From NCBI GenBank assembly GCA_963971425.1, contig OZ020517.1:24004462-24068461 (forward strand): a DNA stretch of 64,000 nt. Reading direction: 5' to 3'. Positions 1 to 64,000 of this stretch are shown here, in pieces. The notes below the pieces were generated by a model. That model saw only the letters and a list, made by a program, of their open reading frames with translations, did not search any database and had not been told where the DNA came from. The position numbers were made by a program, and so were the translations under genes. Within the stretch, counting starts at the first letter, position 1; each line of letters starts with the position of its first letter. This DNA comes from Bryoerythrophyllum caledonicum (Eukaryota; Streptophyta; Bryopsida; Pottiales; Pottiaceae).

Positions 1-670
1 CATTCCAAACCCTAATCCATCCTTCTAGTTGATTGGTTTGCAAAATATTTTCTAATTACGGAATATTTGATGGGACTATCAATTTGAAATGTGCAAGTGG
101 GAAATAAAGGGGTAGGATCTTATTTAGATTTCAAATTATGTCCACATTTTTCTTGCAAATATGGAAAGGGTAGTTCTCCAAGGAATGACACGTGTCCATA
201 TTTCAAGATTGTATTTATAATTAGGTCCATCATGTAGAGAGGATGAATAAAGTGGCGCCCCTTATTAAGTGCTTCACTAAAAGACAAGGGAGACCATGTC
301 CACCTACCTCACATGCTCCACTAGGGGGTTTGACCGGACTTAACCATGGTTAGAGGCTCATGGGTTGAGGTTGAGATGAGAAAACGCAGCCATCATCCCT
401 CACTTCCATCCATGGGAGGACGAGTGAGGGGGCCAATTCTCCCTGCCCCTCTTTTACTTGGTATGTTTTCTTTCCTCTTAAGTTTTACTTTTCCTGGATT
501 TGCTAATTAGGTTTCCATTTCTGCTTGCGCTTTCTTTGTTTCTTTCTTTTGTCGCTTTGATTTGTGTTAATCCGAGGCTTTTGTTTCTGTTTGTGCGGAC
601 CTAGGGTTTGTTTCGATTTTCTTGTGTGGACTGCCATCTGAGTTGGTTGTGTTGTGCTTTCATGCAGTTC
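1..670 (+). promoter_or_regulatory. 5' flank and probable promoter/5' UTR of the nuclease-kinase gene
   Basis: No coding frame is convincing here; the short open frames on either strand lack family signals. The stretch lies directly upstream of the first coding exon and becomes pyrimidine-rich after about position 440, as plant 5' UTRs often do. A TATA-like string (tatttataatt) sits near 211. The promoter role is inferred from position only. Confidence 0.35.
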
Positions 671-720
671 GTAAGTGTTGCTTGCGAAGAAGCTCTTTCC
701 TTTCATCTTTTTTGATTCAG
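671..720 (+). other. probable short intron in the 5' UTR
   Basis: A strong donor (gtaagt at 671) is followed by a pyrimidine-rich tract and an acceptor (tgattcag ending at 720), two bases before the ATG at 723. At 50 nt it is short for a plant intron. It does not change the protein. Confidence 0.4.
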
Positions 721-722
721 CT

Positions 723-2775
723 ATGGAGGGTGTCTTCTTCCAATCAGACACACTGGTGGTGCCCGTTTGGACTACTCCTGATGGCAAGATCGACTTCGGA
801 GAACTCGGTACAACGTTTGAGTTGATTCCAAAGTCAATCCGTCTGTGTGGCTATGCTTCTCCGAAAAATGGCGACCTATGGTCAGTTGCTTCTTGGACGC
901 AGATCAAGAACTCGTTGCGTGTAGCAGGAACGAAAGAAGATCCCGTGATGGTCACTGGTCGTCCAATATCTGAAGCTCCTACAGGTATGTGCTCCTTCGT
1001 GCCTTGATCTTTAAATCTGAGTGGTACGTTTGAACCTTGAGGGGATTCGTTGCCTTTGGGGTGTTATTCGGAGCTTCGTTTTGAAGCCTCGTTTCTCAAT
1101 TAGTGGATACTTCAGTTTTAGAGGTATCTGTCTTGGTGTTCTCCATTGTGATTTCTACAATGTTGCTCCTTATTTCAAAGAGGGCTCTCTTTGTAAATTT
1201 CTTAGAGGTTTTTTTTTTGGTCACTTGGTTGTTAGGTTTAGGGTATCAAGGACAGTGACTGTTACTCTTGCTTTGGCCTTTGTATGGAAGGGACTCTTGC
1301 AGCACCATGTGTCCTGTGTATTCTTGTTTCACTTGGTTGTTGTGGTTGTTGCTTGTGTTCCACCTCAAGCAGGCGATTCTATAGACCGTTCTGAAGCTTG
1401 GATTAAGCACATGCTGCTCCCGCAGCAACCTGAGCTCCCCAAAAATAAGGCCGACCTCACAAAGGTATTGTTCCCTGAGCCGCATCAGAAGCTTCCTGTG
1501 TCGAAGCACGTCTATCACCAGGTACTACCAAGGTGGCCCGACTTTGCGGCGGAGTTTTTAGTCGAGACAGATGGTTCAGTGCTTCCTTGTGTTATAGGAG
1601 GCTTCCTGACAACTGGTTCTAAGTCTGTACGCACCGAGATGAACACTACACTTGTCGTTGGAAGCTGGCTAGAACGATACTTTGAACTATTCGAAGAGTA
1701 TAGCCGGGATGATACAAAGCTCGAGATTTCGTTTAATTCTAGTGAACGGCGGCAGGGGAGTTACTCCGGAACTATTGCACCCCGGAAAAGGCCTGATACA
1801 ATTGTCATAGCATCCGGATGCACCTTCCTTGTAGGTGAAGACAAGGTTGCTGACCGGCATAAAGCTGATGATGATATTATTTCCAATATAAAGCCGCTTA
1901 ATCCAATGTTTTATGGGGAGTTGGACTTTTTTCTAGGCTACATAGCAGGTGGCTCCATGTTTCAGTGGCTATACATCGGTAAGAACGGTTCCAAGGACGT
2001 ACACCGAGTAGGTGCATGTCTTGACCTGTCAAATATTCGTGGTCGCTGCTATTTTGCACTCAGTGTGGGCTATGCCTGCCAGCTGTTGAGGACAATGGCA
2101 GACTCTGTCCCACATGTCCCAGGCCGTCGCGCCATGTTTTCTAAGGACGAATCACCAGATGGAAAGAGGGTAATTTGGTTTTATTCTGACAGAGTGGTTA
2201 AGCACATTAGAGACTTTGATACCTACAGTGCTGAGCAGGGGACGAGTCTTTCTGAGATACAGAGGGCTTATGGTGCTGCAGAAGGTTCGTTTCTTCCGCG
2301 GGCAGATACAGGGCCCACCGTTAGTGCTCATGGAATCTACAAGGTTGAGTGTGGTCCTCTTGGATACTCGTGCTCATTGAAGTCCGAACAGGATTGCAGG
2401 TGGATGGCTCAGTGTGTGTGCCAAGCCCTTAGCATCCTCCACGGTGCGGGCCTGGTACACAGGGATATCCGACTCCCGAATATTGTGCGACTGTCAGAGA
2501 TGAGATTCATGCTTATCGACCTTGAATCTGTAGCAGAGTCTCCTTTTAGATTGAGTGAAGGATTTCGACACTTCTCACACTGGAATTCGGGGATGTTGGA
2601 AGGCAATCTATATACGCCCTTTTCAGACATGTATAGTTTTGGGAAAATCTTGGATGGAGTCCTTCCTTATGGGAGGACAGCACTTGCTGGTGATTTTCTC
2701 CGGAAGCTCACTAGCAAACAGCTGAGCGCATCGGACGCATTGCAGGATCCTTGGCTATCAGAGCTCATGCTATAG
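723..2775 (+). CDS. Crinkler-like PD-(D/E)xK nuclease-protein kinase fusion protein
   Basis: Two exons, 723-984 and 1373-2775. The donor acag|gtatgt and acceptor caagcag| join in phase 1, giving 554 residues. The first ATG after the acceptor at 720 is taken as start. Residues 1-88 form an unrecognised header. Residues 140-300 carry a restriction-endonuclease-like signature: an acidic helix (T175-E176 onward), RPD with D229, and GEDK with E243 and K245. The C-terminal half is a divergent kinase: VVK (K364) as possible beta-3 lysine, VHRDIRLPNIV (D452, N457), LIDLES in place of DFG (D470), DMYSFG (D630-type helix F motif near 507) and a final DPWL. The HRDIR..N and LID(F/L)E pattern is what I know from kinases of Crinkler-type effectors, some fused to such nucleases. 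No glycine-rich loop is obvious, so activity is uncertain. No signal peptide is seen. It converges on the coiled-coil gene. Confidence 0.75.
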
Positions 2776-3040
2776 GTGATTCCTGATCCATCTCTCGCCT
2801 TGTGACCTTGATGTTTTCTGGTGCTCGTGCAAGTTGGCAGAATCGTGTCGTTAGTAGCCCCTGTTAGTTGGTACATGCTTGAGGCTGTGCTCTTTGATCA
2901 ATTATTCGACTTTTGCAGAGTAAATCCCCTGTGGCCTCCGACGGTGTGACAAACGTTACAAGAAAGATTTGTATTTTGCAAATGAGAACTTCCAGCTGAG
3001 GTCCAAGCAAGATGACTTACTGCGTTTCTGCCTTCTATAG

Positions 3041-6000
3041 CTAGGAGAAAGACTCCTTGTATAGGTTTGCCGTCATCGAAAGGTCTCCCGTAAGTGAAAA
3101 GTTCCTCATTTCCAGGTCGTGGAATTTTGCCTGCATGAATACAATCCCAGAGTCTTCTTAATTAGGCACTTGTGACAGTCAAGATGACTGCTGTAAGAAA
3201 AAGTGGTCACCCGAGGCTTACTCCCTGAAGAAGACTATAGCCTGCATTGATGTGGCGACATGCTGCGCGTGACCAACTTGAGGACTCAGCAAGTTTAATG
3301 AACCTTGCAAATTTGGCATTTGTTGTGATGTTGCGTACTCAGATTCTAGAAGATGTTATGTAAATTTTACTGCGAGTGTCACAAGAATGAGATTGTAGTT
3401 AAAATTGGGAAGGCGAACGTGTTTGTGGTCAGCCATTAGTGTGACAAGTGCATTGTACCTTTGAACCAGCAACATCTGCAGCATTTTGATGAAGCTGCAT
3501 GTCCATAGAATGATTTGATAAGGGTTGGGAAGAAGCAACGAGTCGACCTCGCAATCTTTCTTCTGTCTCCTGCAGTCAGTCCCACCGCCACTTCTTGTCA
3601 TTTTGGATTGCTAAACTCTTGTTACAATTTTCCAGAATCCAGCTACAATCTTGTTCTTAACTGACTGATATTGATACCTTGGCATTTAGACAGGCCTGTA
3701 GCCGCATAATCTTTTGATTTTTGCGCATCCCTTGTAATTTACAATGTTTGGACCTGGAGAAAATCATACTGCAAGTCAATGATTCTGAAAATTGATTATT
3801 ATCAGCATTTAGTGCTGAAATAGCGTGCTTTATCAGCAAAGGAGGAACCAAAACTATCCTGTGTTCCTCCTGGAACTTGCACACAGTTTCAAGGGTTTAC
3901 TCTAACCTGCTCCTCTAGAGAATTAAGATGCTCACGCATCATTGCGGTCTTTGTACCAGATTCCTGCAACTACTGGTAATGATTAGGGCAGCTTGTTGAT
4001 GGATTTGTCCTCAAATGTTCACAAAGTTTGTCATTCTAGTACAAGAAAAATTGACACTTGACAACCATCACGGTTACGCTACCTTGCTCTCCAACTCTAC
4101 GTGGTGTTCTTGGGTTCGCACACAGGCAAGTAATTGCTCCAACTCCCGCACTCTCTCATGCTCCAGCCTATCTCTCGATGTAATAGCTTCCCTCTCCTGT
4201 AGTGAGGACGATCTCATCAGTACAAGACATCACTGAGCTGCGGCACTTTAACTCGGTAAGGATAAGCTCGCTTGAAGAACTATATGAGGCACAAATTAGA
4301 TCACTCCTTAGCATATTTTAAACGACTTGAATGCTAAGTTACTGTAGTGGTATATTGGTGTAACCGAGACAATTGTTCACCTTTTCTATACTGGTCAGAG
4401 ATGAATTGCTGATGCATACCTTCTGACTTTCAACGAGCATGTCATTGACCTATTGCTGCTATGTCTCCAATGCAGAACGAAAAAACCAATCACTAAAGCG
4501 ATCACGATACGTCAAATATTAAATGTTTCTAGACTGAGAATGGTTCAACTCGATAACCTTGAGGTCAGAATTCAATCGTTGATTTTCTTCATCTAATGTC
4601 TTCACTTGAGATTGCGGCCTTTGAAAAGCTTCTTCCAAGCTCTGAATCTGGTACCGATGGCTTTGCAACTGATTGTCACATTCCACAATCTGTACCCTAA
4701 GTTGTTGGTTTTCCTCAGACAGATCTCTGTACACTTTCATGATTTCTTCGTCTTCTTTCTCCTTAACGCCGAGCATCTGCAGGTAACCAAATAATATTAA
4801 TCGATAGGAGGTTCCAATGCAAGACCAACTGCATTCAATGTGTATGAGAACCAAACTTTTTGAAGAACTATTTGCTCTTGCATTTCAGGAGGAAATTAAA
4901 GAGGGCTACAGTTGAGAAACTTCTTTTTACTTCTGATCGCAGTAAGGGTAGCTGTAGAAAAGGATACAACAAGAAGGTGATATTAAAACTGAAGGATCTT
5001 CAATCAAGGATGTTAGATCGTGACTACTGTGTCGGAGAGATAGTAAAGAATAACTTGGCATCAAGGAGTTCGGACCGTTTTTAAAGTTCCTAGGAGAATG
5101 GAAGACCATATATTGTAACAATATCTTATTTGAATCACTTGACTAGTCCCAGACCTGTTCACAATACTGTAGCTTAGAATTCGTAGTACGCAACTCGTTG
5201 ACGACATTCTCACGCTCAGCCACAACCTGAAGCATCTCTGTTTTGAGCATCTGCAAACAACATCTAGAATACTAGAATCAACCGAGAATTTACTCTGCCC
5301 TTCTTAAAATTTCCACAAAGGAGTTCGATAGAAAGGCAAACTCTTTCCAAATAGAAGTTGGCACGGAAGCTAACTTGGATATCCAAATTTGATGCTTGAA
5401 GAAGGCCTTCAACTGCACTAATCTCCGACGTCTGCCCATCACAAACAGGAGGATAGGAAATTCTGATAAATCCAGTCGACATTCCATAGCCACCATTTGA
5501 ATTCATGATAATCCTGGTGATATCATACATTCATAGTAGAATATGCTGTATAATACATTCATAGTAGAATATGCTGTATAATACATAATGTGGTGTCTCG
5601 ACGCTGTGGGATCTCTTGTCCAATGTCGAGTGTGGATTGAAGAACTTCAGATCTAAAGCACAAATTATGAGCGGCCCTGAGAGGTACGATGTAGGTGTCG
5701 AGTTAACATCTGAAAGAGTCTATCAGCCATTCACAATTTTTCTTGGACAACTCTCACTGTGCGAGAATGACGCACATAAATTTGTAAAGAGTGACTCACC
5801 TTAGCGCTTAATCGTTCGTCAAGATTCTTCCTGGCGTCTTCCTCCATAGGCAATTTGGACTTCAAGGATACAATCTGTAAAAGAAATATTGATATAGTAG
5901 CGATGTTTGAGTATTAATTCCAGTGTGACATAAAATTTGAGCATAAAGAATGAATCAGCTTAATCTCTCTAAAATCTCCTTACAAATTATTGGAAAGTTA

Positions 6001-6460
6001 CTTTCTAAGAATTTTCTATTTTCCAAACTATTAGAAAGTACCCAAGACGCCCTAATCGAGAGTGTTGAAATCAGAACACACATTCTAGTTAACAAAGAGT
6101 TATTAACGTGTTTAGTACTGTATCACTTTACTAGAGCCTCTGACGTAGTCATCCAAGCTAAATCTTAGGCAAAAAGTCTGCACTAAAGTGATGTGAATGA
6201 ATGTAATTGAACTATGACAAAGCCATTGATGGAAGTAACAATAATGAAAGTCACAAAAACCACATAGCTCTAGCTTCTTCATTTACGAGTATTGCCTCAG
6301 GTTGGGCACCTCCAATTCTGCCTGTTGGATCAGATTTTGACCCGATTGAAGCCTATGCTCTGCTGTTTGTAGGTTATGCTTCATAAAATGAATTTCACAC
6401 TGGAGTTGCCCATTTTCGTCGTTCATTTGACCAATTCTCTCGCCTTGCGCGTTTACCTTC
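3041..6460 (-). CDS. multi-exon coiled-coil protein (partial model, 3' end included)
   Basis: Nine short coil-rich exons can be read on the minus strand. From 5' to 3' they are about 6310-6460, 5800-5874, 5375-5431, 5155-5250, 4558-4776, 4083-4196, 3907-3963, 3459-3569 and 3041-3130 (ends in TAG). Each is bounded by AG/GT and each starts and ends in phase 0, so every length is a multiple of three. They encode heptad-like peptides such as SEENQQLRVQIVECDNQL and QVVAERENVVNELR. A tenth exon (about 4412-4441, VNDMLVESQK) is possible; the sequence just before it reads as coil broken by two TAG codons. I do not recognise the family; a long structural or tethering coil is the most one can say. Loss of function cannot be excluded, because the upstream coil-like block at 7.4-7.6 kb is frameshifted. 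Confidence 0.55.
5526..5581. repeat. 28-bp direct duplication in an intron
   Basis: Two perfect tandem copies (5526-5553 and 5554-5581) of a unit beginning tacattcatagtagaatatg. They lie in the intron between two exons of the coiled-coil gene. Confidence 0.9.
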
Positions 6461-7377
6461 TTAGCGAAACAAGATTTTTAGTATACTTTAAACGAGCACT
6501 TACAGTTTGATGTCATACTTTATATGGGATGAACACATAAATCTCCCGCATTTTAGTAAATTTATACAATAGGAGATTTCTCTAACGAAGTGATTTAAAT
6601 TCTCAGACATCATCAATGTGACATTTGTATTGTTTTTAAAATGTCTTTTTCATGAAGGATGGCAAATTATTATTGCTATTCTCTAGGACGAGAAAGTGAG
6701 ATAGCGCGTCTTTACCTCCATGATTGTCAAAGGCATTAGTCTACAAGGAGTCGCCAATTACCTCCAGTTGCAGTTGGTCACGGGGTGAAAGTCCACTAAG
6801 GTGGTATATTTATAGTGTCACAAATGGTTTTGGAAAGAGTCACGAACCTTCTTTTGCTGCATAGTGCAAATGTGGGATTGATCTTGGAATTCTATTGATG
6901 GAATGTGATAGTTGCCTTGATTTAAAGAGTAGGAACTCCAAAAATATTGAGTTCTGACTTACGGTTTGGCCAATATAGGTATATCTTTCATCAGTATATA
7001 CCTGTCACAAGTATATGACATTTGCCAAATATACCTGTTTTGAGAGTTCTAGGAAGTCAAATACTTCAAAAGTTTTGGGACACATCCACGCCATAATGTG
7101 TTCATATATTATAATTGAAAATTCTAGATCGGAAACTTATTTTCACTTATATTGCTAAAAATCAAAATATTTCTTCAAGGCTCCCAAAATAGGACTCAAT
7201 GTTGATTTTTTCTTTGATTTCTTATCCAATCAGATACATCATGCATAGATCTATCTTGAAACATACTTTTTTTTTTTTAGAAAAGCCTTTTTTCCCATCA
7301 AATTGGGCAAAATAAAGTTTTTTGGTCCAAAAAAATATACTTTTGGGTATATTTTTTTTGCCCAAAAGTGAGTAACC
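6461..7377. other. non-coding stretch, AT-rich
   Basis: I see no supported gene. The stretch has AT-rich low-complexity sequence and T-runs near 7270-7360. It lies between the recognisable coil exons and the decayed coil-like block, so it may be an intron or a degenerate repeat. Confidence 0.4.
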
Positions 7378-7561
7378 CTAGCTGACTTCTACCCCACGCT
7401 TCTTAACTAAAGCATCTAACAACCCGCAGAGGTGATTAACCTCCCTCGTCCTTTCTCCAGTGATCCTGTGAGATCCTACAGATCTCCATGTCCATAGCTA
7501 CAACACGTTGTTCAGCCATCTGCTGATCCGCAAATGTGCTTTTCAGCTTACCAACCTTCAT
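7378..7561 (-). pseudogene. decayed coil-like block, possible 5' part of the coiled-coil gene
   Basis: From an ATG at 7561 the frame reads MKVGKLKSTFADQQMAEQR and on through EICRISQDHW, then stops. A different frame continues the helix-like sequence as REVNHLCGLLDALVKKRG up to a stop at 7378. The switch suggests a frameshift within an older exon. Strand and character match the coiled-coil gene downstream. It could be that gene's damaged first exon or an unrelated fragment. Confidence 0.35.
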
Positions 7562-8825
7562 CACACAACGGAGCTCGGGTCATAACCAAAGCACTGAATT
7601 CAATTTAAAGGTGAATCTCATTGAAGGCTCTTCAATAGAGTCTTAACTACCACAAGCAACTTCATGGGCATTACCATATAGGAAATGCATATTTTCTCTT
7701 TTTTGACAATTGCCTCATGAATGTTAAGGAGATAGGTTTACGGCGATTTAACATTCACTATGAAATTGTCCAAAAGGGGGGAAATATTGCATTTCCGATA
7801 TGGTAACGCCATCTAAGTTCTTTGCGTAGGGGGCACTTTAGGAAGAAAAAGATGACACTGCTACCTAGCGGAAGTCATCTGATTAACCCTTAAGCGTCGG
7901 GCCTAAACCCGTGTCTGAAATGAGATGGATGGACCTATAACCAATGGTGCTGTTAGAAAGATCTGTAGACGTGTAGAAGATGCAGGATTAGAACAAGGGT
8001 TGTGCTAGCTTATGAGAGGGAGTAGCTTCGAATGACTAACTCATGCTCAAGTAGAAAAGAACTGATTCAGGAAGTAGTAATTGATGATTTAAGTCAAGGC
8101 ACCACATTTTTTATAACTTGGGCAACTGATTCAAAATGCGGATAGCAGTATCAGGAAAGGTGACACGGATTAGGGCTTTGCATCATCACGAAGCACATCC
8201 AAAAATAAGTAGAACATGCTCATGCCATGAGCAGGAAACATCAAGAGTTGAAGGAATAAATCCTTGCAAAGAGAGAATGTGTTGGAGAGGTGCAGGGGAG
8301 GTCAGGAAGGGCAATAAGGTGGTAGTGTTCACAGTCGTGCAACCACCAAGCAACTTGATGCCCGCCATGCACTGCCCCACAAAACTGGTCAGGGTCGCCG
8401 CACACTCCGTGGGCAACACCGTTCATGGAATCCCTAACGTGGTAAGTATTCATAAGTGGTGGCGGATCCAAGCTTTCGCATTTCCTAATGGTTCCGGGTT
8501 TTTGGGATCTACAGATCTCAAGTCTCTTGAGGGCATTCTGTGATACGCGATGTAATGGGGCATTTTGGGGTCTGGATCTTAGCGACACTATATTTGCTCG
8601 GGAGAATTGGTACTATGGACAGATTCTTGAGGTCGACACGTATAAACATAGTATGTACTAATTTGAAAAGTTAAGTTTATCTCTTATTATAAAAGAATTC
8701 ATGATGAAGAACACGTCAAATGGATGAACGATCCTTTTGGATGAACACGCTGATATTGGATGAAAAAGTGATGCATCGCGATGAAAAACGACTTGAGAAA
8801 AGTATCCGAGAAAGTAGCTTTTGCG
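7562..8825. other. intergenic stretch with one unsupported open frame
   Basis: A 135-codon open frame (8136-8543, +) lies in a somewhat GC-richer block (8.13-8.6 kb). It overlaps open frames on the other strand and shows no domain, signal or splice support. No other gene signal is seen. Confidence 0.35.
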
Positions 8826-8905
8826 ACGACCATGCTGGGATTCAAACCGAGAATCTCATGCTCCGTAGGCAAGCGCCATTTTCATTGGGCCACGGTTAGC
8901 CTCTT
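8826..8905 (-). mobile_element. tRNA-like head of a SINE (or tRNA pseudogene)
   Basis: Read on the minus strand, this has a tRNA layout: an A-box-like TGGCCCAATG, an anticodon-arm-like CTTGCCTACGGAGCA, then a B box GGTTTGAATCC (plus coordinates 8838-8848), one base off the canonical GGTTCGAATCC. The arms do not pair well enough for a working tRNA and no clean acceptor stem is seen. A Pol III-type head followed by unrelated sequence is typical of plant tRNA-derived SINEs. The 3' end is not defined but may lie near 8650-8700. Confidence 0.5.
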
Positions 8906-9293
8906 CGGCCCCTGGCACATGGCAGGCTAATGTAGTCTGTTCACGGGTATCCCACTGATTTGTCCTTCCAAGTATGTGATGATTTATTAGTTTTTTTCCA
9001 ATAGGAATAGATCAGGGTCGATTTCTTTTATTTTTTCTTCTATCGTGATTTACCAATTTTGAGTTTGGCGTCAATGATTGTCGTCAAAACCAAGATGAAT
9101 GACTTGGAAATTTTCACCTAGATTAGGGAAAAACATGGTCAGTCGGGGAAATGGGTTGACTTTTGGTTTCTTTTTTCTACTATTTGTTTTTAAGATTATA
9201 AAAAGTGTATATATATAGTTTACAACACTATCTATCAACCACATCATTCATCTCATTAAGAATTAGAAGATTCTACAATTCTATAAAAGACGG

Positions 9294-9625
9294 GGCGGGG
9301 ATGGGGATGGGGATGGGAATGGGGACGGGGACGGGGACGGGGGACGGGGGACAAGGGGACAAGGACGGGGGGACCATGGATTGGAGAGAAAGGGCTAGGG
9401 GACGGGGAGGTGGGGACTCAACACAAAAAAAACGCTTTTGGATGAAAAGCTAAAAGTAAGGGTTTTGGATAAAATGAAAAGCTAAAAGTTAGGGTTTTGG
9501 ATAAAAGGATGGGGACGGGGATGGGGACGGGGGACGAGGGACAAGGGGACAAGGACAGGGGGGACGATGGATTGGAGGGAAAGGGCTAGGGGACGGGTAG
9601 GTGGGGACTCAACACAAAAGAATGT
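9294..9625. repeat. G-rich minisatellite with a ~215-bp duplication
   Basis: Runs of ggggat/ggggac units occupy about 9294-9360 and recur at about 9509-9560. Each is followed by the same block, with ggattgga, aaagggctaggggacggg and a shared end ggtggggactcaacacaaaa. Two diverged copies of a roughly 215-bp module are therefore in tandem. The G runs could form G-quadruplexes. The frame at 9205-9453 only reads through the repeat and is not a gene. Confidence 0.8.
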
Positions 9626-9639
9626 TGTGTCCGGAGGAC

Positions 9640-10290
9640 ACGGGTAACACTCTAGTTTACTATAATATTACAAGATCTTATCATATACCAAATATACCAT
9701 GTAAATTATAGTATATATTATACATATGTGTATAATATATAATATATAGTTATAATCATAACGGTACCGTAAATAATATATAAATTAAAAATATTTTAGG
9801 AACTATGTATATTGAATATAACATATGATATATTTATTACGTTTGATAAACATATTTTTAGTATATGCAATATATAGAGCCTATATATACCACATACAAA
9901 GCTTATAGTATATAGCGCATACAAAGCATATAGAATACATACTATATCCTATAAAAAGTATACATATTACTCAATAGGATAGATATAATATGTACTAGAT
10001 ATGCTTATGTACTATATAATAAAGCACCTTCATTGTATGTAGTATATGTATATAGCACATGTATAATGTGTATATAATATATGTCAAAGCATGCATATAA
10101 TGTATACAAATGGCACATGTATTATACACAAATGTCGCGCTATATATAGCATGTATATTATATATTATATATACTAAATAAACTACCTTGGTTTGTGATA
10201 TACATATGTTGTATTACTATTCAGTAAATGTTAAATGTAATATTATTACTATATTCAATAAATGATACATAGAATATGTACCACATATAA
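9640..10290. repeat. AT-rich low-complexity tract (tata/atgt variants)
   Basis: About 650 bp of almost pure A/T with many short palindromes (tatata, gcatgc) and irregular repeats of tatagtatat-like strings. No gene is seen. The edge near 10310 is abrupt: coding-quality GC-rich sequence begins immediately after. Confidence 0.75.
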
Positions 10291-10314
10291 GACATGTGCT
10301 ATATTTATGTATAT

Positions 10315-10741
10315 GGGCGAAGGGCGAGGTGGCGGACTGGGCGAAGCATGAGGTGGACTCCGGGAGCTTGGAGGCGACGGGAGCACTCACGCGCGTCTGT
10401 GTCAAGGGGCGTACTCTTGAGGAGCAGGTTGAGCTGTGGCGAGGGTGCACCAAGCTCGTTCAAGCGGTGGGATTTGCTCGGAACGCGTTGCCGAGGATCT
10501 TCATTGGTGCGGAAGAGGTTCGGAAGAGGTTGAGGATGTGGAGTATGATCCTCGTAGTGGCAGAATTGCGGACGGGCTGTTCGGGTACGGGATTGCGTTT
10601 CCGGAGCGCGTCACCGATCCGCATGGCAACCGGGAGCTTGCGGTGGGGATGTGGAAGTTCATGCGGTATGCTCGGGAGACAGTTCCGAAGCATTCCCTTC
10701 ACTTGTCTCAGAATCAAAAGCCGCTCCAGGTAAATCGATAG
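10315..10741 (+). pseudogene. 5'-truncated, frameshifted gene fragment of unknown family
   Basis: The first part reads in one frame as coding-quality protein (TLEEQVELWRGCTKLVQAVG, then ALPRIFIGAEEV). The second part continues in another frame (EDVEYDPRSGRIADGLFGYG, PHGNRELAVGMWKFMRYARE) up to a donor-like ctccag|gtaaat at 10731 and a stop. The frame change sits at an 11-bp tandem duplication, cggaagaggtt twice (10510-10531); without one copy the frame is continuous. I do not recognise the family. It begins abruptly at the edge of an AT-rich tract and no start is visible, so it is best read as a truncated duplicate or captured fragment. Confidence 0.6.
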
Positions 10742-11469
10742 CGTCTTCGAGACATAGACCTTCTCTATTGTACTCTGCTTCTTCAAGAATAATTTACCTG
10801 GAAAGGCTAGATTCATTATTATACTCACTGGTCTGTCCTTCAATTGATATGGAAAAGCTTGGTGGTCTTCAAAGTCAAGACGAAGTAGTTTTTTATAAAG
10901 TCACGCAAAGTTTGTATGAGATACGCCCTCTTTTGTCATTTTGAATAAATCAGTTCTGAGGAGAGAAAGGCATCTGATATTCATGCGAACTCTCTCTTCG
11001 CCCACAAAAACTGTTAATATTCACGAAGCTGAGAATCTAACAACTATTGATCCGTTGTTGGGAACAAGAGGAGGACCTTGCATGTCACATTTCCAGAAAG
11101 CTTAGTCAGCTACCGACCTAGCTTCACAACGGTCCAATGTTTGTGCAAATTCTCAGCATTCTGTATATACACATAGATAGGGACTTGGCTTTTCAGCAGG
11201 TAGCACGACGTCAACAATGATACCGTGATCCTAGTTTGGGCCAGTTTTCGAGGTAAGCTCTCTTCAAGCGGAGGGCCGCAATCCGAAGTAGCCTTCACAG
11301 GTGTATTGGGAGCGAAGTGGCTTTTCCACCTTCCAACACTCATAGCATGTAGGCTCAGTGTTGTCGTTTGCTTGGACGAGAGAGCGAGACTGCTTTCAAC
11401 GGTTTGAGAAACACTGGACAGAGAGAATCGGTTACTAGTGAGACCTACACAAATGAGCCTGGCCGATGA
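10742..11469. other. probable 3' UTR and intergenic DNA
   Basis: This lies between the gene fragment and the stop of the minus-strand hydrolase. The open frames are short and without family signal. The part nearest 11469 is presumably the hydrolase 3' UTR. A 17-nt string (atgcgaactctctcttc) near 10983 recurs in the last hydrolase intron near 12340. Confidence 0.35.
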
Positions 11470-14400
11470 TCAATCAATCTGTTTGGCCTCGGGGTTCTCA
11501 GTCGGCGACAACACATTGTCCTTCACCGTGGAAGAAGTGGGGCCGGCATCCTGTTCCGGCCTGTCTGCCTCCTCGGCACCAGCTATGGCTTCCAAGACCA
11601 TGTCCGAGAATGGTCGCTGCAACTCCGAGCTCTCCGCTTTCTGGTTCGATGATGCCTCCTCGGTTTCCTCCGCATCTGCGAGAAAGCTTCTGGCAGCATC
11701 CGTGGTGAGCCTGTCATTGGCGGGGGCAAGCGGGCCGACTGAATCCGCTTCTCTACAACGAGGATGCTTCAGCAGCAACATGACAAGAGCCTCGCACATT
11801 TTGGCAGCATCGGGTTCACTGGACTCTCGTCTGGACGGTGCATAAACCATCCACGCGTGGTCCAGCTTCTTCTCCGGTCGGACGACGATTGACCCGGGCA
11901 CTTCCGCGTCTTTCCGTGCTACCAGGCCGTCGCTCTTCTCGTTGTACCGCAGCTCCAGGTGGAGAGCGCAGATGGCCATGGCGAGGGAGAGAGGGACCGC
12001 GACATAGAGCTTCCTCTTGGCGTCCTGGAGCCATGGAAGGTGTGCATGTCCAATGTGCGACATGATGGAAACGTCTCGAGGTGCCCGGCTTGCCTCTGTG
12101 TGGAACGAGACCACGGGCACTTCCGGTGGCAGGGAATGCTTCGCGAGAAACGCCTTCCTCTTCTCGTATGTTAGGTCTTCCAGCGATTGTATGTCACCCT
12201 ACAGACAAACGAACATTGGGAAACTTGGTGAGATAACCGAGCTCTCACCCGAAGTTTGTATAAAAAAATACACAGTTCTCGTTTTCTCATTTGTGATCAG
12301 CTTCAAATCAGCAGCTCAGAGGCTAATATTCAGGGTGTCTCATGCGAACTCTCTCTTCACCCTCAATGACAGGACTTCACCTTGAATATTCTAGAGATGA
12401 GGATCTCTATGATACGGCGGGTCTCCACGTCGGCTATGGAGCCTTCACGCAAGATGTCAGCTGCAATTGGGCTGCCACCATAGGGACTTTGCACCAGGAC
12501 GATGCCCACCACCATGTCTTTCAGCTCCGGCCAAAACATGGAACAGGCAGCAGCAGCATCTACACCGCCCTTCGAGTGCCCCAACAAGACCACTCTCCTG
12601 CCTGTGGACCGGTAGAGCTCCTGAACGTGGTCTTTGATTTCCCGCGCATTCGTTTCCACACCTGCCTGCAAGACTTGCACTGTCCTTCAAGCTTTTATAC
12701 TACAATGCAGTTACTAGGGGATAGCAAAAAATAAAACACCGACTGGCTTACTTCACTCTGGATTTTGGCAATGTGACAGGGCAAGCCGAGTTTGGCAAAA
12801 TGGCTCTCCGTGTCGAAGAAATACAGCTCGCCGTGGTTGCTGAAGAGACCTGCGGAAAACGCGAACCGGTCAGCCATTCCCCACCGAAAATGCAAAAGAG
12901 CTTTAGATTGGAAAGTGTACCTGGAATGAGGAGATAGGTCAAAGTGTTGGGAAGAGAATGGATGCCACGCCTGCCAGACCCCACTACGAAGGCTCAACAC
13001 TTCGGGTCACACGTACTATGAGTTTATTGAAACGATCATGTGTCGACTGCAAGTAACTACTATCATCAAACAGGTGCGTGAGATGGAAGTTGTTACGCAC
13101 CCAATCTGTTCCAATGCTTTCAAAAAATCTTGTGTGCCATCTTTCACAGGAGAATAGTTTGGACTTTTTGCCAGCCATCCTATGTCATCGGCAGAGCCCC
13201 GCAACGTGGTCTGAACGCGACTCACAAATCTGAAGCAGGTGCCAAAGATCAGCAACCTTCCAAACTTGCAACGCTTGAAAACATGTGAAGTAACAATGTA
13301 GCAATGCATGCTCTCTGGACTTTACTTTTGTAAGGTCTGTGAGGGTCAAAGCAGCAGCTCATGTCAAGATCAAATTGCAATGACAAGATAATCAGTGAAC
13401 TAGGCTTCAAAGCAATGAGGTAAAGTCCGAAACGACGAACCCGTTCCAGACCATTGGCGGCACACTCAAAAATTGCTGTCTCATGTCCATCATGGTGGCG
13501 CCGGTGGATACTTTGGCTAATTCGTTCCCCACTTCAGTCTGAGAACTTGGCGCCAAACTAACACGTGAAGTCTCATGCTCCGAAACATGCTCTCCGTCCC
13601 GAGGAACTTGCCAGTCCATAAGGTTCCGTCGTATGTCACGGGTCACATTCTCATCTGCACAAAATAGTTGGACCCTGACCATGATGAGGAGAATTTCATC
13701 TCTTTCATGCGGCGTAATGCAGAATCATAATCTGAGAGTGAGTGGTGAAGATACAGCAAGTTTTCATGACTGTTTTTTCAACAGTGTCAGATTACATTCT
13801 CATACCTACTAAACTGGCAAGACGGCGTCCGAAGTTCGACGCTGACTCCGCATATCGATTCAAGTCTGGCAACGGAGGTAAATGCCAAGCCTCTTGCCCT
13901 GGCTCAACACGCCGTCCCGGTGAAATTTCTGCTGCAACCTGCATTGGCTTGAATGACTTAAATGTAGACCTGACAATGACCATAGCAAAATCAGGAACAA
14001 TCCTCTCCATCTTTTACCTCGGATCGGTAACAAGGGACAAAGGCATCTGCCAATCCTGTTGGCGAGAGACGAACGGGTATGTCTATGTCAGCGACCTCCT
14101 CCGAGTTCAGGAGCTGATACAGCCCTGGTCTCGACTCTGCAAGAGAAAAGAACCATAACCGATTAGGACAGACATGTGAGAAAACAAAGGACGTCAAAGC
14201 CTCTTCTAGATGCCAACAAGTCCATGCCGATGCTCACCATGCGACCTGGGTGTCGATACCTCCGTCCCACCACCGCTCCTGCTTAATCCAAGGCCTTGAA
14301 AATCTCGTTTCCTCTTGTACGCCATCTCTGAAACAATAAAATGCATCTCTCTCAAGGTGAGAGACTGTCAACCTCTTGATTCTCGATCCCACCAGCCAAG

Positions 14401-14869
14401 AAAGAGTATGTACACTAGAAAATAAAAACCCTATTCAATAAAAGAACCAAAAAGGATAAACGTCAATGCTAACCTCCAACCAAAGAATCCCGTTCAGTGA
14501 CGGGCTAGACCTAATTACAAAAGAACAACCTAAAAGTAGCCCATCACTGTCATCTGAGAAACATAGTACACTAAACAGAGCTCATTATTCGTAAACACTT
14601 GCATTAAAAGATGTGCTCCAATTGAAGCAAAAATAACTCTAAAATGTATCGGATTCCCACACATGCATTCTAGGATTGAAATGTTGAGAAGTATTCAACG
14701 GTTCGTAATAGCGAATCGATGCTAAACCGAGATTTTATTAGTAATTGGGTCACAAGAATGAAATCAAGAAATCCTCACCACTTGAACTCGCAGTCTCAGT
14801 GTCCTTCGCTGGAGAATTCAAGGAAGCTCTCCCTATTTCCGTCTCCGAAGCAACGAGATCCATGCTCAT
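11470..14869 (-). CDS. plant-conserved alpha/beta hydrolase superfamily protein (lipase-like)
   Basis: Ten exons with compatible phases: 14779-14869, 14238-14327, 14018-14136, 13806-13938, 13441-13654, 13101-13229, 12921-12970, 12752-12849, 12381-12665 and 11470-12198, giving 645 residues. The N-terminal third has motifs I know from this plant family: ESRPGLYQLLNSEE, DLNRYAESASNFGRRL and TTLRGSADDIGW. The hydrolase core follows: LPNTLTYLLIPGLFSNHG, the nucleophile elbow GHSKGG (S339), VLVQSPYGGSPIA and GDIQSLEDLTYEKR. Likely triad partners are D493 in EKSDGLV and H517 in KLDHAWMVY. The substrate is unknown; an ester or lipid is inferred from the fold. The last ~110 residues are acidic, low-complexity and look less conserved. 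The start chosen is the ATG whose exon splices in phase onto MAYKRKRDFQGLG; a longer N-terminus is possible. Confidence 0.85.
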
Positions 14870-15390
14870 CGTGCCAACAACGACTCACAGATCCATAATT
14901 CCAAATGCTCCTCTCAAGTCCAGAACTCGAGCTCAAATGCGGCTTCGATTTCGTCACCCATTCTGCAGCTCCTTCATGCTACGATCTGTGTCGACCAAAA
15001 TCCCATTCCATCACATCCTTTACACAGAAAATTCATTGGAAAAGCTCTCTACAAAGCTCGCATATTCTAGCAATAAAGGATCGTATTATGTGCTACTCTA
15101 CTTCAAGAGTTCGAGAAGGATTGGCGTGCCACGTAGATTGGGACCTTGCTGACGTGGACCGCGCATGACGGGTTGGGCCGGTAACTCCCTGGATCTGCGT
15201 AACCAGCGACCGGACGAATACCAAGTGTACCCAATATGTAGATGATCATCTGCGAAGTCTACTTCCTTCGTAGAGTTTTATTTCGTTCTAAAACTGCTCC
15301 TTGATGTACCAAATTGAAAATAAACTTAAAATTAGTTTAATCCTTGAACGTCAGTCGCGAACCGTATACACAGGCACGTATATTTTACTC
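14870..15390. other. 5' flank of the hydrolase gene
   Basis: The sequence just upstream of the hydrolase ATG contains short upstream ATGs on the minus strand (for example one followed by GDEIEAAFELEFW and a stop), consistent with a 5' UTR with small uORFs. Plus-strand frames here are shadows. Nothing else is supported up to the tandem repeat. Confidence 0.35.
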
Positions 15391-15790
15391 TGTTGAATAC
15401 AAAAAAAAAATTGAAGTTTAACAAGACTTACACCTTTGGATTGAAGATTGTTCGACTAACATCTTTCATTGGGAGGTCAATTCAATATCTCAACCTTATC
15501 ATGTTCAAATATGACACCATACATGTAGAATATTGTGGCCACCAATGGCACCTTATGATGTTTAAGGGTTAAACATAAGTTGGGAGAGACACATATATAT
15601 TACTTCGTTGAATACAATTTTTTTATTAAAGTCTCACAAGACTTACACCTTTGGATTGAAGATTCTTCAACTAGCATCCATCATTGGGAGGTCATTTCAA
15701 AATCTGAACCTGATTATGTTCAAATACGACACCGTACATGTAAAATAATGTGGCCACCAATGGCACCTTCTAATGTTGAAAGATGAATGT
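15391..15790. repeat. two tandem copies of a ~215-bp unit
   Basis: Copy 1 (about 15391-15590) and copy 2 (about 15606-15790) share gttgaatacaa, caagacttacacctttggat, cattgggaggtca and gtggccaccaatggcacctt in the same order and spacing, with scattered substitutions. No gene is seen in them. Confidence 0.85.
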
Positions 15791-16883
15791 TGATCAATCT
15801 GTATGGTCGAAATTCATGAAATTCTTACCACATCATCTCCCACAAGTTTAGAAGAGGATCCTACGGTTACATTCTCAAGAAGGTCATCTTGGCAGTTTTT
15901 AATCAATGGAGTAGAGATTCCTCTCAAATTGGGCGTGGTCCTTTAGGGGTTGAACATTATTTCAATTGAAGGACTCGCCTGCTAACTGTGGCGGAGGTGC
16001 CGCCAAGATGGGCTCACGGCGGTTATTTGGCGCTGCAGAGGTTGCAGAAACTGGAAACTGAAGGATTGCAGGGGTTTTGTAATTTGTAGAGAGAAAGTGG
16101 CACATGTTGAAGAGGAAATCTATCTCAATGAACGTAGTAATCTGCACGAGAGTTTTATGTCTATCGATGTGCAGACACAGAGAAACGACATCCTGTCAAC
16201 GCTGATTCAGGATTTCTCAATGCACAGAAAACGGTTAGGTTTTGATGCTCTCAGCGAACGACGGAAATTGAAGGAGCTGATAGGGTGTTGGAGAAGATAT
16301 TGAACAGCAAAGAAGCACTAGAAAACGTGTCAATATTGTCATTGACAGGAGAAGAGTTACAGTTTATGGATTAGAGGCGGACTCAGCTGTCACGAGAGTG
16401 AGAGTTTTGTCATAGCAAATGGGGCAAACATGGAGTAAATTCATGCCCGGGCACTCGGAAGCTGACATCACGCCGCCTGTGCCTGGTACACAACACCTTC
16501 ATTGACGTTGCACCCAGGATGTGTTGCAAATATTGACATTAATCTGGATTTGGCGACTGCAGAGTTAGGGCTATGTGTTGTGTTTCTGCTGTTTTTTAGT
16601 CTTGGAAACCTAGGACCGCAGAGTCCCACATGCATTGCTTCAGATGAAAAATGAAGAGAATCAAATCACTAACGCCGATGTTGAGTTATAGATATTCATT
16701 ATATTAGCAGTTTAGGGAACATATCTCTCTCCAGGTGCATATCTATGCTAATAGTGGGTGTGACACTGATTCCTAAACCCACCCTCAAAGACTGATAACC
16801 TCATTTTGGCGATTGAAAAACTGAGTAGTATTCTTAAGTTAGCGAGCAATATAGATGCTAATGGAAATGGAAAAACACTGCAG
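15791..16883 (+). other. probable 5' part of the Tudor-like/AT-hook gene, exons unresolved
   Basis: Candidate coding pieces on the plus strand include a frame ending KILNSKEALENVSILSLTG (about 16254-16371) preceded by an acceptor-like ctctcag, and a helix-like frame RLQKLETEGLQGF near 16020-16080. I could not join them in phase to the exon beginning at 16884, so the start of that gene is not placed. Confidence 0.3.
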
Positions 16884-18370
16884 AGACGGAAGTTGGCCCA
16901 TCGACCCCAGATCCCAATGTTCCACAGAGCGAGGCCTCAACCGAGGCCTCCAGCAGCGTGCCTATCTACCAAGGAGATCCATTCAGCGTTGCAGGTGCTG
17001 ATGTTGAGGTAACTTTCTGATACTAACATTTATCACTTGCAGCAGTATTAACTTCTAAGACCACAATCCTGTACAGTTGTCAAGTCTGAAAGATGAGGAG
17101 TCGGAGGAAGAAGAACGTGATCAAGAAAGAGGAAAAGAGACACAAACAACGCCAACTCCTACGCCCTCCACATCCCAGCATCTGTCCCCACTGCAAGCGT
17201 TTCTCAAGGGGCCGGAGAAGCTGGCTCACCTGAAGAAGTCGCAGCAGGCGTCACCTTCCACTGGTCTCCAGAAGATGTACAGCCGGAAGTCGAGAGCATT
17301 CAAGCAGCCTCGTCCTTCCTCACCACGGTTGATCCAGCAGCACCACGCACCGAAACTGGCAGCTGAGTCGGCCAAGAGAGTAAGAACGCAGCAAAAGTCG
17401 TCCACACCCGGGTCACCGCCGGAACTCTCTCCCTCACCTGTGGCTCCAGAGGACGAAGCCTTGGAGGTGGACGACGAGGGGGAGACGGCCTCCCAGTCGC
17501 TGGTTCCTGAGCCGGAGGATGACGTCAAGGTGGAGAGCGAAGAGGATTTGATGCAGCCTAGTCTGCACTCATCTGCACAGAAACTGCTCCTGTTCGAGCT
17601 GGACCGCAAACGGAAGGCGCCGGCTGGGTTACCCAGCTTGGCCGTTGAATGCATGGGCGAATCACGCATGAAGCTCAAAGCTCGAACGTCACTGGAGAAA
17701 TCAAGGTATTCCTCTCCCTATCCCTAACTCCACAAAGGTCTATCTCCCTAACTGAATAATGGACGTAAGAGTTCCAAGGTCAATGAGGCGATAGCAGAAA
17801 GCATCAACCTCTAAAACCAGATTTGAACATCCTCACAAACTGGAAGTGACGAACTTACCAGCTTCCAGGAATCAATGATCGTTACGCTGATTGGACGTGT
17901 TCATGGATGTTGTTCTGCAAGGGACAACAGTGAAGGAGGACCGAGGAAGAGAGTCATGGACCTGGGAGAAGGAGAAGCTGCGGTGGGAAGGCGGATGAAG
18001 AAGGCGGTTGGAAGCAGGAGAATCTCCGAAGGCCATGTAGCTTCGTACGATGTCTCTTCACGTCTATATCAGGTATGCTCAAATCCTTAGAAGACATCAA
18101 GACAAGAAATGAAAGTGATGGATACGACCTTGACGAGGAGCATGTGGCAATGCGCAGATAGAATATGATAACGGAAAAGAGGAGACCATGGAGTGGCTCG
18201 ATCTCGAGCCTTGTCTAGTTGAGCAAAGTAAAACCGTGAGTGCTCCTGTAGAGGTCGTGAAAGGGACCACAACACTGAGGAAATCATTGCGCTTGAATGC
18301 AGCAAGAGCGAAGAAAGTAGAGGAGTTTGTATATACCAAAAGGACTAGGGGTCGTCCACGGAAAAAGTAA
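16884..18370 (+). CDS. Tudor-like domain / AT-hook nuclear protein (5' end missing from model)
   Basis: Four exons join in phase: 16884-17008, 17077-17705, 17862-18072 and 18158-18370, giving at least 392 C-terminal residues. The first two encode an acidic, Ser/Pro-rich disordered region (QSEASTEASSSVPIYQGD; SLKDEESEEEERDQERGKE). Exons three and four join at VASYDVSSRLYQ|IEYDNG to form a Tudor-like motif, preceded by AVGRRMKK and followed by WLDLEPCL. That pattern (GRR.K ... G.V.SYD....LY.I.Y..G) is one I know from plant chromatin proteins. The tail KRTRGRPRKK is an AT-hook, a minor-groove DNA-binding motif. The role inferred is a chromatin-associated reader in the nucleus; the exact family is not recognised. 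The missing 5' exons probably lie in 15.9-16.8 kb. Confidence 0.6.
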
Positions 18371-18587
18371 AACCATAGAAGTATGCTCACATGTTTTTCT
18401 CGTGGCAGAAAAGAAACAAGGCTTTGCTTATGAATAACCTCAATAAATCTAAATTATTGGCAAATTCTGGACGAACTTTAGACGTCTTGTGCTCCCTGTC
18501 ACGAGAACAAAATCTAGGAAAACCTCTATAAGCTCTCATGGGCAAAAGCTCTAAGCACTGACAGCGCAACTATGGAGAACATCATCC
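18371..18587. other. convergent intergenic spacer
   Basis: The 217 bp between the stops of the Tudor-like gene (+) and the B12D gene (-) probably hold both 3' UTRs. No gene is seen. Confidence 0.4.
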
Positions 18588-19516
18588 TCACTTGGCGCCA
18601 GAAAAGTAGTTGTTAAAACCAGGCATGATCTGTGGCTCACTCCTCCCAGCTAAGGCTCGGAGGCCGTGCATCTTGTACGCTTCGCCTTCCTTGTAGTTTT
18701 CTAGGACTCCCGCACCCCTGTCCTCCTTTGAAATTCTGTGGAAACAATATTCACTCTTGTAAATATCCGGTGTCTCAAAATGAAGAAAATTAGGCAAATC
18801 GTTACAGAAACGTCCTAATTCACAGGGAAAAGGACACTGAATATTCACCTGACATCGGGGTTGATGGCGAGGTTGCGGGCCATTGCGTAGCCGCAAATGC
18901 CAAGAGCCGATCCGATGGCAAGAAACAGAGGGTAAATCTGCAAACCAAAAAAACCAACAACTGATCAGTCCTGATCATTCCGGTTCCTCAACCTAAATCC
19001 AACTCATATCATAAAACAAATTCCAGATCATTAGAAAATAACCATACCCAAACACACATATCAAGACCAAAACCACAAAGAAAAAACTCCAAACCAGTCA
19101 AAGAAAAAGCTACAGCAGCCTATGTGCACAACGTAATACGACCTCGCAAACTAAAAACCCCACCAATCAACATGAAATCAAAGACGACAAAACAAGGGCT
19201 AACACAACCTCACACCGCAACTGCAACTCACATAGCCTCTAAAAACCACGTCCCTACCCAACTTCTGAACTAATCAACCCAGTCTAACCCTAAAGACACC
19301 CCCAAACACCCAAAAAAAAGCAAGAAAAAACCAAAATAGAAGTGCACAACTAGCGAGACAAAGGAAAATGCACCCCCTCCAGACCCACGGAACTCCACGA
19401 CGGATTCTAGCTGAACAATCCGAGCACCAAACCCCAACGCAGGAAACGAGCGAGCGCCGTCAGGGAATCACCTCAGGCTTGATCCATCGCTTGGAGAAGG
19501 GCACCTTGGCGGCCAT
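18588..19516 (-). CDS. B12D family protein (NDUFA4/MLRQ-like small mitochondrial membrane protein)
   Basis: Three exons, 19472-19516, 18849-18937 and 18588-18735, with GT-AG introns and matching phases, give 93 residues. The order of motifs is RWIKPEIYPLF, then a membrane span (about residues 17-35, LFLAIGSALGICGYAMAR), then NPDVRISKEDRGAG, then EPQIMPGFNNYF. This is the layout of plant B12D proteins, usually about 85-95 residues with a single membrane anchor. Family members are associated with the mitochondrial inner membrane and are related to the NDUFA4/MLRQ subunit. No cleavable presequence is seen, as is usual for the family. The start is the only ATG in exon 1 with a good context (gccATGgcc). 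It is convergent with the Tudor-like gene. Confidence 0.92.
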
Positions 19517-22500
19517 GGCGTTTTTCAGGTAGGAATGCGGCCCCTGACGGGCGACGGCGCGGCGGGCAAAGGCGTGCGAGGGCGAGTGCGTGAATTGGTT
19601 GGGAGCAAGAAGGGATTGCAACGAGACGAAACGCAAAGAATGGGAGTCACTTCTGATAAAGATAGAGATCAGTGCAGGCCCGAGGAGGAGACCCAGAAAC
19701 CGTTGGGGGCCGTAAAGCGCAGAAACAACATTTCGATACCGAATTCTACAATCTAGGTAGATATGCTGTTTTGGGGTCCTCTATTGGTTATCGGTCCTCT
19801 TCATTAGGCCTGGTCTCTTGCACGCCTCCTCTTCGTCCTCATTAGACAGCGGTCTGCTAGAATGTGCTCCTAGAAGGTTCCTTCCTCCTCCGCCTATCCT
19901 TTCTTGAGCTGACCCCATAACCTGCAAGCGACCATTTTCGGGTTGTTTCGGCACGATAATCTCGATAGCAAATGTTACAATCCACCTTCATGAAAGACTT
20001 AACCCTTTTCTGCCCAGGTATGTTTGTGGAAAAACCAAGATTTCTGCTGATTTTTTTCTTTAAACCGGATTTGATGGAAATATAATGCCTAATTTTAGTA
20101 TCAAACTTTACATGATTAAACTCAAACCATGACCTAAATTTTGGGGAGAATTTGTACAACATCCAACGGTTGATGGAATAGATTACATTGTTTTAAAGTT
20201 ACCTTATATTGATAGTGAAAACTGTGGATTTTGGAGGGTGTACTACTTTAACCATGAATAGATTCTTGCAAGATTTTTTTTACTTCGGATAAGAGCGGTT
20301 CACAAGTGCACTACGTTGATAGCTTTGCATTGACTTATCATGTGTGAAGAAAATGTTTTTACACAATTATTGGTGATTTTTTTGCTTTTTTCTACTTGAT
20401 TGTATACAAAAATGTTCCAACCTTGCACGAATCAAAACGAAAGTTTCACATGCGAGGAGAGAGATCAACAAGCACAAAACAATGAAGAATGTCTTAAAGA
20501 CAAAGTTCAATCAAAATTTAAGGCCAAATTTGATGTGCATGTGTATGAAATACAACATAGTAAGTGGCATGGCATTCACTGTATTCACTATATTTTAGAA
20601 TATGATTCAGAACAATATATCCTACTATGGTAGTGGACCTTTGTTGTCCTCAATGGGGCATGGGTAGCCTATAGTTAAGTCTCCAACCCCGTTTCACTCT
20701 CCATCTTCCTCCTTGGAAATTCCGCCCAATATCTGTCAGTTAAGTCTCTGTGGTCCTTCCATGAGACTTCATTTGAGTTGCTAAAAATGTGCATGTGGCT
20801 TCATTGTCGTAATCCTAATATTTTATCATAAGACAAGATAAGATACTAATTAAATTAAAATAGATTAATCTAAGTAAATTAGTTAACTCAATTAATTTAA
20901 ATCAAGTTAACTATTTAAATCAAGTTGGATTTTTAAACCAAAGTTAACTATTTAAATGAGAATATATAATGGAATGAAATTAGATTATTTGATTCAACCA
21001 GTTTAATTATATATCAAATTAATTTATAATACAACCAATTGAATTAGATAAAATCATACTACAATTAAAATGGATTATTCATAATTTATTTAATTAGATA
21101 TTATTGTTATCAAAATTGGACAAATAAATATAATATCAAATAATATTTAAAGGAAATATTGTGGGTTTCTAAACTCATTAAAGAAGGTGAGTTTCATTAT
21201 TTCACATCTTCTATGTCATTTTCAAACAACGTGTAATATGTCACATTGTGTATATCAAATCCTACAAGGCTTTTACCAATTTTTGTATAGTATTAGAATT
21301 CTTAAAAGAATATATGATATTTATAAGTTGAGGCTTGTGGCTACATGAAACCTAAGTTAATGATAAAAAGAAAAAGGAGAGCTAGTATTATCAAATTATA
21401 ATGATCAGTTGATGGCACATATTTTGAAGTTGAAGATACATAAATGTTTAAGAAAACTCTAATGGATGTGAATTCAATTTGAGTTTTGAATCTCTATAGG
21501 CAAGTTAAAATTATATTATTGAGAACTTACAAAGAAGAGGTTTATTTCAAAATCCATTTGATTTGCAGGATTTTAAATAGATTGTATTCAAATGACTACA
21601 TTAGAAAGTACTCAAATTTTAGATTGGATATATTTTTTAATTCTAACTATAAATGAGGTAATGAGTGTGTCTATTGTAAATATTGATATGACATAGCATT
21701 GATTTAATGAGGTAGGTTTATAAAGTAGTATTGGAAATTTACAAGGAGAAGGTTTTCTTAGTACAATTGTGCATTAATTGCCAGTTAAACTGGTGATTTC
21801 ATTGTTGTTAACTCGCACACGACTCTGCTTTGCAGCATTTGGTCGTACCAGCACTAGCTAAGAACCAATATTCTTCAAAGCTAGACGCAAATCAAATTCA
21901 GCTCCAAAAAGTTTGTTTTGTACTAGTCATGCAGAGATTGTTATATGCTCTACAATGGATCAATCGTCAAGTGATTCAATGGTAACCACTACTATACTCT
22001 TAAAAATCCTACCATTTCTACAAGGATGATATTTAGTTGAAGCCAAATCCATACCAGTGTGATACTTGGACAATGATAGGGTATTATTAAACGGCAATGC
22101 AAACTTGAGAGTAAGCATATTTTGAGGCAATTTTAGAAAATGAGATTTGAGTATATTTAGATGATGTCCAGATTGTAAATGTATAAAATCTTTAGACAAA
22201 AAACTTTTAGAAAATTGTGTAGTATGCCAATTTCAATTGTAAATAATTGGTATGTTCACAATGCTTTGGGGCACAAGATTGCTATCTTGTGAACGGTGAG
22301 CGGTAAGCAGTGAGCGGCGAGCGATGAAATCTAATTTTTTTTCTAATGTTTTTTTTTCAAATTTGAAAAGGATACCTACGGCTATGGATTATATTTAGTC
22401 TGTTTTGGATTTTGAAAAATATGATGCAATAATTGACAACAACAAGATACTTGGCAATATGAAAGTCTGAATAGTTGAGGTTTTTGTTGCAACAACTTTT

Positions 22501-22900
22501 CTAAGAACTGAAAGGGTTGCTCATGGCTATGAATTTATGGATTAACGTAATGACATATGTCTATAAAAATAAATACACAGAAGGAGCAAAATTATAGGGT
22601 TTATGAAAGGTAATATCCATGTTATACCTAGGTCATATCCTTCTAATATCTAGGTGATATCCACATAATATTGTGATGATACCCATTGTGTCTGACCTAT
22701 TTTGAATTGAAACATGGAAATCTTTGTGTGACAAGGTTTGTCCAAACCAACTAATGCCTATGGTACCAAGCATATATACATGGGAAATATGTGACAAAAT
22801 TACAAATGATACTCATAATCAAGCAAATTAAAAATTTGATGTAGCTAGAGATCTTCAGTAATTTTGGCATCCCTTAACTGCAAAATTTTTAAACATTCAG
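19517..22900. other. B12D 5' flank grading into AT-rich decayed DNA
   Basis: The first ~250 bp are GC-rich and presumably contain the B12D promoter and 5' UTR. From about 20.0 kb the sequence is AT-rich with runs of taatttaaat-like strings (20.8-21.1 kb) and no coding signal on either strand. It looks like old transposon-derived DNA without a recognisable core. Confidence 0.4.
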
Positions 22901-24566
22901 ATACAACTATTATGACGTTCTTCAAATGAAGATAGTCTTCACTATCTCCTGCGCAGCCCCACCAAGATTTAGTAACTATCTAGTTCCAAGATGTAGCGAG
23001 GCTTAATTGGATTTTGTGGCACGAGTGGAATCCTTCTAGAATCATAGGCATGCGGTAGCCTTAATCGTACAAAAATACTAAGATAATAAATAATGTTAAA
23101 GCTCAAGGATGGATTCAAGGAAAATTGTAAAAAGAAGGAATTAGTTCAAAAACTACAGCTTTTCATAGATGCAAAGATTGAATGACCATCACATAGAATG
23201 TTGTTCTAAATACTAAATTTATTATGCATTGAACTAGTGTCGTAGTCTAGTCGTTTGTAACTTCGTAATTCCCAAAGTTAACCAAAATTAACCTTAAGCG
23301 AGCCCACCTAACGAGATCATTTCTAGGGATTTTTATCGTGTGCCAAACTTGCTAAATCTAAGGACAATTCATACTCAATACCTCAGCTCATCTGGGAAGA
23401 TGGCTTCCCCGGTATCTTAGTGACCGGTAACAAGTAACCACAATTGTTTAACTTGAACTTTGTTGAGCGTCAGAGTAGCTTTCCGGTAAGTTTTTATAGT
23501 GCTCGGAAAGTCATTGCCCTCCGTTCTCACAGTCCAGAGGCCACAATCTCCACAATCTAACTCTACACCATGAAAGAGTTAAAAGGTTGCAGCTAGTTCA
23601 CCGACCTTCACAATTTACCGAAAAATAGTCTCGATAAATCGATCACACAAAGCCGGATTCCAACTACAACCACACCCAATGAATCAAACAAGGAAGATAC
23701 AAGAATCACAACAGTATAATGCTAAGTAGTTCACATAAGCAAGACAACCTTTCACAGGGATCAAGGGATCTCATCCACTGTAAGAGTAGAAAACCGGGAA
23801 TAATCCAGACTCAGGCTTAACTAGGATCTCTCCCAAAGTACCTAGAGGGGGATGTCACCCCTCCTCCCTACCAATCCAAACACTTCCCACTCAAGGGATG
23901 TTATCATAAATAGCAATGGGCTTTCCGGATCCCATCTGATAAGCAACTCTACCCGATCAACTGGTCTAGGGTTTGAAGTAGATCCCGGATCTTACTCCAC
24001 CATCTAGCCTAGATATCCTACTTCCTCTAGAAGCCATAACCTACATTCAACCACATAACATTCAACAAGCCACAACCTTGTCCATCCTAGCAAAGACCCA
24101 CTAGGAGGACCCAACTCCCTCCTTCTCTACTCACACAAGCTCAACAATGACTCTAGACACAAGCAGTGAAGGCAAGACACAAGCAAAGCAACAAAGAGAA
24201 GAGTACTTAAACCAAGAGTCCAAGGCTCCTTAAGTACACAAAGGTCACTAGCTACCTTCCAAAAACTAGATTCACACAAGGTGGGGAACGGCAGTAGATA
24301 GATCTTAGAATTGAGGGTTGCCTAGTCACCACAGATTACCGGTCTATCAGTAAACCGAAAGACTCCCAGTCCGAGACCGGTAAAACATACTTTAATAAAA
24401 GTAGATAGCCGGAGAATTCACTCAAGTGGTAGTGACCGGGTGCACAATGGGGCCCCATCGACATCACTACTCTCACTCTAGCGTTGATCTACCGCACCTA
24501 GCAACATCCTATCAATGAATAGGATAAATCCATGATAACATATAGCATATAACATATAATATAGGC
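22901..24566. other. probable retroelement-derived non-coding DNA, rich in accggt
   Basis: No coding frame is supported. Strings such as ccggt/accgg recur many times (23.4-24.5 kb), as they also do around 26.0-26.4 and 27.2 kb, on both sides of the degenerate ORF. That pattern suggests one large decayed element covering about 23-27.3 kb. Confidence 0.35.
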
Positions 24567-25910
24567 TCAACCGAAAGACTCATCCGGAAGAGTAGAATTA
24601 TCTCCCGGTTGATCTATAGGAGGATTGATTGGAAGATTGGGAGTATCCACGGGTACATAGTCAAGAGAGTCCACCGGAAGGTTGGAAGTCTCAATCGGGA
24701 GGTCTATTGGTAGATTGGGAGCATCCACTGATACATGAAAAGTCTCCACCGGATCAACAAGCATAGCTATCGGAGACCCAACCAATGAATCCGTTTGTGA
24801 GAAAGAAAGATCAATCGGTTCCTACTCAGGAGGGTTGACTGAGAGACCTCGTTGCCTCTTACAGACTTTCACACTCCACTCCTTGGAAGATAGAGAATCC
24901 GCTCTTCTCATTGGACATTGAGTGGATGGATCATCATGTTCTAAAGAAAGAAAACTAATATAGATAATCCTTCTCTTCTTCCGAGTTGGGCTTCGATCTT
25001 GTATTGGTATGACAACACATGTCTGTCCAACAACTAACATGGTTAGTGCCACCATAGTCTCTTGTGCCTTGACCTTCATGTCAAGGTGCTCCTTCTAGGA
25101 TGTTCGGAGATCCTTCTTCACCTTGGTCAATTGTTCCCGGTCCTCCCGGGCTGCAACTAAAATGTCTTTGGTGTTTTCTAGAGGGACTGAGATGGTGACG
25201 CCTCCCATGGATTTGCCGGTAGTGCCAACCGTATCTCAATGTGTTGGAGAAAGGTCTGAGAAGCATGGTCTTGGGTAGCCATCCTTTACCTCCAAACTCT
25301 CTTTTCTTTCGGTTCCACAGACTCATAATACTCATACAAATGCATGAGGCATGGAGTCAAGAAGGTCTTGGAACATCCACCTTGTTGAATTGCCTGGAGC
25401 TTTGGCAAAATTGTTTTTTCCAACAAAAATCCCTAGTCCGGGAAGAAATCCTCAAAGAATGCCTAAATGTAGGTGTTGGCCAACCGCGTTGTGATTCTTT
25501 CACATCGGTTGGGATGGAAGATTGACTTTAAAAACTCAACCATCCTCCTCAACCGGTTGTTTGTGAATTGATCACTCCGGTAGCACTCCGATACATCGTA
25601 GGAGTTTGATAAGTGCTTATCCAGCAACTCCCGATTGACCTCGGATATACAACCCTCATTTTCTTGAAAAGAATACACTTTATGCCATACTTCTATGGTG
25701 CATGTCCGGGTATTAGGCCGGTAGACTCTCCAAGGTGTCCCGAGAAGTAACAACTCTGCAGCCGCATATCCTTTTTGGAAGACCCACGGTTAATCGTATA
25801 ATCCGATGCAGCCCATCCGCATGAGGTCTTCCTCCAATTTTCTCCTTTACTCCGTCCCCTCCCACTTATTAGGATCAATCTTGAAAAGCTTCAATGTCCT
25901 CGGTGGAGTC
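24567..25910 (-). pseudogene. degenerate element ORF (gag-like position), unknown family
   Basis: On the minus strand an ORF-like trail starts with MTPPRTLKLFKIDPNKWEG near 25910 and continues through EDLMRMGCIGLYD, GYAAAELLLLGTPWRVYRP and LLDKHLSNSYDVSECYR. It then passes through frameshifts and stops to a repetitive acidic/proline tail (LPIDLPIETSNLPVDSLDY) ending near 24567. Several stops fall where a Trp or Gln codon would be expected. The ORF begins shortly after a boundary-like non-coding segment (25.93-26.1 kb), the position gag takes in an LTR element. I recognise no enzyme domain. Confidence 0.45.
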
Positions 25911-26740
25911 ATATTGTTTGGAATGGACTAACTCCGGGATGTGCTTGTACTTCCACCAATCACGCTACCAACTTATCACAATTTCCGATCCGGCCCGGAA
26001 AATACAAGTATACCGGGCAACCGGTGTACTTTCTCCGGAACACTTTTCTAGATTATCGTGGATGTAGGCATCTCACATATCTAGTAATACAACTAACGAA
26101 TCAATATAACAATTAACCACTTCAAGCAAAACAAATGATTTAGAAAAACAAGAATTTTTGAAGGGGGTTTTCCGGGTGACCGGAGAGATCAGGAAAAAGA
26201 TGAAAAATTTAGGCAAGACTTAGGAACAGGGGAAGAATAAGGAAAATACAAAAGAAGACTTGCCACCAGGCCGGAATAATGGAAAAACAAATGATGGGAC
26301 AAAAATTAGACGCAGAAGTAACAAGAACTCAAGATCTAGGACATATGAGGTCTAAGTAGAGTCTACCGGGAGACTTTTATCTGGACCGGAAAGAAGGCAA
26401 CCAGAATTCACCTCGCGAAAAGGAAAATGAGAAGAGGTCTAACAAACGAGGAAGTTGTACAAACAAAAAAAGCCCATCAATTGGCAAGAATCATCTTGTT
26501 CACAGCTCTTGCCACCTCCTTATTGCACCCGCAACCTCTTTGAAATTGTGGTTTAGTCTCTGAACCTTCTCGCCGCGGTTGTGAATCTCCTTGCACCGCC
26601 TCCACGTCTAGTAATCTCCACCTTCTTTTATCAAAAACCTCCTCTACCACAATCTTCCACCAACCCTAGTTTGCAACTTCCAAACCCTCGTTAGTTGCAA
26701 CTCTCATTCCACCTTCTTCTTCCTCTTCATCTTCTTCTTC

Positions 26741-26942
26741 TCCTTGCTCTCGGTAGTGCGTGCTCCCTTGCTCTCGGCAGTGTGTGCTCCCTTGCTCTTG
26801 GTAGTGTGTGCTCCCTTGCTCTCGGCAGTGTGCACTCCCATGCTCTCGGTAGTGTGCACTCCCTTGCTCTCGGCAGTGTGCACTCCCTTGCTCGGCAGTG
26901 CGTGCTCGTTTGCTCTCGGCAGTGCGTGCTCCCTTGCTCTCG
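26741..26942. repeat. 24-bp minisatellite, about 8 copies
   Basis: The unit cttgctctcggcagtgtgtgctcc repeats with variants (cggtagtg, gtgcactcc, one copy lacking tct). Because 24 is a multiple of three, it reads as an eight-residue peptide repeat (ALGSVCSL) in one frame. That is a by-product and not evidence of a gene. Confidence 0.85.
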
Positions 26943-27007
26943 TACCCGGTTGTTGTGATGGTACCAGGTTTGCTGTTGGTACACGTGTGCTGCTGGTATC
27001 CGGTTGA

Positions 27008-30000
27008 TACCCGAGCTTAGCTCGGATATCAGTTTATTTATTTCTATTTTTCTTCTTTTATCTTTTGTTTTCATATAAAATTAAACATTTATTCTTTTGA
27101 ATAAGAATTTAAGTCTCTAACATCCACTAAACTAAAAAAAGGGACCTAAACAATTAGAAAAAAAACTACAATTAATCTATTTATCTAAGGAAAGATTTGA
27201 TCAGTTAATTTAGCCAAGTGGTGATTGGCATCCTTTCTCCCGGAGATCTTTTCCGGCATTCTTTTTAGGTTTTACCGGGCATAAAACTTGGTGGTTTTAA
27301 GGCCCGGTTTTATCACCACTATAACACTAATTAATTAGTTAAGCATTCACCGACTTTCACTAATTACTAAACAACCTACTTCTATGTAATACTAATTACT
27401 TCGCCCGTTATCTAAACTAAAAATCACAATTTTAGCTAATTTTTTTGGTAGGGGCAACCAAGTGGGAGTTTTAGACTCCCACAACTAGTAATTCATGCTT
27501 GTAGGTAAATTATTTTAGAAAACGGGATAAATTCTTTAAATGATTACAAGTTGTTACAGTTTTACTATCAGTAGATAATTTGTAGGTAAGGTAAAATAAA
27601 GTAATGATAGTTGTATGGATCAGAAAAAAAACTAAAATCAAGATTCAAAAATTTAGTTGAAATGACATATAAATATAAAATGGGACATTTACATACAGAG
27701 CAAAAGACTCACAAATTGAGAATGATGAAGACAACAAATTCATAGTCTCATGGAAAATAGAACAACAAACAAAATAAGAGGAATCAAAATCTTTCTGTTG
27801 AGAAGTAATCAGAGTCACTCTCAAACAAAAAACGATGAATTCTATACAATCCACTAGCATCTATTTTCCTATTTATGAACAGATTTGCGGCAAACCTACG
27901 TTGGACTACCCTTGGAAGATTTGGATGGAATTCTAGTGTTGCCATTGAGTGTGCAATACCCGCATTCTAAGGACTCGAACAATATAGACGTGGCGAACTC
28001 ATCATCACCTTTGACAAGTATAGTAGTATCCTAGCATGGGTTGTAGATAGTAAAGCCATTAACAACAAATATTGGCTATAAAAACGAGATATGTATCATT
28101 GACTATATTATGAATCAATTAGAATTTGTAAACCACAATTCAAAAATATCACCCAAGAAATGAAGACCTTACTTACAACGTTTGTTGGAAGCGACCTTCA
28201 CCTCCGGCTCATCCTGATCAACCTCAATGGGCGCTTACCAGAGCCATCTTTCACTACCGTTGCTAATGCCGACTCTCCCTCTACAGTTCAAAGAACAAAA
28301 AGATGAAGGACCTTCTCAACCAAAATGAGTCCTCCTCCGATGTCACAATGTCACATTTAAGGCCCTTGCAAAGCTTGATAAATGTCTTTTTACAAGACGA
28401 AGAGTTAAAAATGAATTGTGCATTAGCATGTGAAAGAAAAATAAAAGAAATAGAAATTGAAAATAAACTAACTAGTGGACGCTGTAATGTTCAACATGAT
28501 ATTGTTCTCTTTGGTGCAAAGACCGATGAGGGCCTACATGAAGTTGGAGGATTTGTTTCGTACACGATACCATGACACGTCGCAACCCTCTCTCATGATT
28601 AACGTGTCCTATGTGATCAGATTGATAAAGTCATTCTTTGAAGACAAATGAATTCCTCTGCAACTCTATTTTATGAAAGAAAGAAAAAGGAGCTGCTGGC
28701 GCCTACTTTCTTACGAAGCACTTGTGAGCGCACCGAGGGTAGTCATTGCACAATAGTGACAACCCATTCATGACAAACTACTTCTTTTTTACGCCAGCAT
28801 GTTGGTCAGCTGGATCTAACAAGAGGTCTTCTTTTTCAGCACAACATCAATGCAACAAGCCACCAACTTTGCTGCACTACCGGGATGGTCTTCACTAACA
28901 CTTGAGTCAAAACTATCCTTGAAATTCTGAATTTGCTTATCTTAGGCTAGAATAAGATCATGTTGGAAATAAAAATAAAAAGATGAACAACAAAAGAATT
29001 TCCAATTGAATGTAGAAAATATAAAATATGGTATAGAAAAAAGTAAAGACCAACATCACACATCTCATACATGAGCTTCACAGACAAGTCAAACGTCATA
29101 TGATACGACTTTCTCATTCTCTTCTTTAACTATTTGAGGACGTTGGCTTTATAATCGTCCTCAGTAATGAAATCCTTCAGCAACTCCAACTTAAGCCTTT
29201 AATAGGCTTAAATGCTCAACTCATTTTATTTTGTATGTGAGGTATTGCGAGACAAGATAAAATTTCTTTTGCATTCAAACGAGGAAACAATTATTACATT
29301 AGTATTGAGAGATCAACATGACCAAAGTTTGATAATTGAATCAATTGAAATTGAGGATATAAAATATTATAATATATAAATGTACATATTCTAGTTTATC
29401 ATCGCGTTAAGCATATTATGTCAATTTTTCAAAAAAAGCTTCATAGGTTTTAGCCCTCACGTGTATGTGAAAGGTGACGTCGATAGGGTGCAATTAAAAA
29501 ATCACCTTTATTCATGTCATATGACAGCAATTGACATTCCAAACAAAGTATCAGTAAGGCACGTATTTGGGCTTAATCTTTAATAGCACCTGAACTTGTC
29601 GGTCTTTATCATGTCAAAATTCGAATCATGTCGATTAATCTGCGAATAGTCCGTGTTTTTCCACCACCGGGAAGTTCTTTAATAATACGTCAAAATAGGC
29701 GGGCCTTAATCGATATCACTTCACAAAGTTCCTTTCAGCTTCTCCACATCGCTCCGTAATGGTTGCCTAACCTTAATTGTGGAAAGCATCTGACAAAGCG
29801 AAATATGGATTCACCGTTAAAGAAGCAAATTGAGCTTTGAACAACGCTCAAAGAGGTCACATTGATAAATCTTTGTAAGAACTGCAAAGTTGACACCAAA
29901 TTAGGTTTATCTACCACATTGGTGGTCACTAAGAGTATCACATCATTGACAAATTTCATATCTTCCACCATGATAGGGACGCTTATTCGATAACTACTAT

Positions 30001-30025
30001 ATATACTGAAAAAATAATACATAAT
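27008..30025. other. AT-rich repeat-derived DNA without supported genes
   Basis: Short open frames exist (for example 28303-28575, +), but none has a recognisable domain, splice structure or conserved motif. The sequence character resembles the neighbouring decayed element DNA. Confidence 0.35.
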
Positions 30026-30156
30026 TAAATGCAGCAATACATGACTAAGTGCAACAACTAAAATAAAAATTGAGATTGCTATCACATGATATGCACGTAT
30101 AGCCTAGCCAAATATGCTCTCAACCCATACTAACCAACTTTTAGTCGTTCCATAAT
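30026..30156. repeat. dispersed ~130-bp repeat, copy 1
   Basis: Starts taaatgcagcaatacatgac and ends cgttccataat. It shares most positions with 46256-46386 in the same orientation, including aaaattgagattgctatcac and atgctctcaacccatactaacca. It is followed by agggaggtgac, a string that in the other copy precedes the repeat. Confidence 0.8.
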
Positions 30157-30774
30157 AGGGAGGTGACATTATGGAACTTTTAGTCGTTCCATGCTAGGGA
30201 GTGTGGGACTCCGTTCCCACATGGTGCCGGAAGTTAACGTTAAAATCCGGCAAAAACAAAAAAAAATAGCTAAGTAGTTACGATAGTTCGTGCTAGAATA
30301 CAACCTAGAGTCAGCTTGTAAGAATAACGATGGATAGGCCCGGCTTCAAACCCTAAATGAGCCTGAAGCTAGTAAATGCAGAACCGGAGTAGTTATCGGA
30401 ATTCCGGAACAGACTGTCATCCGGAACCGTTATCCGGAGCTGTCACCATCAACTGTCATCATGAGCCGTACTAACGGCCAGACTACAAAAAGTCGTGGCT
30501 CGCGAGGAAACTCTTTCTTTCCATTTCTTCTTCGCGTATTGAGGTTCCGCTCCAGCGTGCGCTCTCTCTCTCTCTTCCTTTCTCGCTCACTCTTGCGATT
30601 TTCTAACCGCTGACCGTTAGGGTTTGGAGTTTAGACGATTAGAACGGACGTGCGTCCGTTAGGGAGAGTTTTGGTGAGGTTGGTGCGTGTAGGGACAACG
30701 GTGAGGGATTGTGAGGAAGTAGACAGGACCCATGGAGACGGTCCCTATGGCAAAGAAGAAGAGGACAGACAGAG
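30157..30774. other. repeat-derived DNA with tccgga-rich strings
   Basis: Contains a near duplication of ggaacttttagtcgttccat-like sequence at 30133-30205 and a cluster of ccggaa/tccgga strings at 30380-30450. A long ct-rich stretch near 30560-30600 leads into the small ORF that follows. No gene is seen. Confidence 0.35.
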
Positions 30775-30954
30775 ATGGCCGCGGACGAAGAGCCGGCCGC
30801 TGCGCTCCCTCCCATGACTCGAGTCATTCCGGACATCCCAGAAGACCTAGACGAGTACAACCTCCTGAAGGAAAGCCTGAAGATAATGGGGTGCGAAGGC
30901 CTGCTCGAGGTAGCCTGGGGTATTGGGAGGAAGTTTACATCAAGGAGCTTGTAG
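30775..30954 (+). pseudogene. small gag-like element ORF, frameshifted
   Basis: From an ATG at 30775 the frame reads MAADEEPAAAALPP, then IPEDLDEYNLLKESLKIMG, and stops at 30954. A second frame carries on as YWEEVYIKELVGTPYPKYAE to a stop at 31004. The overlap and frame switch suggest a damaged ORF. Its place after a ct-rich leader and before repeats fits the start of a retroelement gag, but no domain is recognised. Confidence 0.35.
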
Positions 30955-31140
30955 GCACTCCATACCCTAAGTACGCAGAGTTGCTGCGAGCCCATCCGGA
31001 GCTCTAGGGAGTTCCGAAATGCCAGGGTTGTCAGGACGCTCGACATCCGTGACGTCCAGACGTCAGGACGAAGGATGTCCTCAGGCCTATCAGGATGTCT
31101 GTTGACATAACGAGTTTTGTCAATTTACCCGGGGGTAAAT

Positions 31141-31870
31141 AGCCGTTCGCAGCCTCGGCCGACGCTCGGCTGTCAGATATGACCACCCTCCGTCCGCCCG
31201 TCGCAACCGCCCGGTGGTCGGTCAGTGGCGTCCGCCCCACCGTCCGCCCGCCACGACCGCTCGGTGGTCGGTCGGTGCCGACCCCTAGGCCGTCCGAATT
31301 GCGGTCGGCGCTCGACCGTCCGAATGGCGGTCGAGAGTTGGCCGTCCGCCCGACTGTCCAAATGGCAATCAGGGGTTGGCCGTTCGGTTGCCGTCCGAAT
31401 GGCGGTCGGAGTTTTGGCCGTCCGATCGGCCGTCCGAATGGCGGTCGGCCGTCAGCCGTTCGCCTGGTTGTCAGAACGGCGGTCGGCGCTCGGCCGTCCG
31501 CTGCGCGCTATATACCATTGGAAGTGCATTTTCAAGACGCTTTGAATGGTATATTACACGTTCAAAAAATCCCAAAACTGAGGGAGTTATGGCCAAAAAA
31601 CCCGTGCGGACGGCTAGGCAGTCAACCGCGCGGACGGGTGAGGGCCGACCGCCGTGCGGACGGCCCTTGGGCGTCTGCTGCGCCCTATTTACTGTTGGAA
31701 GCGCATTTTTAAGACGCTTTGAATGGTATATTACACGTTCAAAAACTCCCTAAAATGAGGGAGTTATTGCCAAAAAACCCGTGCGGACGGCTAGGGAGTC
31801 AGCCGCTCCGGCGGACGCCTAAGGCCGATCGCCGGGCGGACGGCGAGGCAATCGGTGGGTCGGACGGCCA
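31141..31870. repeat. ccgtccg/cggacgg-rich array with two ~178-bp tandem units
   Basis: 31150-31500 is dense in variants of ggccgtccgaatggcggtcg. From about 31501 and again from about 31680 a longer unit recurs: a variable lead, then aagacgctttgaatggtata, ttacacgttcaaaaa, tgagggagttat and aaaaaacccgtgcggacggc. The period is about 178 bp. The long open frames here are read-through of a GC-rich repeat. Confidence 0.85.
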
Positions 31871-34800
31871 AGAGTTGACCAAGCGGCGGTCGGCCATAGA
31901 GTCCGGAGGACGAACCCTCGTGTAGTGACAAGTGGCAGTTGGAGAGGCGGACGACGGAGGGAAGCACCCAAATGCCAGAGACGGACGGCAGGGCAGATGA
32001 CCATTTTAATAGGCTTGTGGTTAGTAAAGGAGAAAAATGAATCTAGATTTCTTGTGTAGTCTATTTTAAGTGAAACTACTATTCACAAGTTATATTCTTC
32101 ATATGTTTCCAAGTGCATAGGATATTTGAAATGGAATACTCATATATATTCGCATAATATCTTTGAGATATTCTTCTGACTAATAATGCACGTGACTCTT
32201 TTTCCTAATTTAGAGTGCACATGCAATGTCTATCTACCCAAAAAAATAATGTTCCAAACCGCTTCCGTGTTGCCAAAGAGTGGAGAGAAGTGGAGGAGAG
32301 GGAAGGAAGTTGCTGAAATTTGAGGCTTGGTGGCTTGGTGGCCGTCCGCCAAGCTCTAGGAGCGGACGGCATGGCAGTCGACCACCAAGTGCTGACCGAC
32401 TGGCCTTGAGTCGATTGATCAAGGTCATTTTTGAAGATCTCCTAGTGGATGTTTTTTTCCACATTGCGGCCATGTCAATGTAAACAAAAAGTATACATTT
32501 TATGTTACTTGTTTCTAAATAAACTTGATTGCTTATTTTTAAGTATAAGTGGATGTGTGGAATGAGAAATTTTTATACATTCCAACGTTTCCAACATAGA
32601 ATTTGAAAGGAGTAATTATTTTGGCAAGGATGTATGAAGTAAATTTGGAACTTGGAGAGAGGTGCAAGTGTTAAATGATACTTTCCAAAATCATAATGTC
32701 CATAATGTTCTACAAACAATGTAATTACATTAGCAATGTCTTCAAATATTCCCAAACTCTACACAATTTTGGGGGTGGCAATATTTGTGTTCCAAATAGA
32801 ATTGGAAGTTGGGGGTTTGAACCAAGATTGAACTTTCTAAACACACTTGGAATAAAAAAAAAGGAGCGTAGAAGTTAAAAGATGAAGTGTTGGACCGGGT
32901 AGAATCTGACTTCTTTGTTCACATGAAAGTCCCTATTTCTAATACACAATGCTCTTGACATTATAATTTATATTGCCAATTTCGAAATGGTATGGCATCT
33001 GAGAATCCGACAAAGAACCAATGACTTCTAAATGGATGAAGTACTCCATTGAAAGAGTTCATCCGCATTTAACGCATCCATTAGTTATCCAATGGACTGT
33101 TGCCATACCATCTTGGAATGAATATGTCAAAAATAAGAGCGTGAAAGCCCTCAAAAATACTTATGATAGAGATCTCAAAACTTAGAAATAGACTACAAGG
33201 TTGAGCTCATAAGCTTAAATCATTGCATGTGGACCACTTTTTTATTCTTAGAATGCCATAATAGAATTAATAGTCCCGCATTTTATTAAAAGGTACGGGT
33301 ATAGTCGTAGTGGCAAAAGGTAATGGCTAGATCTTCCATAGTTAGGTATGGCAGTGGCATGTATTCCAAAATTTACATATTAAGCAAGATATATTTCGAG
33401 AACCAACCACCATCAAAATTTGTATATATTCATGCTTGAATTGCATATTGATAAACATGTAGTATGGAATATCACTCTTGCACCTATTATGCTACTACTA
33501 GTGATTTAAATAGATTATGCGTTCAAGGAAAAAAACAATGATTATTTAGAATAATTATTTTTATTGTTTTCCTCAGAAAGACCACAATAATAGTTATTGT
33601 TGGAAAAACTATTGGCAACATCTGTAACAAGAATCTAAACTCATCTTACTCTTGCATCATATAAGTTTAACCCCTGCAAGCCTAAGTGTACTTTACAAGG
33701 TTTATTATGTTTACCTTCACTGCGATCATCTTTCAATTGAAGTGGTTAAATTTCACGAAATTTTGACCACATCATCTCATATAAGTTGGAAAAACTTTCC
33801 TATCAATACATTATCATTAAGTTTTTTTGCAAGGTGAACCCCTAAAATTCTGAGTATTTGTCATTAAAATGCACATTTACTTTAGAATGTACATTTACTT
33901 TGTGCAAAAATAAATGAGGGGAAAAAAAAATTGAAGCTCTACTTTAACCCTCACATTTAGAATAACATGCTTTCAAAATTTCATGAAAGTTGATGGTATG
34001 GATTGAGAGATTATATATTTTGAAGCAAAAAACAAGGTTCTTTTTCACTTCCATGTATTTTAAGGATCATCTCCTTTTGAATTCTTGTGATGTAAATTTC
34101 ATGCTTTAGATTAGAATCAAATTTTGTGCAAAAATTTGATATACAATGTTAGGATCTTGCAAGAAAAATCAAAGTGAAATATGAAGGGTGCAAAATATTC
34201 AAAAACATTGTGGAAGGGATTGGGGTTCAAATACTATTATGATATATATATTTATTTATTTTTGTGGTGTACCTAATTTGCCATAAACTGAGAATCCCAA
34301 CAGTAAAAAGGATGACATATAACGCATCATATAGTAAAATAAAACCGTAGAGCCAAACCATTAAAAATAGCTCTTTTCAAAATTTTAAGTGTAGTAAGGG
34401 TTGTGTATATATTCAAAAATTAGTAATTAGTGTTAAAAGTTCATATCAATTGGTTAAAATAGCTGAAATACATATTAAGCCAAGAGTTCATTAAAAATTA
34501 GTTAAGATTTGAAGAGGTGCATCCAATTAATGAACGGTTGTAGAAGTTCCCTAAAATTTAGATTATACATAGCATTGGAAAGACAATAATTCCACCACTA
34601 CCATGTTAAAGATTGGAGTGTGTCCTACCTTTGGAAGCTAGTTTTTTTGTGGAACTCTTGAGTTTGTAAGAGTAATTGTTGCTATATGTATTGGATTTAT
34701 GATTGATATATGTGATTATTCATTGTATAATTATTGTCTTGATTTTGTGAATTGAGTCATTTGTAATACATTGAATATTAGTACTTCATTATAAATTAGA

Positions 34801-36315
34801 GAAATATTCTAATTTGTCTAACTAATACAATTTTGTGTGTATGAAGATTAATTATAAACATTGTGATGAGATGTGAGTGTGATTGAATTAAATTAATGTA
34901 AAACTTGAGTGCAAGTAAGAGTATGATTTGATTGAAGCTTTAAGTGGCATTGTAGATGTTTAAGGAGTAATTTCATGAATGAGATGTTCATGTGTGTGTG
35001 TTAATGTGTAATCAGTGACCTAATGCAATACTTCCAGGAATGCATGGGCACTTGCCACTTTATACAGATTTAAGTTTGAGTGTTGAAAATTAAAAATACA
35101 TAAGAGTAAGAGTAATTTTTAATACTAATGATAAAAAATTTATCAAGAGAGATGCATTCCTTGATGCATAGCATGGTAAGAGTGTTATGTGGATGTAATA
35201 AGTTGAATTAAGTCTAACCTAGAAAGGAGAGACTCCTTAAGGTAGATTAATCGCATTTGTGTTTTATGACAAGTGTAAAGACAAATGAATTTACAATTTC
35301 CATTACACTCAATTCCTCAAGGTGGATTAATCGCATTTCATTTTGATTTCTAAGAAGAACATAATTAATGATTTGAATTGAAATTCAATGGAATCTTCCA
35401 TCCGTCTATCTAGGCATGGATTAAGAGTCTTCACAATTGACCACATGCACAATTGATAAAGGAATAATGTTCCTTCTAGGCACTTAGTCCTTGGGTTTAA
35501 TGAATACCTTGTTCCTTTAAAGGGATGCATAACAACCTTAAATTCTTAAGAGTTTGGGTTAAACTTAAGTTTTGTTGATGGAAGAGAGTTTTTGAATAGA
35601 AATTAGAGTTAAATTAAAATACAATAGACGCTAGACCATCCGAGGAATGAGTTTAGAATTAAAAGGAGAATATGTGTGAGTCTTGGTGTTTTGTGAGTTG
35701 ACCCTTTTTAAACCTTACAAAAATCTAAACCCAAAGATGTAAAAATGTCCAAAATTATTAGTGGTTCTCTTTATACTACCGAGAAATGTGTGAACATTTT
35801 TTACTTTGCTTGAAAATTAGATCTTTCATTGAAGGCATGAAATATTTATTGACGTTTTTAAGAAACCTAGGTACGATCTAGTAATACAAAGACTCTTAAA
35901 ATCGATGGAAGCTTCTAGCAAAATGTTTGGAGTTGCGCGGAGTCAAAGTATGTGTGGTTAGAAGAGCATTGCTTTTTCTTTAGGAATCCAAGTGGGACAA
36001 AATTAATGTTTCCACTAGGCTTGCATTATGGAAATCTCTGTTTAACATTCCGCAATATTCCAATTAAAATCACAATCATAGGAACGTGCACCAAGTGAAA
36101 AGTTTCTCCCCGGGGGTGATTTGTTCCTTCAAGGATTAGACCAAGGTCTTGCATGATCAATACATCTCAATAAAAGAAAGATCCATTAGTCGAAGGAATT
36201 GTTTTGAACCATTACAAATTTGTCTTTGCCAGTCACATGGGATTCCATAATTTTAATGCTTTATGCTCTGGACATTATGCTGCCAACTCCAAAATGGTGT
36301 GGCAACTGACAATCC
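31871..36315. other. AT-rich decayed repeat DNA
   Basis: No supported gene. A second ccgtccgcc/ggacggc patch occurs at 32340-32400. A stretch around 32930-33000 (atgctcttgacattataa ... aaatggtatggcatc) resembles 36255-36315 (atgctctggacattatgctg ... aaatggtgtggcaac), so a dispersed element is present twice. 33.5-35.8 kb has no coding signal. Confidence 0.4.
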
Positions 36316-36515
36316 NNNNNNNNNNNNNNNNNNNNNNNNNNNNNNNNNNNNNNNNNNNNNNNNNNNNNNNNNNNNNNNNNNNNNNNNNNNNNNNNNNNNN
36401 NNNNNNNNNNNNNNNNNNNNNNNNNNNNNNNNNNNNNNNNNNNNNNNNNNNNNNNNNNNNNNNNNNNNNNNNNNNNNNNNNNNNNNNNNNNNNNNNNNNN
36501 NNNNNNNNNNNNNNN
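36316..36515. other. assembly gap (200 Ns)
   Basis: Exactly 200 unknown bases. The round number suggests a placeholder and not a measured length. Open frames that run across it are artefacts. Confidence 0.98.
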
Positions 36516-36675
36516 GCCCGGCCCATCTCCGGACGCGCCCGCTCCCTTCACGCGCCCGCCCCACTGTCTGCACGCGCGCGACCCTGTTGACGACGTGTCA
36601 GCCACGTAATCGCCTTCGTGGCAGTGGGTAAATTGATTTACCTCGAGTCATGGTCAAACTAGGGTTGACCCTTAT

Positions 36676-36745
36676 CGGACGGACAGCAGCCTCTACCGGA
36701 CGGACAGCCGGACGGACGGACACTACCGGACGGACGGACGGCCGA
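36676..36745. repeat. short ccggacggaca tandem array
   Basis: Repeated accggacggacag / cggacggacgga strings, related in motif to the cggacgg array at 31.2-31.9 kb. It follows a GC-rich segment resuming after the gap. Confidence 0.7.
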
Positions 36746-36922
36746 ACAACCCTGACCCTAATTCTACCAAAAAATTGGCAGCGCTTCCGCGTGGTTTTTG
36801 TATTTAGAAAATTAGGGTTCAAGTCATACACATGGAATTGAAGAGGTTCGAGGGAGAAAAGAAAAGGGGCTCCCTGAGTTAATTCGGTTCACCCTCCATC
36901 CTTAGCCTTCGACTTGCTTTGT

Positions 36923-37104
36923 CAGCTCGTGATCTTGCTCCTCTTGTTCAGCTCGTGATCTTGCTCCTCTTGTTCAGCTCGTGATCTTGCTCCTCTTGTT
37001 CAGCTCGTGATCTTGCTCCTCTTGTTCAGCTCGCGATCTTGCTCCTCTTGTTCAGCTCGCGATCTTGCTCCTCTTGTTCAGCTCGCGATCTTGCTCCTCT
37101 TGTT
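36923..37104. repeat. 26-bp minisatellite, seven copies
   Basis: Seven uninterrupted units of cagctcgtgatcttgctcct plus cttgtt. The last three carry ctcgcg in place of ctcgtg. There are no spacers, so it is not CRISPR-like. It is the leading part of a compound repeat region. Confidence 0.95.
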
Positions 37105-37110
37105 GGTGCT

Positions 37111-37390
37111 CTTCACTCCGCAGCCCGTATCTTCGTCGTCACAGCTCCGATCCGCGCGTTCTTGAGCTTGTTGGAAAGCCAACGTTCTAATCTATCTACT
37201 CCTAAAATCTTAGCCCGATTGGACAAGAACTCCGCTACTGACGAGGGAAAACCTGAGGCCGTATGAGATCCGCCACCGATCCTCCAGCTGGTCGTCCTCA
37301 CTCCGCCGCCCGTATCTTCGTCGTCACAGCTCCGATCCGCGTGTTCTTGAGCTTGTTCGAAAGCCAACGTTCTAATCTATCAACTCTCCT
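37111..37390. repeat. ~186-bp tandem duplication (partial second copy)
   Basis: 37111-37203 and 37297-37390 share cgtatcttcgtcgtcacagc, tccgatccgcg, gttcttgagcttgtt and gaaagccaacgttctaatct with few differences. The intervening ~95 bp appear once. No gene is supported. Confidence 0.85.
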
Positions 37391-38373
37391 GTTTTCGCAA
37401 CGATTGAATCACATTCCAGCCCACAGGAGGGGGAAATCTGAACCCTACCTCCCTCTCTCCTTCCACACACCTCTCTCGGTTTCCTAGCTCCTACCACACA
37501 CCTCTCTCACTCGTACCTCCCACCCTTCGAATGAGCGCCCTCCAAGGGGGTAACCCCAAGGCCCTTGCTCCCTTCTTTGTTCCCAAGGTCGTTCCCTTCG
37601 TCGTTCACAGCCGCCAATTTGGGTGGGCACATTAATGGTCACACTAAACAACTAGTAACTAAAAAGCAATAATTCACTAGCCACCCTTGCATTTAACACA
37701 AGTGGGTGTCCCACTAACCAAGGAATATCTAAATCTAAACTTTGACTCCATGCCACATGTGTGTGCATGATCTCAATAAGTGAGCTATTAGCTAATTTTC
37801 AAAGGTGCAAAAATCTAATTTAACCTACCTAAATTGAATTCCCCTTGCTTGGGGTAATTCCTAATTTACTTAGTGATTGATGAGGATTCTTTTCCACTTC
37901 TTTTGGACCCTTTTGACTATTTTTTTAAGGGCTTTTAACGCCCCATTCTTTTTTCTTTTCTCCTCACCATCCTCCTTCTTCTTCTCCCATTTTTTTGATT
38001 TCGTGATTTCTTCATCGTGACCGAATATGGTCTACAACTCGATAGGAGGTAAATTCTTCTCCACCACTACTCATTTTAATTCTTTTCTAATTTTCTTTTG
38101 TCTTTTTTCCCTTCTCTCTTTGCTTTTCTTTTCTGGTTTATTCCCCTTTTTTTTTCTTCCTTTTTGGCTAACTACATAAATTCCGCGATTGCCCATAAAT
38201 GGCTCCTCTTTTAGTGAGGGGAAAGGCCACTTGGCCATTTTAATAAAAAAACCACGAGCTAGTCCATGGGATAACCCATTTTCACCACTCATTAGCCTTA
38301 ATGGACCCGACGTGAGGTCCATTCATCACCGTGAGCCGTTTTTGCGGCTCACATCACCCTTGTTTATTGCAAA
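37391..38373. other. non-coding, pyrimidine-rich DNA beyond the Gypsy remnant
   Basis: Contains ctctct/ccttc-rich stretches (37.4-37.6 and 37.9-38.2 kb). In the direction of the Gypsy remnant this is where reverse transcriptase would be expected, but no RT, RNase H or integrase motif is seen. Confidence 0.4.
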
Positions 38374-40342
38374 CTATTGAGCCAACAAACAAAAGGTTTC
38401 ACCACTAAGTTGTTCTTGACTAACTAAGTGGATGTCCAACCCATCAAGGCTGGGCTCGCGTGTATCGTTAAGGACTTTTGGCTTTCCATCAGTCCCTACC
38501 ATCACCACTTCTAGTTTTGGCCTTCTCGTAATCTCAACTCCATAAAAGTCAATAAAAGTGTTGCCTGGCACAAAATCAACACCAGCGAAGTCACACACTG
38601 TGAAATCCTCAACTAAGTTAGTGTTGCCTACTTCAAAACTTGAGCCTGGCACTACTTGTGTTGCTAGACTTACTACCTTGGGCAAATGCCACTTTGACAG
38701 CCTCCTTTGTTGGCTCCATCTTCAACTCCATCCTCTTAGCACAACTTGTGCTCACGAACGAGTTCGTGGCTCCTGAGTCAAGCAACAAAGAAACATTAGT
38801 TCCCTTTAACTTACCTTTCAAGTAGACTAAGCCCTTGTGATGACTGATAATATTAAACTTGGCGTCAAAACCTCCTCCAAACACCATGGCCCGGAGGTGA
38901 AGGCTCTTCATCACCTTAGCATTCTTCTTCGAGGGTGATTGCACTTCTGGCTCCTCAATGTGAGCTTTTGGCAAAACACTCAAACTAGGATCTGTAGGCG
39001 TGACCTCCCTTATGGTGGCCAATACCTTTTCACTCTTGAATGGCCTTGGTTTTGCTTCATTTTTGCAATCCTTAGCCAAGTGACCCGAGTGTTGGCAATT
39101 GTAGCAGCTGTCGTTATCATGGCGCCCTTTCTTGTCTTTCCCACATTAGTCCTTCTTGCCCTTGTGGTCTTCATTGTTAAACTTTCTTTTGAAGTTCTTA
39201 TCTTTGGCCTTATTATTGTTTTGGTTTTGGTTGGAGTTCTTCTCCTTCTACCCCCCATGGCTAACTCCACTTGAAGAACTTTCCACCATGAGTTGGTCTG
39301 CCAGGACCAAGACCTCATCCAAGTGTTGAAAGACCATTTTCCTTTTAAAATACTTCTGCCTTGTAGCCTCCTCTAGACCGGCGTAGAAGCAAACCAACTT
39401 CGAGTATTCATTCATATTCTTGCAAGACACCATCTTGGCTTGAAACTCCCTAGCATAACTTTTGAGGGGACCTTTTCCACTCCCTTGATTCAAGTGAACT
39501 ATGGCTATATCATCAAGGAAGTGTTGGTGCTTTGGCACAAACCTGGCCAAAAGCATTTCCTTTACCTCTTCCCATGACCTTTCCATCCAATCCAATGCCT
39601 TGTTCTTTTTTGCCAAGTACCACTCCAAGGCGGTGTTGTCAAGTAGAGTGGGCAGGGTCTTCACCCTTCTTGCCCCTTTGATGTCAGTGGCATCAAACCA
39701 CACTTCTACCTCTTTAAGAAACTTCCTCATGGGCCTCTTCACTTACACATCACTCCACTTCTTTGGAGCAGGCACCTTTGGAAGTGTGCCTCTGTCAACC
39801 TCTTTGGCCCCACCCCAAGTCTCTCTTTCTTTTTTCGCTTCATCTCTCACCATCTTCATGATGTCAGGAAGTGAAAAAGTCACTTGGATGTCTTCCACTG
39901 TCCTTGAAGTGGGGGCTACTTGAGTTGGCACCACTCTTGGTGGACTTGCCCCATCAGTCCCTTGGGAGGGATTTTTCTCCCCCTTTGGATTTCTTCTATC
40001 ACTCCCCCTTGTGCCCTCTGAGGCAATAGACTCACTTGGTGAGGAGGAGGAGTCTCCTTTGGATGGCCCTCCCTTGGAAGGGCCACCTTTAGCACTTCCA
40101 CTTGGAATGAGAGTTGGAGCCTCCATGGCTCTTTCCCCTTGGGCGCCCTCTTCCACCACTTGGTCATTGGCTCCCAGACTTGGAGAGCCAGTGGTTTTCT
40201 TGGAGGGGGCCTTCTTCTTAATGGGCCTTTTTGGCAAAGTGCCTAGGGCTCTAGCCAAGTCCTCTTTCCTTAGGATTTCATCAACATCCACGGCCCCTTC
40301 ACTTGGTGGCGCCTCCACCACCGCCTCCTTTCCTCTAGTCAT
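38374..40342 (-). pseudogene. Gypsy-type gag and protease remnant
   Basis: Minus-strand trail from an ATG at 40342. It comprises a charged, disordered N-terminal part (40342-39743, stop TAA); a retrotransposon gag domain (39742-39248, VEVWFDATDIKGARRVKTLP, ALEWYLAKKNKALDWMERSW); a CCHC zinc knuckle CYNCQHSGHLAKDC (39065-39106); and an aspartic protease with LLLDSGATNSFVS followed by VDFVPGNTFIDFYGVEI. Frames change between parts. It ends near 38374, with no RT, RNase H or integrase downstream. A Met-tRNA-like primer binding site lies just upstream at 40415-40426. The element is therefore either truncated or a non-autonomous gag-protease form. Confidence 0.8.
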
Positions 40343-40414
40343 GGTTCAAGTCCTCCTCTTGGGCCTCACCACCACAACCAATCTTGGTCCAGCCACGCCT
40401 TGCTAGCTGGTCTC

Positions 40415-40426
40415 GCTCTGATATCA
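40415..40426 (-). promoter_or_regulatory. primer binding site of the Gypsy element
   Basis: On the minus strand this reads TGATATCAGAGC, one base off the classical initiator-Met-tRNA site TGGTATCAGAGC. It sits one base after the putative LTR end ...ctttaca, as expected. Confidence 0.65.
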
Positions 40427-40671
40427 ATGTAAAGTCCCTAAACTCCACCTTAGTTTAGATCCTTTCTTTTACCTGGACCCAAACACCCCTTAGTGTTAGT
40501 GGTGAACTTACTTCACTTTACTTATTGGCCCCAAACCCCTAAGTCCCCAAGTGGCCCTTTGGTATGGGTAACCAAGTGTCTCCACCTGGTACCCCAGACC
40601 AAATTCCTCTTTTCGGTGAGGAGGGACCTTCCCTCTATCCCCCTCAATACTAGGGTCCCCGTCAAACCCTT

Positions 40672-40931
40672 TGTTGAGAGACGTGAAACAATCGAACCAG
40701 ATGAATAGCTAGAACACATTAGCCTGAGTGAGCTCAGGCCTTGGTTTATTTACCTCAAGGCATTAATGCCTTGGGATAAACGGTAGGTTCAGTTAGTTGT
40801 GGGTTTAACTGCTAGTAGCTCGTGGTTAACTGCGTGTTAACTAGGAGATCTACCTAATCCGGGTAGGTGAGCTGAATGATCCTGATTAAGAACCTTGGAG
40901 TGAATGGATGTACATTCATCCTATTTTAACA
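40672..40931 (-). repeat. Copia 3' LTR
   Basis: On the minus strand it begins TGTTAAAAT and ends CTCTCAACA. It pairs with 45555-45814 without length change. The internal purine tract lies at 40932-40945. Confidence 0.92.
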
Positions 40932-41132
40932 CTCCTCCTCGAACGATGATCTTCCTCATTAAAAAAACTTCAAAAATATGAAGGAAAATGAGTGAAGTCA
41001 TCGTTCGGAATCTAATTTACTCAGGGTTCTCATACCTGCTGCTATGATTAACTTCTGGTGTTGGGGAGCGGGTAATGCTTTCGTCAGAACATCGGCGATG
41101 TTGTCGGCCGATGGGATCTTCTTGATCTGAAT

Positions 41133-41468
41133 CTAATTAGTTTCGGTGAGGTCTTGTGTGTAACCAAAGATGTGGGGGCTAATGTGTTTGACACGGTCAG
41201 CCTTGATGAATCTAGAAGACACTTGCTCGATACACGCCGTGTTGTCTTCGAATATGATCGTTGCGTTGTTTCTAGGTGGAAGTCCACTCATCTGAAAAAT
41301 TGCCTCTTGCATGGTGCACAACCATATTGCCTCGCGTGATGCTTCGTGGAAGGCAAGCAGCTCGGCATGGTTGGTGGAGGTGGCGGTGACCGTTTGCTTG
41401 GTTAATCGCCATGATATCGGTGCACCGTTCTTGATGAAAATATAGCTAGTCTGGGACTTGGCGGACAA
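41133..41468 (-). pseudogene. Copia RNase H domain
   Basis: Contains SYIFIKNGAPISWRLTKQ, the acidic residues of NHAELLAFHEASREAIWL and of FEDNTACIEQ, and the tail RVKHISPHIF. These match the C-terminal RNase H of Copia polyproteins. The segment connecting it to RT (41469-41609) is out of frame. Confidence 0.85.
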
Positions 41469-41609
41469 GGGATCGGTCTTGAATCCAAAGTTGGCGTATC
41501 CGATTATGTCGCTCGATGCTTGTTTTCAATAGTGAAGTCCGAGGTCCTCTATCCCGCGGAGGTATCGGAGGAGGTGCTTGATGCCTTGCCAATGTCGGGC
41601 CGTGGGCTT

Positions 41610-42660
41610 CTAGCTGTGACGTGCAAGTACACTGACTGCGAACGAGATGTCCGGCCTCGTGTTGGTGGCGAGGTATAGTAGGGCTCCGACCGCTGCTAGG
41701 TATTGGGATTTGTCGATCCCCTCCTTGTTGTCTTCGGTTTGTCGATATGGATCTTCTTTGGTGCGACTCTTGCCGATCATGGGGGCGGACAGTGCATTGG
41801 CATTCTCCATATTGAATGCACGTAGCATCTTCTTGACGTAGGTCTGTTGATGAAGAAGCAAGCTGCCGTCCTCAAAGTGTTTGATTTGTAGACCCAAGCA
41901 GTAGGATGTGCGACCTAATACTTTCATCTCGAATTTTTCGGTAAGTAATGTTTCTACATATTTACTTAAAGTTGATGTCTCTATCGAGTTGAAGTCATCA
42001 ACGTATACCGCGAGGATCACGAAACCAGTATCGTCCTTGAGGATGAATACACATGGTAGGGCTGAGTGGGTTGTGAATCCTCGGGAAAGTAGAAAGGACT
42101 TTAGGTGGTGATACCATGCACGGCCAGCTTGTTTCAAGCCATACAAGGCCTTGTGGATTCTCAATCCAACAAACTTCCCGGGTTGGGGAGAGGTATCACC
42201 TGGTAGGAAGTGTAGTGGGGGTTTAATGTGGATCTAGGTGTCTAGGTCACCGTATATATATGTTGTAACCACGTCTAATAGACGGGTTTCGAGGGTTAGC
42301 TGGACCGCTATGCTTAGAAGGTACCGAAAAGATGTACTGTTCAATACATGGGAGTAAGTTTGCTCAAAATCTATCCCTGGTTTCTGTGTGTACCCTTGGG
42401 CTACTAGCCTGACCTTAAATTGAAGGACTTTATGGTGCTCATCTCGTTTGCGGGTAAATATCAGCTTGTGCCCTATGGATTTGTTTGTGAGTTGGTCACT
42501 AGGGGTCCAAAAACTTCACGTTTTCTAAGGGATTTGTATTCGTTTTGTAAGGCTTTCTCCCACTGTGGTCAATCTGGACTACTCTTGGCCTGGTCTAGTG
42601 TAGTTGGGTCTATCTTGGGGTGGGTGAGGAATGATTGAAAATTGTCCCACGGGATTTATG
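41610..42660 (-). pseudogene. Copia reverse transcriptase domain
   Basis: The intact part (42164-41610) has KALYGLKQAGRAWYHHL, the catalytic YVDD in VILAVYVDDFNSIE, YCLGLQIKHFEDGSLLLHQ and YLATNTRPDISFAVSVLARH. The N-terminal part (to about 42660) is recognisable as SPDWPQWEKALQNE-like sequence but carries several stops and shifts, so the polyprotein cannot be made as one chain. Confidence 0.87.
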
Positions 42661-42835
42661 CGGTCGGCTCTGATGGGTTGTAATGCATATGCATGGATGC
42701 ACGTGCTCGGGGGGTCGGATTCGTTTTTCATTTTTTGGCTTAGGTCACTGGGACCGGGTTGCTTGAACCGGGTACGGGACTTCTAACGATCCGGGATCCC
42801 GAGTGGAATCCATCAGGGATGTTCTCGGCCAGGTT

Positions 42836-43860
42836 CTATAGGTTTATTAATTTTCTAACCTCAGTTTTAGCTAGAACAGTCCATAGGTCTGGATTTAGGG
42901 TCAAGGTTTCTAAATCTTTGAAGTTCAGGGCTTTGTAGGAGGCTAGGTTTGGGATGCCCGAGAATTTTTTTTCTATACACTTACAGTTCTGAAATCTTGC
43001 CTTGTAAATATCGTCACTCTTGGGGAGTTTGTATCGAATGATACTTGGGGAGTCATATCCAAGGTATATGGCTCTAGTTCTGTGGGGTGTTAAGGTCTTT
43101 TGTTTTGGGTCAAAAATGGGGACCCATACTTCGCAGCCAGAGGTGCGTAAGTGTGCAATATGGGATATTCTACCGGAAGCTAGTTCGAGCGGGGTTTGGG
43201 TTTGTAGAAGCTTTGGCTTGAACCTAAGTAATACAGCGGCGTGTAAAACAGCATGATCCCACAAGGTGAACGATAGGTTTGCATAAAATAAAAGAGGTCT
43301 AACTATGAGCTGATTTTTTTTTATATATGCTTCTGCTAGACCGTTCTGGGCATGTTCATACGGAACCGAGTAAGTCAATTCTATCCCGGATGCTACACAA
43401 AAATCTTTGAAGGCTTGGGGTTTGAATTCTAGAGCGTTATCCATTCTAAGATAACAAAACTGATTGTCAGGGAAGTGGTTCCGGAATCTAATAAGCATCG
43501 CTAAGGTTTTAGGGAAGACCATATTTCGGGTTGTAAGTAATGAAACCTCAGCATGTCTCCTAGATGCATCAACAAGCACAAAGAAGTATTTAAACTGACC
43601 GGATTGGGATGTAATGGAGCCGCACCAATTGCCATGGAGGCGGTGTAAGGCGGTTGGCATCTCTGTCGGGAGCTTCCACCTCGACGGTTGTCTTATTAGC
43701 TTCCCTTGTATGCATGCGGGGCACTCATCCACGCGCTTTGTGTCGTTGGTGCACAGGTCGTGGCCTATGAGTTGAGGGATCATCTTTCTCATCATCGTCG
43801 TTCACGGATGGCCTAGCTGGCGGTGCCACAAGTTGGCCTTGCTGCTGGTGGCTAGGAACG
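42836..43860 (-). pseudogene. Copia integrase with pre-integrase zinc-binding region
   Basis: Begins with NLWHRQLGHP near 43830, then CPACIQGKLIRQPSRWKLP. The core has the D,D,E triad: D in YFFVLVDASRRH, D in CYLRMDNALEFK and E in HAQNGLAEAYIKK. A C-terminal GIYLGYDSPS-like motif (AIYLGYDSPSIIRYKLP) follows. One stop separates the LGHP region from the rest. Confidence 0.87.
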
Positions 43861-43931
43861 ATGATATCATGCCCCTTGGGGGTAGGCCATGATGACATGC
43901 TCCAAGGCATCTATCAACCTCTTCTTCACCT

Positions 43932-44549
43932 CTACAAGGGGGGCTCGACTTGCTTGATAGCAAGCTCGTATAGGCCGTTGGCTCCCGCATGTGCGGTGGC
44001 GAGGATCGTTGGCCCTCGCCTGAGCTCCAGCACCTTTTCATTGTCCTCACGCGCAGCGGAGACGTGGATATTGTTGGCCCGTAAGTCACGATAGCTGATC
44101 AAGCTACGTGGGGCGTCTGGGGCATACATAGCCCGTGCACAGGTGAGGGGGGCTCCCCCGAGCAAAACAATCGATGCCCGGCCTTCACGAAACTTGAAGT
44201 TCCTTGTGCCTGCTATTGTAACTATGTCACAACTTTGCCACGGTTCGTTTCGAGTTTTGAACTCGAAGTACGACGGGTCTTGTAAAATGATGTGAGCAGA
44301 GGCGCTGTCTAGCAAGGCAATTTTGGTTGTGCTGACTGGCGCTACTCGTTGGACCATATAGTTTTTTGGATCAAGCTCAGTGAGTGTGAGGGAGGGTGCA
44401 TTGAGGGTGTGTGTTCCCCTCTTGTCCTCTTTCAGTGATTGCAACTCTTTATACATCTCACAGACATACTAGGAGGCACGACATTCTTTGGCGTAATGAC
44501 CGAGGCGACCACATTTATGACACGTGCCTTTGACTGTCCTAGTGGATGA
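43932..44549 (-). pseudogene. Copia CCHC knuckle and protease
   Basis: The zinc knuckle CHKCGRLGHYAKEC lies at 44481-44522, followed by a TAG in place of a coding codon. The protease motif is IALLDSASAHIIL, a DSAS variant of the usual DSGA that I have seen in this plant Copia group. Downstream RSLISYRDLRANNIHV is typical of the region before the integrase. Confidence 0.78.
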
Positions 44550-45374
44550 CTAAAAAGATGTTTTGTTTTTTGGTTTATATACATACCTCGGGTTTTGGAG
44601 ATTTTTATTCCACTCTTGCTTCGGCTTCCAGCTGCCCTTTGATTTTCGGCGTGGTACATAAAAAATGTGTGACTTCCGGCTGCCGTTGCCTTGTGCTGGC
44701 TTGGAGTTGTGTAATTTTGCCGGATTCGAGGTCTGCGGTTGACGCTGTACTTTGCTTGTATGGATCTCCTTGGTTGGGCGCGATTCGGCGTTCTTCAGCA
44801 GCAGTTGTTGTTGCTTCTCAGCCAATAGCAGATAAGACATGAGTTCGGCATACGTCGTGAACCTCATGTTGTGGTATTGCTGGGCTAAGATTGCACATGC
44901 AGGTGGAAACATGGACAGCGTCTTGTCAATCAATTCGGTGTCTGCTACTATGTTGCCGCAAAGTCGGAGTTGTGCAACAATTATGTGGAGCTCCGAGTTG
45001 AATGCAAGAAAGCTGGGGAAGTCCATGACACGAAGAGCGATCCACTCGCTATGGGCTTGAGGTAAAAATATGGTTTCCTCGTGTTTGAATCGGGCCTCCA
45101 ACCCTGCCTACAATGCGGGGGGGTCTTCTACCTAGATATACAGTTGTTGAAGTGAAGGATCAAGGTGACGTTGAAGGAGAAGATGTGTGTGCCATTTGTA
45201 CGTAGCCGGAATCTCCTCCTCGGGTGCTGGGTCTAATGTGACGTCTAATTCCTCTGCGCATAAGTATGTCCGCATGTCAATGTTCTAGCCTAAGTAGTTT
45301 GATCCATCGGGTTCTAAAGGTTCAAAGATGAGAGGCTGTATGCGGCTATCGCGAGGTGGGCGATGTGCTGCCAT
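44550..45374 (-). pseudogene. Copia gag
   Basis: Starts with an ATG at 45374 (MAAHRPPRDSRIQPLIFEPL), then SNYLG followed by TAG, further TAG codons near 45130 and 45115, and an open stretch 45101-44550 with RLCGNIVADTELIDKTLSMF and YHNMRFTTYAELMSYLLLAE. This is the UBN2-type gag of Copia elements. The three internal stops fit single transitions in Trp or Gln codons. Confidence 0.82.
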
Positions 45375-45554
45375 AGCTATAACTTCTATGGTTTCCTCAA
45401 CATGTTCGGCTTTTAATGTCTCTATTTATAGACTATAAAGTTGATTGTCTAAACGACAAAACAAAAAAAAAACTTCATATATGTCTACACAAGCGAAGGA
45501 TGATGAAGAGAACAAAAAAAAATTTGGAGGACATGAGCAAAAGTGCTGATAACG

Positions 45555-45814
45555 TGTTGAAAGGCATAATACAATCGAACCAGATGAACAGCGAAAACAC
45601 ATTAGCCTGCGTGAGCTGAGGCCTTGATTTATTTACCTCAAGGCATTAATGCCTCGGGATTAACGGTAGGTTCAGTTAGTTGTGGGTTTAACTGCTCGTA
45701 GCTGGTGGTTAACTAGGTGTTAACTAGGAGATCTACCTAATCCGGGTAGGTGAGTTGAATGCTCTTGATTAAGAACCCCGGAGTGAATGGATGTACATTC
45801 ATCATATTTTAACA
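45555..45814 (-). repeat. Copia 5' LTR
   Basis: On the minus strand it begins TGTTAAAATATG and ends CTTTCAACA, followed inward by cgttatcagcac. Its outer edge is followed by the target duplication ccctt at 45815-45819. Confidence 0.92.
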
Positions 45815-45969
45815 CCCTTGCTTGAGAGCTAGTGTCCCTTAAGCGCCATGTGTCGCCATGGCGCCTATGGTGCATTTAAACCACGACGGGCAAAGGGAGT
45901 CCTCGTGGTGCCTTGGCACCACAAGGCCTTTCTAGGCCGCTCCTCTTTGAGGCGCACCTTCTTCACTTA

Positions 45970-46165
45970 GGCGTCACCACTCAAGGGTGACGCTCCCTCA
46001 AAGCGCCGCCGCTCCTTTGTAGCGGCACTCCAGGGTGCCACTACTTCTTGGTGACACCACTCCAGGGTGACACCCACCTAAGGTACCAAGACACCACCAC
46101 TCCAGGATGACGTCCCAAAGCGCCACCACTCAAGGACGCCACCACTCCAGGGTGGCGCCACTTCA
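45970..46165. repeat. ccaccactccagggtgacg minisatellite inside the Gypsy LTR
   Basis: Irregular repeats of caccactc(c/a)agggtgacgc with gcgcc spacers. Unit lengths vary (about 20-35 bp). It lies in the distal half of the split LTR block. Confidence 0.65.
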
Positions 46166-46255
46166 GGGTCCCGCAGTCACTACATTTCCACCACTAGGGT
46201 GGAGGCGTCCCCATCCATGGTCACGCCCTTCCCCACATTTAGGGAGGTGACTTCT

Positions 46256-46386
46256 TAAATGCAGCAATATATGAGTAAGTGTAAGAACCAAAATAAAAAT
46301 TGAGATTGCTATCACATAATATGCACATATAGCCTAGTCAAAGATGCTCTCAACCCATACTAACCAGCTTTTAGTTGGTCCATAAT
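46256..46386. repeat. dispersed ~130-bp repeat, copy 2
   Basis: Same family and orientation as 30026-30156. Here it directly flanks the putative Gypsy LTR end and is preceded by agggaggtgac, so it marks the older DNA that the Gypsy element entered. Confidence 0.8.
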
Positions 46387-47024
46387 GCATAAAAATACAC
46401 TATCCAAGTCAATATAATCCACTCATTGTCCCTAACTACAAACACAACCATAAGTCCAAGTATGAAGAAGATATCTCATATTTTTGTAAAACAGCAATTC
46501 TTGAATTTGGGTTACGGATCCAAGATCTAAATGAACGAGTGTCTGTTTTACAAAACATTAGAAAAATATTATCAGACAATGTGCTACTATGTAAATGAGG
46601 TATCATACTCTAAAGATCCAAACCATCTCAGCAATGAAGCATCGTCCCAACACATCAACGACAATCATGAATGTTAGTTAATAATAGCAGTGTTGAAGAA
46701 TATATTTTAACAAGATTTTCTCTATTTTTGCTAAATAACTAGTTCCAAATTTGGGTTTTTGGATCCGAAACACAAATTCACGAATATTTATTTTATGAAG
46801 CCTTAGGCTGATATCATTAAATAAGCTAATATTCAATGCAAGACCATCAAGTACTTTTGAGATATTCACGTGCACATGATCGATGGTTTACTATAAGTGG
46901 CTTAAAGCAATGAAAAGTTACATGCATATTCAATTTTAAAATCAAATTCAACCATACAAACGGTTAACAAATAATTTTTTACTTCCGTGGCGTCTACAAT
47001 GAGTAGTCTAGCTCTAATACACGC

Positions 47025-47795
47025 ACTTACGGTCTTAGTACTTTCTTTTTCATACACTCTTGAGCTTGAATTTGAATGTAGTTATTCTTAGCCACTAGTG
47101 TGGTGATTCTTGATTTTTTTTACTAAAATTGATTCTTGAAGACTCTTGAAATGGATTTTGGATCCAAAATTCATTTCAGGGGTCATGGATATTATAAAAT
47201 ATTTACAAAACATCTTAACTCAAGTCCCTCTAAATTTCATGCCCTTCAAGACACAAAACTATGCACAAGATTATGTTGATACAATTCACAAGATTTAACC
47301 AGGATAGCGACATAGTTCAATGATACCTTGCATAGGCACAAATTTGATAAAACAACTCTAGTACATGTAGTCACCGTCTTTGTACTCTAATCCTTACACT
47401 CGTTCTTGAACTTGGGCTTGGTTGTAACTACTGTGAGCAGCTAGGATGATGATTCTCAAATGTTTTGTAAAATTGGCAAGTCTTGAGATTGGTTTCGGAG
47501 TTGAAACTCATATCAAAGGTCACCAATTCTACGAATCATTTAAGAATAATTATTACAACTCAGTTGTAATATCCTTGAATCTTAGTCGTTCACGACACAA
47601 GTCCATGCACAAGACCATGTTCACACATTGCACAAGACTTGACTAAAATAGCGGCATAACTCAATGACACTTTTCATAGACATGAATTATGAATAAAAGA
47701 AATAGCTTCAGTACAAGCACTCACAATCTTTGAGCTTTCATCTCTACACGTGTTCTTGAGCTTGTGGTCGGTTGCAATTATTCTCGGCTAAGACG
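47025..47795. repeat. diverged tandem repeat, period about 340-360 bp, at least three copies
   Basis: The block ending ...ttcttgagcttg..ttg.aa.tatt near 47025-47101 recurs near 47361-47440 and 47718-47791. The longer blocks between share catgcacaaga.(c/t)atgtt and caagactt/caagattt followed by agcg.cata. Identity is modest, so this is an old satellite-like array. Related shorter strings (aatttgggttacggatccaa, aatttgggtttttggatccg) occur near 46503 and 46748. Confidence 0.65.
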
Positions 47796-48891
47796 CTGAA
47801 AATTTATCCTTTCACCCCCAGATATCCTAACTTTGTCACACCTCTAGAAAATCTTACCTCAGTTTTTGCTCAAACTCCCTCTCACCATCTTCCATTGCAT
47901 ACCTACTACTGTAGCATCCCATCGTCAAAGCAATACATCTCCCATGTACCCGCCATAGCAACGTATGTCATAGCAGTTTCTGTTACACAAGGCATAGTGA
48001 TCACAACCTTAGTAACCGAGTACAAAAGCAGCACAAGAAAAGTGTGGAGAGTAATATAGGAGACTACAAGCTGTTTGACAATTTGAGCGAGAAAAAGTAC
48101 TACCTGAACGTACGACCCTCATCAGCATTTGTTCAAAAATCTGCGGCCGTAGACAATCTGTTCCAGCTCGCCTGAGAAGCGGCGCACCTGTAGCGCCATT
48201 CAAACCGCAGTCCACACTCTGTCGTCCAGACACCGTCGCAAGAAACGCCAAGAGTATTACCCTTTAAACTGTAAAACTAGTACAAGAACCGGCCAAGCAC
48301 GAGTCCGGAGTCTGCTAGAGAATCTACAGTGTATAAGAGTAAGCCGTTCAAGTCGTTCCTAGCGATTGGAGTAGTCATCATAACAAGGAGTAAGAGCACG
48401 TAGTAGGACCGGCCGAACCAGCTTCGTGTTAAAAGAATGTCCAGCAACAAAAGTACCTGACCAAGGCTAGAAATCCAACCTCCTTTCCAAGTTCTATCTC
48501 TTATAAACCTCCATAATGTTGTTTTATCAATTCATGTAGCCACAAGATTTATTTTGCAAATCCAAATGCGGACCTCTCCAATATATTAATAATGAAAATA
48601 TTTTTTTCATAACGAGGTAACCATTATTATGGCACCTTTCACAAGAGTATATGGTATTATATTAGATGTCATATTAGAGGTCTTCATATATCTATCATTT
48701 TCAGTCTTTGATATGTATGTGTTTACAACTTTATTTAAAAGTTATTAGATATTTCTTCTTGACTATCTTAAACCCAAGAGGCCCTCAAAGTAAGCTGTGG
48801 GAAGGGAAAGGTGTCAAGGTCAAAGGAAGAAAAATGGAATTCATCTCTTTAGACAATCGTTGTAACATTATTTTTATTTTTTTATTGCAGA
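47796..48891. other. sequence before the LINE ORF1, probably element 5' region
   Basis: No gene is supported. 48.0-48.45 kb is GC-richer and unlike its surroundings; 48.5-48.89 kb leads straight into the LINE ORF1 and may be its 5' UTR. The 5' end of the LINE could not be fixed. Confidence 0.35.
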
Positions 48892-50468
48892 ATGTCTCAT
48901 GTTCATGCTGCCTCAACTTCTACAGGACCTGAATTAATGGAAGTAATAATAGAGAGTGTTTGTGGTACGTTGTCCACACAAAAGCGGTCTAATGTTGATT
49001 TCACTTCCTTCCCAAGCCAAAAGAAGGTCAGTGCAACTAGTTTGCCCCAACCTCTATATTGGTTGGCATTTAACACATTAAACACCATGGCTATGACAGA
49101 AAACAGTCTAAAAAAACCAATTCACACCATAAATGAGTTTGTGGAGATGAGCTGAATAAAGAAGAGGCAAAAAAGAAGGTAGAAGTTCTTCCCTCTTTCC
49201 CACATGCGATTTAAGAGGAATGGCCCTCTAAGAGATTGGATGAGAAAGACGGTCATCATTTCAAACTAACTCAACTTCCAAGTGAAGTTGAGGCAGATGA
49301 AAATGGATTTGCCCTTGACTATCATGTCGCAGTCTTTTTCAACTTGGAGATTTGAAAGTGTGGACAATAGATGTTGTTCAAGAGATGGTGAAAGAAAGAT
49401 TGATAGCCATGGGAATTGAACTTGAGGAAATTTTAGGGGAGCCTTTAGCAATCGCGTGTTATTATAAAACAAACAGATGGAGTTACAACTTACACTATTA
49501 AAATTCATATCAAAATCCTAAGATAGATGGGGTTGATCTCTTTCGTGGCTCTAGATCATTTATTCTAGCTCTTGGAGAAGGAATCTCAAACCGTGGCAAG
49601 GTTTGCAAAAGTTATGACTCTTTAGCACTTGCCAACCTTCTTTCCGTCAAAATATCTGGACCTAACCTAGTCGATTAACAATGGTATAAAATTCACAAAG
49701 AAATTGTCCAAGAAGGTTTCGCGAGGGGTTTTGATTATGACGTCACCAACATACAGAAAATAGTTGACTTAGAGTTTGAATGGGTAATAAAAACCTTCAT
49801 CCGAACAAGCTCAAAAGATCAAAGACCATAAGGTGGCACTTTGCAACGGAGGAAAAAATGAGTGACAAAAACAAGGTTAAAAAGAACGCATTATTTCTTA
49901 TAGTGAGAAATGTAAACAAAATAAAAAGCATTGATGAATTAGAAAAGAGTCTTGAGGCGTATTTTGGTAAAGAGAATGCGAAGGATGTCTTTTTCAAAAT
50001 GGAGCATGGCAAATACGTCAGGATTTGCAACATCCACTGCTTCAATCCCGCGGTTCACAAGAAACATGTTAACACGAGCGGCAAGATATTGGGAAAATAT
50101 GTTGAATTTATTTTTCACCCCAAAAGTCTGAATGGCATAAGTGCACCTTCCACCAAGCTCGTCACCAAATGGGGTTACACCGATGTAAGCTCCGCGATAG
50201 CTAACGCGGTGATTGTATTGGAAAATGCTTCAAAGTTGGATTCTCAAGAGAAAAGTCACAACAGATAATTCAAAGCAAAGTGAAGTACGGCATCGATCAC
50301 AGTATCGTTAAAGTTCGACGAGAGACGACCACAATGAAGCAAAAAATTGCGGAGGAAGCCCGCCAATATGGAGACACTATCCAAGCGATATCCGCACGAA
50401 CACTCCGCGGTGAGATGGGCACACTTCGGATGACTCTCATCCAAACTATTAAGGCTCATGAAGCATAG
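48892..50468 (+). pseudogene. LINE ORF1 protein (RNA-binding type), broken
   Basis: Starts MSHVHAASTSTGPELMEVII, with DFTSFPSQKKVSATSLPQPL and TINEFVEMS, then a stop. It resumes in other frames (DLFRGSRSFILALGEGISNR; SYDSLALANLLSVKISGPN). The piece 49780-50268 is open and contains an RRM-like fold pattern, NALFLIVRNVNKIKS ... YVRICNIHCFNPAVHKK ... GKYVEFIFHPKSLNG. A last frame, 50280-50468 (KVRRETTTMKQKIAEEARQY), is coil-like. I believe related proteins are repeated in early-diverging plant genomes, but cannot confirm this here. Confidence 0.65.
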
Positions 50469-50953
50469 GCATTCGAACGAGAGGTTGAGGCATCTCGGGA
50501 GGAAGATACATCTCATAAGAGTCTGTTCATCATGGAAAAATAAATGGATATGACAAACTAGTTTGTTCACCCATCGCGGTGGTATATAATGTAATATAAT
50601 TTTTGTACTGATAATAAAAATTCCAAAAAGACATATATAAAATTTCAAAATCAAATAAAGTATTACTATAATACTATAGTATATTTATATACCAAACAAA
50701 AAAACCAAAACAAAAAATAAAAACTTCTTATAAACAAACAAAAAGAAGAAATATATTTCTATGGTACATTCAAAACCAAACACAAAATGAATATAAAACA
50801 CAATACAAACAACACATCAAAATACACACCACACAACAACAATAATAATAACAATACCATCAACGCTACTCACACTTCGACCAATAATCCTATTACAATT
50901 AGCAACAATATCTCATTACACATTTAACGCATCAAACTTTCTTTTATAGATGT

Positions 50954-50980
50954 GGAGATATTGAAAATAACCCAGGTCCG
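50954..50980 (+). other. 2A-like ribosome-skipping motif at the ORF2 N-terminus
   Basis: The codons read GDIENNPGP, an exact match to the 2A consensus D-[VI]-E-x-N-P-G-P, preceded by HLTHQTFFYRC. The frame is open from a stop at 50900 and continues MPNLLQKHPPLY, stop, then coding-like sequence (YFTPSTIKLYPEYQHLTQSF) in the same frame toward the endonuclease. In other LINEs such motifs near the start of an ORF are known to split the product co-translationally. This copy is decayed and probably not translated. Confidence 0.75.
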
Positions 50981-51678
50981 ATGCCTAACCTTCTCCAAAA
51001 ACATCCACCATTATATTGACGACGTGCAAAAACATATTTTACTCCTTCTACAATTAAATTATACCCTGAATATCAGCATTTAACACAATCTTTTGTACAT
51101 TTCCTTAAACCAAACCATAACCAACGCATAGAATAAAGCGGTCAATTTCCATACCTCAATCAATATATAAATAGTTTAAATATTTACATAGCCCTTTATA
51201 TTTGATACACTATAATTATTATTGTTCGTCCTTCAGTAATAACTTGCAATCATATCCTTTCTTATCCAGATAATATCAACATTACAATGGACTACAACAC
51301 TTCTGCAAAAGATGACTTTCCTCACAAATATCCCCAAACAACACATCCACATAACACATACATATACAAACTTCCAAAATAACTTCAACCACATTCTTAC
51401 AAATAAAACCTCAATCCATGAAGAACTATATCACTTCTTATGCACTGAAATATCAATCCCATACTAAAAAATCTCAAAGATATATTCCCTTATCTATCCG
51501 AGAACTTACTAAATGAAACTTATCGCATTTTCCAACCTATACCTGAATATTTACACCCCCTTCCCCCCCTTCTCCCATCGCACCACCTTTAAAATCCATA
51601 CTCACTAATAGAACATAAACCCACATTATCACCTGGAATACCTCCCACCTCCACACCTCACTTCCGAACATTCAAAAC

Positions 51679-52632
51679 ATGCTTCATAACACTACAAACA
51701 CTCCTGCAGTCATAAACATCCAAGAAACAAAATTAACTGCAAAAAAATCAACCACATATATACAAAAATTATTCCTAGATTATAAACTCATCTTTTACAA
51801 CACACATACACTTACACGATGCATTCAATGCAAATTTTCCTATACTCCTGCTAGAGCAAGCCTTACTACCATGATACATAACAAATATGCATTCCCTGGT
51901 AATATTTCAAAAATTCCAACACTAGCCTCCATCTCACCATATCTTCAAATAATCCGAATAGCAAACCAACCATTACAAACTTGGTTAATGATAAACATCT
52001 ACATGCCTACACATCCCAAAGATCTTAGACTCATTAGTTATATCAAAAACACTATTTCTAAAACTCTTAACAACCATCAAAATCATGTACATCTTTTATG
52101 TGGTGACTTTAATAGAGATATTGCTCTAATTGGCCGTACAATTGATAATATATACATCAACCCAACAACTGACGATATACAATGCAAGTTATTCACCACA
52201 AACAACAATCTAACCTACATTCCTACAAATACATCTTACTCAAAACAAGGAGGTCTCCACTACGCTACCACTAGCCTAATTGTCGGATTCTACATGAATT
52301 CTACTAACCACCTCAACATCACATCAACCACTAATACCAGTCTAAATCTAAATTTAGACCATTATTCCATTCGCTTACATTTACCACCAAACACACTAAT
52401 ATCTAGATTACCCCCTCCGGTGAAAACACCAACCAAAAGAATTCTCAATCCCATTCCTCCACATAACATTTCACTCTTCATAATTCAATTTATGAAAACA
52501 AATTCACATAGCATTGATAATCTCATAGATACCAACTTTCACTTAACACAGACACAATGGCACGCAACATGTATAACCTTGGAAACACTTATCCCTAACT
52601 TATCTAATACCCCTGAAAAATATATGCTCTGA
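51679..52632 (+). pseudogene. LINE ORF2 endonuclease domain
   Basis: 317 open codons with VINIQETKLTAKKS (catalytic Glu), INIYMPTHPKDLR and LLCGDFNRDIALIG (Asp/Asn), matching the apurinic/apyrimidinic-type endonuclease of LINEs. A later NLDHYSIRLHLP corresponds to the (S)DHxxI end motif. The first ATG is arbitrary; the domain starts slightly upstream in the damaged ORF2. Confidence 0.82.
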
Positions 52633-53286
52633 AACTCCTCTACCACAACTCACCAAACGCACGGTGCACCACTCAACAAGGTGGTTTTCTCCCTAGAAAA
52701 CTCTCTAAACAATGGAAAAAACACATTTCTACATATCACTTTATACGGAAAATAATCTATATAGTTAATAACAACAACAACTGGAGAAATCACCCTATCA
52801 TAAATACAATCTAAAATCACATTTATGTTCAAATACCACCACCTCCGGCCAACTCTATACCACACAAAGATTGGCTCCAAAATATTGCAATCATTGCCAA
52901 AAACGCTAATCACTTCATTAGAAAAATCACCACCAAATACTCCAGAGATTCTGTTAAAATAGCAATCTCTAAATACAATTTTTTTTCAAAAGCCCAAAGA
53001 AAATAAACAAAAGAGTATTCAAAGACAACACCTCATGTCCATTAGATTGAATTATAGATCGACACAACAATCTAATTACAAACCCTGAAGATATTGCACA
53101 CGAAATATATTTACAACAATCTATAAATAACTACCCCACTATTCCTACTTGCTATTATCAACCACAACATCCTTCCACTTGTACATGTGGAGTGCGACAA
53201 TACCCTTGGCACGACTTAGATGGCTTTACACTTGAAAAATGTGGGAAACAACAAATTCTTCTCTATGATTAATTTATCCAAGAACT

Positions 53287-54063
53287 CCACGATTTATGCT
53301 TAAAAACCTTGGTAATAACAAAGCTCCTGGTCCAGACAAAATCCATTATTTTATTCTCAAAAATCTTCCTTCGCGTCTCCAAATCTTACTATTTACATTT
53401 TTCAAACATTCCTATAAACAAAAACAAATCCCAGCCTCCTAGAAGACTAGTCTAACAATTTTACTACATAAAAAAGGAAATCCATCATATTTATCCAATC
53501 ACAGACCAATTGCACTTGTAAATACAATATATAAATTATTCACGAGCACTCTAACATCCATCTTATCCTCCTACGGTGAAAAACACTGCATTCTTCATAA
53601 CAGCTCGGAGGGCTTTAGAGCAAAAAGAGGAACAACTAGACAACTTCAAACTATCATTGCTGCCCTTAAAGACGCCAAGTTTACAAACCAAGACATTTAT
53701 ATTTCGTATAAAGATTTCAAAAATGGTTTTGGATCCATTGATCACGCTAGACTACTTGCTATCATGCACAACTCAGGGTATCTTTTAGACGCCGTTGCTC
53801 TCATTGGTAGTATATACTCTCAATCCAATACTACATTTATAGGTGAACATTTTGGACAAACTCGCCCAATTCCCATTCAACGAGGAACTATCCAAGGAGA
53901 CACACTAAGTCCGTATCTCTTCATCATTTTCCTTGAACCATTACTCCAATGGCTGCAATGTGGTAATAATCGTTATACTTTTCAAACATCCAAAACTACT
54001 ATCAATTTTATTACATATGCTAAAGATCTAGCACCTCTAACAGCCCAATTACATTCCATATAA
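53287..54063 (+). pseudogene. LINE ORF2 reverse transcriptase domain
   Basis: One frame with an internal TAG (near 53443) carries NKAPGPDKIHYFILKNLP, NHRPIALVNTIYKLF, EGFRAKRGTTRQLQT, the palm D block in IYISYKDFKNGFGSIDHARL, GTIQGDTLSPYLFIIFLEPL and YAKDLAPL (54016-54027). The last should be YADD, so the catalytic pair is broken. This is a non-LTR reverse transcriptase. Confidence 0.85.
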
Positions 54064-54775
54064 ACCCAACTTGACAACCTTGACAGATTCTGTCAGTGGA
54101 CCGGAATGGACCTTGGAGTCTCTAAATGTGCACTAACACATAGCCCTAACAAATAAAAAATGAACCCAACCAAATTCAAAGCCCATCTTCAAGCAACATA
54201 TATTAACTTCCGTGGACAACCTATACCTACTTTATACCAAAACGAATCATACCCCTATCTTGGAATCGAATTTGTAGCTTCTTTAAAATGGAGATATAAA
54301 TACACGCCACGACCACTAAATTGATTAAACAATGCAATGATCTTAAAATATGCCCCTTTATAATGAAACAGAAAATCCATATAGCAGATACCGTAATAAA
54401 AGCAGGCATAGCATACACCTTTTACTTTGTACCATATTCCATGCCTGCCATTAAAAAGTTAGATAAGAAAATTATTGCACTTCATAAAACTACTTGTGGT
54501 CTCTCCAAATGCATGTCAAACATAATAACCCAACTCCCAATAAACCTTTATGGAATGCATACTTTCAATGTATAGGAGATCAATTACTCAAAGCACTTAA
54601 CGACACAGGAAAAATCGGAATCATATATTACAGTCTCCTAAAATTCATCCTCACTAAATACAGAGGATCTCAACTCCTAACCTACTTTAAAAAATCGGAT
54701 TGCATACATTCCCCCATCACCCGTACTATATTTTTACTAAGACCCATGCGGGCATTGCAATTCAATTAAAGAAGG
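54064..54775 (+). pseudogene. LINE ORF2 C-terminal region
   Basis: Follows RT in shifting frames: QLDNLDRFCQWTGMDLGVSK, YPYLGIEFVASLKW, KQKIHIADTVIKAGIAYTFY and LLKFILTKYRGSQLL. These resemble the connection region after RT in LINEs. Many stops are present. It ends near an IFLLRPMRALQFN-like terminus. Confidence 0.7.
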
Positions 54776-56039
54776 TGCTCACTAGCTTCTTTTTTTTTTC
54801 TTTTGCAAGATTTTCAACTAGCCACTAATAGAACATCCTTCCAAATTATTAGCAAACCCATATTTGACAGCAATGCTCTTTTGTCGGTTTGTTGCCAGGA
54901 AAAAAAGCCATGGTGCTCACATGCTTGGCATAACAAAATAGAAGTGTCCAAAATGTTTAGGATTGGAAATCCATGTTTGTTGACTAATAGCTCATGTTAC
55001 AAATTTGTTTAGCTAAAATCAGCAGATTTGTTGGTGTTAGATTCTCATGCTGCTCATCAGTAGGCTAGATTACCGATTGCAGGCTTTTCGAGGCCTCAAT
55101 CTTTATAAAGTTGTACAAGGGTGATAATGTAGAGCTTGAGCTTGAGAACTTGGTTGTTTGAGCATTAAGAGGTTCAGTGGCAGGATGATGAAAAGTACAT
55201 GAAACAATTTTTCTTTAAGGGGCAAAATGTTGCTTAAAAGTGAAATTTTTTGGGAGGTACCAAAAATCTACCAATATTGGGTAATCACAATAGGTTTATA
55301 GTGTTAGATCACGATCTAATGGAATGACATGTGTGCTAGGATTCTATTATCCATGCTGGGTGTGTTGTTTTATCGTACGGTGCCCTTCTCCTAATTTTCT
55401 TCATATGTTGCCACCTGGCAAAATTGTAGGGTTCGAATTTCATTTTGGTGTCCGGAAAAAAGACTTGGTTCTGAGCCAATGCCAGAGCGCCGCGTATTTG
55501 TTGCGAGAGTTATTGTCAATTACTACTGCATATGTCGCTAGTTTAATATTGTTACTATAACAAAGATTACACACAAACTAATCTTTTTGCGATTCATGAG
55601 ATGATAAGTGGGAGTGGAATCAATTTGTTTATTGGCAATTGATACTTTGAGGCAACAATATTGTCTTTTTGGAGGCTTGGAGGTTCGATTGATTAGCATG
55701 TCCTTGAGTTGCTCATTTTGAAAAACTTGCGATTCACAAAATTCATGCTTAAGATTTACATTGCGTGAAATTGCATGTACGCGTCATGCGCTCTTGAGTT
55801 TCATAGTCTAGTGGGTTGGCTGACTGCTAAGCTGCTTGCTCACTCCGACTTAAGTGGGAGTTAAGGGTGTCATTGCTTCAGTTGTCATCTACAATGGTTG
55901 TTGTCCGGTCCGCGTTAGTTTGATGCTATTATTGAATTCCAAGTATTGGCTCTTCGTCTTTGTCATTTTGGCCCACACCACGGGCCCTTCTGTATGTGTT
56001 GATACCTTGGAGCTATTTTAAATCTATTGCAATGTGCAT
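54776..56039. other. decayed DNA downstream of the LINE
   Basis: A T-rich tract (54787-54805) follows the LINE. Short coding-like pieces exist on the plus strand (for example 54803-55012), but I recognise none. No gene is supported. Confidence 0.35.
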
Positions 56040-56282
56040 TGAAAGCGTAGGAAATGTGAGTTGTAGTCAGAGCGGAGGCATGTTTGTCCGTAACAATCTT
56101 TGGAAGAGAAAGGCGATTTTAGAGAAATTAAGACGCAATAGGTCCAACCTCATTGTGCCTCTACTGACTCCAAATGGTCCGCCTCTGTCGACTTTGCCCG
56201 AAGCCTCTAATGTTGTTGAAATCATCTATGCTTTAAAAAGGCGCAATACTAGCCAGAAAGTGAAGGAGCACTGAGTACCCCT

Positions 56283-56880
56283 ATGAAGTTTAAGCTCATG
56301 AACAATGACCAGCCCGGACAAGTGCACGATTTTGCTCGCAATTGGCACTCATTTCTAAGGAACAATTTCATCGAGCAAGGGGATTTTCTACTGTTTCAAG
56401 TGGTGGCACAGTCTTTAATTATGGCACAAATGTATCCTTTGGAGGACAACAATCCATATGGCAAGGACAAAGTCAACGGAGAGGAGGAGCACCACAACAA
56501 CTTTACAGGATCATTCGCAAGTCCCATGGTCCAAAATGCAAGAGTGCGAAGCTTGTACATCCTAAACCTTTGGCTGACCTTGACTTCAATTTGAGTGACT
56601 TGTCTCCTTGTGGAATTATGAAATGCAACTAAATTTTTTACGTAGAACATCCTTACATACTTCTCCCTTGGAGAAGTTTGAAGACATTGTGTATATCCTC
56701 ACCGACCCGCTCTACACCTACGACGTGAAGTCCGCCGCATATGTCAATGAGAGACAAACCAATTGTTTCCTCACGACGGGTTGGAAGTAGTTCTACTTGA
56801 CAAATGGCTTAAAAATAGGGGATCACGTGAAATTCATACTCCCAGGAGAGGGTTGTTTCATGGTCACCGTTGAAGCCTAA
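56283..56880 (+). pseudogene. B3 DNA-binding domain protein (two-domain, REM-like), broken
   Basis: Two half-domains carry the C-terminal B3 pattern W..F...N.(L/I)..GD...F. The first is HDFARNWHSFLRNNFIEQGD followed by FLLFQVV (about 56325-56405). The second is TGWK, an in-frame TAG at 56788, then FYLTNGLKIGDHVKFILPGE and CFMVTVEA to a stop at 56880, preceded by VYILTDPLYTYDVKSAAYVN. B3 proteins are plant-specific transcription factors, and paired B3 domains suggest the REM group. The internal TAG and frame changes between the halves indicate a pseudogene. A coding-like stretch upstream (56040-56274) may belong to it. Confidence 0.5.
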
Positions 56881-59838
56881 ACAATGCCATGGTGTTAGCT
56901 GCATTGCCGAGTCTTGACTTCCCAGCGTCTAAACCCTTAGCCGTCCTCTTTCTTGGCATCCTTGCTATTGAGTTGATACACATTGCTACTCTTTGACGTA
57001 CTATTCTTTGACGTGTTACTCTTTGAAGTTTGCGTCGTTGTAAGCTTAGTTTTGTGCGTTTCGTGCATGTTCTTGAGAATTTTGTTCTACCTCTGTTGTG
57101 AGACTTTTGCATACTTTTTTAATGTTTGTCGCCAAATTTTTCTCTCTTGTGCATGATTCTCACAAGCCTAAAGTAATACACAAAAAGTGTTGTAGCCAAA
57201 ACTTTTGATTTTGAAGAAAAAAGCCCATGTGTATCGCCACCTCCTGGCACCAAAAACTACATATAAGTTGTCGTACTTCTCTTCAATTTTTATTTTTTAG
57301 ATGTGAAGTTATTTTTCCAAACAAAAAATTTAGTGTAGCCACTAATTCTTCACAAACTCTCAAAGTGTGCCTTGCTCGCTCCGAACTAAAAAAATTAAAA
57401 TTAACTCTGACATAAATTCTATCCGGGGACTATGAAATATAGTGCAAGTATAGTGCAAGTATGATTGAAGTATAGAGCAAGTATAGTGCAAGTAAAGTGC
57501 AAGTTGATTGACCGAAGGATGTTGAATTTGCAGCGGATTTTCCAAGGAATCATTGAACGTTGTAAAACACTTCATTTTAAATACCTAACTAGCTACTAAC
57601 AACATGATTTAAACTTTGAATTTAGATTACTTATATGAAATTAAAAGATAATTCCACTACAAAATCCCGCCTTCAGGAACTCCAAATTTGAACCCAATTC
57701 ACTTTCACTAGGACTTTTTTTCATTTCTTTATCTTCAACTTTGAAATGGATGCCGTCAAATAATTCATCATAATTCATTGATAGTAGCTGTCATTTTATT
57801 TTTGATTACCAGCTTAAGTTTTATTGTAACCACAAGCTTTAACTTTGATATATCAAATATTTTTCCAAAAGTTCTTGTAATATTAAAAAACTGGTAAACA
57901 CATCTTGGGATTTTTACACAATTTAATGTCCTACATGTTGTTTGTATATGATATATGGAAGATGTAGGATATCAAAATACCTTCTTTAATGATTTTTAAG
58001 ATTCACAATGTTTCTTCTTATTATTATAATTTAATTGAATTTCGCCATAATTTTTTTAAGCAAGTTTTTACTTGAGGTAATTATGGATATCCGTTTCAAA
58101 CTAAGTCCGACATACATTAACTTGCTCAGTTTAGATAATACTAATTTAAATAATTAATTATTTTATAATTAATTATTTTGAATTATAATTTGTTTTAAAT
58201 TTAGTCTAATTTAATATGATTTGGATACTTTGATTTCAATTTTATTAAATCTAAATTGGTTTCATATATATCCAAAATAGTTGAATAAATATATTCTAAT
58301 CTAATTTTATGTAAGAGCTTGTATTGTACCTATATTTGAGCAAACACTGAAACTTCTTTATTGTTACCATAACGTTCCCACTATCACATGTCCATACTAA
58401 AATGATGTTACAACAAAGAAATGATTTCATCAAAATTAAAATGGTTGTGACCTACCATACTATCTTGATTTTAATGGTTTTTTTTCAATTTAGGATTCTG
58501 TAATATAATAGAAGGTGGCGTAAATGAAGTTAGAGTGTATTCTATCCTACAACTCTACACCACTAAATTGTGAGTCGTTAATGTGGTCTTCTAAAATTAA
58601 TCTAAGGGGATACAAAGCCAATGGGTATAATCAATTTATTGGCGTATGTTGGCTTAGTGGGGTGAAAATCTTTTGTGAGATGGCGCTTGTGTTTGAAATT
58701 GCCAATGTGAGATGTAAGCTCGATTGTAGCTACACTTGTCCTTGCTCAAAATAAATGAGCCATGAGCTAGGTGAACATTATTGAAGAAAAGATGAAGCAA
58801 GAAGGATGAATGTAGATTGTCTCAAGGATCAACAAAAAGAGGCCATCTATACTTCGTTGGCATAAGCCTTAAACCTGGTTTATGCATGTACATCAGCCTA
58901 CAAATTTAAATATGTGAAAACATCACATGATATATGAAACTGCCATAAATGGTGTTTTTACAAATAACTTAAAAAACGCAACCATGGTGAAAAATGGTGG
59001 CCAAAGAGGGCGTTCCTAGTATTACTCATAGATCAATTATTCACATTCATCAACTTGGGATGAAGAAATTAATAGGGCTACAATATTGACACTATACATC
59101 TAAAACTGCCACATAGAGATGTCACAATGTTTTCACAAATACTATATTTTCAAATATTTATTCAAAAGCTCAAGAATTCAATGTGACTTGTCAAGTGAGT
59201 TGCACAACAAAACATGAATGTCAAAAGATGGACATTGACTATGATATTAGGTGTAGCTTGATATTTATCATTTCTTACCTCACCATGTAACTCATTAAAA
59301 ATGTAAACAAGTTGAAATTTAGGGATTGCTATACAATGAGGTAAATTGCAATAATGTCAAGCCAAGCTATGAGCAGAGGAAACCTTATACTAAATGTACA
59401 CATGCAATTTCTTTTCTACTCAAATATTTTTGACCGTTGACAGATAGTGTTAGATTTACATTTACTATTCACCACATGTAGGCCAAGTTAGCCAACATTT
59501 AGAGTTTTAGGTATGTAGTGCTGCTAACACTAAATTCCATAGGCAGTGTAGTCACCATGGCTATACTCTCCTTTCTCTTGTTCATGTTTTAACTCATGTA
59601 TCATCGAAGCCAAGAGAGTCATTAAAAATATGTCAAAGAAACAACTCACAACATAAGCACCACAATCAGAACACTAAAGTTTTGTTGGTATGCATACTAA
59701 GTTGCATATAAAAATTCTAAATATTTCATAATATAATCTATTCGAAACGTACTCAAACAAGACTCAAAACATATTAGAGTTTTTCTGAAAGTAAAGGAGG
59801 GTGACCCCACATGCCACCCCAAATCTTAGGGTCTTATG
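56881..59838. other. gene-poor AT-rich DNA
   Basis: No supported gene. A short imperfect repeat, tactctttgacgt(a/g)t, occurs at 56985-57030. 57.5-59.8 kb is AT-rich, with open frames below 80 codons and no motifs. Confidence 0.4.
57438..57503. repeat. 11-bp minisatellite, six copies
   Basis: Six consecutive units of tatagtgcaag with single-base variants (tatgattgaag, tatagagcaag, taaagtgcaag). Confidence 0.9.
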
Positions 59839-60348
59839 TTAGAGGCGGTTTACACTACGGACCAAGAACTCGTCCTAGGCACCTCTAAAATTTGTGGTTG
59901 GCCAATCGAGTTGATGGAGCCAATTACAGATTCTAGAGGTGCATGGGACGAGTTCTTGGTCCGTAGTGTTAGGCCGTTACCACACAGCAGGCAGGCCAAA
60001 TCTCCTTGCAGGCTATGGTTAGCCTAGGTCGCTTGGGCCACGTCATGGTCTGGTGCTTCACCTCCACCACACGGGCGGCAGAGAGGGCCCCACGGCAAAG
60101 CTCCCTGCTAGCCAAGAGAAGCGGGGACCATGTCGATGGTGGACCGGATGATGTCGAGGTGGACCAAAAAGTTCGAACTACCAGGGGGTTGTCCCTGGTA
60201 GTGTCACCCTGCCGGAGCGACGAGCCACCTCGGATTGCCGGCCAGCTGCTTGCCACTCGTGTGGTGTGTGGCAGGTTGGCTTGGCCAATCAGAGGCAGCA
60301 GGCCAAGCTGCCTGCCCCCCGTGTGGCACCGCCCTTAAACGCCCCTTA
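59839..60348. mobile_element. non-autonomous TIR element with an internal long hairpin (MITE-like)
   Basis: The ends are imperfect inverted repeats: ttagaggcggttta at the left and, reversed, taaggggcgttta at the right. Further inside, ggccgttaccacac faces gggcggtgccacac. Nested at the left end is a hairpin with ~36-nt arms (59853-59888 and 59933-59968): cactacggaccaagaactcg against its complement, with about three mismatches and a ~44-nt loop. The element has no transposase. No target duplication could be confirmed. The minus-strand frame inside (59969-60256) has no known domain. Confidence 0.55.
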
Positions 60349-60762
60349 GTAACTGGGACCACATGCACATGCTGAATTAGCTTGGGAAAGGTGTGGGGAA
60401 CCACTGATCAACTTTTTGGGAACTTAGGGTACTATGAGAGAGCTTTTGCTTGCATGGGGTAGGCCCCAAGAGCATTGATCGCCCTCAAAGGGAGAGTATG
60501 AGATATTTGGAAGTCTATTCTCGTGCATAAAAACAAATTGTCCTGTACGGCACCAGTCATACTGGTTTTCCCCTTCAGAAAGCACCTTCTGGAGTCTGGA
60601 CCACCCTATTGTGAAGAAACAAATACAACTCAAACATATAACAGTTCATTGTTCCTCATTGCATGCACGAAATGATATCCAATTCGCCGAATATTCTCAA
60701 CAAAAGTCGTGCTGGCCAAGTTTCTCAAAACACAAACAAGAGAAACTAGTGCGCATATCCGA

Positions 60763-60845
60763 CAATGGTAAGGTGGCAACCTCTACCATGACCAATGATA
60801 TATATATATGATATAAATGATATATATATATAACCCTTACCATTG
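60763..60845. repeat. small inverted repeat around an AT microsatellite
   Basis: caatggtaagg (60763-60773) faces ccttaccattg near 60835-60845, enclosing two (at)n runs separated by gatataaatgat. It could extrude as a cruciform. No gene is seen. Confidence 0.6.
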
Positions 60846-61988
60846 CAAATATATGATATAAACATCCCTCCTGACAGAATCCTAAAGCGCCACCACCAAC
60901 CTGGCTGTGATTCCAAGCAAAGTCCAACAATTTTCAAGCGCGCGTGTGCACGTCGTCAACGCACCGAACACCGGCCCCATCACGATGATCCCGGATTATG
61001 TAACCAGTTGTCGATATTCTCACCAAGTTTCGTGTCCTCACTCGGACTTCTCTCCTCTGTCACATGCTTTTTACATGCTTAGACTGTTGATTTCTCCACT
61101 GCCCATGCTCATGAAGTATGGCTCTAGGTGCACAGTATGGCAAGTATTATGGCTCTGTCTGTACAGAAGTGAGTTACTAGGCTCCAGGAATCTACAGTGG
61201 ATTCTTTTTGTTTTCACCGATTTTTTGTCGGGTGAGGTTGAATGGGCTGCAATTCCTGATACATATAGAGTTTGGGGAGGTCGAGCAGTTCAATGCTGTT
61301 GATCAGGTGAAGCTCGTGTTCTGAAGAGACATTCTTGAATCTAGATCTTTGACTCTGCATCTTGGAAGGAGTATTAACTGGAGAGGTACGACTGAAATTA
61401 GTAGGTGAGTGCAATCTCTGAGCTCTGTTCCGGGTTTTCTGAGCCTGAGCACTGTTGACATTTCCTTTTTCTCTTTCTATGTCGGTATGGAGTTGAAGTT
61501 TAATGAAATTCAAGCTGGGATTCATCTTCTTTTGATTGTACGCTTTGTCTGTTTTGTGGATTGATGAATTGAACCTGGAGTGGAAGGATTGTACACACTG
61601 GAGGAAGAAGTTGCATTCCGTCTTTTAACCGTGAAACATTATGCACATACCTCTAACTCGGAGCTGCCTGATTAGAGGGGATGAATTTACAACTGGTACA
61701 CCGCTTATTTCGTGCCCCATGCACGGAGCCTTCGTGCTCTTGAAGATTAAACCATCAAGAAAATTTCACTTTTTAGGAATAGATACGAAGTGGCTTGGAG
61801 TTTTGTTAGACAGTGATGGTGTTTGTTGGTAAGATTACACAAGACACTATCAACAGCTACAGTAGGTTTGATGGGACTCCTTGGATATTAGATTCTGCCT
61901 CGTTTTTGCTCACTGCTAGCCGTTAAGGATATATTGACGCATCAACTTTAAATTGTGAGATATTGTTTTGCAGGATTAGAGGTGGACG
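60846..61988 (+). promoter_or_regulatory. 5' flank, 5' UTR and probable UTR intron of the DUF2235 gene
   Basis: No coding frame is supported. A good acceptor (attgttttgcag ending 61973) sits 15 bases before the ATG at 61989, and the long AT/T-rich stretch before it looks intronic. The 5' UTR is therefore probably spliced, with a donor that I could not place with confidence. Confidence 0.45.
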
Positions 61989-63485
61989 ATGGAAGCAGCA
62001 CCGAACGAGAGCGCCTCGGCCACTCCGCCGCGGCCGCTGAGGAAGGTGATGGTGTTCTGCGACGGGACGTGGTGCGGCCAGCTGACAGGCACAAACACGA
62101 ACGTGAAGATCCTCGCGGACAAAATGGCCCATCGCAAAGTCGCCTCCGGGGAGCGGTTCGAGGATGACGACACCAACATCGTGGGCTGCTACTTCGACGG
62201 CGAGGGCGTGCAGGGCGGGTTCGCGGACTACATCCTGGACGGCGCCTTAGGCGGGCGCATCAAGGAGGACTGCCTGGAGGCTTACAGATTCATCATGGAC
62301 GAGTTCGAGGCCTGCGACGGCCACTGCGAGGCGTGGCTGATCGGACTCAGCCGCGGAGCCTACACCGTGCGCTGCGTCGCGGGCATGATCAACAACTGCG
62401 GCCTGATCGGCAAAAAGAAAATCATGGGGTTGGCGGACCTAGACCTCGTCGTGCAGAGCGCGTACAGCTACTACCGCGACCGAAACGCGCTCTACATGCC
62501 CAACAGTGACTACATGATGGACTGGAAGCAGCGCCACAGCCGCGCGATGCCGCGCCCGCCCGTGAAGTTCATGGGGCTGTTCGAGACGGGGGGCTGCCTC
62601 GGGATCCCGACGCTTAACCCCGGCATGGGCGTGGACTTGTACGGCGAGCTCAACTTCTACGGCAAGGCGGATGAGGGCGCGTCGGCCGTGTCTGGTGAGG
62701 TCGAGCGCGTGTACCAGGCGCACGGGGTCCACGACCGGTGCTCCGTCTTCAAGCCCTGTCATGTGAAGCGCGACAGGACGAACGAGGAATTCTCCTACAA
62801 CAAGCAGGGCATGAACCTGGAGTACAAAACGGAGGAGCTCTGGTTCCCTGGCGCGCATTACGACCTGGGCCGCCAGAAGTTCATGTTCTACAAGTCGCCG
62901 AATCTGCTACCCGCCAAACCCCAGACCGACGGATTCCGAAAACTCGCCGCGCAGGTCGCCAGCAACCTCGTCCAGCGAGCGGTCAGCTTCGCGTCCACTC
63001 GCGTGCTGCGCATCCCGGACATCCACCCTAACTACGATTTCGCAAACCTGGTTCTCGCCTGGATGACTCGCAAGATGGCAGAAACGGACCCTGTCGCGTT
63101 CGCGACGCTCCACGACGAGGTGATGAACTCGGACCTGGTGGCGCGCCCGCCGCCGGAGTCGCGCGCGACGCGGTTCTTCAACTGGGTGACCATGAAGCCG
63201 GTCGCGGTCGAGAACGACGCATATGATCGTTTTATGGATAACGCGTACTTTGGATTCGATTTCCTGCCATTCGCGCATCGGTTCCTGGTGGGCTTTTTTA
63301 GTCGGTACATCCTCGTGGACCGCACAATCCGGGATCCGCCGCCCGGCCTCGAGCCGCCCGTCAGGTTCCTTTCGCCCGAGCACCGCCTCATCGGCGACGT
63401 GGGGTCGTACCGGTCCCGCAGCTACGACTTGTACAAGCAGGAGCTCGCCATGCAGAACCGCGACGTAGTGTTAGTCGACGAGTAG
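61989..63485 (+). CDS. DUF2235 alpha/beta hydrolase (Tle1-like catalytic fold)
   Basis: 498 codons without a coding intron, very GC-rich at third positions and unlike the AT-rich flanks. Family motifs in order: KVMVFCDGTWCG (residues 19-30), the nucleophile elbow GLSRGAYT (S121; family usually GFSRGA), FMGLFETGG (E199) where the family normally has a W/F-D-T-V-G acid motif, and LWFPGAHYDLGR (H290) matching FPG.H.D.GG. The C-terminal ~190 residues are less conserved. DUF2235 proteins share their catalytic domain with Tle1-type phospholipases and are common in fungi and bacteria. Lipid or ester hydrolysis is the inferred activity. The start is the first ATG after the acceptor at 61973. The change of the usual Asp to Glu could alter or weaken catalysis. 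No signal peptide or membrane span is obvious. Confidence 0.88.
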   Translation: MEAAPNESASATPPRPLRKVMVFCDGTWCGQLTGTNTNVKILADKMAHRKVASGERFEDDDTNIVGCYFDGEGVQGGFADYILDGALGGRIKEDCLEAYRFIMDEFEACDGHCEAWLIGLSRGAYTVRCVAGMINNCGLIGKKKIMGLADLDLVVQSAYSYYRDRNALYMPNSDYMMDWKQRHSRAMPRPPVKFMGLFETGGCLGIPTLNPGMGVDLYGELNFYGKADEGASAVSGEVERVYQAHGVHDRCSVFKPCHVKRDRTNEEFSYNKQGMNLEYKTEELWFPGAHYDLGRQKFMFYKSPNLLPAKPQTDGFRKLAAQVASNLVQRAVSFASTRVLRIPDIHPNYDFANLVLAWMTRKMAETDPVAFATLHDEVMNSDLVARPPPESRATRFFNWVTMKPVAVENDAYDRFMDNAYFGFDFLPFAHRFLVGFFSRYILVDRTIRDPPPGLEPPVRFLSPEHRLIGDVGSYRSRSYDLYKQELAMQNRDVVLVDE

Positions 63486-64000
63486 GCACTTTCTGCCAAG
63501 ATCACAAGCTGCCGGAAGCATGAATCATGTGCAGTTCATGAGGCTTCTGTGGAAAGATTTGGTTGACGTGCAAGGAACTGTCTCATGTGTACAATGGAAT
63601 CCATGCTTGGAGCGTTTCGGTGCGTGCGGAAATACTGCTGCCAGTGATTGTCGCCGTGTCCATGACATCTTTGCGTACGAATAATTTTTCATGGTGAATT
63701 CAGCGTCAGGATAGGTTTTTTTTATGTCGTACCAAAGTGCAAAGACTCTAGATGTGATGTACAAGCATACTGGTTGCTTTACTCTAGCGTGCAAGAATTA
63801 CAGAGGTTTCCCTTTCTTGCGTGCAGGAATTGAGTGGCCTTCACTCCTTGAACATTTCCACTTATCCCCGCTCACTTCATCACAGCTTTTTTATTTGTCA
63901 ATTGTTGTTCTTTTCAGAACTCAGACAAGCTTCAACATTCCGACTGAGACCGATGTGTATAACCTCGTAAAAAGAAATGGATCCACCATTTCACTGACAT
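63486..64000 (+). other. 3' UTR and downstream DNA of the DUF2235 gene
   Basis: The sequence after the stop at 63485 has no supported gene on either strand. Sequence as far as about 63700 is plausibly 3' UTR. The frame at 63525-63794 (-) has no motif. Confidence 0.4.

Follow-up and report, generated by a model that had tools for sequence, protein, structure and literature searches.

Most of what is known of Crinklers concerns their use as weapons by plant pathogens. The wider class of Crinkler/RHS-type (CR) proteins is described as a header followed by diverse C-termini, with a restriction endonuclease (REase) coupled to a kinase in about one-sixth of the proteins and a P-loop NTPase combined with an REase in slightly more than a quarter; toxicity is attributed there to the nuclease, which the kinase is taken to regulate (PMC5289972). 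The same account connects CR proteins to transposons and RHS proteins and already reports CR/Crinkler-like proteins from land plants, the eudicot headers being of the Myb type and their proteins possibly unsecreted and active within the cell (PMC5289972).

The gene described here lies in a window of 64,000 nucleotides (the whole stretch analysed, G000:C4:24004462-24068461) of the 437-Mb, 894-contig genome assembly of Bryoerythrophyllum caledonicum. It has a plant-encoded CR architecture, which is itself known in land plants; the sharing, recombination and hypervariability of its header are visible only genome-wide. With CR proteins, as far as that source describes them, the family has in common a modular header joined to an enzymatic C-terminus, a nuclease motif accompanied by a kinase, members of P-loop NTPase type and occurrence in land plants. 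It differs from them in a header that shows no LxLFLAK and no match to PF20147, is hypervariable and recombining, and is shared together with upstream sequence as a cassette whose end falls within a phase-1 intron. It also resembles oomycete CRN8-type kinase effectors, the kinase C-terminus of CRN8 having later been annotated with an REase domain (PMC5289972), but unlike these it is plant-encoded and has neither the LxLFLAK header nor evidence of secretion.

The first-pass annotation had placed the gene in a plant context, and the genome agrees with it. The LEAFY domain (PF01698), a marker of land plants and their algal kin, has seven matches in the genome (best E 1.3e-27) and none in any of 14 control genomes; because it is present, we take the genome to be that of a land plant or close kin. 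In its mode of working the family would be similar to plant NLR repertoires, in which clustered copies combine a variable recognition part with a conserved signalling part and undergo gene conversion. It differs from NLRs in that neither exon matched NB-ARC or LRR when scanned against Pfam.

Gene model and the enzymatic exon

Read directly from the sequence, the gene consists of exon 1, a GT-AG intron and an exon 2 of 2 nt, 466 codons and a stop (Table 1), with the donor ACAG/GTATGT at 984/985 and the acceptor CAAGCAG/GC at 1372/1373. Exon 1, the intron and both splice sites are kept in eight copies, the window's and seven paralogues. We regard the gene model as real, with splicing predicted from the sequence: ATG, donor, acceptor and stop, and the same order and splice sites in the seven paralogues, bear out the spliced two-exon gene that had been proposed. 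In L002, L003 and L007 the exon-2 frame is closed within the intron and exon 2 itself is open; in-frame stops occur in exon 2 of three of the eight window-type copies carrying the window header.

Table 1. Features of the gene in window coordinates (L001 coordinates minus 126); residues are those of the exon-2 protein P0002
Feature	Position	Strand	Observation
Header cassette: upstream sequence, exon 1 and intron start	449..1076	+	Common to L125, which has another C-terminal ORF (L001 575-1202, 89%)
Exon 1, header	723..984	+	87 codons + 1 nt, phase 1; ATG at 723; 33 matching rows genome-wide
Hypervariable header part, codons 1-56	723..890	+	65/168 sites vary, 8 copies
GT-AG intron	985..1372	+	Near-identical across copies: 0.8-2.6% divergence from 7 copies
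Exon 2: nuclease-like half and kinase half, with stop	1373..2775	+	Sequence, P0002
Second hypervariable patch, exon-2 residues 41-125, just 5' of the nuclease motif	1495..1749	+	76/255 sites vary, pN > pS
RPD, first acidic residue of the PD-(D/E)xK-like motif	1789..1797	+	17/17 aligned copies
GEDK, ExK of the motif	1834..1845	+	E in 17/17, K157 in 16/17
Divergent protein kinase domain	2182..2772	+	PF00069, C-half alone 31.9 bits, cut-off 31.7
Kinase lysine K276	2200..2202	+	17/17 aligned copies
HRD catalytic loop	2458..2466	+	16/16 readable copies
Metal-binding Asp of LIDLES (replaces DFG), D382	2518..2520	+	15/15 readable copies

The conservation counts come from an alignment of 17 copies that includes the window's, contains five with in-frame stops (written X) and omits the short fragments L013, L015, L016, L017 and L019; adding 88 to a P0002 residue gives the full-protein numbering used in the first-pass annotation (D141, E155 and K157 are its D229, E243 and K245). 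The kinase Asn N369 is kept in 15 of 16 aligned copies, and the catalytic residues listed are intact also in the five copies with stops. Since they are conserved across the 17 copies, the motifs are not a product of chance. Among seven representatives, the farthest of them 18% identical, the only invariant columns of the N-terminal half are L28, P41, R139, P140, D141 and E155, and its only charged invariants (R139, D141 and E155) stand in PD...ExK spacing. This half is probably a DNA-cutting domain, the nuclease reading being drawn from the motif.

The kinase half carries the features of eukaryotic protein kinases, namely the VAIK lysine, HRD, Asn and a second Asp, with DFG reading DLE, DLD or DFD. 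Whole P0002 scores 28.7 bits against PF00069, under the cut-off, and the relatives L010 (38.6 bits), L021 (44.0) and L139 (36.1) pass, L139 also passing the fungal kinase family PF17667. L018 fails PF00069 (23.3 bits) and passes PF07714 (24.0 bits, cut-off 23.1); the truncated frame of L020 reaches neither cut-off. Of the nuclease-kinase fusion that had been read in this exon, the conserved motifs and the Pfam-recognised kinase therefore stand, while the restriction-endonuclease fold found no support: the N-terminal half had no significant match in Pfam or the PDB, and the AlphaFold model of exon 2 from the single window sequence is uninformative (pLDDT 34.9).

PADLOC matches were confined to the kinase part, save for one weak methyltransferase model (E 0.016), and the PHROGs search gave two kinase families. 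At least 164 relatives occurred among 590 stretches of prokaryote contigs, with the alignments of the best 80 confined to query residues 314-465, in the kinase part. No relatives of P0002 or A1 were found on viral contigs, and none on plasmids.

An exchangeable and variable header

The genome search with exon 1 gave rows that merged to 31 places, 22 of which have an assignable C-terminal exon 3' of the header, assignment being by same-strand neighbourhood and splice phase; the other nine have none. A window-type nuclease-kinase exon follows the header at 8 of the 31 places, a divergent nuclease-kinase at 3 (L020, L021/L141, L139) and a close P-loop NTPase exon, in which GTPGIGKS was read, at 6 (L121, L124, L127, L128, L130, L140). 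Four further headers (C884:11875, C15:45195, C15:182446, C15:472207) precede an exon 54% identical to the NTPase, its motif not read, and the ORF behind the L125 header contains VVVEMKKP and may encode a further nuclease. Against Pfam, the NTPase-type exons gave only weak ATPase matches (E 0.085-0.26).

Five of the nine places without an assigned exon (L120, L122, L133, L134, L143) keep the intron-side segment of the NTPase copies, and the header is split over two rows, as if frame-broken, at two of the 31 places (L143, L146). All 20 full headers L119-L138 are open, with an ATG and a G/GT donor. A loose filter found candidate phase-1 acceptors in the NTPase, L125 and L021 exons and passed none in L139. 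Identity to the window header is as low as 38% in L139 and L140; even so, L140 and L127 have NTPase exons that are 99.5% identical, and the sole DNA homology found between these two copies starts 338 bases after the L127 header. Exchange is seen from the other side in L009, where a window-type exon 2 (82%) is preceded by a first exon of another kind, 71 codons + 1 nt long, with a GT donor and the same phase. Here DNA homology runs from 37 bases before the acceptor to 15 bases past the stop, plus one 24-base piece; the first exon is ubiquitin-like by eye, with no Pfam match. Judged by these copies, header and C-terminal exon are exchangeable cassettes in one family, and the Crinkler-type architecture claimed for the window gene is supported by the joining of one header to different enzymatic C-termini, the broad feature of CR proteins.

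The narrow feature of oomycete CRN effectors, a ubiquitin-like header with LxLFLAK (PF20147), was not found. None of nine headers matched PF20147 at E 10, and no LxLFLAK is visible by eye in the window header (P0001), so that the earlier remark that the header is unlike the usual CRN header holds. A genome-wide PF20147 search also gave no match, in a run in which its control matched nowhere either. The header fold predicted from the single window sequence is uninformative (pLDDT 60); Foldseek returned 37 matches at E 10, the best at E 1.9, and none against the PDB at E 0.001. Because its header has neither LxLFLAK nor a PF20147 match, we file the gene under the broad CR class and not with the oomycete CRN effectors. 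Literature listings on Crinklers with bryophytes, Sphagnum, subtelomeric location or gene conversion showed no such plant header, the entry under Sphagnum being, by its title, on RXLR effectors of an oomycete; a header that is hypervariable and shuffled as a cassette may therefore be novel in plants.

Further header and C-terminal types may exist. At L147, a header (49%) is followed after 849 bases by an ORF ending FLGSGATSNVL, which is kinase-glycine-loop-like and perhaps a further C-terminal type. Open NTPase exons (98%) at G000:C1:4630921, C1:4672657 and C862:66199 have no window-type header row and perhaps carry other headers. Upstream of the nuclease-kinase exon of L011 are two open stretches, L011:3340-3678 (-) and L011:2675-2953 (-), both followed by a GT that could serve as a phase-1 donor; in the first, VVHVLV stands shortly before the donor, recalling the HVLVxxP end of Crinkler headers, with no Pfam match.

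The shared stretch can be larger than the exon. L136 shares L001 575-1310, and L125 and L126, whose C-terminal ORFs differ, have in common an upstream-plus-header cassette of ~650 bp, near-identical from -300 to +347 around the header (3/258 differences in the header) and unrelated outside it on both sides. The PHI-like statistic for 16 distinct headers (72 informative sites) is 0.202, the permuted mean being 0.323 (0/2000 permutations as low); neighbouring header sites thus travel together, from which it follows that header segments recombine. On a tree of 21 header copies the C-terminal label changes eight times for six labels, a count given without a shuffled baseline and with labels that include truncated and unknown copies (L135 counted as truncated). 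Of the 29 header places on large contigs, 15 are less than 1 Mb from an end, where 6.4% would be expected, the copies not being independent and contigs without a header being left out.

Both hypervariable segments (Table 1) stand out from the intron and 1 kb of 3' flank, where 103 of 1387 sites vary (p 6e-25 for the header, 1e-20 for the exon-2 patch; the values are a guide only, the eight copies being related). The remaining four coding segments have 9–12% variable sites, against 7% in non-coding sequence (p 0.02–0.21). In the closest pairs the header changes end inside exon 1 and the flanks are near-identical, most clearly in L121 and L124, which differ at 25 of 258 header bases and at 1 of 800 flanking bases. 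Among the ten pairs of five NTPase copies, seven differ at 25–34 of 258 header sites and three (among L124, L127 and L128) at 0–3; pairs with L130 differ by 4% upstream as well. The pattern is weak in the truncated pair L120/L122 (14/258 in the header, 16/752 outside, p 0.01), and L133-L135 show no header differences. We conclude from these alignments that the header recombines and is hypervariable.

In the five open window-type copies, exon-2 codons 41-125 have a pN of 0.158 and a pS of 0.065 (bootstrap 95% interval of the difference 0.039–0.144); no clear excess is seen in the kinase half (0.035 and 0.026). Exon-2 NG86 dN/dS is 1.25–2.60 in the 15 pairs of six recent copies and 0.58–0.66 against L010. 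A site-class test on exon 2 gave 85 N : 15 S in the five open copies (p 0.0065), 92 N : 19 S in all eight with stops scored as N (p 0.018) and no departure from neutral in the three broken copies alone (54 N : 12 S, p 0.13). By these comparisons, residues 41-125 of exon 2 carry excess amino-acid changes. For header codons 1-56 the corresponding values are 0.187 and 0.117, with an interval for pN-pS that spans zero; the site-class test on the header showed no departure from neutral, and single-hit codons had no N excess. Since header pS is raised too, positive selection is rejected as the sole cause of header divergence, which is not due to amino-acid selection alone. Diversity-generating retroelements work by adenine-directed mutagenesis, and a mechanism of that style is rejected as well, the header differences spanning all six base-pair classes.

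Possible function and competing explanations

We favour, with rather better than even confidence, the reading that the window gene encodes a plant CR conflict protein with a diversifying recognition header, joined by splicing of a phase-1 intron to a PD-(D/E)xK-like nuclease and a divergent kinase. The protein would remain within the plant cell, where binding or sensing of a changing partner, e.g. an invader protein or nucleic acid, would fall to the variable header and to the patch preceding the nuclease motif; the variability of the header argues for recognition of this kind. By analogy with CR proteins, partner binding would release the nuclease, the kinase would set its activity, and the cutting of DNA or RNA would halt either the invader or the cell it has infected. 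New headers would continually arise by gene conversion among the copies, of which many lie close to contig ends, with the enzymatic part preserved. Any role in defence is putative.

Several other explanations have to be weighed, not all of them exclusive of CR identity. The family could be a selfish or transposon-like set of nucleases (homing, drive or toxin-antidote) copying between chromosome ends, with header differences due to ectopic recombination and not to recognition. The concentration of headers within 1 Mb of contig ends (15/29) and a shared cassette that extends from 5' of the gene into the intron fit this, as does the link of CR proteins to transposons and RHS proteins in PMC5289972. 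However, header changes in the closest pairs stop inside exon 1 between near-identical flanks, and all 20 full headers examined are open, and we consider the selfish explanation unlikely. To decay under concerted evolution, with conversion homogenising most of the gene and old header variation left by chance, we give less credence still: exon-2 stops in three of eight window-type copies and a kinase half with pN close to pS agree with it, but the catalytic residues are intact even in the five copies with stops, pN exceeds pS in exon-2 residues 41-125, and the 20 open headers count against it too.

Slightly less probable again, in our judgement, is export by the plant of proteins that act on fungi, oomycetes or neighbouring plants, with the header as the delivery part, the role proposed for it in pathogen Crinklers. 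The header/C-terminus architecture is that of secreted Crinklers (PMC5289972) and fast header evolution fits a changing target surface, yet the header starts MEGVFFQSD with no hydrophobic signal stretch by eye and does not match PF20147, and eudicot CR proteins might be unsecreted according to the same source. The least credible is that RPD...GEDK belongs to no nuclease and the gene is a plant kinase of the ordinary sort. Pfam indeed recognises the kinase only, the N-terminal half having no significant Pfam family or PDB chain match, but the invariant charged residues of that half are solely R139, D141 and E155, in PD...ExK spacing, kept in relatives down to 18% identity.

A bolder reading than that of a CR conflict protein, and one that we hold less likely than not, is that the plant maintains its copies as a set of Crinkler-like nuclease executors: templated gene conversion would rewrite their header, which would be reassorted onto different enzymatic exons, giving an NLR-independent recognition or self/non-self system. 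If such recognition, diversifying by exon-cassette exchange, exists, the Crinklers of pathogens might represent a borrowing from it. A plant's own recombining set makes it testable whether these proteins act in intracellular defence and whether fast header turnover reflects recognition, and the copies with near-identical flanks and different headers are a natural record of variable-domain exchange.

Other parts of the window have features of their own. A retroviral SH3-like domain above the cut-off and a sub-threshold integrase core at 42836-43795 (-) mark a retrotransposon remnant. A 4-kb stretch at 50001-54000 has low GC and strong negative GC skew (-0.36, -0.42), and an ORF within it (51679-52632) gave a weak, sub-threshold endonuclease-reverse-transcriptase match. 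Near the 3' end, a 498-aa ORF at 61989-63485 (+) strongly matches PF09994, the catalytic domain of T6SS Tle1-like phospholipases (E 1.9e-39), so that an effector domain of bacterial type is present in this plant genome.
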